From NCBI RefSeq assembly GCF_031679605.1, contig NZ_CP117522.1, positions 5,766,001-5,830,000 of the forward strand: DNA of 64,000 nucleotides, written 5' to 3'. Made by a program: the position numbers and the translations under genes. Source of the stretch: Streptomyces luomodiensis (GTDB taxonomy: Bacteria > Actinomycetota > Actinomycetes > Streptomycetales > Streptomycetaceae). Positions 1-64,000 of the stretch are shown piece after piece. The first letter of the stretch is position 1. Each line of letters starts with the position of its first letter. The notes beneath the pieces were generated by a model. That model ran no database searches and was not told the origin of the DNA. It saw only the letters and a program-made list of their open reading frames with translations.

Positions 1-63
1 ATCCAGGACGTCACTCCGACTCCGCACAACGGATGCCGCCCGCCCAAGCGTCGGCGCGTCTGA
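1..63 (+). CDS. rpsK: 30S ribosomal protein S11, C-terminal end (partial)
   Basis: The first 60 bases read in frame as the last 20 residues of S11, ending in the family's conserved basic tail PHNGCRPPKRRRV, followed by TGA at 61-63. Ribosomal protein S11 sits on the 30S platform near the Shine-Dalgarno duplex. The rest of the gene lies upstream of the window. It directly precedes rpsD with a 28-nt gap, the usual actinobacterial order S13-S11-S4-RpoA-L17, so it is probably cotranscribed with the next three genes. Confidence 0.93.
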   Translation: MQDVTPTPHNGCRPPKRRRV

Positions 64-91
64 CCAGCTGAAGTAGGAGACAACAAAAACA

Positions 92-718
92 ATGGCGCGT
101 TACACCGGGGCCGACTGCAAGCGTTGCCGTCGGGAGAAGCAGAAGCTCTTCCTCAAGGGGAGCAAGTGCGAGAGCGCGAAGTGCCCGATCGAGATCCGTC
201 CTTACCCCCCGGGTGAGCACGGTCGCGGGCGCACCAAGGACAGCGAGTACCTGCTGCAGCTTCGTGAGAAGCAGAAGGCGACCCGCATCTACGGTGTCCT
301 TGAGAAGCAGTTCCGTGGCTACTACGCGGAGGCGAACAGGAAGTCCGGCAAGACCGGTGAGAACCTGCTGCGCATCCTCGAGACCCGTCTCGACAACGTG
401 GTCTACCGGGCCGGCTTCGCCAAGTCCCGCGACCACGCCCGTCAGCTGGTCCGCCACGGCCACATCAACGTGAACGGCCGCAAGACCGACATCCCGTCGG
501 CCCGCGTCACCGTGAACGACATCATCGAGGTCCGTCCGAAGTCCCGGACCCTGACCCCCTTCCAGGTGGCTCAGGCCGAGGCGGGCGACCGCACCGTGCC
601 GGCGTGGCTGGAGGCCATTCCGTCGCAGCTGCGGATCCTCGTGCACTCGCTGCCCGAGCGCCAGGTGATCGACACCCAGGTGCAGGAGCAGCTGATCGTC
701 GAGCTCTACTCGAAGTAG
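92..718 (+). CDS. rpsD: 30S ribosomal protein S4
   Basis: S4 is a primary 16S rRNA binder that nucleates assembly of the 30S body and helps form the mRNA entry site. The 208-residue protein has the usual family length. The N-terminal region keeps a full zinc-type set, C9, C12, C26 and C31, so this is a cysteine-containing (C+) S4; the S4 RNA-binding domain covers roughly residues 95-160 (RLDNVVYRAGF, then RQLVRHGHINVNG). The ATG at 92 follows AGGAGA at 75-80 with good spacing. In other bacteria S4 represses its own operon, but I see no recognisable S4 operator here. Confidence 0.98.
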   Translation: MARYTGADCKRCRREKQKLFLKGSKCESAKCPIEIRPYPPGEHGRGRTKDSEYLLQLREKQKATRIYGVLEKQFRGYYAEANRKSGKTGENLLRILETRLDNVVYRAGFAKSRDHARQLVRHGHINVNGRKTDIPSARVTVNDIIEVRPKSRTLTPFQVAQAEAGDRTVPAWLEAIPSQLRILVHSLPERQVIDTQVQEQLIVELYSK

Positions 719-733
719 TAGAGGGCTGGACGA

Positions 734-772
734 TACGGGCGGTACGGAGCCGTTTGGCACGTACCGCCCGTA
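734..772 (+). terminator. rpsD-rpoA intergenic hairpin (attenuator or processing site)
   Basis: A perfect 12-bp stem (TACGGGCGGTAC at 734-745 with its complement at 761-772) encloses a 15-nt loop between the S4 stop and the RpoA start. No T-run follows, so complete termination is doubtful. Partial attenuation or an RNA-processing or stability element that sets the S4:RpoA ratio is more likely. The function is inferred from position only. Confidence 0.55.
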
Positions 773-826
773 CCATTGAAGGGTTCGGCGTCAAATAGCG
801 GGCGCCGAAGACTGGAGGCAAACCCC

Positions 827-1849
827 ATGCTGATCGCTCAGCGTCCCTCGTTGACCGAAGAGGTCGTCGACGAGTTCCGCTCCCGGTTCGTGATCGAGCC
901 GCTGGAGCCGGGCTTCGGCTACACCCTCGGAAACTCCCTGCGTCGTACGCTCCTGTCCTCGATCCCCGGTGCGGCCGTCACCAGCATCCGGATCGACGGG
1001 GTCCTGCACGAGTTCACCACCGTGCCGGGCGTCAAGGAGGACGTCACCGACCTGATCCTCAACATCAAGCAGCTGGTCGTCTCGAGCGAGCACGACGAGC
1101 CGGTCGTGATGTACCTGCGCAAGCAGGGCCCGGGTCTGGTCACCGCCGCCGACATCGCGCCGCCCGCCGGTGTCGAGGTGCACAACCCCGACCTGGTCCT
1201 GGCCACGCTGAACGGCAAGGGCAAGCTGGAGATGGAGCTGACCGTCGAGCGCGGTCGCGGCTACGTCTCCGCCGTCCAGAACAAGCAGGTCGGCCAGGAG
1301 ATCGGCCGCATCCCGGTCGACTCCATCTACTCGCCGGTGCTCAAGGTCACCTACAAGGTCGAGGCGACCCGTGTCGAGCAGCGCACCGACTTCGACAAGC
1401 TGATCGTCGACGTCGAGACCAAGCAGGCCATGCGGCCGCGCGATGCCATGGCGTCGGCCGGTAAGACCCTGGTCGAGCTGTTCGGCCTGGCCCGCGAGCT
1501 CAATGTGGACGCCGAGGGCATCGACATGGGTCCGTCCCCGACGGACGCCGCGCTCGCCGCGGACCTGGCGCTGCCGATCGAGGAGCTCGAGCTCACCGTC
1601 CGTTCGTACAACTGCCTCAAGCGCGAGGGCATCCACTCCGTGGGTGAGCTCGTGGCGCGGTCCGAGGCGGACCTGCTCGACATCCGGAACTTCGGCGCCA
1701 AGTCGATCGACGAGGTCAAGGCGAAGCTGGCCGGTATGGGCCTGGCGCTCAAGGACAGCCCGCCCGGATTCGACCCGACCGCCGCGGCGGACGCCTTCGG
1801 CGCGGACGACGACGCGGACGCCGGTTTCGTCGAGACCGAGCAGTACTGA
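827..1849 (+). CDS. rpoA: DNA-directed RNA polymerase subunit alpha
   Basis: This is the assembly platform of RNA polymerase. It is 340 residues from the ATG at 827, which has GGAGG at 815-819; an upstream in-frame ATG at 776 lies in the hairpin-bearing intergenic region and has no such site. The N-terminal dimerisation domain is about residues 1-230 ([23 protein letters not shown]). A flexible linker leads to the C-terminal domain at about 245-320 ([20 protein letters not shown], then [13 protein letters not shown]), which binds UP elements and activators. An acidic Ala/Asp tail follows, typical of streptomycetes. It is cotranscribed with rpsD and rplQ. Confidence 0.98.
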
Positions 1850-1927
1850 GACCTCCGGCGGGCACTCGCCCGTCGGTAACTGACACCGGTACCTGATACG
1901 GCCGGTGCAGACATCTAGGAGATACAC

Positions 1928-2455
1928 ATGCCGAAGCCCACCAAGGGCGCCCGTCTGGGCGGCAGCGCTGCGCACGAGCGGCTCCTGCTGGCGAACCTCG
2001 CCACCGCGCTGTTCGAGCACGGCCGGATCACCACCACCGAGGCGAAGGCCCGCCGCCTGCGCCCGGTCGCGGAGAAGCTGGTCACCAAGGCGAAGAAGGG
2101 CGACCTTCACAACCGCCGTCTGGTGCTCCAGACCATCCGCGACAAGAGCGTCGTGCACACTCTCTTCACCGAGATCGGGCCGCGCTACGAGAACCGGCCG
2201 GGTGGCTACACCCGCATCACCAAGATCGGTAACCGCCGTGGCGACAACGCCCCGATGGCGGTCATCGAGCTGGTCGAGGCGCTGACCGTGCAGCAGGAGG
2301 CCGTCGGCGAGGCCGAGGCCGCCACCAAGCGCTCCGCCAAGGACGCCGCCGGCGACCAGGCCGCCGCGAACCTCAAGAAGGACGAGGCCCCGGCCGCCGA
2401 GGCCACCGAGGCCGAGGCCACCGAGGCTCCGGCCGAGGAGAGCAAGGACGCCTGA
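1928..2455 (+). CDS. rplQ: 50S ribosomal protein L17
   Basis: L17 binds 23S rRNA near the peptide exit tunnel. The first 120 residues or so are the conserved domain ([20 protein letters not shown], later NRPGGYTRI). Residues 125-175 form a low-complexity Ala/Glu/Lys extension with repeated [14 protein letters not shown] units, seen in actinobacterial L17 and presumably disordered. The ATG at 1928 is preceded by TAGGAGA. It is the last gene of the operon, with a strong terminator 20 nt downstream. Confidence 0.97.
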
Positions 2456-2474
2456 GCGCCCTTCCGGCCACATG

Positions 2475-2511
2475 GACGGGCCCGCCCCCGCGACACGGGG
2501 GCGGGCCCGTC
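2475..2511 (+). terminator. rplQ terminator
   Basis: A perfect 15-bp GC-rich inverted repeat (GACGGGCCCGCCCCC at 2475-2489 and its complement at 2497-2511) with a 7-nt loop lies just after the L17 stop. Streptomyces terminators commonly lack a T-run, as here. It separates the ribosomal operon from truA. Confidence 0.85.
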
Positions 2512-2532
2512 CCGCATGGAGAGGAACCATTG

Positions 2533-3399
2533 GTGACTGACGAGGCGGCGCCCGGTTTCGTACGGGTCCGGCTGGATCTCGCCTACGACGGCAAGGACTT
2601 CTCGGGCTGGGCCAAGCAGCGCGAGCGGCGCACCGTACAGGGCGAGCTGGAGAGCGCGCTGCGGACGGTGACGCGCTCCTGTGAGACGTACGAGCTGACC
2701 GTCGCGGGCCGCACCGACGCCGGGGTGCACGCCCGTGGCCAGGTGGCGCACGTGGACCTGCCCGAGGAGCTGTGGGCCGAGCACCGGGACAAGCTGCTCC
2801 GCCGGCTGGCCGGCCGGCTGCCCCACGACATACGGGTCTGGCGGGTCACCGAGGCCCCGGCCGGGTTCAACGCCCGTTTCTCCGCGATCTGGCGGCGCTA
2901 CGCCTACCGGGTCACCGACCACCCCGGCGGGGTCGACCCGCTGCTGCGCGGCCATGTGCTGTGGCACGACTGGCCGCTGGACGTGGACGCCATGAACGCG
3001 GCCTCGAAGCGGCTCCTGGGCGAGCACGACTTCGCCGCGTACTGCAAGCGGCGCGACGGCGCCACCACCATCCGCACCCTCCAGCGGCTCGACTGGGTGC
3101 GCGGCGCGGACGGCATCGTCACGGCCACGGTGCGGGCGGATGCCTTCTGCCACAACATGGTGCGCTCGCTGGTGGGCGCCCTGCTCTTCGTCGGCGACGG
3201 CCACCGCGCCCCCGACTGGCCGGCCACGGTGCTCGCCGCGGGCGTGCGCGACTCCGCCGTCCACGTGGTCCGCCCCCATGGCCTGACGCTGGAGGAGGTC
3301 GGCTATCCGGCCGACGACCAACTCGCGGCCCGTAACCGGGAGTCCCGCAACAAGCGCTCCCTGGCGGGCGCGACGGCGATCGGCTCCGGCTGCTGCTGA
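2533..3399 (+). CDS. truA: tRNA pseudouridine(38-40) synthase
   Basis: TruA isomerises uridines 38-40 of the tRNA anticodon stem-loop to pseudouridine. The catalytic aspartate is in the motif [13 protein letters not shown] (D62 counting from the chosen start). Other family signatures are FSGWAKQ near residue 25 and [17 protein letters not shown] in the C-terminal half. TTG at 2530 and GTG at 2533 are adjacent possible starts; GTG gives better spacing from GAGAGGA at 2519-2525. It follows the rplQ terminator by about 20 nt, the common actinobacterial position. The C-terminus ends in an unremarkable basic and Gly/Cys tail. Confidence 0.94.
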
Positions 3400-3410
3400 A
3401 CCGTGAAGGG

Positions 3411-3435
3411 GTGTTGGCAGGCGATCACCGGGTAT
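3411..3435 (+). promoter_or_regulatory. Candidate sigma-B-type promoter of the rsb module
   Basis: GTGT at 3411-3414, a 15-nt spacer and GGGTAT at 3430-3435 fit the Streptomyces sigma-B-family consensus as I recall it (GNNT, 14-16 nt, GGGTA[C/T]). It lies about 140 nt upstream of the RsbR-like start, which would give an autoregulated stress module. The match is by eye; no experimental support is visible. Confidence 0.45.
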
Positions 3436-3574
3436 TCGCCACGCGCGGTGTCGCATCCGCCGGGCGGCGGAGGCCGAGGCGGCACGGGGATGGACATGAT
3501 GCGCTTCCGGGGCCTTCGGAAGATCGATAAAATCTGCCCACCGACAACGGTCGACGACCGCGAAAGGGACCCGC

Positions 3575-4453
3575 GTGACTACCAGCGAGGCCGCTGTACG
3601 GGAGCGCCTGACCAGGGCGCTCCAGGAGCGTGACGAGGAGATCGCCGATCGCTGGGTCGAGCTGCAGATGGAGCAGGCCCTGCTGGACACCGACATCGGG
3701 GAGGCCGAACTCCGCGAGGAGGCCTACGCCTTGATCGAGGCGCTGGTCCCGGGTCTGCAGAGCGGTGTGCCGGTGGACCGGGTGGTGACCTCCACTCCGG
3801 GGCTGCACGAGGCCGTGGTCGGGCTGTCGCTGCGCCGGGCGCGGGCCGGGGCCACACCGACGGCCACCTCGCTCGCGGTGCTCGCGCTCAAGGAGGCCCT
3901 GCTCAAGGCGGTGCAGCGGGACACCCGTGACGCCGAGGAGCTGTTCGCCTCGGCGGTCTTCATGAACCGGCTGCTCGATGTGGCAGGGGCGCTGTCCTTC
4001 GAGACGTATGTGGAGGGCCGGGAGGAGATCATCCGCCGGCAGAGCCAGCAGTTGATGGAGCAGTCGACACCGGTGGTGCGGCTGTGGCGGCAAGTGCTGG
4101 CCGTCCCGCTGATCGGCACGCTGGACACCGCGCGGACCCAGGTGGTCATGGAGAACCTCCTCCAGGCCATCCAGGACCACGAGGCGTTGGTCGCGATCGT
4201 CGACATCACGGGCGTGCCGACGGTGGACACCGCCGTCGCCCAGCATCTGATGCAGACCGTCAACGCGGTGCGGCTGATGGGCGCGGACTGCGTCATCAGC
4301 GGGGTCCGGCCCTCGATCGCCCAGACCATCGCCCAGCTCGGTATCGATCTGTCCACCATCCTCACCCGGGCGACGCTGGCCGACGCGCTGGCCGCCGCGA
4401 TCAAGCTGATCGACGGCCCCGGGCCCGACGGTGATGAAGGAGACGGCCGGTGA
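3575..4453 (+). CDS. RsbR-like stressosome scaffold/sensor with STAS domain
   Basis: RsbR paralogues form the stressosome shell with RsbS and sense stress through variable N-terminal domains. Residues 1-155 are an all-helical sensor region of RsbRD type without an obvious haem or flavin site. Residues 175-285 are a STAS domain. The two threonines phosphorylated by RsbT in Bacillus have counterparts: T219 in GVPTVDTAVAQ and T251 in VRPSIAQT. The GTG start at 3575 has GAAAGGGA upstream. It overlaps the RsbS gene by 4 nt (GTGA), so the two are translationally coupled. This is the first gene of a tight five-gene operon. Confidence 0.9.
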   Translation: MTTSEAAVRERLTRALQERDEEIADRWVELQMEQALLDTDIGEAELREEAYALIEALVPGLQSGVPVDRVVTSTPGLHEAVVGLSLRRARAGATPTATSLAVLALKEALLKAVQRDTRDAEELFASAVFMNRLLDVAGALSFETYVEGREEIIRRQSQQLMEQSTPVVRLWRQVLAVPLIGTLDTARTQVVMENLLQAIQDHEALVAIVDITGVPTVDTAVAQHLMQTVNAVRLMGADCVISGVRPSIAQTIAQLGIDLSTILTRATLADALAAAIKLIDGPGPDGDEGDGR

Positions 4454-4860
4454 CCGGTCAGCCCCAGCCCGGAGTTCCGATTCTGCGACTGGGCGATGTC
4501 CTGGTCACCGGCCTGCTCAATGAGCTCGACGACCGGACCGCCATCGCCTTCACCGAGGAGCTGACCGAGCGGATCTCGGCCGAGGGCGCCCGCGGGGTGC
4601 TCATCGACATCTCCCGGCTGGAGATCATCGACTCGTTCGTGGCCCGGACGCTGATGGAGCTGACCACGGTGGCCCGGCTGCTGGGCGCCCGGGTGATCGT
4701 GGCCGGGATGCGACCGCCGGTGGCGATCACCCTGGTCGAGCTGGGGATCGAACTCGTCGGTGTGGAGACCGCACTCAATCCGGAGCAGGGCATGGCCGCG
4801 CTGGGGTGGCGGCAGGCCCCACAGCCTCCGGAAGGGGCCCGACGTGGCACTGCCGGGTGA
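4450..4860 (+). CDS. RsbS-like antagonist STAS protein
   Basis: RsbS is the single-domain STAS protein of the stressosome core that sequesters the RsbT kinase until it is phosphorylated. Here it is 136 residues. The segment RLEIIDSFVARTL carries S62, which aligns with the RsbT target serine of Bacillus RsbS. GTG at 4450 overlaps the RsbR stop. The C-terminus has an extra Pro/Arg-rich tail of about 20 residues, and its last codons overlap the RsbT start by 17 nt. Order and overlaps match the canonical rsbR-rsbS-rsbT arrangement. Confidence 0.91.
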   Translation: MTGQPQPGVPILRLGDVLVTGLLNELDDRTAIAFTEELTERISAEGARGVLIDISRLEIIDSFVARTLMELTTVARLLGARVIVAGMRPPVAITLVELGIELVGVETALNPEQGMAALGWRQAPQPPEGARRGTAG

Positions 4861-5323
4861 ATCCCTTTTCGCCTCCCGCGGTACCAAGGTGTCCTCGCGG
4901 GCGCAGGGCCGGCGCCCGACCGGGCCGGCCACGTATCCGGTACGCACCGAGGAGGACCTGCTGACGGTCCGCCACGCGGTGCGCGCGGCCACCGTCGAGG
5001 TGGGCTTCGGCCTGGTGGACCAGACCCGGGTGGTCACGGCCGCCAGCGAGCTCGCCCGTAACGCGTATGTCCACGGGGGCGGCGGCACGGTCACCCTCGA
5101 GTATCCGCGCGAGTCCTCCGGGCGGCGGGGGCTGCGGCTGACCGTCATGGACGAGGGACCGGGGATCGCGGACCTCGACGCGGCGCTGACCGACGGCTTC
5201 ACCACCGGCACCGGCCTGGGCCACGGCCTGGGCGGCGCCCGGCGGCTGATGGACGAGTTCACGGTGCGCACCGGACCGGGTGAGGGCACCGTGGTGGTCG
5301 CCACCCGCTGGACGGTCCGGTGA
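4844..5323 (+). CDS. RsbT-like serine/threonine switch kinase
   Basis: RsbT-family GHKL kinases phosphorylate RsbR and RsbS, are released from the stressosome and activate an RsbU phosphatase. The protein is 159 residues. ATP-fold motifs are visible: N box ASELARNAYVHGGGG, G1 box MDEGPGIADLD and G2 box GTGLGHGLGGARRL. The start is taken at GTG 4844 behind GGAAGGGG; a longer frame from 4760 would lie mostly inside the RsbS gene. It ends in a GTGA overlap with the next gene. Confidence 0.9.
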   Translation: MALPGESLFASRGTKVSSRAQGRRPTGPATYPVRTEEDLLTVRHAVRAATVEVGFGLVDQTRVVTAASELARNAYVHGGGGTVTLEYPRESSGRRGLRLTVMDEGPGIADLDAALTDGFTTGTGLGHGLGGARRLMDEFTVRTGPGEGTVVVATRWTVR

Positions 5324-6339
5324 CCCACCCGCTCACGGCGCCCACCACCGAGGTGCGCGTCGACCACCGCAGCGCCGTGCACCTGGCCGCCGAGACGGCG
5401 CGCGCGGTGGCCCGGGAGTGCGGGCTGCCGGGCGCGCTGCCCGATCAGGCGGCGCTGATCGCCTCGGAGCTGGCGACCAACCTGAACAAGCACGCCGGCG
5501 ACGGCACGCTCTACGTCCAGCCCCTGCCGCTGGGCCACGGTGTGGAGATCGTCGCCGCCGACCGGGGCCCCGGTATGCGGGACCCCGAGCGCTGTCCGGC
5601 GGACGGCTGCACCACCGCCGGAACGCTGGGGGGCGGGCTCGGCGCCGTGAACCGGATGGCCACCCACTTCACCATCCGCAGCGCCGACGGCCCAGGTGCG
5701 GGCACCTGGGCCTGCGCCCGGCTCACCCCGCCGGGCGAGCGGCGGCAGGAGTGGCAGGGGGTGGGCACGGTCTGTCTGCCCGCCGAAGGCGAGGAGGACT
5801 GCGGCGACGCCCGCGCGATCGTCGACACCGGCTCCGCCCGCACCGCGGTCGTCCTCGACGGTCTCGGCCACGGCCGGGCCGCCGCCGAGGCGGCCCAGGC
5901 GGCCCTGGGGGCGTTCCACACCGACCCCGACCGGCCGCTGCCGGAGGTGGTCACCCGGATGCACCGGGTTCTGCGGCACACCCGCGGGGCCGCGGTGGGG
6001 CTGCTGCGGCTGTACCCCGACCGCGCCGACTACTGCGGCATCGGCAACATCCGCGCCCTCGCCCTGAGCCACGAGGGCGTGTCGTACCGGCTGACCGGGC
6101 AGCCCGGGGTGGTCGGCTGGGAGATGCCCGCACCGCGCGTGCACGGCTTCCCGCTGCCCCAGGGGTCCACGGCGGTGCTGCACAGCGACGGCATCGACGC
6201 CCGCTGGGGGCTCGACCCGCCCCCGCGGCTGCTCCGTCTGCCGCCGCCCCTGCTGTCCGCCGCACTCGCCCATGGCCATCGCCGCGTCCGCGACGACGCC
6301 ACGGTTCTCGCGGCCAGGTCTCCCTTAAGGCTTCCATGA
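5320..6339 (+). CDS. RsbX-like PP2C phosphatase fused to a GHKL ATPase domain
   Basis: In Bacillus, RsbX dephosphorylates RsbR and RsbS to reset the stressosome. This 339-residue protein has two parts. Residues 1-135 are a GHKL ATPase-like domain with intact boxes (IASELATNLNKH, AADRGPGMRDP, GTLGGGLGAVNRMA). Residues 150-335 are a SpoIIE/RsbX-type PP2C domain (VLDGLGHGRAAAEAA, VLHSDGIDARWG, VRDDATVLAA). One polypeptide could therefore hold both kinase and phosphatase activity. The GTG start overlaps the RsbT stop and the stop overlaps the next ATG. The fold assignment is firm; the target proteins are inferred from context. Confidence 0.85.
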   Translation: MTHPLTAPTTEVRVDHRSAVHLAAETARAVARECGLPGALPDQAALIASELATNLNKHAGDGTLYVQPLPLGHGVEIVAADRGPGMRDPERCPADGCTTAGTLGGGLGAVNRMATHFTIRSADGPGAGTWACARLTPPGERRQEWQGVGTVCLPAEGEEDCGDARAIVDTGSARTAVVLDGLGHGRAAAEAAQAALGAFHTDPDRPLPEVVTRMHRVLRHTRGAAVGLLRLYPDRADYCGIGNIRALALSHEGVSYRLTGQPGVVGWEMPAPRVHGFPLPQGSTAVLHSDGIDARWGLDPPPRLLRLPPPLLSAALAHGHRRVRDDATVLAARSPLRLP

Positions 6340-7613
6340 CGACGAGGACCCTCACCTGCGCCACGACAGCGGCGCTCAGCCGGGCCGTCCGGGCGCTGGC
6401 CCGGGACCACGCCCTGGACCCGGCGGTCCGGGCACGCCTGGTGCTGTCCGCCGCCGAGGCCGCCGGGGCGGCGCTGCGCGCAGGCCGCGAGACCGGGCTG
6501 ACGTGGGCGTACGACCCGGAGGAGGGGGTGCTCACGGTGGTGCTGCGGATGCCGCCGGGCGGGACGGGCCCGATGGCGGGGGATCTTCCGCTGGCCGCCG
6601 ACGCGGTGACCGAGGACGAGGTGGTGTGGCGCCTCCCGGCGTCCGCTGCGTCCTCGGCGGCCCCGGTGTCCCCGACGTCCCCTGCGTCCCCGGCGTCCCC
6701 GGGGCAGGCGGCGCCCGACGGCGCCGGGGAGGGTGCCCCCGACGACGCCGCCCTCGCCGCCGAGGAGCTGCGGGCCGTCGTGGCCGCCGCCGACGCGCTC
6801 ACCGCCGAGCACCGCCGCCTCAACGACGAACTCGCGGAGACCAACAGCGGGGTGCTCGCGCTCTACGTCCAGCTCGACGAGCGGGACGAGCAGTTGCGCA
6901 CCGCGCACGGCCAGACCCTGCGGGAGCTGGAGGACGCGCTGCGTCCGCCGCCCATCAAGGCCGACGGTCTCGAACTCGCCGTGCACTACGAGCCGGCCGG
7001 CACCGACGCGCCCACCGGCGGCGATCTGTACGACTGGTTCGTGCTGCCCGACGGCACCGTCCACATCACCATCGTGGACGCGCTGGGCCATGGGGTGACC
7101 AGTACGCGCAGCGCGCTCAACGTCACCCACGCGGTGCGCACCCTGGCCCTGGAGGGCCACCGGCTCCAGTCGATCGTGGGCCGCACGGACGAGATCCTGC
7201 GCCCCTTCGACCGGTCGGTGATGGCTACCGTGCTGCTCGCCCGTATCGATCCGGCCACCGGTGAGCTGTGGCTGGCCAACGGGAGCCATCCGCCCGCGCT
7301 GCTGCTGCGCCGCGACGGGTCGGCCCGGTATCTGGAGGCCCGGGGGCGCGGGATCGGCTTCCCGTTGCCCGGCAGCGAGACGCCGCTGACCGAGCGGCTG
7401 GCCCCCGGGGACCTCCTCGTGCTCTACACCGACGGTCTCACCGAGAGCCGCCGGGACCCGATCGAGGGCGAGAAGCGCCTGATCGAGGCCGCGCACAAGC
7501 ATCTGCAGAGCCCGATCGAGGAGGTCCCCGGCGCCATCGCGGAGGATATGCACACGGTGATCCTGCATCCGGACGACACCCTGGCGATGGCGGTGCGGGT
7601 CGCCGGTCGGTGA
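6336..7613 (+). CDS. RsbU-like SpoIIE-family PP2C phosphatase
   Basis: The 425-residue protein starts at ATG 6336, overlapping the previous stop (ATGA). Residues 1-95 look like a degenerate ATPase-type domain without clear nucleotide boxes. A Pro/Ser/Ala linker follows at about 105-130, then a coiled coil at about 140-195 (LTAEHRRLNDELAE), then the PP2C domain with metal-ligand motifs PTGGDLYDWF, VDALGHGVTS, LVLYTDGLTES and DDTLAMAV. By context it is the RsbT-activated output phosphatase of the module, but no sigma factor, anti-sigma or RsbV-type antagonist gene lies beside it, so its substrate is unknown. A terminator follows directly. Confidence 0.86.
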   Translation: MTTRTLTCATTAALSRAVRALARDHALDPAVRARLVLSAAEAAGAALRAGRETGLTWAYDPEEGVLTVVLRMPPGGTGPMAGDLPLAADAVTEDEVVWRLPASAASSAAPVSPTSPASPASPGQAAPDGAGEGAPDDAALAAEELRAVVAAADALTAEHRRLNDELAETNSGVLALYVQLDERDEQLRTAHGQTLRELEDALRPPPIKADGLELAVHYEPAGTDAPTGGDLYDWFVLPDGTVHITIVDALGHGVTSTRSALNVTHAVRTLALEGHRLQSIVGRTDEILRPFDRSVMATVLLARIDPATGELWLANGSHPPALLLRRDGSARYLEARGRGIGFPLPGSETPLTERLAPGDLLVLYTDGLTESRRDPIEGEKRLIEAAHKHLQSPIEEVPGAIAEDMHTVILHPDDTLAMAVRVAGR

Positions 7614-7619
7614 GCCCAC

Positions 7620-7651
7620 CGGCACGGGCCCGCGTCAATGGGCCCGTGCCG
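7620..7651. terminator. Bidirectional terminator between convergent genes
   Basis: A perfect 12-bp stem (CGGCACGGGCCC at 7620-7631 with its complement at 7640-7651) and an 8-nt loop lie between the stop of the RsbU-like gene and the stop of the minus-strand gene at 7663. Because it is symmetric it can serve both transcripts. Confidence 0.8.
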
Positions 7652-7662
7652 ACGGGGCCGGA

Positions 7663-8187
7663 TCAGTGATCGGCGGCCGGGCCGAGGCGCTGCCGCGGGA
7701 TACGGCCCTGATGGTCCCGCTGCCGGGGGACCGGACGCGGGAGCGGGCGCTCGTCATGCGGCTGCGCGCGGACCAGTTGCTCGAACAGGGGCCGCGCCGC
7801 GACCAGCGCCTCCCGCATCCGCTCGGTGTCGGCCTCGCCCTCATGCACCCGCGCGGCCATGGTGTGCAGCCGGCGGTAGCCGTCGATCTCGTCGGGATGA
7901 CGGACGGACAGCGCGTCCATCCGCTTCGCGTCGGACTCGGCCGGATAGCCACGGTCGACGGCCAACGCGCCCAGCAGCCGGTCGGCTTCGCGCAGCGCCC
8001 ATCCGGGGGAGTCCACGAACCGCTCCTGAAGGCCCGCCCACCGTGCCGCGTACTGCTCCCTCGCTTCGGGGGGCAGGCTCCGGACCGGCAGATCGCCGCT
8101 GCGGCCCTGCCGCACCGAGGGGGCGATCACAAGGCCCGCCATGGCGGCCAGGGCCGCCAGCAGGATGATGAGCGTGACTGTTGACAT
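7663..8187 (-). CDS. Small membrane-anchored protein of unknown function
   Basis: The 174-residue protein has one N-terminal hydrophobic segment (TVTLIILLAALAAMAGLVI), most likely an uncleaved anchor. A mostly helical, charged domain follows with a conserved-looking core (YAARWAGLQERFVDSPGWAL, then EADRLLGAL). The C-terminal 30 residues are Pro/Arg/Gln-rich. I chose ATG 8187, which begins at the hydrophobic segment and has GGAAGG upstream, over a start 15 codons earlier. I recognise no catalytic motif. Proteins of this type recur in Streptomyces genomes as hypothetical secreted or membrane proteins. Confidence 0.7.
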   Translation of the reverse strand: MSTVTLIILLAALAAMAGLVIAPSVRQGRSGDLPVRSLPPEAREQYAARWAGLQERFVDSPGWALREADRLLGALAVDRGYPAESDAKRMDALSVRHPDEIDGYRRLHTMAARVHEGEADTERMREALVAARPLFEQLVRAQPHDERPLPRPVPRQRDHQGRIPRQRLGPAADH

Positions 8188-8285
8188 CGCAGTGCCTTCC
8201 GCAGAGATTTCCTCGCTCGAGGCTGTTATCACCGAGTGTTACCGATGATCTCCGCGGCAAACACGGCAGGTATGCGCCAAGGGTC

Positions 8286-10373
8286 TCAATTCCCCGTGGT
8301 GGAGGAGGTGATGGCGAGGTCACCGGTGCGGGTGAGGTGAGGGCGGACACCGTGGGTGACCGGGAAGAGGTCCGTTTTGTCGCGGTCCACGATGTCGCCG
8401 ACGATACGGCCGATCCGGATCGGGGTGCCGGTCCCGGCGGACTTATGGAGCGTCAGGATCCAGCCCGCGGTGCCCCGATCGTCCGTACGGGCCTCCTGTA
8501 TCCGGTCGTAGGGGATGGTGAAGCGGAACCGGCCGCCGTCCACCGCCGTGACCCCGGTGCGGAACGGGCGGGCCGGGCCCCGGGACGGGGTGGCCACCGC
8601 GATCGGGGCGGCGCCGGGCCCGAAGCGCGCCCCGTGCAGGGTGCCTTCGACGGCGATCCCCTCGGCGTCCGGGCGGATCACCCGGGCCTCGGCGTGGGCC
8701 GGGCGCCGCCAGGCGCGCAGCGCGAGATAGCCGTCGACGGTGGGGTAGGGGATCCACCAGGCGAACGGAGAGCCGGGCAGCGGCTCCAGGCCCAGCAACC
8801 CGCGCCCCTCGGCGAACCGGCAGACGACCCGGCGGCGGGCGCCGTCGGCGGGGCGGACCACATGCAGATCCCAGCGGCCCTCGGCGAGATCGAGCGTCGC
8901 GCGGTCGAGCGTGGCCGTCCAGGGCGCGGCCGGCGCGGGGCCGGCCGGGGGCAGAAGCGGAATCCGGAAGGGGGCCTCGTCGCTCCTGCGGCGGGTGACG
9001 GTCAGCTCCAGCTCCTCGCCGCGCACCTCGGCGGGCTCCAGCAGCACCGACAGATTGCCCTCGGCGGTGACCCGGCAGGACGCCACGGGCCGCAGCGGCT
9101 TGCGGATCAGCTGCTTGACCGCGCTCTTGAGGGTGGCGGACAGCGGCGCCCCGGCCGCCCGGCCCCGGACCGGCGCGACCGTACGGCGCCGGGCGGCCGG
9201 GGCGCCGGTGCCGCGGGCGGTATGGAGTTCCTCGATGAGCCGCTCGTAGGCGGCCGCCACCCGCTCCGGTGCGTACCGACGCGCCGCGACGCGGGCCGCC
9301 GCGCCCATCGACCGGCGCAGCTCGTCGTCCTCGATCAGGGTCAGCAGCCCCTTGGCGATGCCGTCGGCGTCGCCGACCGGCACCAGCAGACCGTCCCGCC
9401 CATCGGTGATGATCTCGCCGGGCCCGTGCGGGCAGTCGGTGGCGACCACGGGCACCCCGCAGTGCATCGCCTCGACGATCGTCATGCCGAAGGACTCCTC
9501 GCGGGAGGTGACGGCGGCGATCGCGCCCTTGGCCCACTCGGTCTCGATGGGGGAGTGGGCGCCCATGAGGGTGATGTGGCCGGCCAGCCCGAGCTCGTCG
9601 ATCTGACGGCGCAGCACCGGGAGTTGCGGGCCGCGGCCGTAGATGCGCAGGTGCCAGTCGGGATGTTTGGCGGCGACCGACGCCCAGGCCGCCACCAGCA
9701 GGTCGTACCGCTTGACGGGGATCAGCCGGCCCGCGGCCACGACCAGTTTGGCGCGGCCGTCGGAGGGCTCGATCCCGGTGGCGGGCACCCCGTTGGGCAG
9801 GGCGGTCAGCCGGGTGGTGACGCCGGGGAGGTGGGCCCGGTGGGTGGCCGCGTCGGCCTCGGAGACGGAGGTGTACGCGTCGAGGTGGGGTATGGCGGCG
9901 TCGCAGGCGGCGCGGATCTCGGCACGGTGGGTTCCGTAGAGCCGGTGCTCCTGGCCGATCCGCAGATAGCGGCCGGTCCGGCCGAGCGCGGCGAGGTAGA
10001 TGACCAGACCGGGGCGGGTGGCGATGACGACATCGGCGTCGGTGCGGCCGAGGTGGTCGGCGACGCGTTCGTCGGTGAGGGCGTTGAAGTTGGTGGTGCC
10101 CCTGGCCTCGGCGGCGGGGATGTGGGCACTGGGCCGCGTCAGCAGCGGATGGCCGAGATCGGCGGACCGGGCGGCGTTCTCGTGGGGGCGCAGGTCGATC
10201 AGGGGCCTGAGCCGCACGGCGGGGTGGAGGGGGAGGTTCGGGGTGTCGATGGTGCGGATCAGGGAGACGATCTCCACGGTGTGGTGCGCGGCGAGCGCCC
10301 CGGCCACATTGAAGGTCGACCGGATGGTGCCGCCGATGCCATAGGCGTTGTGGAGCAGGAAAGAAATCTTCAT
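8286..10373 (-). CDS. GT4-family glycosyltransferase with long C-terminal extension
   Basis: The 695-residue protein has a GT-B fold N-terminal part of about 390 residues. It opens with the nucleotide-fold start MKISFLLHNAYGIGGTIRS, and the donor site contains the GT4 signature EESFGMTIVEAMHCG followed by PVVATDCPHGPGEII. The retaining transfer of a sugar from an activated donor to a glycan or lipid acceptor is inferred; donor and acceptor are unknown. Residues 395-695 form a separate, mostly beta-rich region without a motif I know. ATG 10373 begins exactly at the Rossmann-type N-terminus; the open frame upstream looks non-coding. It stands alone, with no polysaccharide cluster around it. Confidence 0.85.
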   Translation of the reverse strand: MKISFLLHNAYGIGGTIRSTFNVAGALAAHHTVEIVSLIRTIDTPNLPLHPAVRLRPLIDLRPHENAARSADLGHPLLTRPSAHIPAAEARGTTNFNALTDERVADHLGRTDADVVIATRPGLVIYLAALGRTGRYLRIGQEHRLYGTHRAEIRAACDAAIPHLDAYTSVSEADAATHRAHLPGVTTRLTALPNGVPATGIEPSDGRAKLVVAAGRLIPVKRYDLLVAAWASVAAKHPDWHLRIYGRGPQLPVLRRQIDELGLAGHITLMGAHSPIETEWAKGAIAAVTSREESFGMTIVEAMHCGVPVVATDCPHGPGEIITDGRDGLLVPVGDADGIAKGLLTLIEDDELRRSMGAAARVAARRYAPERVAAAYERLIEELHTARGTGAPAARRRTVAPVRGRAAGAPLSATLKSAVKQLIRKPLRPVASCRVTAEGNLSVLLEPAEVRGEELELTVTRRRSDEAPFRIPLLPPAGPAPAAPWTATLDRATLDLAEGRWDLHVVRPADGARRRVVCRFAEGRGLLGLEPLPGSPFAWWIPYPTVDGYLALRAWRRPAHAEARVIRPDAEGIAVEGTLHGARFGPGAAPIAVATPSRGPARPFRTGVTAVDGGRFRFTIPYDRIQEARTDDRGTAGWILTLHKSAGTGTPIRIGRIVGDIVDRDKTDLFPVTHGVRPHLTRTGDLAITSSTTGN

Positions 10374-10870
10374 GGTGATGTACGCGCGGCGAGCCTGAGC
10401 TGCCGCGGCGTGCCCTCCCCTCCTGGGCCGCGCTGGGTTCTGGTTCCGGACCGGGCCGCAATGGGGCGGTGGTGAGCCGATTGGTGCCGCCGCTGCGGAG
10501 CCAGTAAGGACCGACTCGGTCGGTAAGACAGGCGGGAGCCGAGAAGGTTGCGTATGCGTGTGGTGATATGGGATCCACCACATTGGTGAAGGGGAGTACA
10601 ACCCTCGCGGTGTTCCGGGAGTCTGCGGGGTGTCCGGGCGGTGGCCGTACGGTGACCGTGCGGTGTCCGTGCGGGTCCGAAATCGACGGGCGACGCCGAG
10701 CGGACGACGAAGGGACCCGGGGCCGTCATCACGTACGCGGCGGTGCGGACGGGGCCGCACCTGACGGTGTCCTTCGGGGCGAACCTCTCCGGTCCCTCGA
10801 AGTCCGAGGTCCCGGAGCAACTGGTGAACGGGCAGGCGGCGAAGGCGGCGCAGGCCGCCGCACCGGCCTC
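10374..10870. other. Intergenic region, no gene recognised
   Basis: About 500 bases between two minus-strand genes. All frames are open because of GC bias, but none shows a start with ribosome binding site or recognisable protein. It should carry the promoter of the glycosyltransferase gene and the 3' untranslated region of the next gene. Short GTGCGGTGTCCGTGCGG-like repeats occur near 10650. I see no RNA gene. Confidence 0.5.
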
Positions 10871-11746
10871 TCAGTCGGTGGCGGCCGCCTCCGCCGACGC
10901 CTGGGCGCTACCGCGGGCCAGGATGCGGCGGAAGGTGTAGTCGGCCACGTCGCGGCCGGCCTGGAGGGTCGCGGCGTCCGACTCCGTGACCGCCTTCCCC
11001 GACGTATAGCCGGAGATCGTGAAGTAGGCGTACCGCCCGATCGCGTTCGCCGAGCTCTGGCAGGCGGTGCGGCGGCAGAAGACCGGCACGCCCCCGCCGG
11101 AGAGCGAGGCGATGTTGGGCTTGTACTGGTCCTTGGCCTTCTCGGCCGCCGCCTTGCCGTCGAAGACGGCGACGCCGACCGTCACCGCGACGCCGTCCCG
11201 CGAGAAGGTGGCCCGCAGCAGCTTGCGGCAGCCGTTGTTCACCAGGACCGTGCCGAGCCCTCCCTGGGCGGCGGTGGCGCAGCTGGTCGTGGAGGCGGTG
11301 GACGCCTTCGCGTACGAGCGGTCGTCCTTCATGGCGCTCTTGTCCGGGAAGAGGGTGGCCGGGCTCAGCGGCGCCTTGTCCCGCTCGGCGCTGGAGATGA
11401 TGTCCAGCGGCTTCGGCGGCGCGGGCGGGGCCACATCGGAGAAGGTGGGCTCGGGCGCGGCCGACTCGCTGGGGAGCTCCTGGGGGGTGGGCAGCCCGTC
11501 GGCCGAGTCGCCGCCGTTCTTGCCCTTGTGGCCGCTGCTGACCACGGCGATGGCGACGATCGCGGCGACCGCGGCGGTCGCCAGCGCCCCGCCGCCGATG
11601 AAGAGCAGCTTGCGGCGGCGGTCGCGGGCGGCGGACTGGTCGGCGAGCGCCGCCCAGTCCGGGGTCGACTGCTGAGGCGGCTGAGATCCTTCGGGCCCGT
11701 AAGGCCCCCCTTGCGGCCCGTAAGGCCCCCCTTGCCCAAAGCTCAT
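10871..11746 (-). CDS. Membrane-anchored extracytoplasmic protein of unknown function
   Basis: A 291-residue protein. Residues 1-25 are Gly/Pro/Gln-rich with two GGPYGP repeats. A single transmembrane segment follows at about 47-70 (LLFIGGGALATAAVAAIVAI), then a Pro/Ser-rich linker and a C-terminal domain of about 190 residues outside the membrane. The domain has several cysteines (TSCATAAQGG, NGCRKLL, VFCRRTACQSS) that may form disulphides. Starts at 11755 and 11746 are both possible; neither has a good ribosome binding site, which suggests leaderless translation. No enzyme motif is visible. Confidence 0.7.
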   Translation of the reverse strand: MSFGQGGPYGPQGGPYGPEGSQPPQQSTPDWAALADQSAARDRRRKLLFIGGGALATAAVAAIVAIAVVSSGHKGKNGGDSADGLPTPQELPSESAAPEPTFSDVAPPAPPKPLDIISSAERDKAPLSPATLFPDKSAMKDDRSYAKASTASTTSCATAAQGGLGTVLVNNGCRKLLRATFSRDGVAVTVGVAVFDGKAAAEKAKDQYKPNIASLSGGGVPVFCRRTACQSSANAIGRYAYFTISGYTSGKAVTESDAATLQAGRDVADYTFRRILARGSAQASAEAAATD

Positions 11747-11932
11747 GGCGCGCATCTTAGACCGGCCGGATGACCGGGGGGACCCGCCGTGCGGGCACGC
11801 CACGCGGCACGCCCCGCCCGGTACGCCGTCCCGCCCCGCGCGGAGGGGCGGGCGCGTCTCGTGGCCTCCTGTGCGGTGGGGCGGGCGCGTCCCCTGGTCT
11901 CCCGTCGGGTGTGTGGTGGGGCGGGGGGCGTT

Positions 11933-11962
11933 TTGACCCATGGCGGGGCGGGCCGGTATTCT
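11933..11962 (+). promoter_or_regulatory. rplM-rpsI promoter, HrdB type
   Basis: TTGACC at 11933-11938 and TATTCT at 11957-11962 are separated by 18 nt, close to the principal-sigma consensus. It is the only good match in the 415-nt gap upstream of rplM and implies a leader of roughly 205 nt. Confidence 0.7.
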
Positions 11963-11969
11963 GCCAGTT

Positions 11970-12174
11970 CGTTATGCGTATTGGCTTGCTCGTTCTCACG
12001 TGAGAGGCCGTTACGCCGGTTCACCGGGCCGATGACCAGCGGCAGGCACTCGGATGCGTCACCGATGTGCGGCCAGGGCTGTCGTGATCGTCCGGGTGGC
12101 CTTGTCCGGACCCGTCCCTCCGGTCCTCGCGGATCCGGGGAGACCCACTCACTGAAGAAGCGAAGGCTACGACC
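11970..12174 (+). other. Long rplM mRNA leader
   Basis: This is the region between the predicted transcription start and the L13 GTG. It contains several GC-rich imperfect hairpins. It is longer than the ribosome needs, and L13/S9 operons are autoregulated in some bacteria, so a regulatory leader is possible. I cannot fold it reliably by eye and I see no known riboswitch core. Confidence 0.35.
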
Positions 12175-12618
12175 GTGCGTACGTACAGCCCCAAGCCCGG
12201 CGACGTTCAGCGTCAGTGGCACGTCATCGACGCCACCGACGTGGTTCTGGGCCGTCTGGCCTCCCAGGCCGCCACCCTTCTGCGGGGCAAGCACAAGCCG
12301 GTGTACGCACCGCATGTCGACGCTGGTGACTTCGTCATCATCATCAACGCCGACAAGGTGCACCTCTCCGGCAACAAGCGGACCCAGAAGATGGCGTACC
12401 GCCACTCCGGCTACCCGGGTGGTCTGCGCTCCATCCGCTACGACGAGCTGCTGGAGAAGAGCCCGGAGAAGGCCGTCGAGAAGGCCATCAAGGGCATGCT
12501 CCCCAAGAACACCCTGGGCCGTCAGATGCTCTCGAAGCTGAAGGTGTACTCGGGCGACCAGCACCCGCACGCCGCTCAGCAGCCGGTCCCGTTCGAGATC
12601 ACCCAGGTCGCGCAGTAG
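12175..12618 (+). CDS. rplM: 50S ribosomal protein L13
   Basis: An early-assembly 23S rRNA binder, 147 residues, the usual length. Family motifs: [17 protein letters not shown] at the N-terminus, [20 protein letters not shown], and [12 protein letters not shown] near the C-terminus. The GTG at 12175 follows a GAAG-rich binding site. It forms a two-gene operon with rpsI 40 nt downstream. Confidence 0.98.
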
Positions 12619-12658
12619 TCCGGCCACCCCTTACGACGAAGAGAATCTGAGGAGCATC

Positions 12659-13162
12659 GTGGCCGAGACCACCGCCGAGACCCCCCTCGATGTCGAGGAG
12701 TACACCACCGAGAGCGTCGAGACGATCGAGTCGGAGTACACCTCCGAGTCGCTCGCTTCCCGCTTCGGTGACCCGCAGCCGGCCGCCGGCACCGGGCGCC
12801 GCAAGAACGCCGTGGCGCGTGTTCGCATTGTGCCGGGCAGCGGGCAGTGGAAGATCAACGGACGTACCCTTGAGGAGTACTTCCCCAACAAGGTTCACCA
12901 GCAGGAAGTCAACGAGCCCTTCAAGGTGCTCGAGCTGGACGACCGCTACGACGTCATCGCCCGCATCGCGGGTGGCGGCGTCTCCGGCCAGGCCGGAGCG
13001 CTGCGTCTGGGCATCGCCCGCGCGCTGAACGAGGCGGACGTGGACAACAACCGCGGCCCGCTCAAGAAGGCCGGCTTCCTGACCCGTGACGACCGCGCCA
13101 CCGAGCGTAAGAAGTCCGGTCTGAAGAAGGCCCGCAAGGCGCCGCAGTACAGCAAGCGCTGA
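12659..13162 (+). CDS. rpsI: 30S ribosomal protein S9
   Basis: S9 contacts the P-site tRNA through its basic C-terminal tail, here ending [14 protein letters not shown]. The 167-residue form carries an acidic, Thr/Glu-rich N-terminal extension of about 40 residues ([20 protein letters not shown]) before the conserved core starting [17 protein letters not shown], as in other actinobacteria. GTG 12659 is preceded by TGAGGAG. Confidence 0.97.
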
Positions 13163-13189
13163 CGCCCATCGCGGCACCGCAGCTTCACC

Positions 13190-13230
13190 CGAACGCCCCG
13201 GCGGCACCACCTGTGCCTCCGGGGCGTTCG
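13190..13230 (+). terminator. rpsI terminator
   Basis: A 12-bp outer stem (CGAACGCCCCGG at 13190-13201 with its complement at 13219-13230) contains a second 5-bp stem (GGCAC/GTGCC) in its loop. It lies 27 nt after the S9 stop and about 70 nt before glmM. Confidence 0.8.
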
Positions 13231-13302
13231 GCTATCGCCACCTGGGGGCGTATACCTACAAGCAAGGTCCAGCCCCCCAGCTCGTAACTTCGGAGGACAC
13301 CA

Positions 13303-14661
13303 GTGGGACGACTCTTCGGTACGGATGGTGTGCGCGGCGTCGCCAACGCCGATCTGACGGCTGAGATGGCGCTCGGCCTGTCGGTGGCCGCGGCGCATGT
13401 GCTCGCCGAAGCGGGAACCTTCGAGGGCCATCGACCGGTGGCGGTGGTCGGACGGGACCCGCGGGCGTCCGGGGAGTTCCTGGAGGCGGCCGTGGTGGCC
13501 GGACTGGCCAGTGCCGGGGTGGACGTGCTGCGGGTCGGCGTGCTGCCCACCCCGGCCGTCGCGCATCTGACCGCGGCGCTCGACGCGGACCTCGGGGTGA
13601 TGCTCTCCGCGAGCCACAACCCGATGCCCGACAACGGGATCAAGTTCTTCGCCCGCGGCGGCCACAAGCTCGCCGATGAGCTGGAGGACCGCATCGAGAC
13701 CACCTACCGCGCCCACGCCTCCGGTGAGCCGTGGGACCGGCCGACCGGCGCCGGGGTGGGCCGGGTCCGGACCTACGACGAGGGCTTCGACGCCTATGTG
13801 GCCCATCTGGTCGGCGTCCTCCCCAACCGGCTTGACGGCCTCAAGGTCGTCATCGACGGAGCGCACGGCGCCGCCGCCCGGGTCTCCCCGGAGGCGTTCG
13901 CGCGGGCCGGGGCCGAGGTCGTGACGATCGGCACCGACCCGGACGGCCTCAACATCAACGACGGCTACGGCTCCACCCACCTCGCCCGGCTCCAGGCCGC
14001 CGTCGTGGAGCACCGGGCGGACCTCGGCGTCGCCCACGACGGGGACGCCGACCGCTGTCTCGCGGTGGACGCGACGGGCCGGGAGGTCGACGGCGACCAG
14101 ATCCTCGCCGTCCTGGCGCTGGCCATGCGCGAGGCGGGCGAACTGCGCAAGGACACGGTGGTCGGCACCGTGATGTCCAACCTCGGCTTCAAGCTCGCCA
14201 TGCAGCGGGAGGGCGTCGAGCTGGTCCAGACGGCGGTCGGGGACCGCTATGTGCTGGAGGAGATGAAGACCCAAGGCTACGCGCTGGGCGGTGAGCAGTC
14301 CGGACACGTGATCGTCCTCGACCACGCCACCACCGGGGACGGCACGCTCACCGGTCTGCTGCTGGCGGCCCGCGTCGCCGCCACCGGCCGCACCCTGGCC
14401 GACCTCGCGGGCGTCATGGAGCGCCTGCCGCAGGTGCTGGTCAACGTCCCCGACGTGGACAAGTCCCGCGTCTCCTCCAGCGCCGACCTGGCCGCGGCCG
14501 TCGCCGAGGCGGAGCGCGAGCTGGGCGAGACCGGCCGGGTGCTGCTGCGCCCCTCGGGCACCGAGCCGCTGGTGCGGGTCATGGTCGAGGCGGCCGACAT
14601 CGACCAGGCCCGCTCGGTCGCCGGGCGGCTGGCGGACGCGGTGAAGTCGGCCCTGGGCTAG
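13303..14661 (+). CDS. glmM: Phosphoglucosamine mutase
   Basis: GlmM interconverts glucosamine-6-phosphate and glucosamine-1-phosphate on the route to UDP-GlcNAc for peptidoglycan. The 452-residue protein has the alpha-D-phosphohexomutase layout. The phosphoserine loop is [13 protein letters not shown] (S104), the metal loop is [12 protein letters not shown], the sugar loop is GGEQSGHVI, and the phosphate-binding loop near the C-terminus is [17 protein letters not shown] 13303 has CGGAGGAC upstream. With glmS in the same window this covers two of the steps from fructose-6-phosphate to UDP-GlcNAc. Confidence 0.97.
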
Positions 14662-14710
14662 GTCCCGGGCGGTGGTCCAGGGGGCAGCGGGCTCGGTAGG
14701 GGCCAGGGGT

Positions 14711-14730
14711 CCAGGGGCCCGGCCCCCTGG
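14711..14730 (+). terminator. Possible glmM terminator
   Basis: An imperfect hairpin (CCAGGGGCC paired with GGCCCCCTGG, one bulged C) lies 50 nt after the GlmM stop, at the edge of a repeat-rich intergenic stretch. Confidence 0.4.
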
Positions 14731-14821
14731 TCCGCTGGTCTTCCGGGTGTTCCGGGCCCTGGTTTTCCGGATTCCGGTCTTACGGGCCCCGGTCTTCCGG
14801 GGCCCGGTCGGTCTCCCGGGG

Positions 14822-14889
14822 CCCGGCTGTCCGGGACCCGGCCGGTCTTCCGGGGCCCGGCTGTCCGGGACCCGGCCGGTCTTCCGGGC
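14822..14889. repeat. Tandem 34-bp repeat downstream of glmM
   Basis: Two near-identical 34-bp copies (each starting CCCGGCTGTCCGGGACCCGG) lie head to tail at 14822-14855 and 14856-14889. Degenerate related units (TCTTCCGGGGCCCGG and variants) extend back to about 14740. The 430-nt gap 14662-15091 between the convergent glmM and DUF389 genes holds only this repeat, the possible terminator and GC-rich sequence without a gene. Confidence 0.8.
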
Positions 14890-15091
14890 TGCCGCTCGCC
14901 CCTCCGGACCCGTTCCGCCCGGCTGCTGGACCCCGACCCTGTGGACCTCGCCCCGTGCCCTGTGGACCTCCACCCGGCCCCGCGGCCACGGCCGTCCGGG
15001 TCACGCGTCCGGGCCGTGCGTCCGGCCATCCGCCCGGTCTCCGGCCCTCGGGCCCGGACCGTGCGCCCGGCCCGTCGGGCCGGTTCGCGGG

Positions 15092-16033
15092 TCAGCCCCG
15101 CGGCAGCGTCCGTCGCCGCTGCCGTTTCCACAGCACCTTCTGGAGCACCAGCGTCAGCGTCCCGGCCAGCACGATCCCCACCAGGTTCAGCAGCAGCTGC
15201 TCGGTCGAGCCCCACATCTGGTGGATCTCGCCGTAGCCGAGCGCCACCGCCGCGTTGGCCGCCGCCGGGACCGTGGTCACCGAGATGGCCACGCCCACCA
15301 GCGCACCGGACTTCGCCGAGGTCAGCGAGAGCGTTCCGGCGATCCCCGCGAGCACGGCCACCACGAACGAGAACATGTCCGGCTTCCAGATGAAGTCCGT
15401 GTTCGGCCGGGCGCCCTCCAGCATGTCCGCGCTGAACAGCCCCACGGCGTCCATCAGCATGCCGAAACCGGTCGTCAGCGCCATCGCCGCGGCGAATCCC
15501 ACCAGCAGCGCGATCGCCGAGCGGGCGGCCAGCCGCGGTGCGCGCCGCACCAGCGCGGTGCACAGCCCCGCCAGCGGTCCGAACTCCGGGCCGACGGCCA
15601 TCGCGCCGACGATCAGGATCGCGTTGTCCAGCACCACACCGCATGCCGCGATCATCGTCGCGAGGGTGAGGAAGGCGAGATAGGTGACCGAGAGCGTGGA
15701 CTCCTCGTGGGTGGCGTCCGTCAGCTGCTCCCACAGGACGGCGTCCGCTCCCTCACCGGGCGCGTCCTCCTCCGCCTCGTCGGCACGCCGGGACAGCGAC
15801 AGGTCGATGTTCTCCACGGCGATCGAGCCGGTCTCGTCCAGCCCCAGCTCACGCAGCTCGCCCAGCAGGGAGTCGCCCGCCTCGCGTGCCACGTCGCACA
15901 TCACGACGTCCCCCATGGGGTTGCGCGCGGCGCCCGGCAGCACCACCAGATGGGTGGTGCCGACCGTCTTCTCGACGGTGCGCACCACCTCCTCGGTGCG
16001 GTCGGCGGGGACGATCAACCGCAGATGCAGCAC
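15092..16033 (-). CDS. DUF389 integral membrane protein
   Basis: The 313-residue protein has an N-terminal cytosolic domain of about 120 residues with ACT-like alternation (LHLRLIVPADRTEEVVRTVE). A DUF389 membrane domain with six or so hydrophobic segments follows (LAFLTLATMIAACGVVLDNA, ILIVGAMAVGPEFGPL, then SFVVAVLAGIAGTLSL). The family occurs across bacteria and archaea and its transport or signalling role is not established. GTG 16033 follows GAGGAGA. It lies 12 nt downstream of coaA on the same strand, so the two are probably one transcript. Confidence 0.87.
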   Translation of the reverse strand: MLHLRLIVPADRTEEVVRTVEKTVGTTHLVVLPGAARNPMGDVVMCDVAREAGDSLLGELRELGLDETGSIAVENIDLSLSRRADEAEEDAPGEGADAVLWEQLTDATHEESTLSVTYLAFLTLATMIAACGVVLDNAILIVGAMAVGPEFGPLAGLCTALVRRAPRLAARSAIALLVGFAAAMALTTGFGMLMDAVGLFSADMLEGARPNTDFIWKPDMFSFVVAVLAGIAGTLSLTSAKSGALVGVAISVTTVPAAANAAVALGYGEIHQMWGSTEQLLLNLVGIVLAGTLTLVLQKVLWKRQRRRTLPRG

Positions 16034-16045
16034 GGCACGCTCTCC

Positions 16046-17056
16046 TCAGAGTTTGCGCAGGGACAGCCGCTGGACCTTGTGGTCCGGTCCCTTGCGCAGC
16101 ACCAGCGTCGCCCGGCCCCGGGTGGGCTGGACGTTCTGCTGGAGGTTGGGCATGTTGATGGTCCGCCAGATCATCCGGCCGTAGTCCAGTGCCTCCTCCT
16201 CGGAGACCTGGGTGTACTTGCGGAAGTACGAGGACGGGTCCTGGAAGGCCGTCTGCCGCAGCTTCCGGAAGCGGCCCAGGTACCAGCTCTCGATGTCCTC
16301 GGTCCGGGCGTCCACGTACACGCTGAAGTCGAAGAAGTCCGCCAGACCCACCCGGGTCAGCCCGTCCTTCCCCGGCAGCGCGGGCTGGAGCACGTTGAGC
16401 CCCTCGACGATCAGGATGTCGGGGCGGTGCACGGTGAGCCGCTCACCGGGCACGATGTCGTAGATCAGATGCGAGTAGACGGGCGCCGACACCTCCGCCC
16501 GGCCCGCCTTCACATCCGCGACGAAGCGGGTCAGCGCCCTGCGGTCGTAACTCTCCGGGAACCCCTTGCGGGCCATCAGCCCGCGCCGCTGGAGCTCGGC
16601 GTTGGGGTACAGGAAGCCGTCGGTGGTGACCAGCTCCACCCGGGGGTGCTCCGGCCAGCGGGCCAGCAGCGCCTGGAGCAGCCGGGCGGTGGTCGACTTG
16701 CCCACCGCGACGCTGCCCGCCACGCCGATGACGAACGGGGTACCGGGCTGGGCGCCGTTGCCCCGCTTGGTGTCGCCGAGGAAGGTGTTGAGCGCGCCAC
16801 GCAGATTGCCGGTGGCGGCCACGTAGAGGTTGAGCAGCCGGGACAGCGGCAGATAGACGTCGCGCACCTCCTCGAGGTCGATGACGTCGCCGAGCCCGCG
16901 CAGCCGCTCGACCTCCTCGGCGGTCAGCGGCAGCGGGGTCTTGTCCCGCAGCGCGCTCCACTCGGCGCGGGACAGGTCCACATACGGGGTCGCCTCGCCG
17001 CCCCGCCGCTGCGCCTCGCGCACGGTGCGCGCCTCGCGCGCGGTTGACGTGATCAC
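16046..17056 (-). CDS. coaA: Type I pantothenate kinase
   Basis: CoaA phosphorylates pantothenate with ATP, the first and regulated step of coenzyme A synthesis. The protein is 336 residues, slightly longer than E. coli CoaA because of its N-terminus. The P-loop is [12 protein letters not shown]. Other family segments are [24 protein letters not shown] and [13 protein letters not shown]. The GTG start at 17056 gives the conventional N-terminus. Together with acpS 3 kb away it supplies activated carrier proteins. Confidence 0.96.
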
Positions 17057-17140
17057 CCAGTCATTGTCATGGCTGGGACCGGCCGGGGGACGGGCTCCGG
17101 GACGTGGGGTCGGTCACCCCGGGCCGGGGGCGGGGGAGTC

Positions 17141-17977
17141 TCAGCCGGGGAGCACGCCGGAGACCGAGCCGGTCGGGGTGGTCCTGGACGCGTCGGGGAC
17201 CGTCACCTTCACGGGCTTGCCGAAGTCGGTCAGGTTCATGGTGACCATGACGCTCCCCGTGGTCAGCGTGGCGGACAGCTCCAGCCGGGCCGGCCGCCCG
17301 CCCTCGTCCACCCAGACCAGCGCCAGGTTGGGCAGCCCGCCGCCCATCGCCTTCCGGGCCGTCTCGAGTTGCTTCCGCCGCTCGTCCGCCAGGCCGAGGG
17401 TGAGCGTCCGGTAGTCGAGCGTGCCGCCGTAGAGGTGCACCGGGCGGCCGTCGATCGTGGTCGTGCCCCGGTCCGACACGTCGCGGATGGCCGACACCTG
17501 CCGCAGGACGTGCTCGGGGTCGTTGAGCGGGGCGCGCAGCAGGGAGTGGGCCCTGGCCTTGTCCCGGTCGATGACCGCCCAGCGGCCCTTGGGAACGGTC
17601 CGGCTGCAATAGACCTCACCCCCGCTGAAGACCTCGTCCATGTGGTCGACCGCGCCGTCCGGTAAGTCGACCGACAGCCTGCCCTTGTCGGCGGCCAGGT
17701 CGAACGGGCCCGCTATGGAGACGGTGGATTCCTCGTCCCCGCCGCGGATCACGACGGTCTCGTCGATCCGGGCGCTGGTGGCGCGGGCCTTCGCCACGGC
17801 GGCGCGGACGATGTCGACGGGTCTGCCGCCCGTGCTCTTCGCGGCGGATGGTTGCGCTCCGGTCTTCCCGCCCGGCGTCTCGGTGACGCGGACCTTCTCG
17901 TCCGAACCCGATGAACAGCCGGTGCCGAGCGCGAGCAGTAACACGGCGACGGACGACGACATGGTGATACGGCGCAC
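17141..17977 (-). CDS. Probable lipoprotein of unknown function
   Basis: The 278-residue protein starts with GTG 17977 behind a strong AGGGGGGA site. Its signal sequence is SSSVAVLLLALGTGC, with the acylated cysteine expected at about C21; the lipobox GTGC is weaker than consensus because Leu is at -4 rather than -3. The mature part begins with a Ser/Gly/Lys-rich spacer and continues as a beta-rich domain reminiscent of LppX/LprG-type carriers (VDHMDEVFSGGEVYCSRTV, then TMNLTDFGKPVKVTVPDA). That fold is my inference; no ligand residues can be assigned. It is transcribed on its own, divergent from glmS. Confidence 0.72.
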   Translation of the reverse strand: MRRITMSSSVAVLLLALGTGCSSGSDEKVRVTETPGGKTGAQPSAAKSTGGRPVDIVRAAVAKARATSARIDETVVIRGGDEESTVSIAGPFDLAADKGRLSVDLPDGAVDHMDEVFSGGEVYCSRTVPKGRWAVIDRDKARAHSLLRAPLNDPEHVLRQVSAIRDVSDRGTTTIDGRPVHLYGGTLDYRTLTLGLADERRKQLETARKAMGGGLPNLALVWVDEGGRPARLELSATLTTGSVMVTMNLTDFGKPVKVTVPDASRTTPTGSVSGVLPG

Positions 17978-18102
17978 GATCCCCCCTGGGAAAGTGAAAG
18001 GGCGGCCCCCCCCGGCCGCTCGTGCGCATTATCCACGGCAGCAGAGGGGCCTGGGCGTGGCCGGTGGTCGGCCTGCCGACCCCGGGGCCGTACGCTGCGT
18101 CC

Positions 18103-19950
18103 ATGTGCGGAATCGTTGGTTATGTGGGAGGGCAGTCCGCCCTCGATGTCGTCCTCGCCGGGCTCAAGCGGCTCGAGTACCGCGGCTATGACTCGGCGGG
18201 CGTCGCCGTGCTGGCCGACGGTGGGCTGGCGGCCGCCAAGAAGGCGGGCAAGCTGGCCAACCTGGAGAAGGAGCTGGCCGACCGGCCGCTGCCCAGCGGC
18301 GGCACCGGCATCGGCCACACCCGGTGGGCCACCCACGGCGGCCCGACCGACGCCAACGCCCATCCGCACCTGGACAACGCGGGCCGGGTCTCCGTCGTCC
18401 ACAACGGCATCATCGAGAACTTCGCCGCGCTCCGCGCCGAGTTGGCCGAGCGCGGCCACGACCTGGCCTCCGAGACCGACACCGAGGTCGTGGCGCATCT
18501 GCTCGCCGAGCAGTTCTCGTCCTGCGGCGACCTCGCCGAGGCGATGCGCCAGGTCTGCCGCCGGCTGGAGGGCGCCTTCACCCTGGTCGCGGTGCACGCG
18601 GACGCGCCCGATGTGGTGGTCGGGGCGCGCCGCAACTCGCCGCTGGTCGTCGGCGTCGGCGAGGACGAGGCGTTCCTCGCCTCCGATGTGGCCGCCTTCA
18701 TCGCCCACACCCGCGAGGCCATCGAGCTGGGCCAGGACCAGGTCGTGGAGGCCCGCCGGGACGGTGTGGTGGTCACCGACTTCGACGGGGCGCCGGCCGA
18801 GGTCCGCCCGTACCACGTGGACTGGGACGCCTCCGCCGCCGAGAAGGGCGGCTACGACTACTTCATGCTCAAGGAGATCGCCGAGCAGCCGAAGGCCGTC
18901 GCGGACACCCTGCTCGGCCGCATCGACCTGGCCGGGAACCTCTGCCTGGACGAGGTGCGCATCCCGGCCTCGGTGCTGCGCGAGGTCAGCAAGGTCGTGA
19001 TCGTGGCGTGCGGCACCGCCTACCACGCCGGCATGATCGCCAAGTACGCCATCGAGCACTGGACCCGTATCCCCTGTGAGACGGAGCTGGCCAGCGAGTT
19101 CCGCTACCGCGACCCGATCCTGGACCAGCGGACGCTGGTGATCGCCATCTCCCAGTCCGGCGAGACCATGGACACCCTCATGGCGCTGCGGCACGCGCGC
19201 GAGCAGGGCGCGAAGGTGCTGGCCATCTGCAACACCAACGGCTCCACCATCCCGCGTGAATCGGACGCGGTGCTCTACACCCACGCCGGGCCCGAGGTCG
19301 CCGTCGCCTCCACCAAGGCGTTTCTCACCCAGCTGGTGGCCTGCTACCTGGTGGCGCTCTACCTGGGTCAGGTGCGCGGCACCAAGTGGGGCGACGAGAT
19401 CCTGTCCGTGATCCGCGAGCTGTCGGAGATCGCCACCCAGGTGGACCAGGTCCTGGAGACCATGGAGCCGGTGCGGGAACTGGCCCGGACGCTGGCCGAC
19501 AAGAACACCGTGCTCTTCCTGGGCCGGCACGTGGGCTACCCCGTCGCCTTGGAGGGCGCGCTCAAGCTCAAGGAACTGGCCTACATGCACGCCGAGGGCT
19601 TCGCGGCGGGCGAGCTCAAGCACGGGCCGATCGCGCTCATCGAGCAGGACGTGCCGGTCGTGGTGGTCGTGCCGTCGCCGCGCGGGCGGTCGGTGCTGCA
19701 CGACAAGATCGTCTCCAATATCCAGGAGATCCGGGCCCGCGGCGCCCGCACGATCGTGATCGCCGAACGCGGCGACGAGGCGGTGGGCCCGTACGCCGAC
19801 CACCTGATCGAGATCCCGGCCACCCCGACCCTGCTCCAGCCGCTGGTGGCCACGGTGCCGCTCCAGGTCTTCGCGTGCGAGCTGGCGACGGCGCGGGGCA
19901 ACGAGGTCGACCAGCCGAGGAACCTGGCCAAGTCGGTGACCGTGGAGTGA
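18103..19950 (+). CDS. glmS: Glutamine-fructose-6-phosphate aminotransferase (isomerising)
   Basis: GlmS makes glucosamine-6-phosphate from fructose-6-phosphate and glutamine, committing carbon to UDP-GlcNAc. It is 615 residues. The ATG at 18103 places the nucleophile at C2 (MCGIVGYVG), required after Met removal; an upstream frame from 18022 would bury it. The glutaminase domain is about residues 1-240 ([21 protein letters not shown]). Two SIS domains follow ([11 protein letters not shown] at about residue 350, then GEFA-type segment [17 protein letters not shown]). No glmS ribozyme is seen in the short upstream region. Confidence 0.97.
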
Positions 19951-19954
19951 CCGG

Positions 19955-20323
19955 GTGATCGTCGGCGTGGGCATCGATGTGGCCGGTATCGACCGTTTCG
20001 CGGAAGCGCTGGAGCGCACCCCCGGGATGGCGGACCGGCTGTTCGTCGAGCACGAACTGTGGCTGCCCAGCGGGGAGCGCCGTGGCATGGCCTCGCTGGC
20101 GGCCCGGTTCGCCGCCAAGGAGGCGCTCGCCAAGTCCCTGGGCGCCCCCGGCGGGCTGCGCTGGACGGACGCGGAGATCCTGACCGAACCCAGCGGCCGG
20201 CCCCGCCTCTCGGTACGCGGCACGGTCGCGGTGTGCGCGGAGCGGCTGGGGGTGCGGGGACTGCATGTCTCGCTGAGCCATGACGCGGGGGTCGCGTCGG
20301 CGGTGGTGATCGCGGAGGGGTGA
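19955..20323 (+). CDS. acpS: Holo-[acyl-carrier-protein] synthase
   Basis: AcpS transfers 4'-phosphopantetheine from CoA to apo-ACP. At 122 residues it is of typical length. The magnesium and CoA motifs are [12 protein letters not shown] at the N-terminus (D8 region) and [13 protein letters not shown] in the middle, with [15 protein letters not shown] at the C-terminus. GTG 19955 starts 5 nt after the glmS stop, using GGAG at the end of glmS as its ribosome binding site, so the two genes are coupled. Immediately downstream the conserved gene order is interrupted by the inverted-repeat cassette. Confidence 0.95.
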
Positions 20324-20406
20324 GGGTTCCGCCGGGTTCCGCTGAGTGCGGGTTCCGCTGGGTGCGTGGTCGGGTGCGGGTGCGGGTGCGGGTAGTTGGT
20401 GGTTGC

Positions 20407-20730
20407 TGCGTGGTGCTTGTGCGGGTGCGTGGTGGTTGCTGGGGTGCGCCCGCTGTTCGTGGTGGGTGCCGGGGGCGGGGCCTCCGGTGCGGCGCCCTGG
20501 ACCGCATATTTACGGCGCCGGTGCCCGGGGGCGTGGGGTGGGCCGGGAATTGGCGCCACAAATATGCGACAGCGTCCAGGACACCACCCCTCCGACCCCG
20601 CCCCCTCCCGTCTCGTCGGCGCCTGCCCGCCGGTGGCACAGGCCCCGGCCAGATTCCCGGTCGCCCGGGGACGGGCGCTCGGCGGGGTGGGTACGACCCC
20701 GCCCCCTCCCGTCTCGTCGGCGCCTGCCCG
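20407..20730. repeat. Left arm of a ~324-bp inverted repeat flanking an accessory cassette
   Basis: This stretch is present in inverted orientation at 25381-25705 with only a handful of substitutions and one 1-nt indel over about 324 bp. It contains an 85-bp palindromic element (20496-20580) and 1.4 copies of a GC-rich unit of about 100 bp (CCCGCCCCCTCCCGTCTCGT and onwards) that is tandemly amplified in the other arm. It starts about 85 nt after the acpS stop and ends just inside the 3' flank of the aldehyde dehydrogenase gene. No coding function is apparent. Confidence 0.93.
20496..20580. repeat. 85-bp palindromic element (left copy)
   Basis: Outer arms CCTGGAC at 20496-20502 and GTCCAGG at 20574-20580 surround inner arms CGCATATTT-ACGGCGCC at 20503-20519 and GGCGCC-ACAAATATGCG at 20552-20568. 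The inner arms pair over 15 of 17 positions. The AT-rich CGCATATTT blocks stand out in a sequence above 75% GC. A second copy is at 25532-25616. It could be a miniature mobile element, a recombination site or an extrusion-prone hairpin. Confidence 0.85.
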
Positions 20731-20766
20731 CCCGGTGGTCGTCGTCAGGCGCTCGGCCAGAGCGCT

Positions 20767-22257
20767 TCAGCGTGTGGTGTCGATCGCGACGTACTTCTCC
20801 TCGAGGTACTCGTCGATGCCGCTGCTGCCGCCCTCGCGCCCGATACCGGATTGCTTGACCCCGCCGAAGGGGGCACTGGGGTCGGAGACGTAGCCGCGGT
20901 TGAGCCCGACCATGCCGGTCTCGATCTGCTCGACCATGCGCAGCGCGCGCCCGAGATCCTGGGTGTAGACGTAGCTGACCAGGCCGAACTCGGTGTCGTT
21001 GGCGGCGTGCAGGGCCTCGGCCTCGGTGGTGAAGGTCTGGATCGCCGCCACCGGGCCGAAGATCTCCTCCCGGATGATCCGGGCGTCGGCGGGGACGTCG
21101 GTGATCACGGTCGGCGGGTAGAAGTAGCCGGGCCCCTCGGGCACGGCGCCACCCGCGCGCAGCCGAGCCCCGCCGGCCACGGTTTCCTCGACCAGGTCAG
21201 CCACCCGCCGGCGCTGCCGGTCGTCGATGAGTGGGCCGAGGTCGGTACTCGGGTCGGTGCCGACGCCGAGGCTCAGGGTGCTCATGCGCTCGACGAGCCG
21301 CTCGGCGAACTCCTCGGCGACCTCGGCGTGGACGTAGAAGCGGTTGGCCGCGATGCATGCCTCGCCGATGTTGCGCAGCTTGGCGGTCATCGCGCCCGCG
21401 ACCGCGGCGTCCAGGTCGGCGTCGGCGCACACCACGAAGGGGGCGTTACCGCCGAGCTCCATCGAGGTCCGCAGCACGTTCTGCGCGGCCTGGGCGAGCA
21501 GCAGGCGTCCGACCGGGGTCGAGCCGGTGAAGGAGACCTTGCGCAACCGGCGGTCGGCCATGAGCGGTTCGGACAAGGCCGAGGCATGGCTGGTGGGCAC
21601 GACGTTGACTGCCCCGTCGGGCAACCCCGCCTCGACGAGCAGCGACACCAGCGCATTGGTGGTCAGCGGGGTCTGCGGGGCCGGCTTGACCACGCTCGTG
21701 CAGCCTGCGGCCAACGCCGGGGCGATCTTGCGCGCCGGCATCGCGAGCGGGGCGTTCCAGGGGGTGATCAGCAGGCAGGGCCCGACGGGCTGGCGCATCA
21801 CCAGTACCCGCGCCGAACCGTCCTCGCTGACCTTCCAGCCGCCGTCGATGCGCACGGCCTCCTCGGCGAACCAGCGCAGATAGCCTGCCGCGTAGGCGAC
21901 CTCGGAGCGCGACTCGGCCAGCGACTTGCCCATCTCCAGGGTGATCAGCAGCGCGAACTGCTCGGTGCGCTCCAGAAGCAGGTCATGGGCGCGGCGCAGG
22001 ATCTCCGCCCGGCGCCGGGGCGGGACCGCGGCCCACTGCGGCTGGGCGAGGGTGGCCGCCTCCAGGGCGTCCAGCCCGAGCTGCGCGGTGGCGTCGGCGA
22101 CGTGGGCCAACGTCTCGCCCGTGGCGGGGTTCTCCACGGCGAAAGTCGCCCCGTTCGGGGCCGGAATCCAGCGGCCCCCGATGAACAGATCGGTTCGGAC
22201 CCAGTCGAGCACGGACGACGGCGACTCCGAGGATGACTCGGGAAGCACGGCATTCAC
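20767..22257 (-). CDS. NAD(P)-dependent aldehyde dehydrogenase, succinate-semialdehyde dehydrogenase-like
   Basis: It oxidises an aldehyde to a carboxylate; the closest family by motif is GabD-type succinate-semialdehyde dehydrogenase (VENPATGETLAHVADAT, GYLRWFAEEAVRIDG). It is 496 residues from GTG 22257, preceded by an AAGAAGA stretch. The catalytic cysteine is C301 in GEACIAANRF, and the general-base glutamate is in SMELGGNAPFV. The cofactor loop is FTGSTPVGRLL. It is the last gene of a three-gene minus-strand run (SDR, DJ-1-like, ALDH) inside the inverted-repeat cassette, where it probably detoxifies or catabolises an aldehyde. The substrate cannot be set from sequence. Confidence 0.9.
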   Translation of the reverse strand: MNAVLPESSSESPSSVLDWVRTDLFIGGRWIPAPNGATFAVENPATGETLAHVADATAQLGLDALEAATLAQPQWAAVPPRRRAEILRRAHDLLLERTEQFALLITLEMGKSLAESRSEVAYAAGYLRWFAEEAVRIDGGWKVSEDGSARVLVMRQPVGPCLLITPWNAPLAMPARKIAPALAAGCTSVVKPAPQTPLTTNALVSLLVEAGLPDGAVNVVPTSHASALSEPLMADRRLRKVSFTGSTPVGRLLLAQAAQNVLRTSMELGGNAPFVVCADADLDAAVAGAMTAKLRNIGEACIAANRFYVHAEVAEEFAERLVERMSTLSLGVGTDPSTDLGPLIDDRQRRRVADLVEETVAGGARLRAGGAVPEGPGYFYPPTVITDVPADARIIREEIFGPVAAIQTFTTEAEALHAANDTEFGLVSYVYTQDLGRALRMVEQIETGMVGLNRGYVSDPSAPFGGVKQSGIGREGGSSGIDEYLEEKYVAIDTTR

Positions 22258-22345
22258 GACGGTCTTCTTTCGATTCTCGTGATGGTGTGGGTGGCCAGGA
22301 CGGGCGCGCGTGCCGAGCCCGTCCTGGCCCGTGGCGAGGAGCCGG

Positions 22346-23047
22346 TCAGGCGCTCGCGGCCAGGGCGGCGACGATCGCGTCGGCCATCGGGGCGCTGGAG
22401 GCCGGGTTCTGCCCGGTGAACAGGGTGCCGTCCTGCACGGTGTAGGGCTGGTAGGCCGGGCCGCTCTCGTGGCGGGCACCGAGCTCGCGCAGCCGGCCGG
22501 CCAGCAGCCAGGGCGCGCCCTGCGCGGTGCCGAAGATCTCCTCTTCCTCGTCGGTGAAGGCGGCCATGCGCCGGCCGGTGAAGCGCCAGCTGCCATCGGC
22601 CTCGGTCGCGCTGAGCAGGCCCGCGGGCCCGTGGCAGACCGCGCCGATGATCTTGTTCTGGTCGTCGGCCTCCATCAGGAGCCGCCCGAGGTCGGCGTCC
22701 TGGTAGAGGTCGACCACCGGGCCATGGCCGCCGGGCAGGACGATCGCCGCGTAGTCGGCGAGGTCGACCTTCGCGAGGTCGAACGGCGGCCCGAACGCCG
22801 CGAGCGCCGCCTGGGCGTGGGCCACGTGCTCGGCGCATCCCTCACCGGCGACCGCCGGGTCGGCGCTGTGTGCGTCGAGGGGCTGGAGAACCCCGCCGGG
22901 CGAGGCGAAATCGACGGTGTGCCCGGCCGCGACGAACGCCGCATGCGGGGCAGCGAGCTCCTCGGCCCAGTACCCGGTCGGATAGGTCGACCCGTCTGCC
23001 CGTACCCAGGTGTCGGCGGCCGACATGACGATCAGGATCTTGCTCAT
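22346..23047 (-). CDS. DJ-1/PfpI-family protein (Hsp31/glyoxalase III-like)
   Basis: The 233-residue class I glutamine-amidotransferase-like protein has its nucleophile elbow at IIGAVCHGPAGLL (C138), an upstream acidic residue in GYWAEELAAPHAAF, and the typical N-terminus KILIVMSAADTWV. Proteins with this layout include Hsp31-type chaperones and glutathione-independent glyoxalases acting on methylglyoxal. ATG 23047 with GGAGGA 7 nt upstream is preferred to the TTG one codon earlier. It lies between the SDR and ALDH genes, which suggests a shared role in reactive-carbonyl handling. Confidence 0.88.
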   Translation of the reverse strand: MSKILIVMSAADTWVRADGSTYPTGYWAEELAAPHAAFVAAGHTVDFASPGGVLQPLDAHSADPAVAGEGCAEHVAHAQAALAAFGPPFDLAKVDLADYAAIVLPGGHGPVVDLYQDADLGRLLMEADDQNKIIGAVCHGPAGLLSATEADGSWRFTGRRMAAFTDEEEEIFGTAQGAPWLLAGRLRELGARHESGPAYQPYTVQDGTLFTGQNPASSAPMADAIVAALAASA

Positions 23048-23086
23048 CAACTGTTCCTCCAGAGGAATCGGATGGTGGGAAACCGT

Positions 23087-23950
23087 TCAGGCCTGGGCGA
23101 AGTCGGTCAGCGGGGCCCGGTCCTTCGAGGCGTCGAGCGTGGCGCTCAGGGCGTTCACTTTCGCCGTGGCGTAGGCGTGGGAGTCCGAACCGAGCACCTG
23201 ACGCAGCTCGGTGCCCCCGGCGACGACGTTGGCGATCATCTGCTCGGCGCCCTTGACCGGGTCGCCGGGCTGGCTGCCCGGCATCCGCAGGTGGGTGGCG
23301 ACCATGTCGCGGATGGCCGGGTAGGCGTCGGTGGTCTCGGCGGGCAGCACCAGCGAGTCGGTGCTCAGGAAGTCGGTGCGGAAGTAGCCCGGCTCGACGA
23401 TCGTGACCGTGATCCCGTGGTCGGCGACCTCGGCGGCCAGCGACTCGGACAGGCCCTCCAGGGCGTACTTGCCCGCGCAGTAGAGCGCCCAGCCCGGCAC
23501 CGAGACCAGGCCGAGCACCGAGGAGACGTTGACGATGTGACCGCCGCCCTGCGCACGCAGCGTCGGCAGGGTCGAGCGCAGCACGTTCCACACACCGACG
23601 ACCTGCACATCGAGCATGTCCCGCACCGCCTCGGCGCTGGTCTCCTCGACCGCGGCGAGGTAGCCGTAGCCGGCGTTGTTGACCACGACGTCGAGCGAGG
23701 AGAAGCGCTCGGTCGTCCGTGCCACCGCTGTGTCGACCGCGCTCGGGTCGCGCAGGTCGACCTCCAGGACGAGCAGTCGGCCGGTGTCGGCGGAGCGGGC
23801 CCGCAGCGCGTCGGTCAGCCGCTGGGCCGACCGGGTCGTGGCGGCGACGTTGTCGCCACGCTCGAGCAACTGGGCGACCAGCTCGAGGCCGAAACCGCGG
23901 GAGGCCCCGGTGACGAACCAGGTGGCCGGGCGGCCGGTGGGGTAGCTCAT
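23087..23950 (-). CDS. Short-chain dehydrogenase/reductase
   Basis: A classical SDR of 287 residues. The NADP-type nucleotide motif is VTGASRGFGLELVAQ with a following basic TTRSAQR. The structural motif is NNAGYG, the catalytic serine is in NVSSVLG, and the YxxxK pair is in YCAGKYALEG. The substrate is unknown; the VEPGYFRTDF segment is common among reductases acting on small carbonyls. It is the first gene of the minus-strand run, facing the MmyB-type regulator across a promoter region with a clear palindromic operator candidate. SDR genes beside MmyB-type regulators are a recurrent actinobacterial pair, as I recall. Confidence 0.9.
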   Translation of the reverse strand: MSYPTGRPATWFVTGASRGFGLELVAQLLERGDNVAATTRSAQRLTDALRARSADTGRLLVLEVDLRDPSAVDTAVARTTERFSSLDVVVNNAGYGYLAAVEETSAEAVRDMLDVQVVGVWNVLRSTLPTLRAQGGGHIVNVSSVLGLVSVPGWALYCAGKYALEGLSESLAAEVADHGITVTIVEPGYFRTDFLSTDSLVLPAETTDAYPAIRDMVATHLRMPGSQPGDPVKGAEQMIANVVAGGTELRQVLGSDSHAYATAKVNALSATLDASKDRAPLTDFAQA

Positions 23951-24050
23951 GAAAGGGAAAGCTCCTCTCCGGGATGCGGCCGGTGTGTCCCGACCGCCGT
24001 GAACACCACAATGGCCGCGGACCGGGACCCCCGGGCCGTCATCCGGCGCC

Positions 24051-24087
24051 CTCCGCGTCCTAGGACGCGGAGACCTAGGACGCGGAG
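24051..24087. promoter_or_regulatory. Candidate operator of the MmyB-type regulator
   Basis: A perfect 22-bp palindrome lies at 24051-24072 (half-site CTCCGCGTCCT, centre CCTAGG). The half CCTAGGACGCGGAG is repeated directly at 24074-24087, 15 bp from its first occurrence at 24059. It sits 40 bp upstream of the regulator start and about 100 bp upstream of the SDR start, in the divergent promoter region. This is the expected place for an autoregulating XRE-family repressor or activator. Confidence 0.65.
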
Positions 24088-24127
24088 GTCCAGGCGGGAT
24101 CCCCGGAATGCGCGGCACACTGAGGTG

Positions 24128-25000
24128 ATGACCGAGAAGAACCAGGAGCTCGCGGATTTCCTGCGCCGCGCACGCAGTCAGTGCGACCCCGCACGCGCCG
24201 GACTGCCCGCCGACGCGCGGGTCCGGCGGTTTCCGGGACTGCGCCGCGAGGAGGTGGCGCTGCTGGCCGGTGTCTCGACCGACTACTACGCCCGGCTCGA
24301 ACAGGGACGGCGGATCGTCCCGTCCCCGTCCGTCCTCGAGGCCCTCGGTCGCGCCCTGGAGCTCGACGCCGCCGGTCAGACCCACCTCGAGGACCTCATC
24401 GGGGCAGCCAGCAGACCCCAACGTCCCCGCCCACGCGCCGTTCAGCGGGTCCGCCCCGGGCTGCGCCAACTCCTCGACGCCCTCGACGGCGAACCGGCAA
24501 TGATCCTCGGACGCCGCACCGATGTCCTGGCCACCAACCGGATGGCCCGAGCACTGTTCGCCGACTTCGATGCCCGCCCACCGGCCGAGCGCAACTACGC
24601 ACGCTGGATGTTGCTCGACGAGGACGCCCGCGCCCTGTTCGTCGATTGGGAGCTCCAGGCCCGAGCCGCCGTGGAGAGCCTGCGCCTGGAACTCGGCGCC
24701 GACCCACACGACCGGGCGACAAGAGACCTCGTGGCCGAACTGCGCACCAAGAGCGCCGAGTTCCGCGGCTGGTGGGACGAACACCGCGTTTACCAGCGCA
24801 CCCACGGCTCCAAACGGCTATGCCACCCCGTCGTCGGGGACCTCACCGTCGACTACGAGACCCTCACCCTGCCCGGCGACACCGACAGCACCCTCTACGT
24901 CTACACCACCGAACCTGGTTCGCCCTCCCACCAGGCCCTCGACCTCCTCGCCAGCTGGACACTGTCCCCACGGCCGAGCTCAAACACGAACACGCAATAG
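24128..25000 (+). CDS. XRE-family transcriptional regulator with MmyB-like ligand-binding domain
   Basis: The 290-residue protein has an N-terminal helix-turn-helix at about residues 10-85 (GLRREEVALLAGVSTDYYAR, then LEQGRR). The MmyB-like ligand-binding domain (MLTR_LBD type) covers about 105-280, with typical ALFADFDARPPAERNYARWM and TKSAEFRGWWDEHRV segments. MmyB-type domains are reported to bind small, sometimes fatty-acid-like ligands; the ligand here is unknown. ATG 24128 follows GAGGTG. It is divergent from the SDR gene and probably controls both itself and the SDR/DJ-1/ALDH run. Confidence 0.9.
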   Translation: MTEKNQELADFLRRARSQCDPARAGLPADARVRRFPGLRREEVALLAGVSTDYYARLEQGRRIVPSPSVLEALGRALELDAAGQTHLEDLIGAASRPQRPRPRAVQRVRPGLRQLLDALDGEPAMILGRRTDVLATNRMARALFADFDARPPAERNYARWMLLDEDARALFVDWELQARAAVESLRLELGADPHDRATRDLVAELRTKSAEFRGWWDEHRVYQRTHGSKRLCHPVVGDLTVDYETLTLPGDTDSTLYVYTTEPGSPSHQALDLLASWTLSPRPSSNTNTQ

Positions 25001-25117
25001 CCGACCATGCTTGAGCGCGGACCCGGCCAGCGTTTCACCGAGAGGCCGGAGGAGGGGCGGGGCACCCTTCCGCCCAGCGCCCTAGCCGCAGACGAGGCCG
25101 GAGAGGGCGGGGTCGTA

Positions 25118-25520
25118 CCCACCCCGCCGAGCGCTCGTCCCCGGGCGACCGGGAATCTGGGCGGGGTCTGTGCCACCGGCGGGTGGCCGCGAGACGGCGG
25201 GAGGGGGCGGGGGTGTACCCACCCCGCCGAGCGTCCGTCCCCGGGCGACCGGGAATCTGGGCGGGGTCTGTGCCACCGGCGGGTGGCCGCGAGACGGCGG
25301 AGGGGGGGCGGGGTTGTACCCACCCCGCCGAGCGCCCGTCCCCGGGCGACCGGGAATCTGGGCGGAGCCTGTGCCACCGGCGGGCAGGCGCCGAGGAGAC
25401 GGGAGGGGGCGGGGTTGGTACCCACCCCGCCGAGCGCCCGTCCCCGGGCGACCGGGAATCTGGCCGGGGCCTGTGCCACCGGCGGGCAGGCGCCGACGAG
25501 ACGGGAGGGGGCGGGGTCGG
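25118..25520. repeat. Four tandem copies of a ~100-bp GC-rich repeat
   Basis: Units begin at 25118, 25218, 25319 and 25421 with CCCACCCCGCCGAGCG and run on through GTCCCCGGGCGACCGGGAAT and a GACGGGAGGGGGCGGGG end. Copies differ by small substitutions and 1-2 nt indels. The last copy belongs to the right inverted-repeat arm; the left arm at 20595-20730 has only 1.4 copies. The rest of the 724-nt gap 25001-25724 is the 85-bp palindrome and the outer inverted-repeat sequence; no gene is visible. Confidence 0.9.
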
Positions 25521-25705
25521 AGGGGTGGTGTCCTGGACGCTGTCGCATATTTGTGGCGCCAATTCCCGGCCCACCCCACGCCTCCGGGCACCGGCGCCGT
25601 AAATATGCGGTCCAGGGCGCCGCACCGGAGGCCCCGCCCCCGGCACCCACCACGAACAGCGGGCGCACCCCAGCAACCACTACGCACCCGCACAAGCACC
25701 ACGCA
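25381..25705. repeat. Right arm of the ~324-bp inverted repeat
   Basis: This is the reverse complement of 20407-20730. It includes the second copy of the 85-bp palindromic element at 25532-25616. The arm ends about 20 nt before the stop of the NAD(P)H-hydrate repair gene. The two arms enclose 4.65 kb carrying four genes. Confidence 0.93.
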
Positions 25706-25724
25706 CCCGCACCCAGCGGAACCC

Positions 25725-27248
25725 TCAGCCCAGCACGTCCCGCCACGTGTCCGTCAGCGCCGTCGACACGTCGTACGCCGCGATGGGCGCCCCCTGCGGG
25801 GCCGTGACGCGGCGGGCGGCGAGGCCGTGGAGGTAGGCGCCGACCGAGGCCGCGTCGCGGGCGGTGAGGCCCGCGGCGAGCAGGGAGCCGATCAGCCCGG
25901 ACAGCACGTCGCCGCTGCCCGCCGTGGCCAGCCAGCCGGTGCCGGTGGGGTTGACGCGTACCGGCCGACCCTCGGTGGCGATCAGCGTGGTAGACCCCTT
26001 CAGCAGTACGGTCGCGCCGTAGCGCTCGGCCAGCGCGCGAACGGCGGCCAGGCGGCCCGCCTCGACCTCCTCGCGGCTCACGCCGAGCAGCGCCGCCGCC
26101 TCGCCCGCATGCGGCGTGAGGACCGTCGCAGCCTCGCGTTTGCGCAGATCACCCCCTGTGGGCAGCAGGTGCAGCCCATCGGCGTCGACCATGACCGGGA
26201 CATCGGAGGCGAGGACGTCGTCCAGGGAGTGCTTGGCCGCCGCGCCGTCGCCGAGGCCGGGGCCGACGACCCACGACTGGACCCGGCCCGCCTTGGCCGG
26301 GGGCCCGGAGTGGACGAGGGTCTCGGGGAAGCGCGAGATGACCGTGTCGGCCGCGGGGCCGACGTAGCGCACCGCCCCCGCACCGCCCCGCAGCGCGCCC
26401 GAGACCGCCAGCACGGCCGCGCCCGGGTAGCGGGCGGAGCCCGCGACGACGCCCACCACGCCCCGCCGGTACTTGTCGCTCTCCGGCGTGGGCCGGGGCA
26501 GCAGCGCGGCCACCTCCTCGTGCTGCAACGCCTCCACGTCGGGGTCGGCGGGCAGGTGCGCCGCCAGCCCGATGTCGATCAGGCGCAGGGCGCCCGCCCG
26601 CTCATGGCCCGGGTCGATGAGCAGGCCCGGCTTGTACGCGCCGAAGGTGACCGTGGCGTTCGCGTGCACCGCGGAGCCCCGCACCTCGCCGGTGTCGGCG
26701 TCGATCCCGCTGGGCAGGTCCACGGCGACGACGATGCCGCGCACCGCCCGGACCAGCCGCTCCGCCTCCGGCCGCAGACCGCCCTTGCCGCCGATGCCGA
26801 CGATCCCGTCGACGACGAGATCGGCGCGGGCCACGACAGCCTCGGCCCCGCCGGCCTCGGTCCCGCCGGCCTCGGCCCCGCCGGCGTCCGTCCTCCCGGC
26901 GTCCGCCCTCCCGGCGTCCGTCCCGTCGGCCTCGGCCGCCACCACGCGTCCGCCGGCTGCCCGCAGGGCGGCGAGCCCGCCCCGGTGGGCCCGGTCGGGT
27001 TTGAGCAGCACCGCCGTGACCCCGGCGCCGCGCCGGGCCAGCCGGGCGCCCGCGTAGAGCGCGTCACCTCCGTTGTCGCCGCTGCCGACGAGCAGGGCCA
27101 CCCGGGAGCCGTACACCCGGCCCAGCAGATCGGCGCAGGTGGCCGCGAGTCCCGCCGCCGCGCGCTGCATGAGCGCTCCTTCGGGCAGCCGCGCCATCAG
27201 TTCGCGCTCGGCGGCCCGTACGGTTTCGACGCTGTAGGCAATCCTCAT
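25725..27248 (-). CDS. nnr: Bifunctional NAD(P)H-hydrate epimerase / ADP-dependent NAD(P)H-hydrate dehydratase
   Basis: It repairs hydrated NAD(P)H: the N-terminal YjeF_N domain epimerises NAD(P)HX (about residues 1-215, LVGSGDNGGDALYAGARL) and the C-terminal ribokinase-like domain dehydrates it using ADP (about 235-500, VLTPHAGEAAALLG, GSTTLIATEGR, TAGSGDVLSGLIGSLL). It is 507 residues from ATG 27248 behind GGGAGA. Between GGRVVAAEADGTDAG and the next core strand (about residues 104-137) there is an Ala/Gly/Asp-rich insertion of five-residue repeats (DAGRA, EAGGT), from 15-bp DNA repeats at 26841-26935. It lies divergent from alr. Confidence 0.93.
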   Translation of the reverse strand: MRIAYSVETVRAAERELMARLPEGALMQRAAAGLAATCADLLGRVYGSRVALLVGSGDNGGDALYAGARLARRGAGVTAVLLKPDRAHRGGLAALRAAGGRVVAAEADGTDAGRADAGRTDAGGAEAGGTEAGGAEAVVARADLVVDGIVGIGGKGGLRPEAERLVRAVRGIVVAVDLPSGIDADTGEVRGSAVHANATVTFGAYKPGLLIDPGHERAGALRLIDIGLAAHLPADPDVEALQHEEVAALLPRPTPESDKYRRGVVGVVAGSARYPGAAVLAVSGALRGGAGAVRYVGPAADTVISRFPETLVHSGPPAKAGRVQSWVVGPGLGDGAAAKHSLDDVLASDVPVMVDADGLHLLPTGGDLRKREAATVLTPHAGEAAALLGVSREEVEAGRLAAVRALAERYGATVLLKGSTTLIATEGRPVRVNPTGTGWLATAGSGDVLSGLIGSLLAAGLTARDAASVGAYLHGLAARRVTAPQGAPIAAYDVSTALTDTWRDVLG

Positions 27249-27366
27249 GTCCACAGTCTCCCGAACGGCGGGCACTCCTCGCGGGGAAGCGGGGCACTCT
27301 TCGCGGGGATGCGCAGACTCCGGGGGAGCGGGGCCCCTCGCGGAGGAGGGCAGACTCCGGGGGCGT

Positions 27367-27492
27367 GGGCACTCCGCGGGGAAGCGCGGCGCTTCCGTGG
27401 GGGAGCGGGGCACTCTCCGCCGGGGAGCGGGGCACTCCGCGGGGAAGCGCGGCGCTTCCGTGGGGGAGCGGGGCACTCTCCGCCGGGAAGCG
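27367..27492. repeat. Tandem 63-bp repeat upstream of alr
   Basis: Two almost identical 63-bp copies (27367-27429 and 27430-27492), each beginning GGGCACTCCGCGGGGAAGCG, are followed by a partial third copy. Related degenerate GGGCACTC...GCGGGGAAGC units extend from about 27270 to 27540. The unit is a multiple of three, so an in-frame open frame runs into alr, but it lacks a start signal. The 346-nt gap 27249-27594 must also hold both divergent promoters. Confidence 0.85.
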
Positions 27493-27594
27493 GGGCACTC
27501 GCTACGGGGAAGCGCAGTACTGCGGGCAAGCACGTCACTCCTCGCGTGGAAGCACATACTCCGGCCGAACGACCGGCCTGAGAGACTGACGGAG

Positions 27595-28749
27595 ATGGAC
27601 GAGACACCGATGCGTGCCCGTGCCGTGGTCGATCTGGCCGCACTACGGGCCAATGTGAGGGCGCTGCGCGACGCGGCGCCCACCGCCGAGCTGATGACCG
27701 TGGTCAAGTCGGACGCCTATGGCCACGGCATGATCCGCTGCGCCCGCGCCGCCCGTGAGGCGGGCGCGAGCTGGCTGGGCACGGCCACGCCGGAGGAGGC
27801 GTTCGCGCTGCGCGCGGCGGGGGACATGGGCCGGCTGATGTGCTGGCTGTGGACGCCCGGCGGCCCCTGGCGGCAGGCCATCGAGGCGGACATCGACGTT
27901 TCGGCCAGCGGAGTGTGGGCGCTGCGCGAGGCCGTCGCCGCGGCCCGCGCGTGCGGCCGTACCGCGCGGCTCCAGCTGAAGGCGGATACCGGGCTCGGCC
28001 GCAATGGCTGCCAGCCCGCCGACTGGCCCGAGTTGGTCGCCGAGGCCCGCGCGGCCGAGGCGGAAGGGGCCATTCGGGTGACGGGGCTGTGGTCCCACTT
28101 CGCCTGCGCGGACGAGCCGGGCCATCCGTCCATCGCCGTCCAGCTGTCGGTCTTCCGCGAGATGGTGGCGCAGGCCGAACGCGCGGGACTGCGGCCCGAG
28201 GTGCGCCACCTGGCCAACTCCCCGGCCACCCTGACCCTGCCCGAGTCCCACTTCGACCTCGTCCGGACCGGCATCGCCACCTACGGCATCTCCCCGAGCC
28301 CCGAGGTCGGCACGCCCGCCGACCTCGGGCTGCGGCCGGTGATGACGCTCTCCGCCTCGCTCGCCTCCGTCAAGCAGGTGCCGGGCGGGCACGGCGTCTC
28401 CTACGGGCACCGCTATGTGACCCCCGGTGAGACGAGCCTCGCCCTGGTGCCGGTCGGCTACGGGGACGGCATCCCGCGCCATGCCTCGGGCACCGGACCG
28501 GTGCTGGTCGCGGGCAAGTGGCGGACCGTCGCGGGCACGGTCGCCATGGACCAGTTCGTGGTGGACCTGGGCGGCGACGCCGCCCGGCCGGGGGACGAGG
28601 CGGTGCTGTTCGGCCCGGGTGACCGGGGCGAGCCGACCGTCGAGGACTGGGCGCGGGCCGTGGGCACGATCGGCTACGAGATCGTCACCCGGATCTCGGC
28701 CCGCGTCCCCCGCGTTTATGTAGGTGAGCACGGGGGCACAGGGAACTGA
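27595..28749 (+). CDS. alr: Alanine racemase
   Basis: A PLP-dependent enzyme producing D-alanine for peptidoglycan. The PLP lysine is K38 in TVVKSDAYGHG; the opposing catalytic tyrosine is in ALVPVGYGDGIPR. Fold type III features are ADTGLGRNG and MDQFVVDLGG. ATG 27595 (384 residues) directly abuts GACGGAG; ATG 27610 is an alternative with better spacing and would remove five residues. The open frame extends far upstream through the 63-bp repeats but is not conserved protein. The next gene starts 2 nt after the stop. Confidence 0.95.
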   Translation: MDETPMRARAVVDLAALRANVRALRDAAPTAELMTVVKSDAYGHGMIRCARAAREAGASWLGTATPEEAFALRAAGDMGRLMCWLWTPGGPWRQAIEADIDVSASGVWALREAVAAARACGRTARLQLKADTGLGRNGCQPADWPELVAEARAAEAEGAIRVTGLWSHFACADEPGHPSIAVQLSVFREMVAQAERAGLRPEVRHLANSPATLTLPESHFDLVRTGIATYGISPSPEVGTPADLGLRPVMTLSASLASVKQVPGGHGVSYGHRYVTPGETSLALVPVGYGDGIPRHASGTGPVLVAGKWRTVAGTVAMDQFVVDLGGDAARPGDEAVLFGPGDRGEPTVEDWARAVGTIGYEIVTRISARVPRVYVGEHGGTGN

Positions 28750-28751
28750 CC

Positions 28752-29975
28752 ATGGGCGACGAGAGCACGGCCGGCAGCACGGCGGAGATGGCGACACGAG
28801 TCGCGGCGGGGGCCACAGCCGTGAGCTGGCGCCGGGGTGCCGGATTCGCGGGAGCCGCGATCGGCGTGCTCGCGGCGGGCGCGGCGGCGGGCGTCGCACT
28901 CGAGCGGCTGACGGTCGGCCGTGGCGTACGGCGCAAGGCGCGGCTCGCCCTGGACGCCGAGGGCCCGTACGGCACGCTGCGCGGCACTCCGGGGACGGCG
29001 ATCGCCGACGACGGCACCGAGCTCTACTACGAGGTCGAAGAGGTGCGGGAGAACGCCGCCACGCCCGCGCCGCTGCGCAAGCGGCGGTTCGGGCGCCGCA
29101 CCCCCGCCCCCGTCACCATGATCTTCAGCCATGGCTACTGCCTCGGCCAGGACTCCTGGCACTTCCAGCGGTCCGCGCTGCGCGAGGTGGCCCGCACCGT
29201 CTACTGGGACCAGCGCTGCCACGGCCGCTCCCAGCGCGGCTGCGCCCAGGCGGACGGCGAAGCGATCAGCATCGACCAGCTCGGCCGCGATCTGAAGGCG
29301 GTGATCGACGCGGCCGCGCCCGAGGGGCCGCTGGTGCTGGTCGGCCACTCCATGGGCGGCATGACGATGATGGCGCTGGCCGCGCAGTACCCCGAGCTGG
29401 TGCGCGAGCGGGTGATCGGCGCGGCCTTCATCGGCACATCGGCGGGGCGGCTGGGCGAGGTCAGCTTCGGCCTCCCGGTGGTCGGGGTGAACGCGGTGCG
29501 GCGGGTGCTGCCGGGGCTGCTCAAAGCGCTGGGCTGGCAGGCCGAGCTGGTCGAACGGGGGCGGCGGGCGACCGCCGATCTCTTCGCGGGGCTGATCAAG
29601 CGCTATTCGTTCGGCTCGAAGGACGTGGACCCGGGGGTCGCGCGGTTCGCCGAGCGGCTGATCGAGGCGACACCGATCGATGTGGTCGCGGAGTTCTACC
29701 CGGCGTTCATCGCCCATGACAAGGCGGCGGCGCTGCCGCGCTTCGACGGGCTGCCGGTGCTGGTGCTCGCGGGCGACAAGGACCTGATCACCCCGATGGA
29801 GCACAGCGAGGCGATCGCGGAGCTGCTGCCGGGGGCGGAGCTGGTGATCCTGGAGGAGGCCGGGCATCTGGTGATCCTGGAGCATCCCGAGGTGGTCAAC
29901 GGCCATCTGACCGAGCTGCTCACACGGGCCGTGGACGGGGCGGGCGACCGGACGAAGCGGGGCGTGTCGGGCTGA
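28752..29975 (+). CDS. Alpha/beta-hydrolase with N-terminal membrane segment
   Basis: A 407-residue protein. Residues 20-48 are a hydrophobic Ala/Gly-rich segment (GFAGAAIGVLAAGAAAGVAL), probably a membrane anchor. The hydrolase domain follows: oxyanion region FSHGYCLGQDSW, a nucleophile elbow GHSMGG, an acid in LVLAGDKDLITP and the histidine in EEAGHLVILEHP. The substrate is unknown. It is tightly coupled to alr (2-nt gap) and precedes tsaE, an arrangement kept in many streptomycetes as I recall, so a cell-envelope role is plausible but unproven. Confidence 0.88.
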   Translation: MGDESTAGSTAEMATRVAAGATAVSWRRGAGFAGAAIGVLAAGAAAGVALERLTVGRGVRRKARLALDAEGPYGTLRGTPGTAIADDGTELYYEVEEVRENAATPAPLRKRRFGRRTPAPVTMIFSHGYCLGQDSWHFQRSALREVARTVYWDQRCHGRSQRGCAQADGEAISIDQLGRDLKAVIDAAAPEGPLVLVGHSMGGMTMMALAAQYPELVRERVIGAAFIGTSAGRLGEVSFGLPVVGVNAVRRVLPGLLKALGWQAELVERGRRATADLFAGLIKRYSFGSKDVDPGVARFAERLIEATPIDVVAEFYPAFIAHDKAAALPRFDGLPVLVLAGDKDLITPMEHSEAIAELLPGAELVILEEAGHLVILEHPEVVNGHLTELLTRAVDGAGDRTKRGVSG

Positions 29976-30155
29976 GGTGCGGCGCCGCGCGACGCCGGCC
30001 GGGTCGCGCCGAGCGGGGCCAGGCGGTGCGTGCCCGGCCGGGCGCTCGGGGGCGGTCCGCGCCGGTCCGCGCCCGTTCGCAACCCGTTCACACCCCTTGC
30101 GTGCCCTTCCGTACCCGTCCGCACCGGTGCTTTCCGCCCCGTACCATCGGCGACT

Positions 30156-30674
30156 ATGGACGTAGGCACGCGCATCACCGTCACCTCTCCCGACCAGATG
30201 CGGGACGTGGGCCGCAGACTCGCCAAGCTGCTGCGCCCCGGCGACCTGGTGCTGCTCACCGGTGAACTCGGCGCGGGCAAGACGACCCTGACGCGGGGCC
30301 TGGGCGAGGGCCTCGGGGTCCGTGGCGCCGTCACCTCACCCACCTTCGTGATCGCCCGGGTGCACCCCTCGCTGGGCGACGGCCCGCCGCTGGTCCACGT
30401 CGACGCCTACCGGCTGAACGGCGGCCTCGATGAGATGGAGGACCTGGACCTCGATGTCTCCTTGCCGGATTCGGTGGTGGCCGTGGAGTGGGGCGAGGGG
30501 AAGGTCGAGGGGCTGTCGGAGGACCGGCTGCATGTGGTGATCCAGCGGACGGTGGGCAGCGACCCGGCGGTCACGGACACGATGGCCGCCGACGTGGACG
30601 ACGTACGGGATGTGGTGGTGACGGGGGTGGGCCCGCGCTGGGCCGGGGAGGACCTGGCGTCGCTCGCCGGGTAG
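30156..30674 (+). CDS. tsaE: tRNA t6A37 threonylcarbamoyladenosine biosynthesis ATPase TsaE
   Basis: TsaE is the P-loop ATPase that drives the TsaB-TsaD complex in t6A37 formation on ANN-decoding tRNAs. The Walker A is LTGELGAGKTTLTRGL, a TSPTFVIARVH segment follows, then VHVDAYRL and VVAVEWGEG. ATG 30156 gives 172 residues; an upstream frame from 30030 lacks conserved sequence. The last 35 residues (AVTDTMAADVDDVRDVVV and onwards) are an extension beyond the usual fold. tsaB and tsaD lie 1.3-3 kb downstream; tsaC is not in the window. Confidence 0.94.
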   Translation: MDVGTRITVTSPDQMRDVGRRLAKLLRPGDLVLLTGELGAGKTTLTRGLGEGLGVRGAVTSPTFVIARVHPSLGDGPPLVHVDAYRLNGGLDEMEDLDLDVSLPDSVVAVEWGEGKVEGLSEDRLHVVIQRTVGSDPAVTDTMAADVDDVRDVVVTGVGPRWAGEDLASLAG

Positions 30675-30856
30675 CGCGGTACCGGGGAGCGCGGTAGCGC
30701 GGCAGGGCTGGAGCCGCGGGGTGGCGCCGCGCGGGGCGGCGCCGTCGGTAGAGCTCCCGTGCAGATGCCGAGTAGTTTCCGACAGTTTCCGACAAGCCGT
30801 CGGCATGATGTTGCACTCCGGGCATCGCCCGTGGTCACATGGTGGGAGAAAGCGTG

Positions 30857-30872
30857 GTTAGGTCTGCCTAAC
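30857..30872. promoter_or_regulatory. Dyad resembling a partial iron box
   Basis: GTTAGG at 30857-30862 and CCTAAC at 30867-30872 form a perfect 6-bp dyad with a 4-nt spacer, 36 bp upstream of the small gene at 30909. Extended, TTAGGTCTGCCTAAC matches 13 of 19 positions of the DtxR/IdeR-type consensus as I remember it (TTAGGTTAGCCTAACCTAA). Two direct TTTCCGACA repeats lie at about 30777-30795. The gap 30675-30908 holds no gene. Confidence 0.4.
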
Positions 30873-30908
30873 TCCGCTCGACTGCCCCAGGACCCTCAGG
30901 AGGCATCC

Positions 30909-31133
30909 ATGTCGGCCCATGACCCCGTGGCCGGGACCGCCGGCGCGCGCGAGGACCGGTCACCGTCGATGTCGGAGCTCCTGGCGGCGTGTGCGGCGGC
31001 GAGCGCGGTCTCGACGCCCCCGCGGCCGGCCGACGAGGAGACGCAGGAGACGGAGGAGACGTCCGTGTCCGAGGAGACTTCCGCGTCCGCCGACCCCGAG
31101 ACGGACGACGAGAAGCGGCGCGACGCGGCGTAA
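30909..31133 (+). CDS. Small acidic protein of unknown function
   Basis: A 74-residue product from ATG 30909, which has a strong CAGGAGG site at 30897-30903, better than most starts in the window. The middle is a short hydrophobic helix (MSELLAACAAASAVSTPP) and the C-terminal half is a highly acidic, presumably disordered Glu/Thr/Ser tail. No signal peptide or known domain. The good ribosome binding site and the upstream dyad argue that it is real. Confidence 0.6.
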   Translation: MSAHDPVAGTAGAREDRSPSMSELLAACAAASAVSTPPRPADEETQETEETSVSEETSASADPETDDEKRRDAA

Positions 31134-31227
31134 CCAAGCCACGGCGGCCTACTCAGGCACGTCGACCCACAAGGGCGCGGCGGCTCGCTGGAGCGTGTCC
31201 GTCAATCCACCGGGGCGCGTCAGCCCA

Positions 31228-31794
31228 CTAGGCGATGACGACGACCTTCGTGCTCACCTGGGCGAACTCCCACATCGCCGCACCGTCCGCCCGGCTCTCC
31301 CGGACGGCCCCGGTCCGCTTGCGCGCGTTCGGGTCCGGCATCGACCCGTCCACCGCCGCGCTGAAACCGAACACGACTCCCCCTTCCGTGTGGAAGACGA
31401 CGACGTGCTCGACCTGCACTCCGTCCGAGCCGATCCCGCCCTTGTTGCGCGACGTCACCGCATAGGTCCCCGGGTCGGGGCTGGCCGGGCTGGGGCCCAC
31501 CTCGAAGGTGCGGGTGGCCTTGCCGTCGGCGCCGACCAGCCAGACCCGCTTGTCGTGCAGCGCGTAGACGACCCGCTCGCCCGTGCCGGAGCCGGCCGGG
31601 AGGGCGGTGGACTTCTGCTTCGACCCCGCCTTGTCCTTGCCCTTCTCCTTGGACTGGGAGAAGTGCGACCCGGGCCGGGCCAGGGTCGGATGGTCGGGCG
31701 CGGTCGCGGCGGCCTGGTAGCCGAGGAAGCCGACGACGCCCAGCGCGGCGGCGGTGAGTACGGCCACGGCTGGTCCGGTACTGCTCCTTGGCAC
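31228..31794 (-). CDS. Membrane-anchored YkuD-like protein lacking the L,D-transpeptidase active site
   Basis: The 188-residue protein has an N-terminal hydrophobic segment (AVAVLTAAALGVVGFLGYQA), a Lys/Ser-rich spacer and a domain from about residue 72 that follows the L,D-transpeptidase pattern: ERVVYALHDKRVWLVGADGK, then TFEVGPSPASPDPGTYAVTS. Where active enzymes have the S/T-H-G-C-I/V-R motif, this one has TGAVRESRADGAAMWEF (about residues 161-177), so the catalytic His and Cys are absent. It is thus more likely a binding or regulatory protein than a crosslinking enzyme. GTG 31794 has an AGGAGAG site. The similarity is judged by eye. Confidence 0.68.
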   Translation of the reverse strand: MPRSSTGPAVAVLTAAALGVVGFLGYQAAATAPDHPTLARPGSHFSQSKEKGKDKAGSKQKSTALPAGSGTGERVVYALHDKRVWLVGADGKATRTFEVGPSPASPDPGTYAVTSRNKGGIGSDGVQVEHVVVFHTEGGVVFGFSAAVDGSMPDPNARKRTGAVRESRADGAAMWEFAQVSTKVVVIA

Positions 31795-31981
31795 GGCGGC
31801 AACCCTCTCCTGCGGTCAGTACGCCCTGACGGTCCGTACACACTTACGGCGACGGTAGCACCGGCGCCCACCGCCTCGCCGCGCTCCGGCCACCCGGCGG
31901 CCGAGCTGTTCCACCGTCGGTACGAAAGAACGATCTCCCGGCACGAAAGAACGACCTCCCGGCGCGCCGTAGGCTGTCCTC

Positions 31982-32650
31982 GTGCTGTTGCTCGCTCTTG
32001 ATACCGCCACCCCCGCCGTGACCGTCGCCCTGCACGACGGCTCCGCAGTGCTCGCCGAGTCCTCCGACGTGGACGCCCGGCGCCACGGCGAGCTGTTGCT
32101 GCCCGCCGTCCACCGGACGCTGAAAGAGGCGGGCACCGAGCTGGGCGAGGTGACGGAGATCGTCGTCGGGGCGGGTCCCGGCCCGTACACCGGGCTGCGC
32201 GTGGGCCTGGTGACCGCGGCCACCTTCGGGGCGGCCCTCGGCGTCCCGGTCCACGGGCTGTGCACCCTGGACGGGATCGCCTACGCCGCCGGGCAGGCCG
32301 GTCTGGCGGGCCCCTTCGTGGTGGCCACGGACGCGCGGCGCAAGGAGGTCTACTGGGCGCGCTACGACGACGCCCGCACCCGTGCCACCGAGCCCGCCGT
32401 CGACCACCCCGCCGATCTCGCCGAGCGGATCGCCGGGCTGCCCGCGGTCGGCGCGGGCGCGCTGCTCTACCCGGCCGCGTTCGCCGCCGTACCGCCCGGG
32501 ATGCCGGAGTACCAGTCGGCCGGGGCGCTCGCCTCGCTCGCCGCCGAGAAGCTGGCCCGGGGTGAGGAACTGCCGCCGCCCCGGCCCCTGTATCTGCGCC
32601 GCCCCGACGCGAAGGTGCCCGCGAACTACAAGGTGGTCACCCGGAAGTGA
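31982..32650 (+). CDS. tsaB: tRNA t6A37 biosynthesis protein TsaB
   Basis: TsaB is the ASKHA-fold partner that dimerises with TsaD. It is 222 residues; N-terminal LLLALDTATPAVTVALHDG and GAGPGPYTGLRVGLVTAATF are the family landmarks, and it lacks the metal site, as expected. GTG 31982 starts the protein at its first strand. The stop overlaps the rimI GTG by 4 nt, and rimI overlaps tsaD, so the three form a single translation-coupled operon. Confidence 0.95.
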   Translation: MLLLALDTATPAVTVALHDGSAVLAESSDVDARRHGELLLPAVHRTLKEAGTELGEVTEIVVGAGPGPYTGLRVGLVTAATFGAALGVPVHGLCTLDGIAYAAGQAGLAGPFVVATDARRKEVYWARYDDARTRATEPAVDHPADLAERIAGLPAVGAGALLYPAAFAAVPPGMPEYQSAGALASLAAEKLARGEELPPPRPLYLRRPDAKVPANYKVVTRK

Positions 32651-33234
32651 CCGGCATGACCGTGACGCTGCGCGAGATGCGCTGGTGGGATCTGGACCGG
32701 GTGATGGCGCTCGAGGAGGAGCTGTTCCCCGAGGACGCCTGGTCGCGGGGGATGTTCTGGTCCGAGCTCGCCCACGCCCGGGGCCGGGACGCCACCCGTC
32801 ACTATGTGGTGGCGGAGAGCGGGTCGCGGCTGGTCGGGTATGCCGGGCTCGCCGTCTTCGACCGCACCGGCGACGTCCAGACCATCGCCGCCGCCCGCGA
32901 CCACTGGGGCACCGGCCTCGGCGCCCGCCTCCTCACCGACCTCCTGACGGCCGCCACCGCCTTCGAATGCCGTGAGGTGCTGCTCGAGGTGCGGGTCGAC
33001 AACGCCCGCGCCCAGCGGCTGTACGAGCGCTTCGGCTTCGAGCCCATCGGCATACGCAGGGGGTACTACCAGCCGGGCAATGTGGACGCCCTGGTCATGC
33101 GGCTGTCCGACCCGGCGAGCAGCACCGCTACTGCGGCCACTGCCGCGAACCCCGTGACCACCGAGGCCGGCGCGTCCACCGCGAACCCCGCGTCCACCGC
33201 GAACCCAGTACAAGGAACCGAGACCCATGGCTGA
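32647..33234 (+). CDS. rimI: Ribosomal-protein-alanine N-acetyltransferase RimI-like (GNAT)
   Basis: A GNAT acetyltransferase between tsaB and tsaD, the standard RimI position. The acetyl-CoA motif is [13 protein letters not shown], and the C-terminal signature is [20 protein letters not shown]. RimI acetylates the N-terminus of S18 in E. coli; a broader target set is reported in actinobacteria. GTG 32647 overlaps the tsaB stop (GTGA); ATG 32656 is also possible. Residues 157-195 form a low-complexity Ala/Thr/Asn tail with NPASTANP repeats, absent from typical RimI. Confidence 0.92.
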
Positions 33235-34327
33235 CGAACCCCTCGTCCTCGGCATCGAGACCTCCTGCGACGAGACCGGCGTCGGCATCGTCCGCGGCCA
33301 CACCCTGCTCGCCGACGCCGTCGCCTCCAGCGTCGACGAGCACGCGCGCTTCGGCGGCGTCGTCCCCGAGGTCGCCAGCCGCGCCCATCTGGAGGCGATG
33401 GTCCCCACCATCCAGCGCGCCCTGAAGGAGGCCGGGGTGGCCGCCTCCGACCTCGACGGCATCGCCGTCACCGCGGGCCCCGGGCTCGCGGGAGCGCTGC
33501 TGGTCGGCGTCTCGGCCGCCAAGGCGTACGCCTACGCCCTCGGCAAGCCGCTCTACGGCGTCAACCACCTCGCCTCCCACATCTGCGTCGACCAGCTGGA
33601 ACACGGTCCGCTGCCGGAGCCGACGATGGCGCTGCTGGTGAGCGGCGGCCACTCCTCGCTGCTCCTCGCGCCCGACATCACGGCCGACGTCCGCCCGCTC
33701 GGCTCGACGATCGACGACGCGGCGGGCGAGGCGTTCGACAAGATCGCCCGGGTGCTGAACCTGGGGTTCCCCGGCGGCCCCGTCATCGACCGCATCGCCC
33801 GTGAGGGCGACCCGGACGCGATCGCCTTCCCGCGCGGGCTGACCGGTCCGCGCGACGCCGCCTACGACTTCTCCTTCTCGGGGCTGAAGACCGCCGTCGC
33901 CCGCTGGATCGAGGCGAAGCGGGCGGCGGGCGAGGAGGTCCCGGTCGCCGATGTCTCGGCCTCCTTCCAGGAGGCGGTCGTGGACGTGCTGACCCGCAAG
34001 GCCGTCCGCGCCTGCAAGGACGAGGGCGTGGAGCATCTGATGATCGGCGGTGGCGTCGCCGCCAACTCCCGGCTGCGGGCCATGGCCGAGCGCCGCTGCG
34101 AGGACGCGGGCATCACGCTGCGGGTGCCGCGGCCGAAGCTGTGCACGGACAACGGGGCGATGGTCGCGGCGCTCGGCGCGGAGATGGTGGCGCGGGGGCG
34201 GTCCGCCTCGGCCTGGGACCTGTCGGCCGACTCCTCGCTTCCGGTGACCGATCCGCACGTCCCGGCGCCCGCCGGGCACACCCACGACCATGTGCACGAG
34301 CTGAGCCGGAAGAACCTGTACGCATGA
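33227..34327 (+). CDS. tsaD: tRNA N6-adenosine threonylcarbamoyltransferase TsaD
   Basis: TsaD transfers the threonylcarbamoyl group to A37 of tRNA. The metal-binding pair HxxxH is H114 and H118 in NHLASH; the N-terminal signature is [15 protein letters not shown] and the C-terminal one is [14 protein letters not shown] followed by CTDNGAMVA. It is 366 residues, the extra length being a His/Asp-containing C-terminal tail ([12 protein letters not shown]). ATG 33227 overlaps the rimI stop by 8 nt, and the stop overlaps the next ATG. Confidence 0.96.
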
Positions 34328-34590
34328 CCGTCGCGATGATGTGGGAAGCCCGAGCGGTGGCGGGGAAGGGCGAGGAACTGCTGGCCTGGGCCACCCGCCA
34401 GCCCCTCGACCCGGCCCCGCTGCGCCGTGAGACCTTCCGCGCGCCCGAGGACCGCGTGCTCGTCATCACCTGGTGGGAGGGGACGTACGACACGCAGGGG
34501 CTGCCGGAACTCCCCGAGCCGGGGGATGACCTGGTGCGGCGTGCGGTGCACCGATGGCGCTTCGAGGCGGTCGCGGACGAGCAGGTCTGA
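34324..34590 (+). CDS. Small protein of unknown function, possible dimeric alpha-beta barrel
   Basis: An 88-residue product starting in an ATGA overlap with the tsaD stop, so translationally coupled. The beta-alpha-beta pattern and the segments [19 protein letters not shown] and [12 protein letters not shown] resemble antibiotic-biosynthesis-monooxygenase-like (ABM) ferredoxin folds, but no catalytic residue can be named. It closes the tsaB-rimI-tsaD operon and runs directly into the long minisatellite. Confidence 0.72.
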
Positions 34591-34599
34591 GCCACCAGA

Positions 34600-35460
34600 C
34601 CCTGCCGGTTCGCCAGGCCGACGCCAGCCGGAAGCCGAACGTCGGCGCCCGCCCGTCTGCCGTCCGCCCGTCCGCGGTCCAGCGTCTGGCGCCTGCCTGT
34701 CCGCCGTCCGCCTGTCCGCCGCCCGCCGTCTGGCGCCCGTCCGTCTGGCGTTCGCCCGTCCGCCGTCCGCCGGTCGGCGCCGTCGGGTCGGTGTCCGCCC
34801 GGTCGGCGTCCGCTGTCTGGCGTTCGCCCGCCCGGCGTCCGTCCGTCCGCCGCCCGTCCGGTTGGCGTCCGCCTGGTCGGCGCCTGTCCGTTTGGTGCCC
34901 GTCGGGTCGGTGTCCGTCCGTCCGACGTCGCCCGGTCGGCGTTCGCCCGCCTGGCGTTCGCCTGTCTGGTGCCCGTCGGGTCGGTGTCCGCCTGTCCGCC
35001 GTCCGCCGTCTGGCGCTCGTCCGTCTGGCGTTCGCTCGTCCGCCGTCCGGCGCCCGTCCGATTGGCGTCCGCCTGGTCGGCGCCTGCCCGTCTGGTGCCC
35101 GTCCGTCCGACGTCGCCCGGTCGGCGTTTGCCCGCCTGGCGTTCGCCTGTCTGGCGCCCGTCGGGTCGGTGTCCGCCTGGTCGGCGCCTGCCCGTCTGGT
35201 GCCACTGGTCGGCGCCTGTCCGTCTGGTGCCCGTCGGGTCGGTGTCCGTCCGTCCGACGTCGCCCGGTCGGCGTTCGCCCGTCCGCCGTCCGCCGGTCGG
35301 CGCCCGTCCGGTCGGTGCCCGCCTGTCCGGCGCCCGTCCGTCTGGCGCCCGTCGGGTCGGCGCCCGTGTCCGACGTTCGCCCGCTTGGCGTTCGCTTGCC
35401 CGGTGCCCGGTGCCCGGTGCCCGGTGCCCGGTGCCCGGTGTCCGGTGCACGGCGTTCTGT
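34600..35460. repeat. 860-bp GC-rich minisatellite
   Basis: The whole 34591-35462 gap between convergent genes consists of degenerate units of about 10 bp built from CGCC[C/T]GTC[C/T]G, GGTCGGCGTC and GTCTGGCG words. A higher-order block containing TCCGACGTCGCCCGGTCGGC recurs at about 34920, 35105 and 35252. The last part, about 35396-35447, is a run of 7-bp CGGTGCC repeats. All six frames are open, but none has a start signal or non-repetitive protein. I regard it as non-coding. Confidence 0.88.
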
Positions 35461-35462
35461 CG

Positions 35463-38045
35463 TCAGTGGAGGGCGTTGGTGAGGTCGGTGAGGTGTCGGG
35501 AGACCGGGCCCAGGGTGAGTAGTCCGCTGCCTGCCCCGGCCAGTTCCGCTGCCGCCGGGGCCAGCGCGGTGCGGGCGCGCGCCATCGTCTCCCGGTCGCC
35601 GACGGCGATGGCCGCCCGGCCGGTGAGGCACCACAGGGCCTCCAGCAGCAGGTCGCGGGGCGGGTCGGGGACCGCGCGCAGCGCCGTCGCGGCCTCGGCG
35701 TGACGGCCTTGGGCCAGCAGCACCAGCGGGCGGGCCCAGGGCGCGTACGGCCCCCAGTCGAGGTCCGCGTCGGTCGGCGCGGGCCGCCCCTGCTCCACGC
35801 GCAGACAGAGCAGCGCGAGCGGTAGCAGACCGCGCTCCAGGCCGGGCATCCCGGCGCCGTCCAGCCGCGCGGCCGCGTCCCGGTAGGCGGCCTCGACCTC
35901 GGCCGCCCGCCCCCCTGTCGCGGCCAGCCGCAGCGCCCGGTACCACTGGGTGAAGACCCCCACCAACGGCCGCTCATGGCGCTCGCCCAGACGGTCGGCG
36001 GCGGCCGCGTGCCGGTCGGCCGACGCGAAGTCCGCGAGCGCGCTACGGGCCTGGAGCCGGATGAGATGGCCGAGCACCTCGAAGGCGACCAGACCGTGCC
36101 GCGCCGACAGGGCGATCAGCTCGGCCCCGATCGCGTCCCGGCGCGGCGCCAGTCCCGCGCGGTCGAAGGACTGCATGAAGACGCCGTTGAGGGCGAACGC
36201 CAGCAGCGCGGGATCGTCCAGCCGACGGGCGATCTCCTCGGCCTCCCGAGCCGCCTGAGCCCCCCGCCGCCCCCGGCTGCCCCGCGACTCCACGGCGACC
36301 GTGGCCAACAACCGAGCCCGGACCGCGTCGTGCCGCGTGCCCTCGCGGGCGACGGCGTCGTGTGCGGGTGTCCCGTGCTTGGGCGCTTCGCGGCCGGGCG
36401 TCTCGTGATCGCTCAGCTCCCGGCCGGGCCCCCAGTGGCCGGTTCCCTCGGGGGCGGGGGTTTCGCGGCCGGCGGCCTCGTGGCCGGGGGGCCGGTGGCT
36501 GGGCGGCTCGTGCCCGGTTGTCTCGCGCCGGGTTGCCGCGTGCCCGGTTGCTTCGTGGCTGGGCGTCTCGTGGCTGGGCAGCTCATGGTGGGACCGGCCG
36601 TGGCCGGACCCATGATGGCCGGTTGCTTCGTGGCTGGGGGTCCGGTGGCTGGGCGGCTCGTGCCCGGTTGCTTCGTGGCTGGGCGTCTCGTGGCTGGGCA
36701 GCTCATGGTGGGACCGGCCGTGGCCGGACCCATGATGGCCGGTTGCTTCGTGGCTGGGGGTCCGGTGGCTGGGCGGCTCGTGCCCGGTTGCTTCGTGGCT
36801 GGGCGTCTCGTGGCTGGGCAGCTCATGGTAGGACCGGCCGTGGCCGGACCCATGATGGCCGGTTGCTTCGTGGGCGGGGTGCTCGGCGTGCGGGGTTTCG
36901 CGGCCGAAGGCTTCGTGGCCGGGCCGTCCGGGCCGTCCGGGGGTGGGCGCGAGCGTGGCCAGGGTGCGTTCGGCCGCTGCCACGATGTGGGCTGCCTGCT
37001 CCGGGTCGTCCAGGCGGGTCCAGATCGCCGGGACGTCGTAGGTGCCGATCACGCGGGCGGTCAGTTCGGGGTCGCCCAGTTCCTCCGCCGCCGCGACGGC
37101 CGCCACGCGCTGCTGCCGGGCTGTTCGCAGTCCGTCGCCCCCGGTCATCGAGAGGTCGCGGAGCAGGCCGGCCGTGGACTCCAGCCGGGCCCGCGCGCCC
37201 GTGGCCACGGTGCGGTCGTAGGCGGCGGCCGCTTCGGCCCACACCCGGGCCGCCGCCGCGCCCCCCGCCCCGCCCGGCGCCGTGGCGGGGGCGAGGTGAG
37301 GGGCCTGGCCGAGGATGTCCGTCTCCAGTCGGCGCAGTTCCGGGCCGGGATCCACGCCCAGCTGTTCGACCAGCAGCGTGCGCGCCCGGCGCAGCACCGC
37401 CAGCGCGTCGCCCTGGCGGCCGGTGCGGTACAGCGCGAGCGCCAGCGTCCGCCAGGCGCCCTCGCGCCAGGGGTGCTCGGCCAGATGGGCCTCCAGGTCC
37501 GGCACCGCCTCGGCGGCCCGGTCCAGCGCCAGCCGGGCCTCGGCCTGCCGTTCGACGGCGTGCAGCCGTAGCTCCGCCAGCCGGGAGCGCTCGCCCCGGG
37601 CCCAGCCCTCGTCGGTGAAGTCCGCGTACGCGGGCCCGCGCCACCGGCCCAGCGCCTGCTCCAGCCGCGCCGCCGCGTCGTCCGGCGGCAGGGTCGCGGC
37701 GGCGGCCACGTCCTGTTCGAAGCGCCAGGCGTCCACCGCGTCCGGGTCGGCCCGCAGCGCGTACCCGGGCCCGTCGGTGACCAGCAGCCGGGCCGGGGTC
37801 CGGGGCGGACGCCGGGGCTCCAGGGCGCGGCGCAGCGCGGCCACGAACGTACGCACCGCGCCCACCGCCCCCGGCGGCGGTTCCGTCCACAGGTCCTCGA
37901 CCAGCCGTGAGACGGGTACGACGCGGCGGCGGGCGACGATCAGCCGGGCCAGCACCGCGCGGTGCCGTGGCCCCTTGAGCGCGATGGCGCGCCCGTCGGC
38001 GTCCCAGGCCACCACCGGCCCCAGCACCCCGAACCAGACCCGCAT
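35463..38045 (-). CDS. BTAD (SARP-type) transcriptional regulator with a histidine-rich repeat block
   Basis: An 860-residue AfsR/SARP-family regulator. Residues 1-90 are the OmpR-type winged helix (VWFGVLGPVVAWDADGRAI, later LVEDLWTEPPPGAV) and about 100-250 the bacterial transcriptional activator domain (ARLEQALGRWRGPAYADF, QLGVDPGPELRRLE). There is no P-loop, so the AfsR-type ATPase is absent. Residues about 370-565 are histidine-rich and contain nearly three perfect 40-residue repeats (SHEATGHEPPSHRTPSHEAT and onwards). The C-terminal 300 residues are helical, TPR-like. ATG 38045 is chosen for its match to the family N-terminus; 38078 is possible. It is divergent from the dehalogenase-like gene, its likely target. 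Confidence 0.82.
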   Translation of the reverse strand: MRVWFGVLGPVVAWDADGRAIALKGPRHRAVLARLIVARRRVVPVSRLVEDLWTEPPPGAVGAVRTFVAALRRALEPRRPPRTPARLLVTDGPGYALRADPDAVDAWRFEQDVAAAATLPPDDAAARLEQALGRWRGPAYADFTDEGWARGERSRLAELRLHAVERQAEARLALDRAAEAVPDLEAHLAEHPWREGAWRTLALALYRTGRQGDALAVLRRARTLLVEQLGVDPGPELRRLETDILGQAPHLAPATAPGGAGGAAAARVWAEAAAAYDRTVATGARARLESTAGLLRDLSMTGGDGLRTARQQRVAAVAAAEELGDPELTARVIGTYDVPAIWTRLDDPEQAAHIVAAAERTLATLAPTPGRPGRPGHEAFGRETPHAEHPAHEATGHHGSGHGRSYHELPSHETPSHEATGHEPPSHRTPSHEATGHHGSGHGRSHHELPSHETPSHEATGHEPPSHRTPSHEATGHHGSGHGRSHHELPSHETPSHEATGHAATRRETTGHEPPSHRPPGHEAAGRETPAPEGTGHWGPGRELSDHETPGREAPKHGTPAHDAVAREGTRHDAVRARLLATVAVESRGSRGRRGAQAAREAEEIARRLDDPALLAFALNGVFMQSFDRAGLAPRRDAIGAELIALSARHGLVAFEVLGHLIRLQARSALADFASADRHAAAADRLGERHERPLVGVFTQWYRALRLAATGGRAAEVEAAYRDAAARLDGAGMPGLERGLLPLALLCLRVEQGRPAPTDADLDWGPYAPWARPLVLLAQGRHAEAATALRAVPDPPRDLLLEALWCLTGRAAIAVGDRETMARARTALAPAAAELAGAGSGLLTLGPVSRHLTDLTNALH
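36541..36876. repeat. 120-bp tandem repeat inside the BTAD regulator gene
   Basis: Units start at 36541, 36661 and 36781, exactly 120 bp apart, each opening TGCCCGGTTGCTTCGTGGCT; the third is truncated at about 36876. Copies are nearly identical (for example one G-to-A change at 36830 turns His to Tyr), indicating recent expansion. The 40-codon period keeps the frame. Confidence 0.95.
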
Positions 38046-38143
38046 GGGGCCACGGTAGCGCGCTGATCGGATGCTCATTCGCGCCCGGCAGGCTGACCGG
38101 TACCTACCTCATCACTCCATCCACCTTCTCGAAAGGCGCGATC

Positions 38144-39037
38144 ATGGCCCCTGTCATCCCCGGCTTCGACTACCGGCGCGTCCCCGTCGCCGACGGCGTG
38201 TCCCTGAACGCGGCCGTCGCGGGCTCGGGCAGCCCCGTCGTGCTGTTGCACGGGTTCCCGCAGACCCACCTGATGTGGCGGCACGTCGCCGCCGACCTCG
38301 CGGCCGACCACACCGTGATCTGCCCCGATCTGCGCGGCTACGGCGCCAGCGACAAACCGGCCGCCGGCGACGAACCGGCCGCCGACGACACCACCTACGC
38401 CAAGCGCACCATGGCCGCCGACGTCGTTGCCCTGGCCCGTGCCCTCGGCCATGACCGCTTCGCCCTGGCCGGCCATGACCGCGGCGCCCTGGTCGCCTTC
38501 CGGGCCGGCCTCGACCACCCCGCGGCGATCACCCATCTGGCCTGCCTGGATGTGCTGCCGACCCTCGACATGTGGGACGTGATGCGCGGTACCACCGCCG
38601 CCGTCGGCTTCCACCTCTTCCTGATGGCCCAGCCCCCGGGGCTGCCCGAGCGGATGATCGCCGCCTGCCCGGACGACTTCTTCGGCCACTTCCTCGACCT
38701 GTGGGCGGGCGACCCGGAGGCCATCCCCGCCGAGATCCGCACCGCCTACCTGGACGCCTGCCGGGCCGCGGTGTCGTCGATCGTGGCCGACTACCGCGCC
38801 TCGGCCGGTGTCGACGTCGACCACGACCGGGCCGACCTGGCCGCGGGCCGTCGGCTGACGATGCCGGTCACCGTGCTCCAGCAGGACTGGGGCGCCGCCC
38901 TCGGCTATGACGCGGCGGAGCTGTGGCGCGCCTGGGCCGCCGACCTGGAGCACTCCACCGTCGGCTACGGCCACTTCATGGCCGAGGAGGCGCCCGCCGA
39001 GGTCGCCAAGGCGCTGCGGGAGCTCCTCGCCCGTTAG
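38144..39037 (+). CDS. Alpha/beta-hydrolase, fluoroacetate/haloacetate dehalogenase-like
   Basis: A 297-residue hydrolase. The oxyanion motif HGFPQTHLMWRHVA and the nucleophile elbow AGHDRGALVAF, with aspartate rather than serine, match fluoroacetate and epoxide-type hydrolases that use an Asp nucleophile. The arginine after it and CPDLRGYGASDKP fit the dehalogenase family. The base histidine is in STVGYGHFMAEE. An Ala/Asp/Glu-rich insertion (PAAGDEPAADDT) follows the DLRGYG segment. ATG 38144 has GAAAGG. The substrate is inferred only. It is divergent from the BTAD regulator with 98 bp between starts. Confidence 0.85.
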   Translation: MAPVIPGFDYRRVPVADGVSLNAAVAGSGSPVVLLHGFPQTHLMWRHVAADLAADHTVICPDLRGYGASDKPAAGDEPAADDTTYAKRTMAADVVALARALGHDRFALAGHDRGALVAFRAGLDHPAAITHLACLDVLPTLDMWDVMRGTTAAVGFHLFLMAQPPGLPERMIAACPDDFFGHFLDLWAGDPEAIPAEIRTAYLDACRAAVSSIVADYRASAGVDVDHDRADLAAGRRLTMPVTVLQQDWGAALGYDAAELWRAWAADLEHSTVGYGHFMAEEAPAEVAKALRELLAR

Positions 39038-39066
39038 TAGCGGAGGCGGAGGGCCGGTCCGCGCTC

Positions 39067-39110
39067 GATGACGGGGCTGTGGCCGAAGCATCGGCCACAG
39101 CCCCGTCATC
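39067..39110 (+). terminator. Terminator of the dehalogenase-like gene
   Basis: A perfect 20-bp stem (39067-39086 with 39091-39110; left arm begins GATGACGGGGCTGTGG) and a 4-nt AGCA loop lie 30 nt after the stop at 39037. Confidence 0.88.
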
Positions 39111-39215
39111 GCACGCCTCGCCTGCGGTGGCCGGGTCCGCTCGGTGGGCAGCGATCAGCTGTCGGCGGCCGTGTCCGGGAGCTGAGAGACTGCGTCGGTC
39201 GCATATCGCCGCGCC

Positions 39216-39257
39216 ATGAGCGCCATGAGCGCCATGAGCGCCATGAGTGCCGCATGA
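39216..39257 (+). CDS. Possible leader peptide MSAMSAMSAMSAA
   Basis: Four 9-bp repeats (ATGAGCGCC at 39216, 39225, 39234 and a variant at 39243) give a 13-codon open frame whose TGA (39255-39257) overlaps the ATG at 39254, which is in frame with the membrane protein gene. No strong ribosome binding site precedes it. It could be a translational-coupling leader or simply a slippage repeat. Too short to verify by eye. Confidence 0.3.
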   Translation: MSAMSAMSAMSAA

Positions 39258-39268
39258 GGAAGGACGTC

Positions 39269-40009
39269 ATGACGTCGCCCAACGAGCTTCCGTCACCGCC
39301 GCCCGCCCCGGACGAGCGGCCGTGGAACGACCGCGCCGGGCTGCTCGACGAGCGGGCGCGGGCGATGGGGGCGCTGGCGCGGTGGTACCTGGCGCCGCAC
39401 CGGGCGCTGCTGTTGTGGCTGTCCACGCTCGTCTTCGCGCTGGGCTGGACCCTCGCGGTGTCGGGGTTCCAGTTCCTGGTCCAGGGCGAGATCATCGAGC
39501 ACATCCTGGGCGTCATCTTCCTGGGCCTCGCCCTGGGCGCCACGGTCCCCTCCAGCCTCGGGGTGATATCGGGCATCCGGCGCGACGTCTTCGTGGGCGC
39601 GTGCCTGCGTGACTGGGCGGAGCTGGAGCGCGATCCCCGGACCCTGCCGCACTGGCGCGTCTCCGGCGGTGCGCTCCTCTGGCTGGGCCCGTCCATCGTG
39701 CTGGCCTGTCTGGGGCTGGTGCTGGGCGGGTCCGCCGTCTTCTCGGACATCGATACGGAGAGCTTCGGCACCGTCGCCGGAATCGGCATCGTCTTCGCGG
39801 CGGCCGGAGCGCTCGGCATGGCCAAGGCGATCGACTACTACCGCCTCGTCAGCCGCGAACTCGCCCCCGAGACCGGCGCCCCCGGGACCGGCGGCCCCGG
39901 GACCGGCGGTCCGGACACCGACGGCCCGGACACACAGGACCCGGGTGCAGGTCGCCCGGATCCCGGCGGCCCGGACCCCGGCTACGACGACGACTTCTGT
40001 AGTGACTGA
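39269..40009 (+). CDS. Integral membrane protein of unknown function
   Basis: A 246-residue protein with four hydrophobic segments: LLLWLSTLVFALGWTLAVSG, HILGVIFLGLALGATVPSSL, LWLGPSIVLACLGLVLGGSA and VAGIGIVFAAAGALGMA. The N-terminal 35 residues are hydrophilic with Pro-rich sequence; the C-terminal 40 are Gly/Pro/Asp repeats (GTGGPDTDGPDT). ATG 39269 has AGGAAGG 6 nt upstream; ATG 39254 is an in-frame alternative. The final 28 nt overlap the 3' end of the convergent gene. No family recognised. Confidence 0.72.
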   Translation: MTSPNELPSPPPAPDERPWNDRAGLLDERARAMGALARWYLAPHRALLLWLSTLVFALGWTLAVSGFQFLVQGEIIEHILGVIFLGLALGATVPSSLGVISGIRRDVFVGACLRDWAELERDPRTLPHWRVSGGALLWLGPSIVLACLGLVLGGSAVFSDIDTESFGTVAGIGIVFAAAGALGMAKAIDYYRLVSRELAPETGAPGTGGPGTGGPDTDGPDTQDPGAGRPDPGGPDPGYDDDFCSD

Positions 40010-40299
40010 AAGCGGCTCCGCAGCTCCTCGTACCGCTCACTCGGGCTCTCCCCGCGCTGCTTGGCCGCCTCCTCGATGCGGGTCAGCAGCTGCCTGACCC
40101 GTACGGCGTCCGTGTAGGCGTCGCGCTCCAGCTTCTTGTACGCGGCGGCGGCGGGCCCCTTGTGGTCGTCGGGGTCGACCGACTGCCTCAGGTGGCCGAG
40201 ACGCTCGATCTGCTCCTCGAGATAACTGAGCATCCCCTCAAGGTCTTTGATGAGATCCGACAGCTCCTGATCCGATACGGACAGTTTGTCTTTACTCAT
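39982..40299 (-). CDS. Small coiled-coil protein of unknown function
   Basis: A 105-residue, strongly helical and charged protein (SDLIKDLEGMLSYLEEQIER, RDAYTDAVRVRQLLTRIEEA, YEELRSRFQSLQK) with predicted coiled coils. The size and helical-hairpin pattern recall WXG100-type proteins, but there is no WXG motif. It lies downstream of the WhiJ/DUF397 pair on the same strand, 155 bp away. Its 3' end overlaps the membrane-protein gene by 28 nt. Function unknown. Confidence 0.7.
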   Translation of the reverse strand: MSKDKLSVSDQELSDLIKDLEGMLSYLEEQIERLGHLRQSVDPDDHKGPAAAAYKKLERDAYTDAVRVRQLLTRIEEAAKQRGESPSERYEELRSRFQSLQKSSS

Positions 40300-40454
40300 G
40301 TCCCATCCGTCCCTGCCACCCTCCGATCGGCCCATTAGCGGGATGATCGTGCCATGACCGGGGCCGGTGTGGAGAGCCACCCGGAGTTTCCGCTCGGCCG
40401 AACGGCCCGGCGTGGTGGGCCGTCGCGCTGAGCGTCCGCGGGACCGGCGGGGGC

Positions 40455-40667
40455 TTACCGCTCCGGTACCGCCGCGAGGTGGTCGAATTCGCCCGCCTTG
40501 ATGGAACGGAGCAGGGCTCTCAGCTTCGTGGGGGTCGTGGTCACGACGGTGCGGGGGTCGTCGCTCTCGCGGAGGGCCACGGCCGCGCCCAAGGAGGCGA
40601 GTTCTATGCAGGAGTTGCCGTCCCCCGCGCTGGAATACGAAGATTTCTGCCAGTTGAGCTCGGTCAT
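40455..40667 (-). CDS. DUF397 protein
   Basis: A 70-residue protein with the family hallmark MTELNWQKSSYSSAGDGNSC at the N-terminus and ALRESDDP in the middle. DUF397 proteins are nearly always encoded next to WhiJ-type XRE regulators in streptomycetes and form regulator/partner pairs that influence development and antibiotic production. I chose ATG 40667, which begins at the conserved sequence; a GTG at 40673 adds two residues. The regulator's stop is 11 nt upstream, so they are one transcript. Confidence 0.9.
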   Translation of the reverse strand: MTELNWQKSSYSSAGDGNSCIELASLGAAVALRESDDPRTVVTTTPTKLRALLRSIKAGEFDHLAAVPER

Positions 40668-40678
40668 CTCCACGCCCT

Positions 40679-41530
40679 CTATGTCTGCTGTGCGGCGTCA
40701 CGAATGAAATCACGTGACTCCTCCACCGAGAGGGCCGCCTCGGTCGTGCGGTCCAGCACGCCACGATGGTTGGCGAGCTGGGACTGCGCGTCCAGGAAGA
40801 CCGGGCCGTGCGCGGCGTCGAGTTGCGCGGTGTCCAGCTGGGGCACCGCGCCCAGGGCGTAGGTGACCGAGAGTCCGGGCACGTGGAACCCTCCGGCCTC
40901 GAAGGTCAGCACCCGCACGGTGACGTTCTTCCGCTCGGAGGACTCCAGCAGGCTGTCCAGCTGGGCGCGCAGGACGCGCCGCGTTCCGAACCGCATGCGC
41001 AGCGCCGCCTCGTGGATGACGAAGGTGCACGGCGGCGGATCGTCCCGGTCCAGGATGTCGCGGCGCTTCATGCGGTGGGAGAGTCTGCGCCGCAGATCGG
41101 TGGCGGACCACTGCGGAACGGTGGAGCCGAGCACCGCCCGCGCGTACTCCTCCGTCTGCAACAGGCCGGGCATATGCATGATTTCCAGCACGCGCAGGCT
41201 CGTGGCGTAGTACTCCAACTCGGCGAGGTCGAGCCCGCCGGTGGCGATATGGCCCCGGTACTCCTCCCACCAGCCGCCCTTGCGCTCCCGGGCCATGGCG
41301 GCGAGCGCGTCGACGTACGCGGTGTCCGGGCAGGCGTAGATGGCGGCGAGCGCGCGGACCCGCTCCTCGCTCACCCCGAAGCGGGCGAGCTCCAGGTTGG
41401 TGATGTGGGTGCGGTTGATGCCCAGCCGGTCGGCGGCCTCCTGGATGCTGAGGCCCGCGTCCTCGCGCATCCTCCTCAATTCTGTTCCGAGCCGGACTTG
41501 ACGCGCGGTCGGGACGCTTCTGGGTGGCAT
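40679..41530 (-). CDS. WhiJ-type XRE regulator (DUF5753)
   Basis: The 283-residue protein has an N-terminal XRE helix-turn-helix at about residues 12-70 (LSIQEAADRLGINRTHITNL) and a C-terminal DUF5753 domain (GLLQTEEYARAVL, RRDILDRDDPPPCTFVIHEA, RVLTFEAGGFHVPGLSVTY). WhiJ-like proteins act with DUF397 partners and often lie next to an anti-sigma-like ATPase gene, as here. ATG 41530 is at the end of the divergent promoter region shared with the ATPase gene at 41689. Confidence 0.92.
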   Translation of the reverse strand: MPPRSVPTARQVRLGTELRRMREDAGLSIQEAADRLGINRTHITNLELARFGVSEERVRALAAIYACPDTAYVDALAAMARERKGGWWEEYRGHIATGGLDLAELEYYATSLRVLEIMHMPGLLQTEEYARAVLGSTVPQWSATDLRRRLSHRMKRRDILDRDDPPPCTFVIHEAALRMRFGTRRVLRAQLDSLLESSERKNVTVRVLTFEAGGFHVPGLSVTYALGAVPQLDTAQLDAAHGPVFLDAQSQLANHRGVLDRTTEAALSVEESRDFIRDAAQQT

Positions 41531-41688
41531 GGCCCTCCGTAACCCTCAAGGAGTAATCGTCGAGGAAATTCAACGGGACCGTAGCAGTTGTTTGCACCGC
41601 TGCCCTACCGTGGGTGCCGTTGCCGCTACAGCGCGTTGATCGCCGTAACGGTACGCGCGCTGTCGGCCCCTTTGCAGGGAGTTGCCCC

Positions 41689-42162
41689 ATGGATTCCGAT
41701 CACGAGTCCGACGACCGTCCCCCACCGCGCCCGCCCGTTCCCCCCAAGGACCCGTACGTCTACACCCTCCAGAGCAGCCGGCAGGCGACCTCCGCCAAGG
41801 TCTGCCGGGACTTCGTCGCCTGCGTCCTGAACTCCGTGGGCCAGGAGGAACTGGTCGAGGTGGCGACGCTGTGCACCTCGGAGCTGGCCACCAACGCCTT
41901 TCTGCACGCCGAGGGCGACTCCGTGATGCTCCGGGTGGTGATCGAGTCCCCCCGCTTCCGCGTCCTGGTCTACGACGCCTCCGCCGAGCTCCCCACCGTC
42001 GCCCGCCTCCCCGTGGGCGACCGCCTCTACGGCCGCGGCCTCGGACTGGTGGCGGCCCTGGTCGACGGGTGGGGTACGGCGGAGGGGGACGCGGGCGGGA
42101 CGTATGCCAAGGGGGTCTGGTTCGAGCTCGTGGGCACGGAGGAGGACGAGGGCCGGCCTTGA
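41689..42162 (+). CDS. Anti-sigma-factor-like GHKL ATPase
   Basis: A 157-residue RsbW-type ATP-binding protein: N box ATLCTSELATNAFLHAEGDS, G1 box VLVYDASAELP (diverged; the usual DxGxG is weakened) and G2 box LYGRGLGLVAALVDGWG. A Pro-rich N-terminal stretch of about 20 residues precedes the domain. ATG 41689 follows GCAGGGA at 41674-41680. Divergent from the WhiJ-type gene, it completes the classical whiJ-type trio. The diverged G1 box means ATP hydrolysis or kinase activity is uncertain. Confidence 0.87.
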   Translation: MDSDHESDDRPPPRPPVPPKDPYVYTLQSSRQATSAKVCRDFVACVLNSVGQEELVEVATLCTSELATNAFLHAEGDSVMLRVVIESPRFRVLVYDASAELPTVARLPVGDRLYGRGLGLVAALVDGWGTAEGDAGGTYAKGVWFELVGTEEDEGRP

Positions 42163-42256
42163 AGGCAAGCGGGTGGACACCGTCCGCACGCCGCCCCCGG
42201 CTACCGCCGGGAGGTGCCCCCCGCTCGCGGCCGCGCGCCCCCTTTGACGACAGACC

Positions 42257-43444
42257 CTAAGGCTGGGCCGGATGCCCCAGGAGCATCGTGGGGGCGCCCG
42301 CCGACCGCGTCAGCACGATGGTGCAGGCGTTCTCCCCTTCCAGGCGGAGCTTCTTGCGGAGGTGCTCCGGCTCGATCGCCGAACCGCGCTTCTTGATGGT
42401 CGCCACGCCGACCTCGCGCTCCCGCAGCAGCGCCTTGAGCTTCTTCAGGTTGAAGGGCAGCACATCCGTGATCTCGTACGCGGTGGCGTACGGCGTCGGG
42501 CGCAGCTCGTCCGTCGTGATGTAGGCGATCGTCGGATCGATCAGCCGGCCGCCGACGCGGGCCGCGACATCGGCGACCAGATGGGCGCGGATGACCGCGC
42601 CGTCCGGTTCATAGAGCCAGCGGCCGACCGGGCCGGGCCCGGGGTCCGGGAGGTGCGGGGTGCCGATGAGGGAGTGGACGCTGGGCAGCAGGGTGGCGCG
42701 GCGCAGCCCGGGGCGGGCGGTGCCGAACCACAGGACGGCCTCCTTCACATGGCCGTGGTCCGAGATCCACTCGGCCTCCGCGTCCTCGGGGATCGCCTCG
42801 TGGGGCACACCAGGGGCGATCTTGAGGGCCGCGCGCGGGGTGGTGCGGGCGGCCTCGACGGCCCAGGAGAGGGGCGGGGAGTACGCCTCGGGGTCGAAGA
42901 CGCGGCCCCGGCCGCCGCGCCGGGCCGGGTCGACGAAGACCGCGTCGAAGGGCCGGGTGTCGATGCCGGTGACATCGGCGCAGCGGACCTCGATGAGATC
43001 GGCAAGGCCGAGCGCCTCGGCGTTGGCGCGGGCGACGGCGCAGGTCAGCGGGTCACGGTCGACGGCGAGTACGGAGATCCCGGCGCGTGCGAGCGCGATC
43101 GCGTCGCCGCCGATCCCGCAGCACAGATCGGCCGTGCGGCGGACGCCGAACTCCGCGAAGCGGGCGGCCCGGTACTCGGCGACGGAGGTGCGGGTGGCCT
43201 GCTCGACGCCGTTCGGCGTGAAGTACATGCGGTGGGCGTCCTCGGAGCCGAATTTGGCCACCGCCCGCTGCCGCAGCTCGGCCTGGGTCAGGGCCGCCGA
43301 GACCAGCGCCGGGGGATGGTCCCGGCGCAGCCGCGTCGCGGTGGCGAGCTCCTTCGCCGGGTCGTAGTCGCGCAGCGCGGAGAGCAGCGCCTGCCCCTCG
43401 TCGCCGAGCAGTGAGTCGAAGGCGTCAACGTCCACATGGCCCAT
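42257..43444 (-). CDS. Class I SAM-dependent methyltransferase, THUMP-like C-terminus
   Basis: A 395-residue protein. The SAM-binding core is ADLCCGIGGDAIALARAG with the acidic strand end VLAVDRDPLTC, and a VFVDPARRGGRGRVFDP motif at the NPPY-like position. The C-terminal region (LPFNLKKLKALLREREVGVA) matches the THUMP-like domain often appended to this family. The substrate is unknown and may be RNA. ATG 43444 lies behind GGGAGCGGGGAGA. It is convergent with the ATPase gene and divergent from the deacetylase gene. Confidence 0.86.
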   Translation of the reverse strand: MGHVDVDAFDSLLGDEGQALLSALRDYDPAKELATATRLRRDHPPALVSAALTQAELRQRAVAKFGSEDAHRMYFTPNGVEQATRTSVAEYRAARFAEFGVRRTADLCCGIGGDAIALARAGISVLAVDRDPLTCAVARANAEALGLADLIEVRCADVTGIDTRPFDAVFVDPARRGGRGRVFDPEAYSPPLSWAVEAARTTPRAALKIAPGVPHEAIPEDAEAEWISDHGHVKEAVLWFGTARPGLRRATLLPSVHSLIGTPHLPDPGPGPVGRWLYEPDGAVIRAHLVADVAARVGGRLIDPTIAYITTDELRPTPYATAYEITDVLPFNLKKLKALLREREVGVATIKKRGSAIEPEHLRKKLRLEGENACTIVLTRSAGAPTMLLGHPAQP

Positions 43445-43506
43445 TCTCCCCGCTCCCACGAGCGCATTCGCCCGCGCAGGGCGCGCGGGTCCGCGCGGGG
43501 GAGCAG

Positions 43507-44433
43507 ATGATCGCTTTTGTGATGATGATCAAAGCTGGTCTTTCGAGGTGTCTGGTTCTCGCTGCCGCGGCGGTCGTGCTCACCGGCTGCGGGGGGCTCG
43601 GCTCTCCCGGGCCGCACACCAGGACGGGGGAGGCGACCGAGCCCGCGCGGCCGGCCTCCGCCACCCCGCACGCGGTGTCCGGGAACTCCGGGGAGCCGCC
43701 GTCCCCGGGTCCGTCGGGGACGGACTCGGTGCCGGGAGCGTTCCCGGACGCGTACCGCCGCTGGGGGCTCGACCGGCCGCTGGCCCCGCCGCCCCGGCCC
43801 GCGGTCAAGCCGCCGCTCGCGGCGGTGTGGCCGCCGGCGCCCGGACTCGCGACGGTCATCCGGCGGGTCGACACCACCGATCGGGTGGTTTTCCTGACCC
43901 TGGACGACGGGATCGAGAAGGACCCGGCCTTCGTCGACCAGGCCCGGGACCTGGGTCTGCCGTTCACACAGTTCCTGGAGAACGAGGTGATCGGCGACCA
44001 CTACGACTACTTCCGCCGGCTGCGCGAGCTCGGCAACCGGATCGGCAACCACACGCTCACCCACCCCAACCTCGCCGGTAAGGACTACGCGACCCAGCTC
44101 CACGAGATCTGCGGCCAGCAGCAGGTCCTCCACGACCGCCTCGGCCTGGAGCCCCGTCTCTTCCGTCCGCCCTACGGGGAGTACGACAGGGTCACGCTGG
44201 AGGCGGCGGCGGAGTGCGGACTGGGAAAGCTGGTGCTGTGGCGCGCCGAGATGGAGCCCGGGGGTCTGGTGTACCGCTCGGGCGACGGGCTCCGGCCCGG
44301 GGACATCATCCTCGCCCACTTCCGCGGCCCGGACCTGCTGGAAGGCAGGACGATGACCGACATGATCACTTCGATGCTGCGGGAGATCCAGGCGCAGGGG
44401 TTCACGGTGGCCCGGCTGGAGGACTACATCTGA
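43507..44433 (+). CDS. Secreted lipoprotein polysaccharide deacetylase
   Basis: A 308-residue CE4/NodB-family enzyme. The N-terminal lipoprotein signal is CLVLAAAAVVLTGCGG, acylated at about C28. A Pro/Ser-rich spacer leads to the NodB domain: motif 1 FLTLDDGIEKDP, motif 2 NRIGNHTLTHPNL with the metal histidines, motif 3 LFRPPYGEYD, and motif 5-like IILAHFRG. It probably removes acetyl groups from peptidoglycan or another GlcNAc polymer outside the membrane. ATG 43507 follows GGGGAG. It is a single gene, 250 bp upstream of groES. Confidence 0.9.
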   Translation: MIAFVMMIKAGLSRCLVLAAAAVVLTGCGGLGSPGPHTRTGEATEPARPASATPHAVSGNSGEPPSPGPSGTDSVPGAFPDAYRRWGLDRPLAPPPRPAVKPPLAAVWPPAPGLATVIRRVDTTDRVVFLTLDDGIEKDPAFVDQARDLGLPFTQFLENEVIGDHYDYFRRLRELGNRIGNHTLTHPNLAGKDYATQLHEICGQQQVLHDRLGLEPRLFRPPYGEYDRVTLEAAAECGLGKLVLWRAEMEPGGLVYRSGDGLRPGDIILAHFRGPDLLEGRTMTDMITSMLREIQAQGFTVARLEDYI

Positions 44434-44509
44434 GGGCCCCGCGCCCCCGGGAGGAGGGGCGGCGGTGCGGCGGGTGAGAGGCGCCGATCGGGGGGCGCCA
44501 CCACGTTGC

Positions 44510-44536
44510 TTGGCACTCTAGTTGACTGAGTGCTAA
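44510..44536. promoter_or_regulatory. CIRCE element 1 (HrcA operator)
   Basis: TTGGCACTC at 44510-44518, a 9-nt spacer, and GAGTGCTAA at 44528-44536. It matches the consensus TTAGCACTC-N9-GAGTGCTAA with one change. It overlaps the predicted -35 region of the groES promoter. Confidence 0.96.
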
Positions 44537-44550
44537 CCGCGTCATAATGT
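44522..44550 (+). promoter_or_regulatory. groES-groEL promoter
   Basis: TTGACT at 44522-44527 lies in the CIRCE spacer. CATAAT at 44543-44548 (15-nt spacing) or TAATGT at 44545-44550 (17-nt spacing) can serve as -10. HrcA bound at CIRCE 1 would block it directly. Confidence 0.75.
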
Positions 44551-44555
44551 CGACG

Positions 44556-44582
44556 CTGGCACTCGGGACCAACGAGTGCCAG
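44556..44582. promoter_or_regulatory. CIRCE element 2
   Basis: CTGGCACTC at 44556-44564 and GAGTGCCAG at 44574-44582 are perfect complements around a 9-nt spacer. The core GCACTC/GAGTGC is intact but the ends differ from consensus. It lies just downstream of the -10 region, in the early transcript. Confidence 0.88.
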
Positions 44583-44684
44583 GGATACAGCGACGGGCAG
44601 GTCCGGCACCCGCGACGACGGATCCACCTGGTCGCCACCTCAGACAGTTGACCCCGTGAGATCTCCGAAGGGGGAGGTCGGATC

Positions 44685-44993
44685 GTGACGACCACCAGCT
44701 CCAAGGTTGCCATCAAGCCGCTCGAGGACCGCATCGTGGTCCAGCCGCTCGACGCCGAGCAGACCACGGCCTCTGGCCTGGTCATTCCGGACACCGCCAA
44801 GGAGAAGCCCCAGGAGGGCGTCGTCCTGGCCGTGGGTCCGGGCCGCTTCGAGGACGGCAAGCGTCTTCCGCTCGACGTCTCCGTCGGTGACGTCGTGCTC
44901 TACAGCAAGTACGGCGGCACCGAGGTGAAGTACAGCGGCGAGGAGTACCTCGTCCTCTCGGCTCGCGACGTCCTCGCGATCGTCGAGAAGTAA
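44685..44993 (+). CDS. groES: Co-chaperonin GroES
   Basis: The 102-residue lid of the chaperonin chamber. Conserved segments: [19 protein letters not shown], the mobile loop [16 protein letters not shown] and the C-terminal [20 protein letters not shown] 44685 has a strong GGGGGAGG site. It heads the heat-shock operon with groEL 94 nt downstream and is controlled by the two CIRCE elements upstream. Confidence 0.97.
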
Positions 44994-45042
44994 TCACCGA
45001 AGTTTTGCCTATGAGCCGTGCCCCGGTGCCCGTGTCATCTGA

Positions 45043-46713
<1,671 letters not shown>

Positions 46714-46741
46714 CGCTCGGCTGCCTGCCGCACGCGGCACA

Positions 46742-46774
46742 AAGGCGCGGCTGCCCCTGGGGCGGCCGCGCCTT
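46742..46774. terminator. groEL terminator
   Basis: AAGGCGCGG at 46742-46750 pairs with CCGCGCCTT at 46766-46774 and continues inward with further GC pairs to a small loop. It lies 28 nt after the GroEL stop, before the convergent SDR gene. Confidence 0.8.
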
Positions 46775-46863
46775 CGCGTTCGGGTCCCGGGGCCGCGCCC
46801 CGGCCCGGCCGGCTGACACTTCGAGGGGACACCGGAGACCCGGACCGGCTGGTCCCCGGAGGA

Positions 46864-47637
46864 CTACGCCTTCGCCGGGGGGCGGCCGACCTTGGAGGAG
46901 AGGGAGGAGAGCGCCGAACGCGGGGTCAGCTTCGCCAGGCCCGTCATCGCCTTGTAGCGCGGGTCGGGAATGGACAGCGACTTGCCCCGGGCGAAGTCCT
47001 TCAGGGCCGCCGTGACCAGCCGGTCCGGGTCCAGCCACATCCAGCTCGGCACGTTGTCCGGCTTGATCCCCGCCCGCGCGTGGAACTCGGTGCGGACGAA
47101 CCCCGGGCACAGCGCCATCAGCCGTACCCCCGAACGCGCCAGGTCCTTCGCCGCGCCCTGCGTGAACTGCACGACCCACGCCTTGCTCGCCCCGTACGTC
47201 CCGCGCGGGAAGAAGGCCGCGACCGACGCCACATTGATCACCCCGCCGCGCCCCCGGCCGCGCATCGTCTCGGCCGCCGCGCTGGTCAGCCGCAGCACCG
47301 CCTCGCAGTGCAGCTTCAGCATCCGCAGCTCATCGGCGATCGGCACCTCCAGATAGCGGGCGCGGTTGCCGAAACCGGCGTTGTTGACGAGCAGATCGAC
47401 CGGGTGGGTGCGGTCCCCCAGCCGGGCCTCGACCGCCGCGATCCCGTCCTCCTCGGACAGGTCCGCCACCAGCACGTCCGCCTCCACGCCGTGCCGGTCG
47501 TGCAGATCCGTCGCCTGCTCCCGCAGCCGCTTCTCGTCGCGTGCGACGAGCACCAGGTTGTGCCCGTCGGCGGCGAGCCGGCCCGCGAAGGCGGCGCCGA
47601 TGCCCGCCGTGGTTCCGGTAATCAATGCAGTCGTCAT
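46864..47637 (-). CDS. Short-chain dehydrogenase/reductase
   Basis: A 257-residue classical SDR. The nucleotide motif is LITGTTAGIGAAFAGRLA, the NNAGFGNRARYLE segment follows, the catalytic Ser region is NVASVAAFFPRG, and Tyr-Lys are in TYGASKAWVVQF. FVRTEFHARAG and SWMWLDPDRLV are typical of a subgroup seen beside lipid or polyketide genes, but no such context is present. ATG 47637. The substrate is unknown. Confidence 0.88.
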   Translation of the reverse strand: MTTALITGTTAGIGAAFAGRLAADGHNLVLVARDEKRLREQATDLHDRHGVEADVLVADLSEEDGIAAVEARLGDRTHPVDLLVNNAGFGNRARYLEVPIADELRMLKLHCEAVLRLTSAAAETMRGRGRGGVINVASVAAFFPRGTYGASKAWVVQFTQGAAKDLARSGVRLMALCPGFVRTEFHARAGIKPDNVPSWMWLDPDRLVTAALKDFARGKSLSIPDPRYKAMTGLAKLTPRSALSSLSSKVGRPPAKA

Positions 47638-47745
47638 ACGCGCACGTTATCGGCCATGACAGGTCCCGGCGGACCGCTGAACGGACCCGCGGAGCGATCT
47701 GAGCCGGAATGAACACTTCCGTCTGTCGGACGGAAGGCCGCTCCG

Positions 47746-48453
47746 TCAGCCCGCCTCCCCGGCCCGGTACTTCTGGGCGGCCTCCCGCGCCGCCGGATGC
47801 AGCGCGTCACCCGCCGCCAGCACCCTTGGCAGCAGCTCCCGCTCCAGGGTCTCGGCGCGGAAGAGGAAGGCGACCGTCACCTCGTGGTCGGGCCGGTGCA
47901 CGATCTCGACGGGGTCGCCGGAGCGGATCTCGCCGGGTTCGAGCACCCGCAGATACGCCCCCGGGACGCCGGCTGCGGTGAACCGCTTGACCCATCCCCG
48001 CTCGCCCAGCCAGCCCGCGAACGTACGGCACGGGATGCGCGGTGAGGTCACCTCCAGCAGCGGTCCGCTCCCCACCCGCCAGCGCTCGCCGATGAGGGCG
48101 CCGCTGACGTCGATGCCGCTGGTGGTGAGGTTCTCTCCGAAGACGCCGTTGGCCAGCTCGCGGCCCAGCTCCCGCTCCCAGGCGTCGAGGTCCTCCCGGG
48201 CGTAGGCGTAGACCGCCTGGTCGTCGCCGCCGTGGTGGCGGCGATCGCAGACCGTGTCACCGGCCAGCCCGCTCCCGGCCTGACCCTTCGGCCCCGGGGC
48301 CGCGACCCGCACCGGGCCGTCGACCGGCCGCTTGTCGATACCGGTACCGGTGGGACAGTCGGAGTGTTCGGTCATCATCGCCCGGCCCAGGTTCACGGTG
48401 AGCACGGACGGCGAGGCGGCGGGACGCGCGGAGGAACCCGGAGAATGCGGCAT
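47746..48453 (-). CDS. MOSC-domain protein
   Basis: A 235-residue protein with a molybdenum-cofactor sulfurase C-terminal (MOSC) domain: VLTVNLGRAMM at the N-terminus, GLAGDTVCDRRHHGGDDQAV (the conserved DxxHHGG region), GENLTTSGIDVSGALIGERW and the cysteine-bearing TSPRIPCRTFAGWLG. YiiM-like proteins of this form take part in detoxifying N-hydroxylated compounds using molybdenum cofactor. ATG 48453 is chosen; it faces the LysR gene across 79 bp, so LysR may control it. Confidence 0.88.
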   Translation of the reverse strand: MPHSPGSSARPAASPSVLTVNLGRAMMTEHSDCPTGTGIDKRPVDGPVRVAAPGPKGQAGSGLAGDTVCDRRHHGGDDQAVYAYAREDLDAWERELGRELANGVFGENLTTSGIDVSGALIGERWRVGSGPLLEVTSPRIPCRTFAGWLGERGWVKRFTAAGVPGAYLRVLEPGEIRSGDPVEIVHRPDHEVTVAFLFRAETLERELLPRVLAAGDALHPAAREAAQKYRAGEAG

Positions 48454-48492
48454 GAGGGCACCGTAGAACAGCGCGGTCAAAGCGTCGACGTA

Positions 48493-48508
48493 ATATCCCG
48501 GCGGGTAT
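48493..48508. promoter_or_regulatory. Candidate LysR binding dyad
   Basis: ATATCCCGGCGGGTAT is an imperfect dyad with ATA/TAT ends and CCCG/CGGG core, in the 79-bp region between the divergent MOSC and LysR genes, where LysR regulators usually bind. Confidence 0.4.
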
Positions 48509-48532
48509 CCAAGGGCCCCTTATGCTCAAGGC

Positions 48533-49453
48533 ATGATCGAGGCCCGCCATCTCAGGGTGCTGCGCGCGGTGGCCGCCACCGGCTCGTTCTCCGCCGCCGC
48601 CCGTGAGCTGGGCTGCACCCAGCCCGCCGTCAGCCAGCAGATGAAGGCCCTGGAGGGCGCCGCGGGCACCCCTCTGCTGATCCGCAGCGGCCGGGAGACG
48701 CGGCTGACCGAGGCGGGCCGGGCGCTGGTCAGGCACGCCACCGGGATTCTGGCCGGGCTGACCGCCGCCGAGGAGGAGGTCGCGGCGATCGCCGGACTGC
48801 GGGCGGGCCGGGTGCGGCTGGTGTCCTTCCCCAGCGGCAGCTCGACCCTGGTGCCCATGGCGCTCGCCGAGATGCGCGCGGCGCACCCCGGAACCCGGGT
48901 CTCGCTGGTGGAGGCCGAGCCGCCGGGCTCGGTGGAGATGCTGCGCGCGGGCGACTGCGAGATCGCGCTGGCCTTCCGGTACCCGCGGGTGGACGCGGAC
49001 GCGGGGGCCGCTGCAGGGGATGGCGCCGAGTGGGACGACCTGGTCCTGCGGCCGCTGCTGAGCGACCGGCTGGTGGGCGTGGTGCCGGAGGGGCACAAGC
49101 TGGCGGGCGCCGGGGCGGTGGGGATCGCCGAGCTGGCCGGGGAGCCGTGGATCGCGGGCTGCCCGCGCTGCCGGGGCCATCTTGTCCAGGTCTGCGAGTC
49201 CGCGGGCTTCACCCCGCGGATCGACTTCGCGACGGACGACTATCCGACGGTCGTCGGCCTGGTCGGGGCCGGGCTGGGAGTGGCGGTGCTGCCCGAGCTG
49301 GCGCTGGAGTCCGTACGCGCCAAGGGCGCCACGACGCTGGCGGTGGAACCGGCAGTGCGCCGGGAAGTGGTCGCGCTGACCCTGCCCGACCTGGCCCGCG
49401 TCCCGGCGGTGGCGGCGACGCTGGACCGGCTGGAGCGGGCCGCCCGCAGGTGA
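48533..49453 (+). CDS. LysR-family transcriptional regulator
   Basis: A 306-residue LTTR. The N-terminal winged helix is about residues 1-62 (HLRVLRAVAATGSFSAAARE, then LGCTQPAVSQQMKALE), and the effector-binding domain is about 90-300, with TDDYPTVVGLVGAGLGVAVL, a common LTTR strand-loop. It has an internal Ala/Asp/Gly stretch ([11 protein letters not shown]) at about 163-173. The likely target is the divergent MOSC gene and itself. The inducer is unknown. Confidence 0.92.
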   Translation: MIEARHLRVLRAVAATGSFSAAARELGCTQPAVSQQMKALEGAAGTPLLIRSGRETRLTEAGRALVRHATGILAGLTAAEEEVAAIAGLRAGRVRLVSFPSGSSTLVPMALAEMRAAHPGTRVSLVEAEPPGSVEMLRAGDCEIALAFRYPRVDADAGAAAGDGAEWDDLVLRPLLSDRLVGVVPEGHKLAGAGAVGIAELAGEPWIAGCPRCRGHLVQVCESAGFTPRIDFATDDYPTVVGLVGAGLGVAVLPELALESVRAKGATTLAVEPAVRREVVALTLPDLARVPAVAATLDRLERAARR

Positions 49454-49538
49454 CCGGCGCGCGGCCGGGTCCGCCCGTCGGCCGGTCGCGCCCGGCGGAG
49501 GGGAGAGGAACGTTTCTTCAGTTGGCCGGGACCAGGCT

Positions 49539-49853
49539 TCAGGATCCCGGGGCCCCGGTGCCGGCGACGGTGCGGTGGCGCGCCCGCCCCATGAGCTCCT
49601 CGCGCTCGTCCTCGGTCAGTCCGCCCCACACCCCGTAGGGCTCGCGTACGGCCAGGGCGTGAGCCGCGCACTCTGCCCGTACCGGACAGCGCATGCACAC
49701 CTCTTTCGCCGACATCTCGCGGGCGCTGCGGGCGGCGCCGCGCTCTCCCTCGGGGTGGAAGAAGAGCGAGCTGTCGACCCCGCGACACGCGGCCAGGAGC
49801 TGCCAGTCCCACAGGTCGGCATTCGGACCGGGAAGACGGGAGAAATCTGCCAT
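49539..49853 (-). CDS. whiD: WhiB-family iron-sulfur regulator WhiD
   Basis: A 104-residue Wbl protein. Four cysteines for a [4Fe-4S] cluster are C23, C53, C56 and C62; the turn GVWGG is at 74-78, followed by a basic C-terminus. The opening MADFSRLPGPNADLWDWQLL matches Streptomyces WhiD and its mycobacterial counterpart WhiB3, and the divergent bldM plus the downstream sigma gene, guaB and guaB3 agree with that locus. WhiD is needed for late sporulation, including septation and spore-wall formation. ATG 49853 has GAGGAGA upstream. Confidence 0.94.
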   Translation of the reverse strand: MADFSRLPGPNADLWDWQLLAACRGVDSSLFFHPEGERGAARSAREMSAKEVCMRCPVRAECAAHALAVREPYGVWGGLTEDEREELMGRARHRTVAGTGAPGS

Positions 49854-50075
49854 TGCCTTATCTCCTCGAAACGATCGGCTGCGGACTGTGTCCTGGGTCG
49901 TACACCTACGGTCTAAGTAGATGTAAATATGACTCATTGCGAATCTAGCCACATAGACCCGCAAATTGGAAGCAAGGTCGCCAAATGCCACCGAAGGGAC
50001 TGCCTCGGGGGCTGCCCTATGGGGGAGGCGCACAGAACGCGGCCTGGGCGACGAAGCTGCTCCGTGTCCGGTCCC

Positions 50076-50088
50076 TCACGTAGAGTGT
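50076..50088. promoter_or_regulatory. Candidate BldD-binding site
   Basis: TCACGTAGAGTGT matches 7 of 9 fixed positions of the BldD consensus as I recall it (TNACNC[A/T]GNGTNA). It lies just upstream of the BldN-type promoter. bldM is a reported BldD target in Streptomyces, which makes the site plausible. Confidence 0.4.
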
Positions 50089-50108
50089 CGAAGGTGGCCG
50101 CCGAACCC

Positions 50109-50136
50109 CGTAACTCTTTCGGGTGACCGTCGTTGA
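50109..50136 (+). promoter_or_regulatory. Sigma-BldN-type promoter of bldM
   Basis: CGTAAC at 50109-50114, a 16-nt spacer, and CGTTGA at 50131-50136. This agrees with the sigma-BldN promoter pattern known from bldM and the chaplin genes, as I recall it. It implies a 5' untranslated region of about 115 nt. Confidence 0.7.
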
Positions 50137-50259
50137 GAGTGCGGAGGCGGTTGATGGGTAAAGCTCTCGGACGGATGTCCGGGGCTGTCAATCGCACAGG
50201 TGACGATATGTACCAGCCTGGAGGCTCAAGGTGACGCGCATCAGCTGCGGAGGGCGGCC

Positions 50260-50871
50260 ATGACATCCGTCCTCGTCTGCGACGACTCCCCGCTTGCGCG
50301 AGAGGCGCTGCGCCGCGCGGTGGCGACCGTGCCCGGCGTCGAGCGTGTGACGACGGCGGCCAACGGCGAGGAAGTCCTCCGCCGCTGGGGCGCCGACCGC
50401 TCGGACCTGATTCTGATGGACGTACGGATGCCCGGTCTCGGCGGGGTCGAGACCGTGCGGCGGCTGCTCTCCGCCGACCCCGGCGCCCGGATCATCATGC
50501 TCACGGTCGCCGAGGACCTCGACGGGGTCGCGCTGGCCGTGGCCGCCGGCGCCCGTGGCTATCTGCACAAGGACGCCTCGCGCGCCGAGCTGCGCGCCAC
50601 GGTGACGCAGGCGCTCGCCGACCCCACCTGGCGGCTGGCCCCGCGCCGGCTGCGCTCGGCCGAGATGGGCGCCGCGCCCACGCTCACCGCGCGGGAGATC
50701 CAGGTGCTGGAGGGCATGAGCCACGGCCGGTCCAACGCGGAGATCGGCCGTGAGCTGTTCCTCTCCGAGGACACGGTCAAGACGCACGCCCGTCGGCTGT
50801 TCAAGAAGCTCGGCGCCTCCGACCGGGCTCATGCGGTGGCCCTCGGGTTCCGCTGGGGTCTGGTGCGCTGA
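50260..50871 (+). CDS. bldM: Developmental response regulator BldM
   Basis: A 203-residue NarL/FixJ-type regulator. The receiver domain is about residues 1-120 with D8/D9, the usual phosphoacceptor position D54 in LILMDVRMPG, and lysine in YLHKDASRAEL. The LuxR-type helix-turn-helix is about 138-200 (LTAREIQVLEGMSHGRSNAE). It is an orphan regulator without a paired kinase; in Streptomyces BldM acts as a homodimer for early and as a BldM-WhiI heterodimer for late developmental genes, and phosphorylation is considered unnecessary. ATG 50260 has GGAGGG. Confidence 0.95.
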   Translation: MTSVLVCDDSPLAREALRRAVATVPGVERVTTAANGEEVLRRWGADRSDLILMDVRMPGLGGVETVRRLLSADPGARIIMLTVAEDLDGVALAVAAGARGYLHKDASRAELRATVTQALADPTWRLAPRRLRSAEMGAAPTLTAREIQVLEGMSHGRSNAEIGRELFLSEDTVKTHARRLFKKLGASDRAHAVALGFRWGLVR

Positions 50872-51161
50872 CTCGGCCGCGACCGTTCTGACGTGCTGCG
50901 CAGCGGGGGCGCGACGGTCCCCGCCCGTCGGGTGGCGGGCGGGGCGAGAGCGTACGCGGCGGGCACGGTGGCGGTGGCCTGTATCAGTTCCCCGCGCTAT
51001 GCCGCATCCTTGAAGGTGTGGAGTTCCTCGGGGACGAGTCGGTCGGGCGTGAGGGGAGAGCGCAGGACGTGACGACAACCGGCGCACCTGCTCATAACGC
51101 TTCAACGCACAACTACGGACGCGGTGCCACGGAGCCACCGAGCCCAAGGCACCATGGATGG

Positions 51162-51773
51162 ATGTCGCGCGACGAGGAGAGTCCAGGAGTCCCCAAGGGA
51201 GCTCCCGGGGGCACCGGGGCGATCGGCGCCCTCGTCGGGCGCGCCGTCGAAGGGGACGAGCGGGCCACCCACGACCTGCTGGCCCTGGTCCATCCGCTGG
51301 CCCTGCGCTATTGCCGGACGCGGCTGGCCCGGCTGCCGGGTGATGCCCGTCACTTCGTGGACGACCTGGCGCAGGAGGTCTGTCTCGCGGTGCTGTGCGC
51401 GCTGCCGCGCTACCGCGACACCGGAAAGCCCTTCGAGGCGTTCGTCGTGGCCATCGCCGCCCACAAAGTCGCCGATCTCCAGCGGGCCGCCATGCGCCAC
51501 CCGGGCTCCACGGCCGTCCCCTCGGACGAGATGCCGGAGCAGCCGGACGATTCGCTGGGGCCCGAGGAGCGGGCGCTGCTCAGCAGCGACGCGGAATGGG
51601 CCAAGAAGCTGCTGGCCAACCTTCCGGAGAACCAGCGCGAGCTGGTGCTGCTGAGGGTCGCGGTCGGGCTGACGGCGGAGGAGACCGGGCAGATGCTCGG
51701 GATGTCCCCCGGCGCGGTGCGGGTCGCCCAGCACCGGGCCCTGAGCAGGCTGCGCGCGCTCGCCGAGCAGTAG
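51162..51773 (+). CDS. ECF-like RNA polymerase sigma factor (probable ShbA/SigD type)
   Basis: A 203-residue sigma factor. Region 2 is about residues 25-105 ([54 protein letters not shown]) and region 4 about 145-200 ([20 protein letters not shown], then [20 protein letters not shown]). Its place between bldM and guaB matches mycobacterial sigD and, as I recall, Streptomyces shbA, which drives transcription of the principal sigma gene hrdB. GTG 51069 is an alternative start adding 31 residues of low conservation. No anti-sigma gene is adjacent. Confidence 0.84.
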
Positions 51774-51860
51774 GCACCCGCTGGGACCACGCGCACCCGC
51801 CGGGACCACGCGCTGAGACGTTGTCCACAGGCGGAACGAGGCACTCGGGGAGCCCGTTAG

Positions 51861-53405
<1,545 letters not shown>

Positions 53406-53489
53406 CCCGAGCCGTTCCCCCGGACGACCCTGCGCGGGTGTGGGCAGGGATACTGGGACGGCTGTTTGTGAACAGGGAAAGGCACCCAC

Positions 53490-54617
53490 GTGACTGAGAT
53501 CGAGATCGGGCGCGGCAAGCGCGGCCGCAGGGCGTACGCGTTCGACGACATCGCCGTTGTGCCGAGTCGTCGTACCCGGGACCCGAAGGAGGTCTCGATC
53601 GCCTGGCAGATCGACGCCTACCGCTTCGAGCTGCCCTTCCTGGCCGCCCCGATGGACTCGGTGGTCTCGCCGCGGACCGCGATCCGCATCGGCGAGCTCG
53701 GCGGTCTCGGGGTGCTCAACCTCGAGGGGCTGTGGACCCGTTACGAGGACCCGGAGCCGCTGCTGGCGGAGATCGCCGAGCTGGACGAGCACACCGCGAC
53801 CACCCGGATGCAGGAGATCTACGCCGAGCCGATCAAGGAGGAGCTGATCGGCCAGCGCCTGAAGGAGGTGCGGGACGCGGGCGTGGTGACCGCCGCGGCC
53901 CTGTCCCCGCAGCGCACGGCGCAGTTCTCCAAGGCCGTGGTGGACGCGGGGGCCGACATCTTCGTGATCCGCGGGACCACGGTCTCCGCCGAGCACGTCT
54001 CCAGCGCCGCCGAGCCGCTCAACCTCAAGCAGTTCATCTACGAGCTGGACGTTCCGGTGATCGTGGGCGGCTGCGCCACCTACACCGCCGCGCTGCATCT
54101 GATGCGCACCGGCGCGGCCGGTGTGCTGGTGGGCTTCGGCGGCGGTGCCGCGCACACCACCCGCAATGTGCTGGGCATCCAGGTGCCGATGGCGACGGCG
54201 GTCGCCGATGTCGCCGCCGCCCGGCGGGACTACATGGACGAGTCCGGCGGCCGCTATGTGCATGTGATCGCCGATGGCGGCGTCGGCTGGAGCGGCGATC
54301 TGCCGAAGGCCATCGCCTGCGGCGCGGACGCGGTGATGATGGGCTCGCCGCTGGCGCGGGCCACGGACGCACCGGGCCGCGGTCACCACTGGGGCATGGA
54401 GGCCGTGCACGACGAGGTGCCGCGCGGCAAGCGGATGAACCTGGGCACGGTGGGCAGCACCGAGGAGATCCTCCTCGGCCCCTCGCACACCCCCGACGGT
54501 TCGATGAACTTCTTCGGCGCGCTGCGCCGCGCCATGGCCACGACCGGCTACTCGGAGCTGAAGGAGTTCCAGCGGGTCGAGGTCACGGTCGCCCCGTCGG
54601 CCCGCGACAAGAGCTGA
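53490..54617 (+). CDS. guaB3: GuaB3-family IMP dehydrogenase-related protein
   Basis: A 375-residue TIM-barrel homologue of IMP dehydrogenase without CBS domains. Where GuaB has GSICTTR, GuaB3 has VGFGGGAAHTTRNVLG, so the catalytic cysteine is missing at the usual place. IADGGVGWSGDLPKAIACGA is the phosphate-binding region. Recent work on cyanobacterial GuaB3, as I recall, assigns GMP-reductase-like activity; the role in Streptomyces is not settled. GTG 53490 has GGGAAAGG. A strong symmetric terminator follows. Confidence 0.93.
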   Translation: MTEIEIGRGKRGRRAYAFDDIAVVPSRRTRDPKEVSIAWQIDAYRFELPFLAAPMDSVVSPRTAIRIGELGGLGVLNLEGLWTRYEDPEPLLAEIAELDEHTATTRMQEIYAEPIKEELIGQRLKEVRDAGVVTAAALSPQRTAQFSKAVVDAGADIFVIRGTTVSAEHVSSAAEPLNLKQFIYELDVPVIVGGCATYTAALHLMRTGAAGVLVGFGGGAAHTTRNVLGIQVPMATAVADVAAARRDYMDESGGRYVHVIADGGVGWSGDLPKAIACGADAVMMGSPLARATDAPGRGHHWGMEAVHDEVPRGKRMNLGTVGSTEEILLGPSHTPDGSMNFFGALRRAMATTGYSELKEFQRVEVTVAPSARDKS

Positions 54618-54641
54618 GGGCTCGTCGCGCTGAGGATTCTT

Positions 54642-54690
54642 CACATGGGGAAGGCCCCGACCGCATGGCGGTCGGGGCCTTCCCCATGTG
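54642..54690. terminator. Bidirectional terminator, perfect 23-bp stem
   Basis: The left arm 54642-54664 (beginning CACATGGGGAAGGCCCCG) and right arm 54668-54690 are perfectly complementary with a 3-nt loop. AAGG/CCTT inner pairs and the symmetric stem suit the convergent guaB3 and 54715 genes. Confidence 0.92.
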
Positions 54691-54714
54691 TGGCTGGGTG
54701 TCTGCCGTCCTGGC

Positions 54715-55371
54715 TCAGCGGTTGCTGATGCGGTAGGCGGTGCTGACCGCGGCGACCGGCGCGAGCACCATGAAGATGTAGGTCAGCGCGTCGGAGTCTT
54801 CCTTCCACGCATCCCACAGGTCGCTGAAGTGGTCGAAGAAGATCTCGTTCGAGGAGAGCACCTGGCTGCTGGCACCGCCGCCGATCTTGTCGGCGTAGTT
54901 GCTCAGCACATCGTGCGTGATCATGGCGTAGCCGTAGAGCTCACCGAGGAACACCGCGGCCAGGGCCAGCACCGCGCCGAGCACCCACAGCCCCGTGTTC
55001 CGGCCGCCGAGCTTGGCGACCGCCAGACCGATGAGCGCGCCGACCACCACACCGGCGTAGGCGAACTGCGTGATCTCCGGCGGGGACTTGTCCGTGTCCG
55101 CCAGCGCGCTCAGCAGGAACGCGTAGAGGAACGCGCCCACGACCGTGGCCACGAGGGCGGCGACCACCGCGAGCAGCGGGTTGCCCGGACGGCCGACCTG
55201 CGGAGCGGGCGGCGGGAAACCGCCGCCGTACTGCGGCTGGGGCGGCTGCGGCTGGCCCTGCGGGTAGCCGTAGCCGGGCTGCGCCGAACCGTACCCTCCG
55301 GCCTGCTGAGGCGGGGTGGGCTGCTGTGGGTAACCGCCTGGCTGCTGTGGCTGCTGCCAGTTCTGGCTCAT
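54715..55371 (-). CDS. Membrane protein with Gln/Pro/Gly-rich N-terminus
   Basis: A 218-residue protein. Residues 1-62 are a disordered Gln/Pro/Gly/Tyr tail (QQPGGYPQQPTPPQQAGGYG). Transmembrane segments follow at about 65-88 (LLAVVAALVATVVGAFLYAF), 102-120 (AYAGVVVGALIGLAVAKLGG), 127-150 (LWVLGAVLALAAVFLGELYG) and near the C-terminus (YIFMVLAPVAAVSTAYRI). A soluble loop lies between the last two. No family recognised. ATG 55371. Confidence 0.75.
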   Translation of the reverse strand: MSQNWQQPQQPGGYPQQPTPPQQAGGYGSAQPGYGYPQGQPQPPQPQYGGGFPPPAPQVGRPGNPLLAVVAALVATVVGAFLYAFLLSALADTDKSPPEITQFAYAGVVVGALIGLAVAKLGGRNTGLWVLGAVLALAAVFLGELYGYAMITHDVLSNYADKIGGGASSQVLSSNEIFFDHFSDLWDAWKEDSDALTYIFMVLAPVAAVSTAYRISNR

Positions 55372-55805
55372 GGAATTCCCCCGGGGATGAAGGTGTGGAG
55401 ATCGCGTTCCGGGGACAGCTGAGCTGACGAGCGGCTGCGGCTGGGAACGCGGAAGGACTTTCGAGCCATCAAACTAACAGGCGGGCATGACAACCAGACA
55501 AGTCGTGTCTGGCGTCCGTGACATGGCTGGGACCGGACGGAGACACACTGGCGCTGGCATATGGGGATATTGCCTGCCTTGTTCGGTGACCCCGCTTCAC
55601 CACCAGGCAACTCTCCGCTCCCGCCGCGGCGTGGAAGGCGGTGTCGTCGCGCCCCGGGCTGTGGTCGGCACCGTAGTCCACCACCAGGCCGGAAGGCCCG
55701 GTCGGGGGTCCGTGGTGGGCCGAGGCGCCATGGCGGCGCGGTGGCGCGGTGGCGTGAAGGGATCGGTGCCAGGACAGAATCCGGCATAAGCAATAATGTC
55801 AACTT
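55372..55805. other. Intergenic region upstream of the MreB-like gene
   Basis: About 430 bp between divergent genes. It contains a clear 19-bp dyad (55494-55512, listed separately) and two CACCACCAGGC words near 55602 and 55680. No coding frame with a ribosome binding site is seen. It presumably holds both divergent promoters. Confidence 0.5.
55494..55512. promoter_or_regulatory. CCAGACA-N5-TGTCTGG dyad
   Basis: Perfect 7-bp arms separated by 5 nt (AGTCG), 120 bp upstream of the minus-strand membrane protein start and about 300 bp upstream of the MreB-like start. It has the size of an operator for a dimeric regulator, which I cannot identify. Confidence 0.45.
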
Positions 55806-56978
55806 ATGGCGCAGAACAAGTCGTTCAATGGGCGTGACATGGGGATCGACCTCGGCACCGCCAACACACTGGTGTACGTCCGGGGCAGGGGCATCGTGCT
55901 CAATGAGCCGTCGGTTGTGGCGGTCAACACAGTCGACGGCAGTGTGCTGTCGGTGGGTTCGGCGGCCAAGGAGACCATGGGGAGGACGCCGACGAACATC
56001 GTCGCCGTGCGACCGCTGCGCGATGGTGTGATCGCCGATTTCGAGATCGCCGAGCGCATGCTGCGGTATTTCATCAAGAAGGTCATGGGCAGCCGCCGGC
56101 TCGGCCGCCCCCGTGTCGTCGTCTGTGTGCCCTCGGGGATCACGGGCGTTGAGCGGCGCGCGGTGATGGAAGCCGCCACCCGGGCCGGGGCCCGTCAGGT
56201 GCATCTGGTCGAGGAGCCCATCGCGGCCGCGATCGGCGCGGGGCTGCCGGTGAGCGAGCCGACCGGCTGCATGGTCGTCGACATCGGCGGCGGTACGACG
56301 GAGGTCGCCGTGGTCTCGCTGGGCGGCATCGTCACCGCGCGGTCGGTGCGGACGGCGGGCGATGCCATGGACGCGGCGATCAACTCGTATGTGAAGAAGC
56401 AGTACGCGCTGGCGATCGGTGAGCGGACCGCCGAGCAGATCAAGATGTCCATCGGCTCGGCCGCGCCCTCCGGACCGCTGTCCGTACCGCGGGTGTCGGA
56501 GACCGTACGGCGGCCCGAGCGGAATGTGGAGGTGTTCATCCCGGGGCAGAGCGAACCCGGGCAGAGTGGCGACAACGAGGACACCCAGGCGCTGCTGCCG
56601 CCGGACCGCTGCGCCATCCGGGGCCGGGACCAGGCGACCGGGCTGCCCAAGGTGCTCGAACTGACCGCGGATGAGGTGCGGCACGCCCTCACCGAGCCGG
56701 TGGACGCCATCGTCGCGGCGGTGCGCTCCACGCTCGACGAGACCCCGCCGGAGCTGGCGGGCGACATCATGGACCGCGGCATCGTGCTGACCGGCGGCGG
56801 GGCCCTGCTGCGCGGCCTGGACGTACGGCTGGCGCGCGAGCTGAACATCCCGGTGCTGGTGGCCGACGACCCGCTGGACTGCGTGGCCATCGGCACCGGC
56901 CGCTGCGTCGAGGACTTCGCCTCGCTGCGCACGGCGATGGACGCGCGGCCCCGCAGACCGGACGCCGTGCGGGTGTGA
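55806..56978 (+). CDS. MreB/Mbl-family actin-like protein with an insertion
   Basis: A 390-residue bacterial actin homologue. Nucleotide-fold motifs are intact: phosphate-1 [15 protein letters not shown], phosphate-2 [19 protein letters not shown] and adenosine [14 protein letters not shown]. Compared with canonical MreB, about 48 extra residues occur at 221-268, between [10 protein letters not shown] and [12 protein letters not shown], with [10 protein letters not shown] repeats. It is not beside mreC/mreD, so it is probably an accessory Mbl-type copy; in streptomycetes such proteins act in spore-wall synthesis. ATG 55806. A DUF6049-type gene follows on the same strand. Confidence 0.86.
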
Positions 56979-57332
56979 CGCCTCGGAGGCCCGCGAGAAC
57001 GTCAGCAGATCGTCGCGCCTGTGACTGCCTGTGACATCGGAGATTGAGGCGGCATCAGCGTCATCGGCGTGAGCAGCGGCATCGGCGTCGTGAGCGTCAT
57101 CGGTGTCGTGAGCGTCAGCAGCGGCATCAGCGGCTGACGCCGCGGGGCCCGTGCCGTCCGGTGCCGGAGCGGGGCCTCCCAGCGGTGGCCGGGAGCGCCG
57201 TGCCAGGCGTCGCGGGCCCGCGAAGAGCCACCGGACGGGGCTCAGGGGGGCCGGCTCGCCTCCCCGGGGTGGGGGCCTTGAGCGTGCGGCATCGCCTCCG
57301 CCGTGGTGGGCTGGTGACACCGTGTCGGCCGC
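56979..57332. other. Intergenic region with short tandem repeats
   Basis: About 350 bp between the MreB-like and DUF6049-type genes. At 57057-57137 there are degenerate repeats of GCGTCATCGGCGTCGTGA type (9-bp and 18-bp periods). The remainder is GC-rich with no recognisable gene or terminator. Confidence 0.5.
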
Positions 57333-59759
<2,427 letters not shown>

Positions 59760-59811
59760 CGGCGGGGGCGGTGTACGGCGCCGGCGGTGACGCAGGAGGG
59801 AACGGGCGGGC

Positions 59812-61083
59812 TCAGAGCCGGTGCGCGGTCCCCGCCGGCCCGGCGCCCCGGGTGTCCAGCAGCAGCTGGGCCTTCACCGCGAGTCCTTGCAGGTCGTAGG
59901 TGCGATGGTGTTGCAGCAGGACGGTCAGGTCGGCGTCGGCCGCCGCCTCGTACACCGACTCCGCGCGCTCCACCTCGCGCCCCAGCACCCGCCATCGCGT
60001 GAGGTACGGATCGTGGTAGCCGATCCGGGCGCCCAGCTCCATCAGCCGGGAGGCGATCTCCCGCGCGGGCGAGCCCTCCGCGTCGGCGACGTCGGGTTTG
60101 TAGCCGACGCCCAGCAGCAGGACCCGCGCGCCGCGCGCCGACTTCCCGTACTCGTTGAGCAGGGCCGTGCAGCGGCGGGTGACATAGCCCGGCATCCGGC
60201 CGTTGACCTGCTGGGCGAGCCCGACCATGCGCAGCGGGAGGCCGAGGCCGTGCTGCTGGTCCGCCATGTGGTCGTGGTCGACCGGTACGCCGTGGCCGCC
60301 GACGCCGGGCCCTGGCCGGAAGGACTGGAAGCCGAACGGCTTGGTCTCGGCGCAGCGGACCACGTCCCACACATCGACGCCCAGGTCATGGCAGTACACC
60401 GCCAGCTCATTGACCAGGGCGATGTTGACGTGCCGGTAATTGGTCTCCAGGACCTTGACGGTCTCGGCCTCACGGGTGCCGCGGGCCCGGACCACCTTTT
60501 CGGTGAAGCGGCCGTAGAAGGCGGCGGCCGCCTCGGTGCAGGCGGGGGTGAGGCCGCCGATGACCTTGGGGGTGTTGGCGGGGCCGTGGGCGCGGTTCCC
60601 GGGGTCGTGGCGGCAGGGGGAGTAGGCGAGGTGGAAGTCGCGCCCGGCCCGCAGTCCGGACCCGTCCTCCAGAAGGGGACGGAGGAATTCCTCGGTGGTC
60701 CCGGGGTACACGGTGGACTCCAGCAGAACGGTGGTGTGCGGACGCAGCCGCGCCGCGAGCGTGCGGGCCGCCTCGCCGACCGCCGACAGATCCAGTCTGC
60801 GGTCGTTCCCGAGCGGGGTCGGGGCGCAGATGACGGCGGTGCGGACGCGGCCGAGCTCGGCCGCGTCGGCGGTGATCCGGAAGCCCCGGGCGGCCATCCG
60901 GCGCAGCTCGGCGGCGGACAGCCGGCCCTCACCCGAGCAGGAGGGCAGCCGCCCGGCCCGGAGGTCGTCGGCGGCGCGCGGATCGGGGTCGTAGCCGATG
61001 GTGCGGACACCGGCGGCGGTGGCGGCCTGGGCGAGAGGAATACCGAGATGACCGAGTCCGATGACGGCGAGATCTGCGGGCAT
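59812..61083 (-). CDS. UDP-sugar dehydrogenase homologue lacking key catalytic residues
   Basis: A 423-residue protein with the full nucleotide-sugar dehydrogenase layout: NAD domain DLAVIGLGHLGIPLAQA, CAPTPLGND, LESTVYPGTTEEFLRP and the central helix region VNIALVNELAVYCHDLGVDV. The active site is altered. SPER is SPCR (C157), ENTYR is ETNYR (T214 where Asn is expected) and GGHCIPVDP is GGHGVPVDH (G265 in place of the catalytic Cys). K210 and D269 remain. Oxidation to a uronate by the usual thiohemiacetal route is therefore unlikely; it may be an epimerase-like, binding or regulatory variant. ATG 61083. Confidence 0.85.
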   Translation of the reverse strand: MPADLAVIGLGHLGIPLAQAATAAGVRTIGYDPDPRAADDLRAGRLPSCSGEGRLSAAELRRMAARGFRITADAAELGRVRTAVICAPTPLGNDRRLDLSAVGEAARTLAARLRPHTTVLLESTVYPGTTEEFLRPLLEDGSGLRAGRDFHLAYSPCRHDPGNRAHGPANTPKVIGGLTPACTEAAAAFYGRFTEKVVRARGTREAETVKVLETNYRHVNIALVNELAVYCHDLGVDVWDVVRCAETKPFGFQSFRPGPGVGGHGVPVDHDHMADQQHGLGLPLRMVGLAQQVNGRMPGYVTRRCTALLNEYGKSARGARVLLLGVGYKPDVADAEGSPAREIASRLMELGARIGYHDPYLTRWRVLGREVERAESVYEAAADADLTVLLQHHRTYDLQGLAVKAQLLLDTRGAGPAGTAHRL

Positions 61084-61253
61084 GACGTTGTGTCGTCCTT
61101 CCCGGGACGATGTCGGATGGCGCAAACCCCCCAAAGGAAGACTAAGCGGAAATATGACTCGTATTCAGTATTGACGGGGGGTGTTGGCGCGGTGTCGCGG
61201 CGGCGGGCGCGGCAGCGGCATGGCGTGGTGGGGAGAAAGCCAGGAAAATCAAC

Positions 61254-61289
61254 AAGGCAGATAAGGCAGATAAGGCAGACAAGGCGGAC
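61254..61289. repeat. 9-bp tandem repeat upstream of glpD
   Basis: Four head-to-tail AAGGCAGA[T/C] units (the last AAGGCGGAC), relatively AT-rich, lie 37-72 nt upstream of the GlpD start. They are in the promoter or leader region of glpD. The rest of 61084-61325 shows an AT-rich patch at 61140-61175. Confidence 0.8.
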
Positions 61290-61325
61290 AGGGTGGCGTG
61301 ACGTCGATCACAGCGGGAGGCAGCG

Positions 61326-63032
61326 GTGAAAACACCGGCACTGGGACCGGCCGAGCGCGCCGAGGCGCTGGCCCGGATGGCGGACCGTGAGCTGGATGTG
61401 CTGGTCGTGGGCGGTGGAGTGGTCGGCGCGGGCACCGCGCTGGACGCCGCGACACGGGGCCTGGAGACCGGTCTGGTCGAGGCGCGGGACTGGGCCTCCG
61501 GGACCTCCAGCCGGTCCAGCAAGCTGATCCACGGCGGACTGCGCTATCTGGAGATGCTCGACTTCGCACTGGTGCGCGAAGCGCTGAAGGAGCGCGGGCT
61601 GCTGCTGGAGCGGATCGCGCCGCACCTGGTCAAACCGGTGCCATTCCTGTATCCGCTGAAGCACCGGGTCTGGGAGCGGTGCTACGCGGGATCGGGCGTG
61701 GCGCTCTACGACGCCATGTCCTTCTCCTCCGGGCACGGCCGGGGACTGCCCGCCCACCGCCATCTGACCCGCGGGCGGGCACTGCGGGTCGCGCCCTGCC
61801 TGAGGAAGGACGCGCTGGTGGGGGCGTTGCAGTACTACGACGCCCAGATGGACGACGCGCGCTACGTCACGATGCTGGTGCGCACGGCGGCCGCGTACGG
61901 CGCGCAGGTCGCCAACCGCGCCCGGGTGGTCGGTTTCCTGCGGGAGGGGGAGCGCGTGGTCGGCGCGCGGGTGCACGACCTGGAGCAGGGGGGTGAGTTC
62001 GAGGTCCGCGCCCGGCAGGTGGTGAACGCCACCGGGGTGTGGACGGACGAGACCCAGGCGCTGATCGGGGAGCGCGGCCAGTTCCACGTCCGGGCCTCCA
62101 AGGGCATCCACCTGGTCGTCCCCAAGGACCGCATCCACTCCACGACCGGGCTGATCCTGCGCACCGAGAAGAGCGTGCTCTTCGTGATCCCCTGGGGCAG
62201 GCACTGGGTCATCGGCACCACGGACACCGACTGGGACCTGGACAAGGCCCACCCGGCCGCCTCCAGTGCCGATATCGACTATCTGCTGGAGCATGTCAAC
62301 GAGGTCCTCGCGGTGCCGCTGACCCGCGACGACGTGGAAGGCGTCTACGCCGGGCTGCGCCCGCTGCTGGCCGGGGAGTCGGAGGCCACCAGCAAGCTCT
62401 CGCGCGAGCACACGGTCGCCCATCCGGTGCCGGGCCTGGTGGTGGTCGCGGGCGGCAAGTACACCACGTACCGGGTGATGGCCAAGGACGCCGTGGACGA
62501 GGCGGTGCACGGTCTGGACCACCGGGTCGGGCCCTGTGTCACCGAGGAGGTTCCGCTGGTCGGCGCCGTCGGCTACAAGGCGCTGTGGAACGCGCGGGCG
62601 CGGATCGGCCGCCAGACCGGGCTGCACGTGGCGCGGATCGAGCATCTGCTGAACCGTTACGGCTCGGCCGCTCAGGAGGTGCTGGAGCTGATCACGGACG
62701 ACTCGTCGCTGGGCGAGCCGCTCGCCGGGGCGGACGACTATCTGCGGGCCGAGGTCGTCTACGCCGCCTCGCACGAGGGGGCCCGCCATCTGGACGACGT
62801 CCTCACCCGGCGCACCCGCATCTCGATCGAGACCTTCGACCGCGGCACGCGCTGCGCCCGCGAGGCGGCCGGGCTGATGGGGCCCGTGCTGGGCTGGGAC
62901 GAGGACCAGATCGACCGGGAGGTCCAGCACTACGAGAAGCGGGTGGAGGCGGAGCGCGAGTCCCAGCGCCAGCTGGACGATCTGACGGCGGACGCGGCCC
63001 GGCTGGGCGCGCCGGACATCGTCCCGCTGTAA
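61326..63032 (+). CDS. glpD: Aerobic glycerol-3-phosphate dehydrogenase
   Basis: A membrane-associated FAD enzyme that oxidises sn-glycerol-3-phosphate to dihydroxyacetone phosphate and passes electrons to the quinone pool. It is 568 residues. The FAD motif is VLVVGGGVVGAGTALDAATR; SSRSSKLIHGGLRYLEMLDF is the conserved substrate and flavin region; KYTTYRVMAKDAVD and the C-terminal helical domain complete the fold. GTG 61326 has GGGAGG upstream. glpF and glpK are not adjacent in this window. Confidence 0.95.
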   Translation: MKTPALGPAERAEALARMADRELDVLVVGGGVVGAGTALDAATRGLETGLVEARDWASGTSSRSSKLIHGGLRYLEMLDFALVREALKERGLLLERIAPHLVKPVPFLYPLKHRVWERCYAGSGVALYDAMSFSSGHGRGLPAHRHLTRGRALRVAPCLRKDALVGALQYYDAQMDDARYVTMLVRTAAAYGAQVANRARVVGFLREGERVVGARVHDLEQGGEFEVRARQVVNATGVWTDETQALIGERGQFHVRASKGIHLVVPKDRIHSTTGLILRTEKSVLFVIPWGRHWVIGTTDTDWDLDKAHPAASSADIDYLLEHVNEVLAVPLTRDDVEGVYAGLRPLLAGESEATSKLSREHTVAHPVPGLVVVAGGKYTTYRVMAKDAVDEAVHGLDHRVGPCVTEEVPLVGAVGYKALWNARARIGRQTGLHVARIEHLLNRYGSAAQEVLELITDDSSLGEPLAGADDYLRAEVVYAASHEGARHLDDVLTRRTRISIETFDRGTRCAREAAGLMGPVLGWDEDQIDREVQHYEKRVEAERESQRQLDDLTADAARLGAPDIVPL

Positions 63033-63172
63033 GGAGACCGGCTGTAGGGAGGCCGGCTGTAGGGAGACCCGCTGGAGGAGACCCTCTGGAGGAGACCCTC
63101 TGTAAGGAGACCCGCTGGAGGGAACCCGCTGTAAGGAGACCCGCTGTAAGGAGGCCCGCTGGAGGGCACCGG
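63026..63172 (+). repeat. Tandem 14-15-bp repeats carrying ribosome-binding-site-like cores
   Basis: About ten units of GCTGTAAGGAGACCC type start at the GlpD stop codon, which lies inside the first unit, and run to about 63172. Variants include GCTGGAGGAGACCCT and GCTGTAAGGAGGCCC. Each unit contains an AAGGAG, AGGGAG or GGAGGA core. No open frame starts from them. They end 26 nt before the stop of the convergent serine hydrolase gene. Confidence 0.88.
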
Positions 63173-63197
63173 TGTCCGGGAGGGGCCCATGACGTCC

Positions 63198-64000
63198 TTA
63201 CGGTCGAGGGCAGAACTCGGCTTCGAGCAGAGACGTTTCGGCGGGCAGACCGGAACGGGCCGTGCCGTTGAGCCGGTAGGCGAGGGTGTGGCGGCCGTCG
63301 GAGGTGGCCACGGCCATCACGGAGGAGCCGGTGATCTCGCCGTTGTGGCCCCACAGGGTCACTCCGCACGACAGTCGCACCGGGAACAGCCCCATGCCGT
63401 ACTGGCCGTCGGAGGCGGACGTGTTCCGCATCCGCCGCAGCTCGGCCCGGGGCAGGACCTCGCCGCGCAGCAGCCCGGAGACGAGGCGGCTCAGATCGTC
63501 GAGGGTGGAGATCAGCTCCCCCGCCGCCCCCGCCGAGGAGGGGTTGAGCTCGGTGACATCGCGTCGGGCGCCGTCGGCCGAGGCGCCGCCGTCCCGCGTG
63601 TACGCGCGGCCGTGCGGGGCCGGGAGGATGGTGCGGGCACCGGGGAAGGAGGTGCCGTCCAAACGCAGCGGGACGAGCACGTCGCGCCGGGCCTCGGCCG
63701 CGTAGGAGCGGCCGGTGACCTGCTGGACGACCATGCCCAGCAGGACGTAGTTGGTGTTGGAGTAGCGCCACTCGGCCCCGGGCGCGAAGGAGGGGCGGTG
63801 CGCCAGGGCGGTGCGCACCAGGGAGGCGGGGGTGTGGGTGCGGTCGGCCGCGGCGGACAGCTCACGCGCGAGCACCGGGTCGTCGGTGTAGTCGAACAGC
63901 CCGCTGGTCTGGTTCAGCAGCTGACGGAGTGTGATCTTCCGACCGTCGTTGCCATGTCCGCGTACCAGCCCCGGAAGGTGCTCCTCCACCGTGTCCCCGA
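63198..64000 (-). CDS. Serine hydrolase, class C beta-lactamase/D-Ala-D-Ala carboxypeptidase family (5' end outside window)
   Basis: The C-terminal 267 residues or so of a penicillin-binding-type serine hydrolase. The second motif is YSNTNYVLLG (YxN), and the third is WGHNGEITG (HxG), typical of the secreted streptomycete carboxypeptidase/beta-lactamase family; ITLRQLLNQTSGLFDYTDDP is the usual segment after the first motif. The SxxK nucleophile lies upstream of 64000. The frame continues to the window edge; the GTG at 63989 is internal. It is probably secreted. Confidence 0.87.
   Translation of the reverse strand, partial: GDTVEEHLPGLVRGHGNDGRKITLRQLLNQTSGLFDYTDDPVLARELSAAADRTHTPASLVRTALAHRPSFAPGAEWRYSNTNYVLLGMVVQQVTGRSYAAEARRDVLVPLRLDGTSFPGARTILPAPHGRAYTRDGGASADGARRDVTELNPSSAGAAGELISTLDDLSRLVSGLLRGEVLPRAELRRMRNTSASDGQYGMGLFPVRLSCGVTLWGHNGEITGSSVMAVATSDGRHTLAYRLNGTARSGLPAETSLLEAEFCPRP

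Follow-up and report, generated by a model that had tools for sequence, protein, structure and literature searches.

Gene neighbourhood and distribution

The window, meaning the whole 64-kb stretch of DNA analysed here, lies in a 10.04 Mb genome that forms a single contig, and its named near relatives are Streptomyces. On the minus strand, at 59812..61083 (stop included), it encodes a 423 aa homologue of nucleotide-sugar dehydrogenases, referred to below as the pseudo-dehydrogenase. The ATG start at 61083 is correct, since 249 of 282 family sequences begin with the same MPADLA N-terminus; GC at third codon positions of the gene is 91.5%. Profile searches returned full-length matches, all above cut-off, to PF03721 (95.7 bits), PF00984 (85.2 bits) and PF03720 (57 bits), and a TIGR03026 score of 336.5 bits (cut-off 189.8) places the protein in the nucleotide-sugar dehydrogenase homology family. 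Scores against the NCBIfam WecC/TviB equivalogs fell below their cut-offs (in brackets): NF008286 178.9 (459), NF011729 147.7 (592) and NF040825 185 (750). The protein has the overall fold of a nucleotide-sugar dehydrogenase, which is intact in a structure model, the long helix 203-234 included, although this model leans towards the canonical fold because 56 of its 89 input sequences were canonical. It replaced a first model built from 81 close sequences, the centre of which was poor (pLDDT <50 over most of 214-290).

Family comparisons used 282 distinct sequences, the window protein among them, drawn from a database search, from another that started with a deep-branching relative, and from whole-genome loci; identical sequences were removed before counting and near-identical ones kept. 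These proteins are named in databases as "nucleotide sugar dehydrogenase" or "UDP-N-acetyl-D-glucosamine dehydrogenase". The best 120 database relatives listed are 74-94% identical to the window protein, and a 100% identical protein is encoded in a second assembly, Streptomyces sp. S465 (L113). An orthologue was found in 121 of 121 sampled genus genomes, with those of G050 and G102 partial at contig ends, and the listed matches contain no internal stop. The match in G010 (G010:C2:4337616-4338539) covers only residues 1-310, and since the contig is long, the gene may be truncated or frameshifted there. In a family-level sample counted by hand, 83 of 150 genomes and 9 of 17 genera have an orthologue at an identity of at least 64%.

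The divergent neighbour of the gene is glpD (61326..63032, plus strand; glycerol-3-phosphate dehydrogenase family, Pfam DAO/DAO_C), an arrangement shared by all 73 named loci whose flanks were long enough (80 were fetched, and the seven with short flanks excluded). A guaB3-like gene of the IMP dehydrogenase family (53490..54617, plus strand; PF00478, 150 bits) is also present: guaB3 lies at most 5 kb away in 60 of the 73 loci, and the other 13 have an MreB-like/DUF6049 insertion. In the window, the MreB-like gene (55806-56978, plus strand; PF06723, 464.7 bits) is a fourth MreB/Mbl-type gene, its match being split in a way that points to an insert following residue 222; by hand count this copy, distinct from the usual ones, occurs in about 11 of 150 genomes, and in the 10 with adequate contigs no more than about 6 kb separates it from the pseudo-dehydrogenase gene. 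The DUF6049 gene (57333-59759, plus strand; 808 aa, PF19516, 154.8 bits) is convergent with the pseudo-dehydrogenase gene and varies in presence among relatives. A beta-lactamase-family serine hydrolase gene (PF00144; minus strand) runs past the window edge (63198-64000, continuing at 5199-6410 of L193, the adjoining genome stretch), and its dN/dS of 0.47, from one pair, is above that of its neighbours.

From the MreB-like and DUF6049-type genes, the sequence-only reading had imagined a role in the envelope. Such a role is possible from the neighbourhood, but it is weakly supported, and weaker for the fact that these neighbours are inconstant (both in 3 of 20 regions, two of the 20 being short; the 73 named loci include 26 with an MreB-like gene and 16 with a DUF6049 gene), in contrast to glpD, divergent in all 73.

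Of 25 regions fetched from around the locus, 24 contain a kinase-loop motif, which is absent from the window itself; the first gene with this motif past glpD (6443-8551 of L193; Pkinase, 156 bits) encodes a Ser/Thr kinase. By position, SCO4773 should be the orthologue in S. coelicolor: the accessible descriptions of that chromosome place SCO4771 (IMP dehydrogenase), SCO4772 (a transposase) and the kinases SCO4775-4779 around it, and according to the accessible text of PMC4416010 this kinase cluster acts on the spore-wall proteins MreC and PBP2. The term "SCO4773" did not occur in the literature searched, and a tie to the spore-wall kinases would follow from neighbourhood only.

The guaB3/glpD junction was checked in 12 genomes from genera that lack the gene; three of these gave no glpD match at the cut-off, and two had guaB3 and glpD apart. 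In the remaining seven, which lack the gene and have guaB3 and glpD as neighbours, tblastn found no trace of a gene remnant, and the guaB3-glpD gap is about 120-230 bases in five of them. The gene was inserted or cleanly lost at this junction, and the direction could be either.

Catalytic positions

For comparison we assembled 140 canonical-type homologues, 20 picked from genome matches at 45-57% identity and 120 found in a database by searching with one of those 20. Residue functions are those of SpUGDH as given in PMC4794789, which is cited throughout from its accessible text. Translation agreed exactly with the initial description of a full-length homologue in which Glu, Asn and Cys have given way to Cys157, Thr214 and Gly265; all three replacements are real, but as a tally of altered functional positions they are an undercount, with His12 and Glu336 also substituted.

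Cys157 (codon TGC, 60613..60615, minus strand, as are all codons below) stands where canonical enzymes have an invariant Glu (SpUGDH Glu141) that keeps the active-site loop in place. Glu is found at this position in 140 of 140 canonical-type sequences and one of 282 in the family, which reads Ser in 148, Gly in 82, Thr in 17, Cys, Asn and Ala in 10 each, and His and Asp in 2 each. Two suggestions made for this residue, that SPCR would mark orthologues and that C157 could be a relocated thiol, do not survive this distribution, in which Cys is rare and Ser commonest; the second is further opposed by the at least 18 changes at position 157 (as against only 2 at position 215) on the 61-row tree described below.

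Thr214 (codon ACC, 60442-60444) and Asn215 (the pair at 60439..60444) replace canonical Asn-Thr, the first of which is SpUGDH Asn208. Asn occurs at 214 in 8/282 family versus 140/140 canonical-type sequences, and Asn215 is a family-specific invariant (280/282) at a position that is Thr in 140/140 canonical-type sequences. At Gly265 (codon GGC, 60289..60291) the window protein lacks the Cys that would form the thiohemiacetal and thioester, the covalent catalyst Cys260 of SpUGDH; Cys is present in 6/282 versus 140/140, and those family members that keep it, where placed on the tree, are all in the first-branching clade. His12 (61048..61050) replaces Tyr (SpUGDH Tyr10, the catalyst of the final thioester hydrolysis), which is retained in 3/282 family sequences versus 139/140 canonical-type ones, the remaining one being a gap. 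Glu336 (60076..60078) replaces Arg (SpUGDH Arg327, which is salt-bridged to the pyrophosphate of NAD); the family has Glu in 174, Gln in 76 and Arg in 4 of 282 sequences, and the canonical-type set Arg in 140/140. Lys210 (60454..60456; SpUGDH Lys204) and Asp269 are both present in the window protein, exactly as first read, but Lys210 is no family constant (K 200, Q 34, R 21, G 12, H 8, A 4, and N, S and T 1 each). In SpUGDH, Lys204 and Asn208 stabilise the first oxidation and Thr118 holds the water activated by Asp264; Thr124 is retained in 76 of 282 family sequences.

The equivalents of SpUGDH Tyr10, Thr118, Glu141, Asn208, Cys260 and Arg327 are thus mostly missing in the family, and that of Lys204 drifts. 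These seven are half of the 14 catalytic or NAD positions mapped from PMC4794789; the other seven are retained in most members. For the 18 invariant residues listed in that text, the window protein has 15, the family sequences 11-17, and 20 of 20 canonical-type sequences all 18. None of 100,000 random draws of seven canonical-invariant columns was as poorly retained in the family, the seven "lost" columns having partly been picked after the losses were visible. Canonical residues in orthologues would have pointed to a local error in the window, and no sequence among the 282 has Glu, Lys, Asn, Cys and Asp together. Judged by homology to SpUGDH, the family as a whole has lost the residues for both hydride transfers, for the thioester cycle and for the salt bridge to the NAD pyrophosphate.

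Single canonical residues are also absent from other NDP-sugar dehydrogenases: among 50 controls, Tyr12 is retained in 36, and Asn214, Asp269 and Arg336 in 43 each, so that only Glu157, Lys210 and Cys265 discriminate cleanly. Seven controls from related Actinobacteria (L237, L238, L239, L240, L241, L242 and L244; motifs ETTYRD, GGHCIP[VI]YP and YRGGVKETAFS) form a second odd subfamily, likewise without the canonical Tyr, Asn and Arg and with Thr at the Asn site. Unlike the window-protein family, it has the Glu, the Lys and the catalytic Cys (in GGHCIP[VI]YP), with Tyr for Asp, and it is a separate family.

Ligand-site and NAD-site positions

Asp269 (60277..60279; SpUGDH Asp264) is retained in 274 of 282 family sequences, with 3 gaps, and Glu207 in all 282. 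Following PMC4794789, Arg217 (60433..60435) corresponds to the alpha-phosphate ligand and Arg158 (60610..60612) to the sugar-pocket Arg of the UDP-ManNAc-type group, where Arg{259} and Arg{359} are part of the UDP-ManNAc pocket, and Lys329 (60097..60099) to SpUGDH Lys320, which coordinates the UDP-sugar diphosphate. They are found in 281, 280 and 276 family sequences, respectively, and the five sugar-nucleotide ligands Arg158, Pro161, Arg217, Gly262 and Lys329 (SpUGDH Lys320 and Gly257; Arg{259}, Arg{359} and Pro{262}) occur jointly in 274, a level of retention equalled by 3,383 of 100,000 random draws. The residues predicted to hold the UDP-sugar diphosphate and the sugar are therefore retained.

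The window protein also has all six of the UDPNAMDH-type markers tested, out of nine in the accessible text of PMC4794789: Glu{215} (281 of 282 family sequences), Arg{259} (280), Pro{262} (279), Arg{359} (281), Val{407} (276) and His{410} (225). The group marker His{391} is Lys248 in the window protein, Lys in 277/282 of the family and likewise Lys in 20/20 canonical-type homologues; position {414} is Val in the window protein, with Val in 89 and Ile in 55 of the 282. Compared with the UDP-ManNAc/UDP-HexNAc 6-dehydrogenases (WecC, Cap5O and P. horikoshii 4r16; TIGR03026), the window protein is without Tyr12, Glu157, Asn214, Cys265 and Arg336, and particular to its family are Asn215, Glu246, positions rich in Arg, and a tail that ends in Arg-Leu.

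All five NAD-site residues (Gly9, Gly11, Gly14, Asp32 and Thr89) are retained in the window protein, so that NAD may still bind, and in 212 of 282 family sequences; 67 of the 70 sequences with an NAD-site loss retain the UDP-sugar ligand set. Gly11, the second glycine of GxGxxG, is replaced in 23/282 sequences (L051, L052, L064, L066, L068, L080 and others), as against 274/282 with all five UDP-sugar ligands, hinting at weaker constraint on NAD binding.

Selection, new constraint and order of loss

In a joint alignment of the 282 family and 140 canonical-type sequences, with invariant defined as 97% or more, 88 positions are invariant in both sets; the family has lost 20 canonical ones and gained 27 of its own. 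The new invariants include Arg61, Arg62, Arg192, Arg199, Arg201, Asn215, Arg243, Glu246 (282/282), Glu311, Lys314, Arg317, Lys404 and Arg422. dN/dS was 0.075-0.304 in 15 family pairs, compared with 0.17-0.26 in 3 canonical-type pairs and 0.10-0.22 in 4 glpD pairs. From the genome comparisons, the gene is a core gene of Streptomyces, kept at one locus under purifying selection.

A tree made quickly from 61 rows (50 family, 11 canonical-type), with trait columns masked and without bootstrap, so that reversals are possible, recovered the family as one clade (SH-aLRT 100). The first-branching clade comprises eight rows, two named Wenjunlia species among them; all eight have Thr157, and five read Lys, Asn, Asn and Cys at 210, 214, 215 and 265. 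The Wenjunlia vitaminophila protein (P0121) still has both the Cys and the Asn. This places the loss of Glu157 and the gain of Asn215 on the stem, and the losses of Cys265 and Asn214 later. The order is less clean for position 214, since Asn214 recurs in three scattered later rows. The sequence-only reading had taken a coordinated loss as a sign of neofunctionalisation rather than decay: a constrained, altered protein is indeed what the comparisons indicate, but on the tree the loss of catalytic residues is stepwise, with Glu first.

Interpretation and alternatives

Here conserved catalytic residues are absent from a protein that is otherwise intact and under selection, as in a pseudoenzyme. 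That it is inactive as a dehydrogenase we regard as highly probable from its residues. We favour, with less assurance, the view that a UDP-HexNAc-type 6-dehydrogenase gave rise to this conserved pseudoenzyme, which would bind a UDP-sugar and work through that binding; that its retained function is UDP-sugar binding seems to us somewhat better than an even prospect. With the chemistry residues lost and the sugar-nucleotide pocket kept, it is probably a sensor or regulator, not an enzyme. Four-electron oxidation would be impossible for such a protein, which would still bind a UDP-sugar, and NAD perhaps weakly or not at all. Ligand binding might then change its shape or assembly, and it could act on a putative partner through the new conserved positions rich in Arg, Lys and Glu, which would make it a regulator or scaffold responsive to nucleotide sugars in Streptomyces and its near relatives. 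Counting against this reading are the retention of Asp269 and, in the window protein, of the whole NAD site; Asp269, Glu207 and the Rossmann glycines are residues that a pure scaffold could do without.

A decaying or dispensable gene, or substitutions that are sequencing errors, we consider hardly credible. The catalytic losses, with drift at 157, 210 and 124, do resemble relaxed constraint on catalysis, and the G010 match is short, but the dN/dS values, the 27 new invariants and the listed matches free of internal stops argue for a conserved, altered protein under constraint; with the loss family-wide and the identical protein in Streptomyces sp. S465, we rejected both sequencing error and a pseudogene. 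An enzyme with different chemistry, such as a two-electron or non-redox UDP-sugar step using Asp269 with Asn215 and Glu246, is a less remote alternative, though in our judgement unlikely: the wide retention of Asp269, the new invariants Asn215 and Glu246 and the complete NAD site of 212 sequences fit it, yet Lys210, required for the first oxidation, is replaced in 82/282, nine different residues occur at position 157, Glu or Gln takes the place of the NAD-pyrophosphate Arg336 in 250/282, and the NAD site is incomplete in 70/282.

It is also conceivable that the protein is a regulatory subunit that forms mixed oligomers with one of the cell's own canonical NDP-sugar dehydrogenases. The modelled fold, with its long helix, would allow this, the corresponding helix contributes to homodimer contacts in PMC4794789, and enzyme/pseudoenzyme pairs are known from other families, according to the accessible text of PMC10211241, which describes regulation, scaffolding and competition as outcomes for pseudoenzymes. 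Four other family members in the same genome (L205, L226, L249 and L250) carry the full canonical set, but they are just 26-29% identical to the window protein, so a fixed partner would be a distant paralogue, and in 59 of 121 genus genomes, by hand count, there is no second homologue at E <= 1e-60 among the matches listed. We therefore rate a mixed oligomer as quite improbable. As far as the accessible accounts go, conserved catalytic loss with fold and selection retained is what prozyme-type dead paralogues and pseudokinases show; the family differs from these in that 59 of the 121 genomes show no close active paralogue among the matches listed. Among the papers listed by literature searches that covered mainly openly accessible work, we found no pseudoenzyme within the NDP-sugar dehydrogenase family and nothing on the window-protein family.

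Returning to a protein that acts by binding, we offer as a speculation a core Streptomyces nucleotide-sugar sensor, in which a dead UDP-HexNAc dehydrogenase might signal the level of a precursor sugar of the cell wall (UDP-GlcNAc, for example), its new conserved positions passing this on to a partner; glycerol-phosphate metabolism (glpD) or the nearby spore-wall Ser/Thr kinases might be connected with it.

With these proteins labelled as dehydrogenases, metabolic reconstructions of a large antibiotic-producer genus may include a reaction that is probably impossible. The order of loss can be tested on the early-branching intermediates, and a selected core gene, present in every sampled genome without its chemistry, offers a convenient handle on nucleotide-sugar sensing in Streptomyces.
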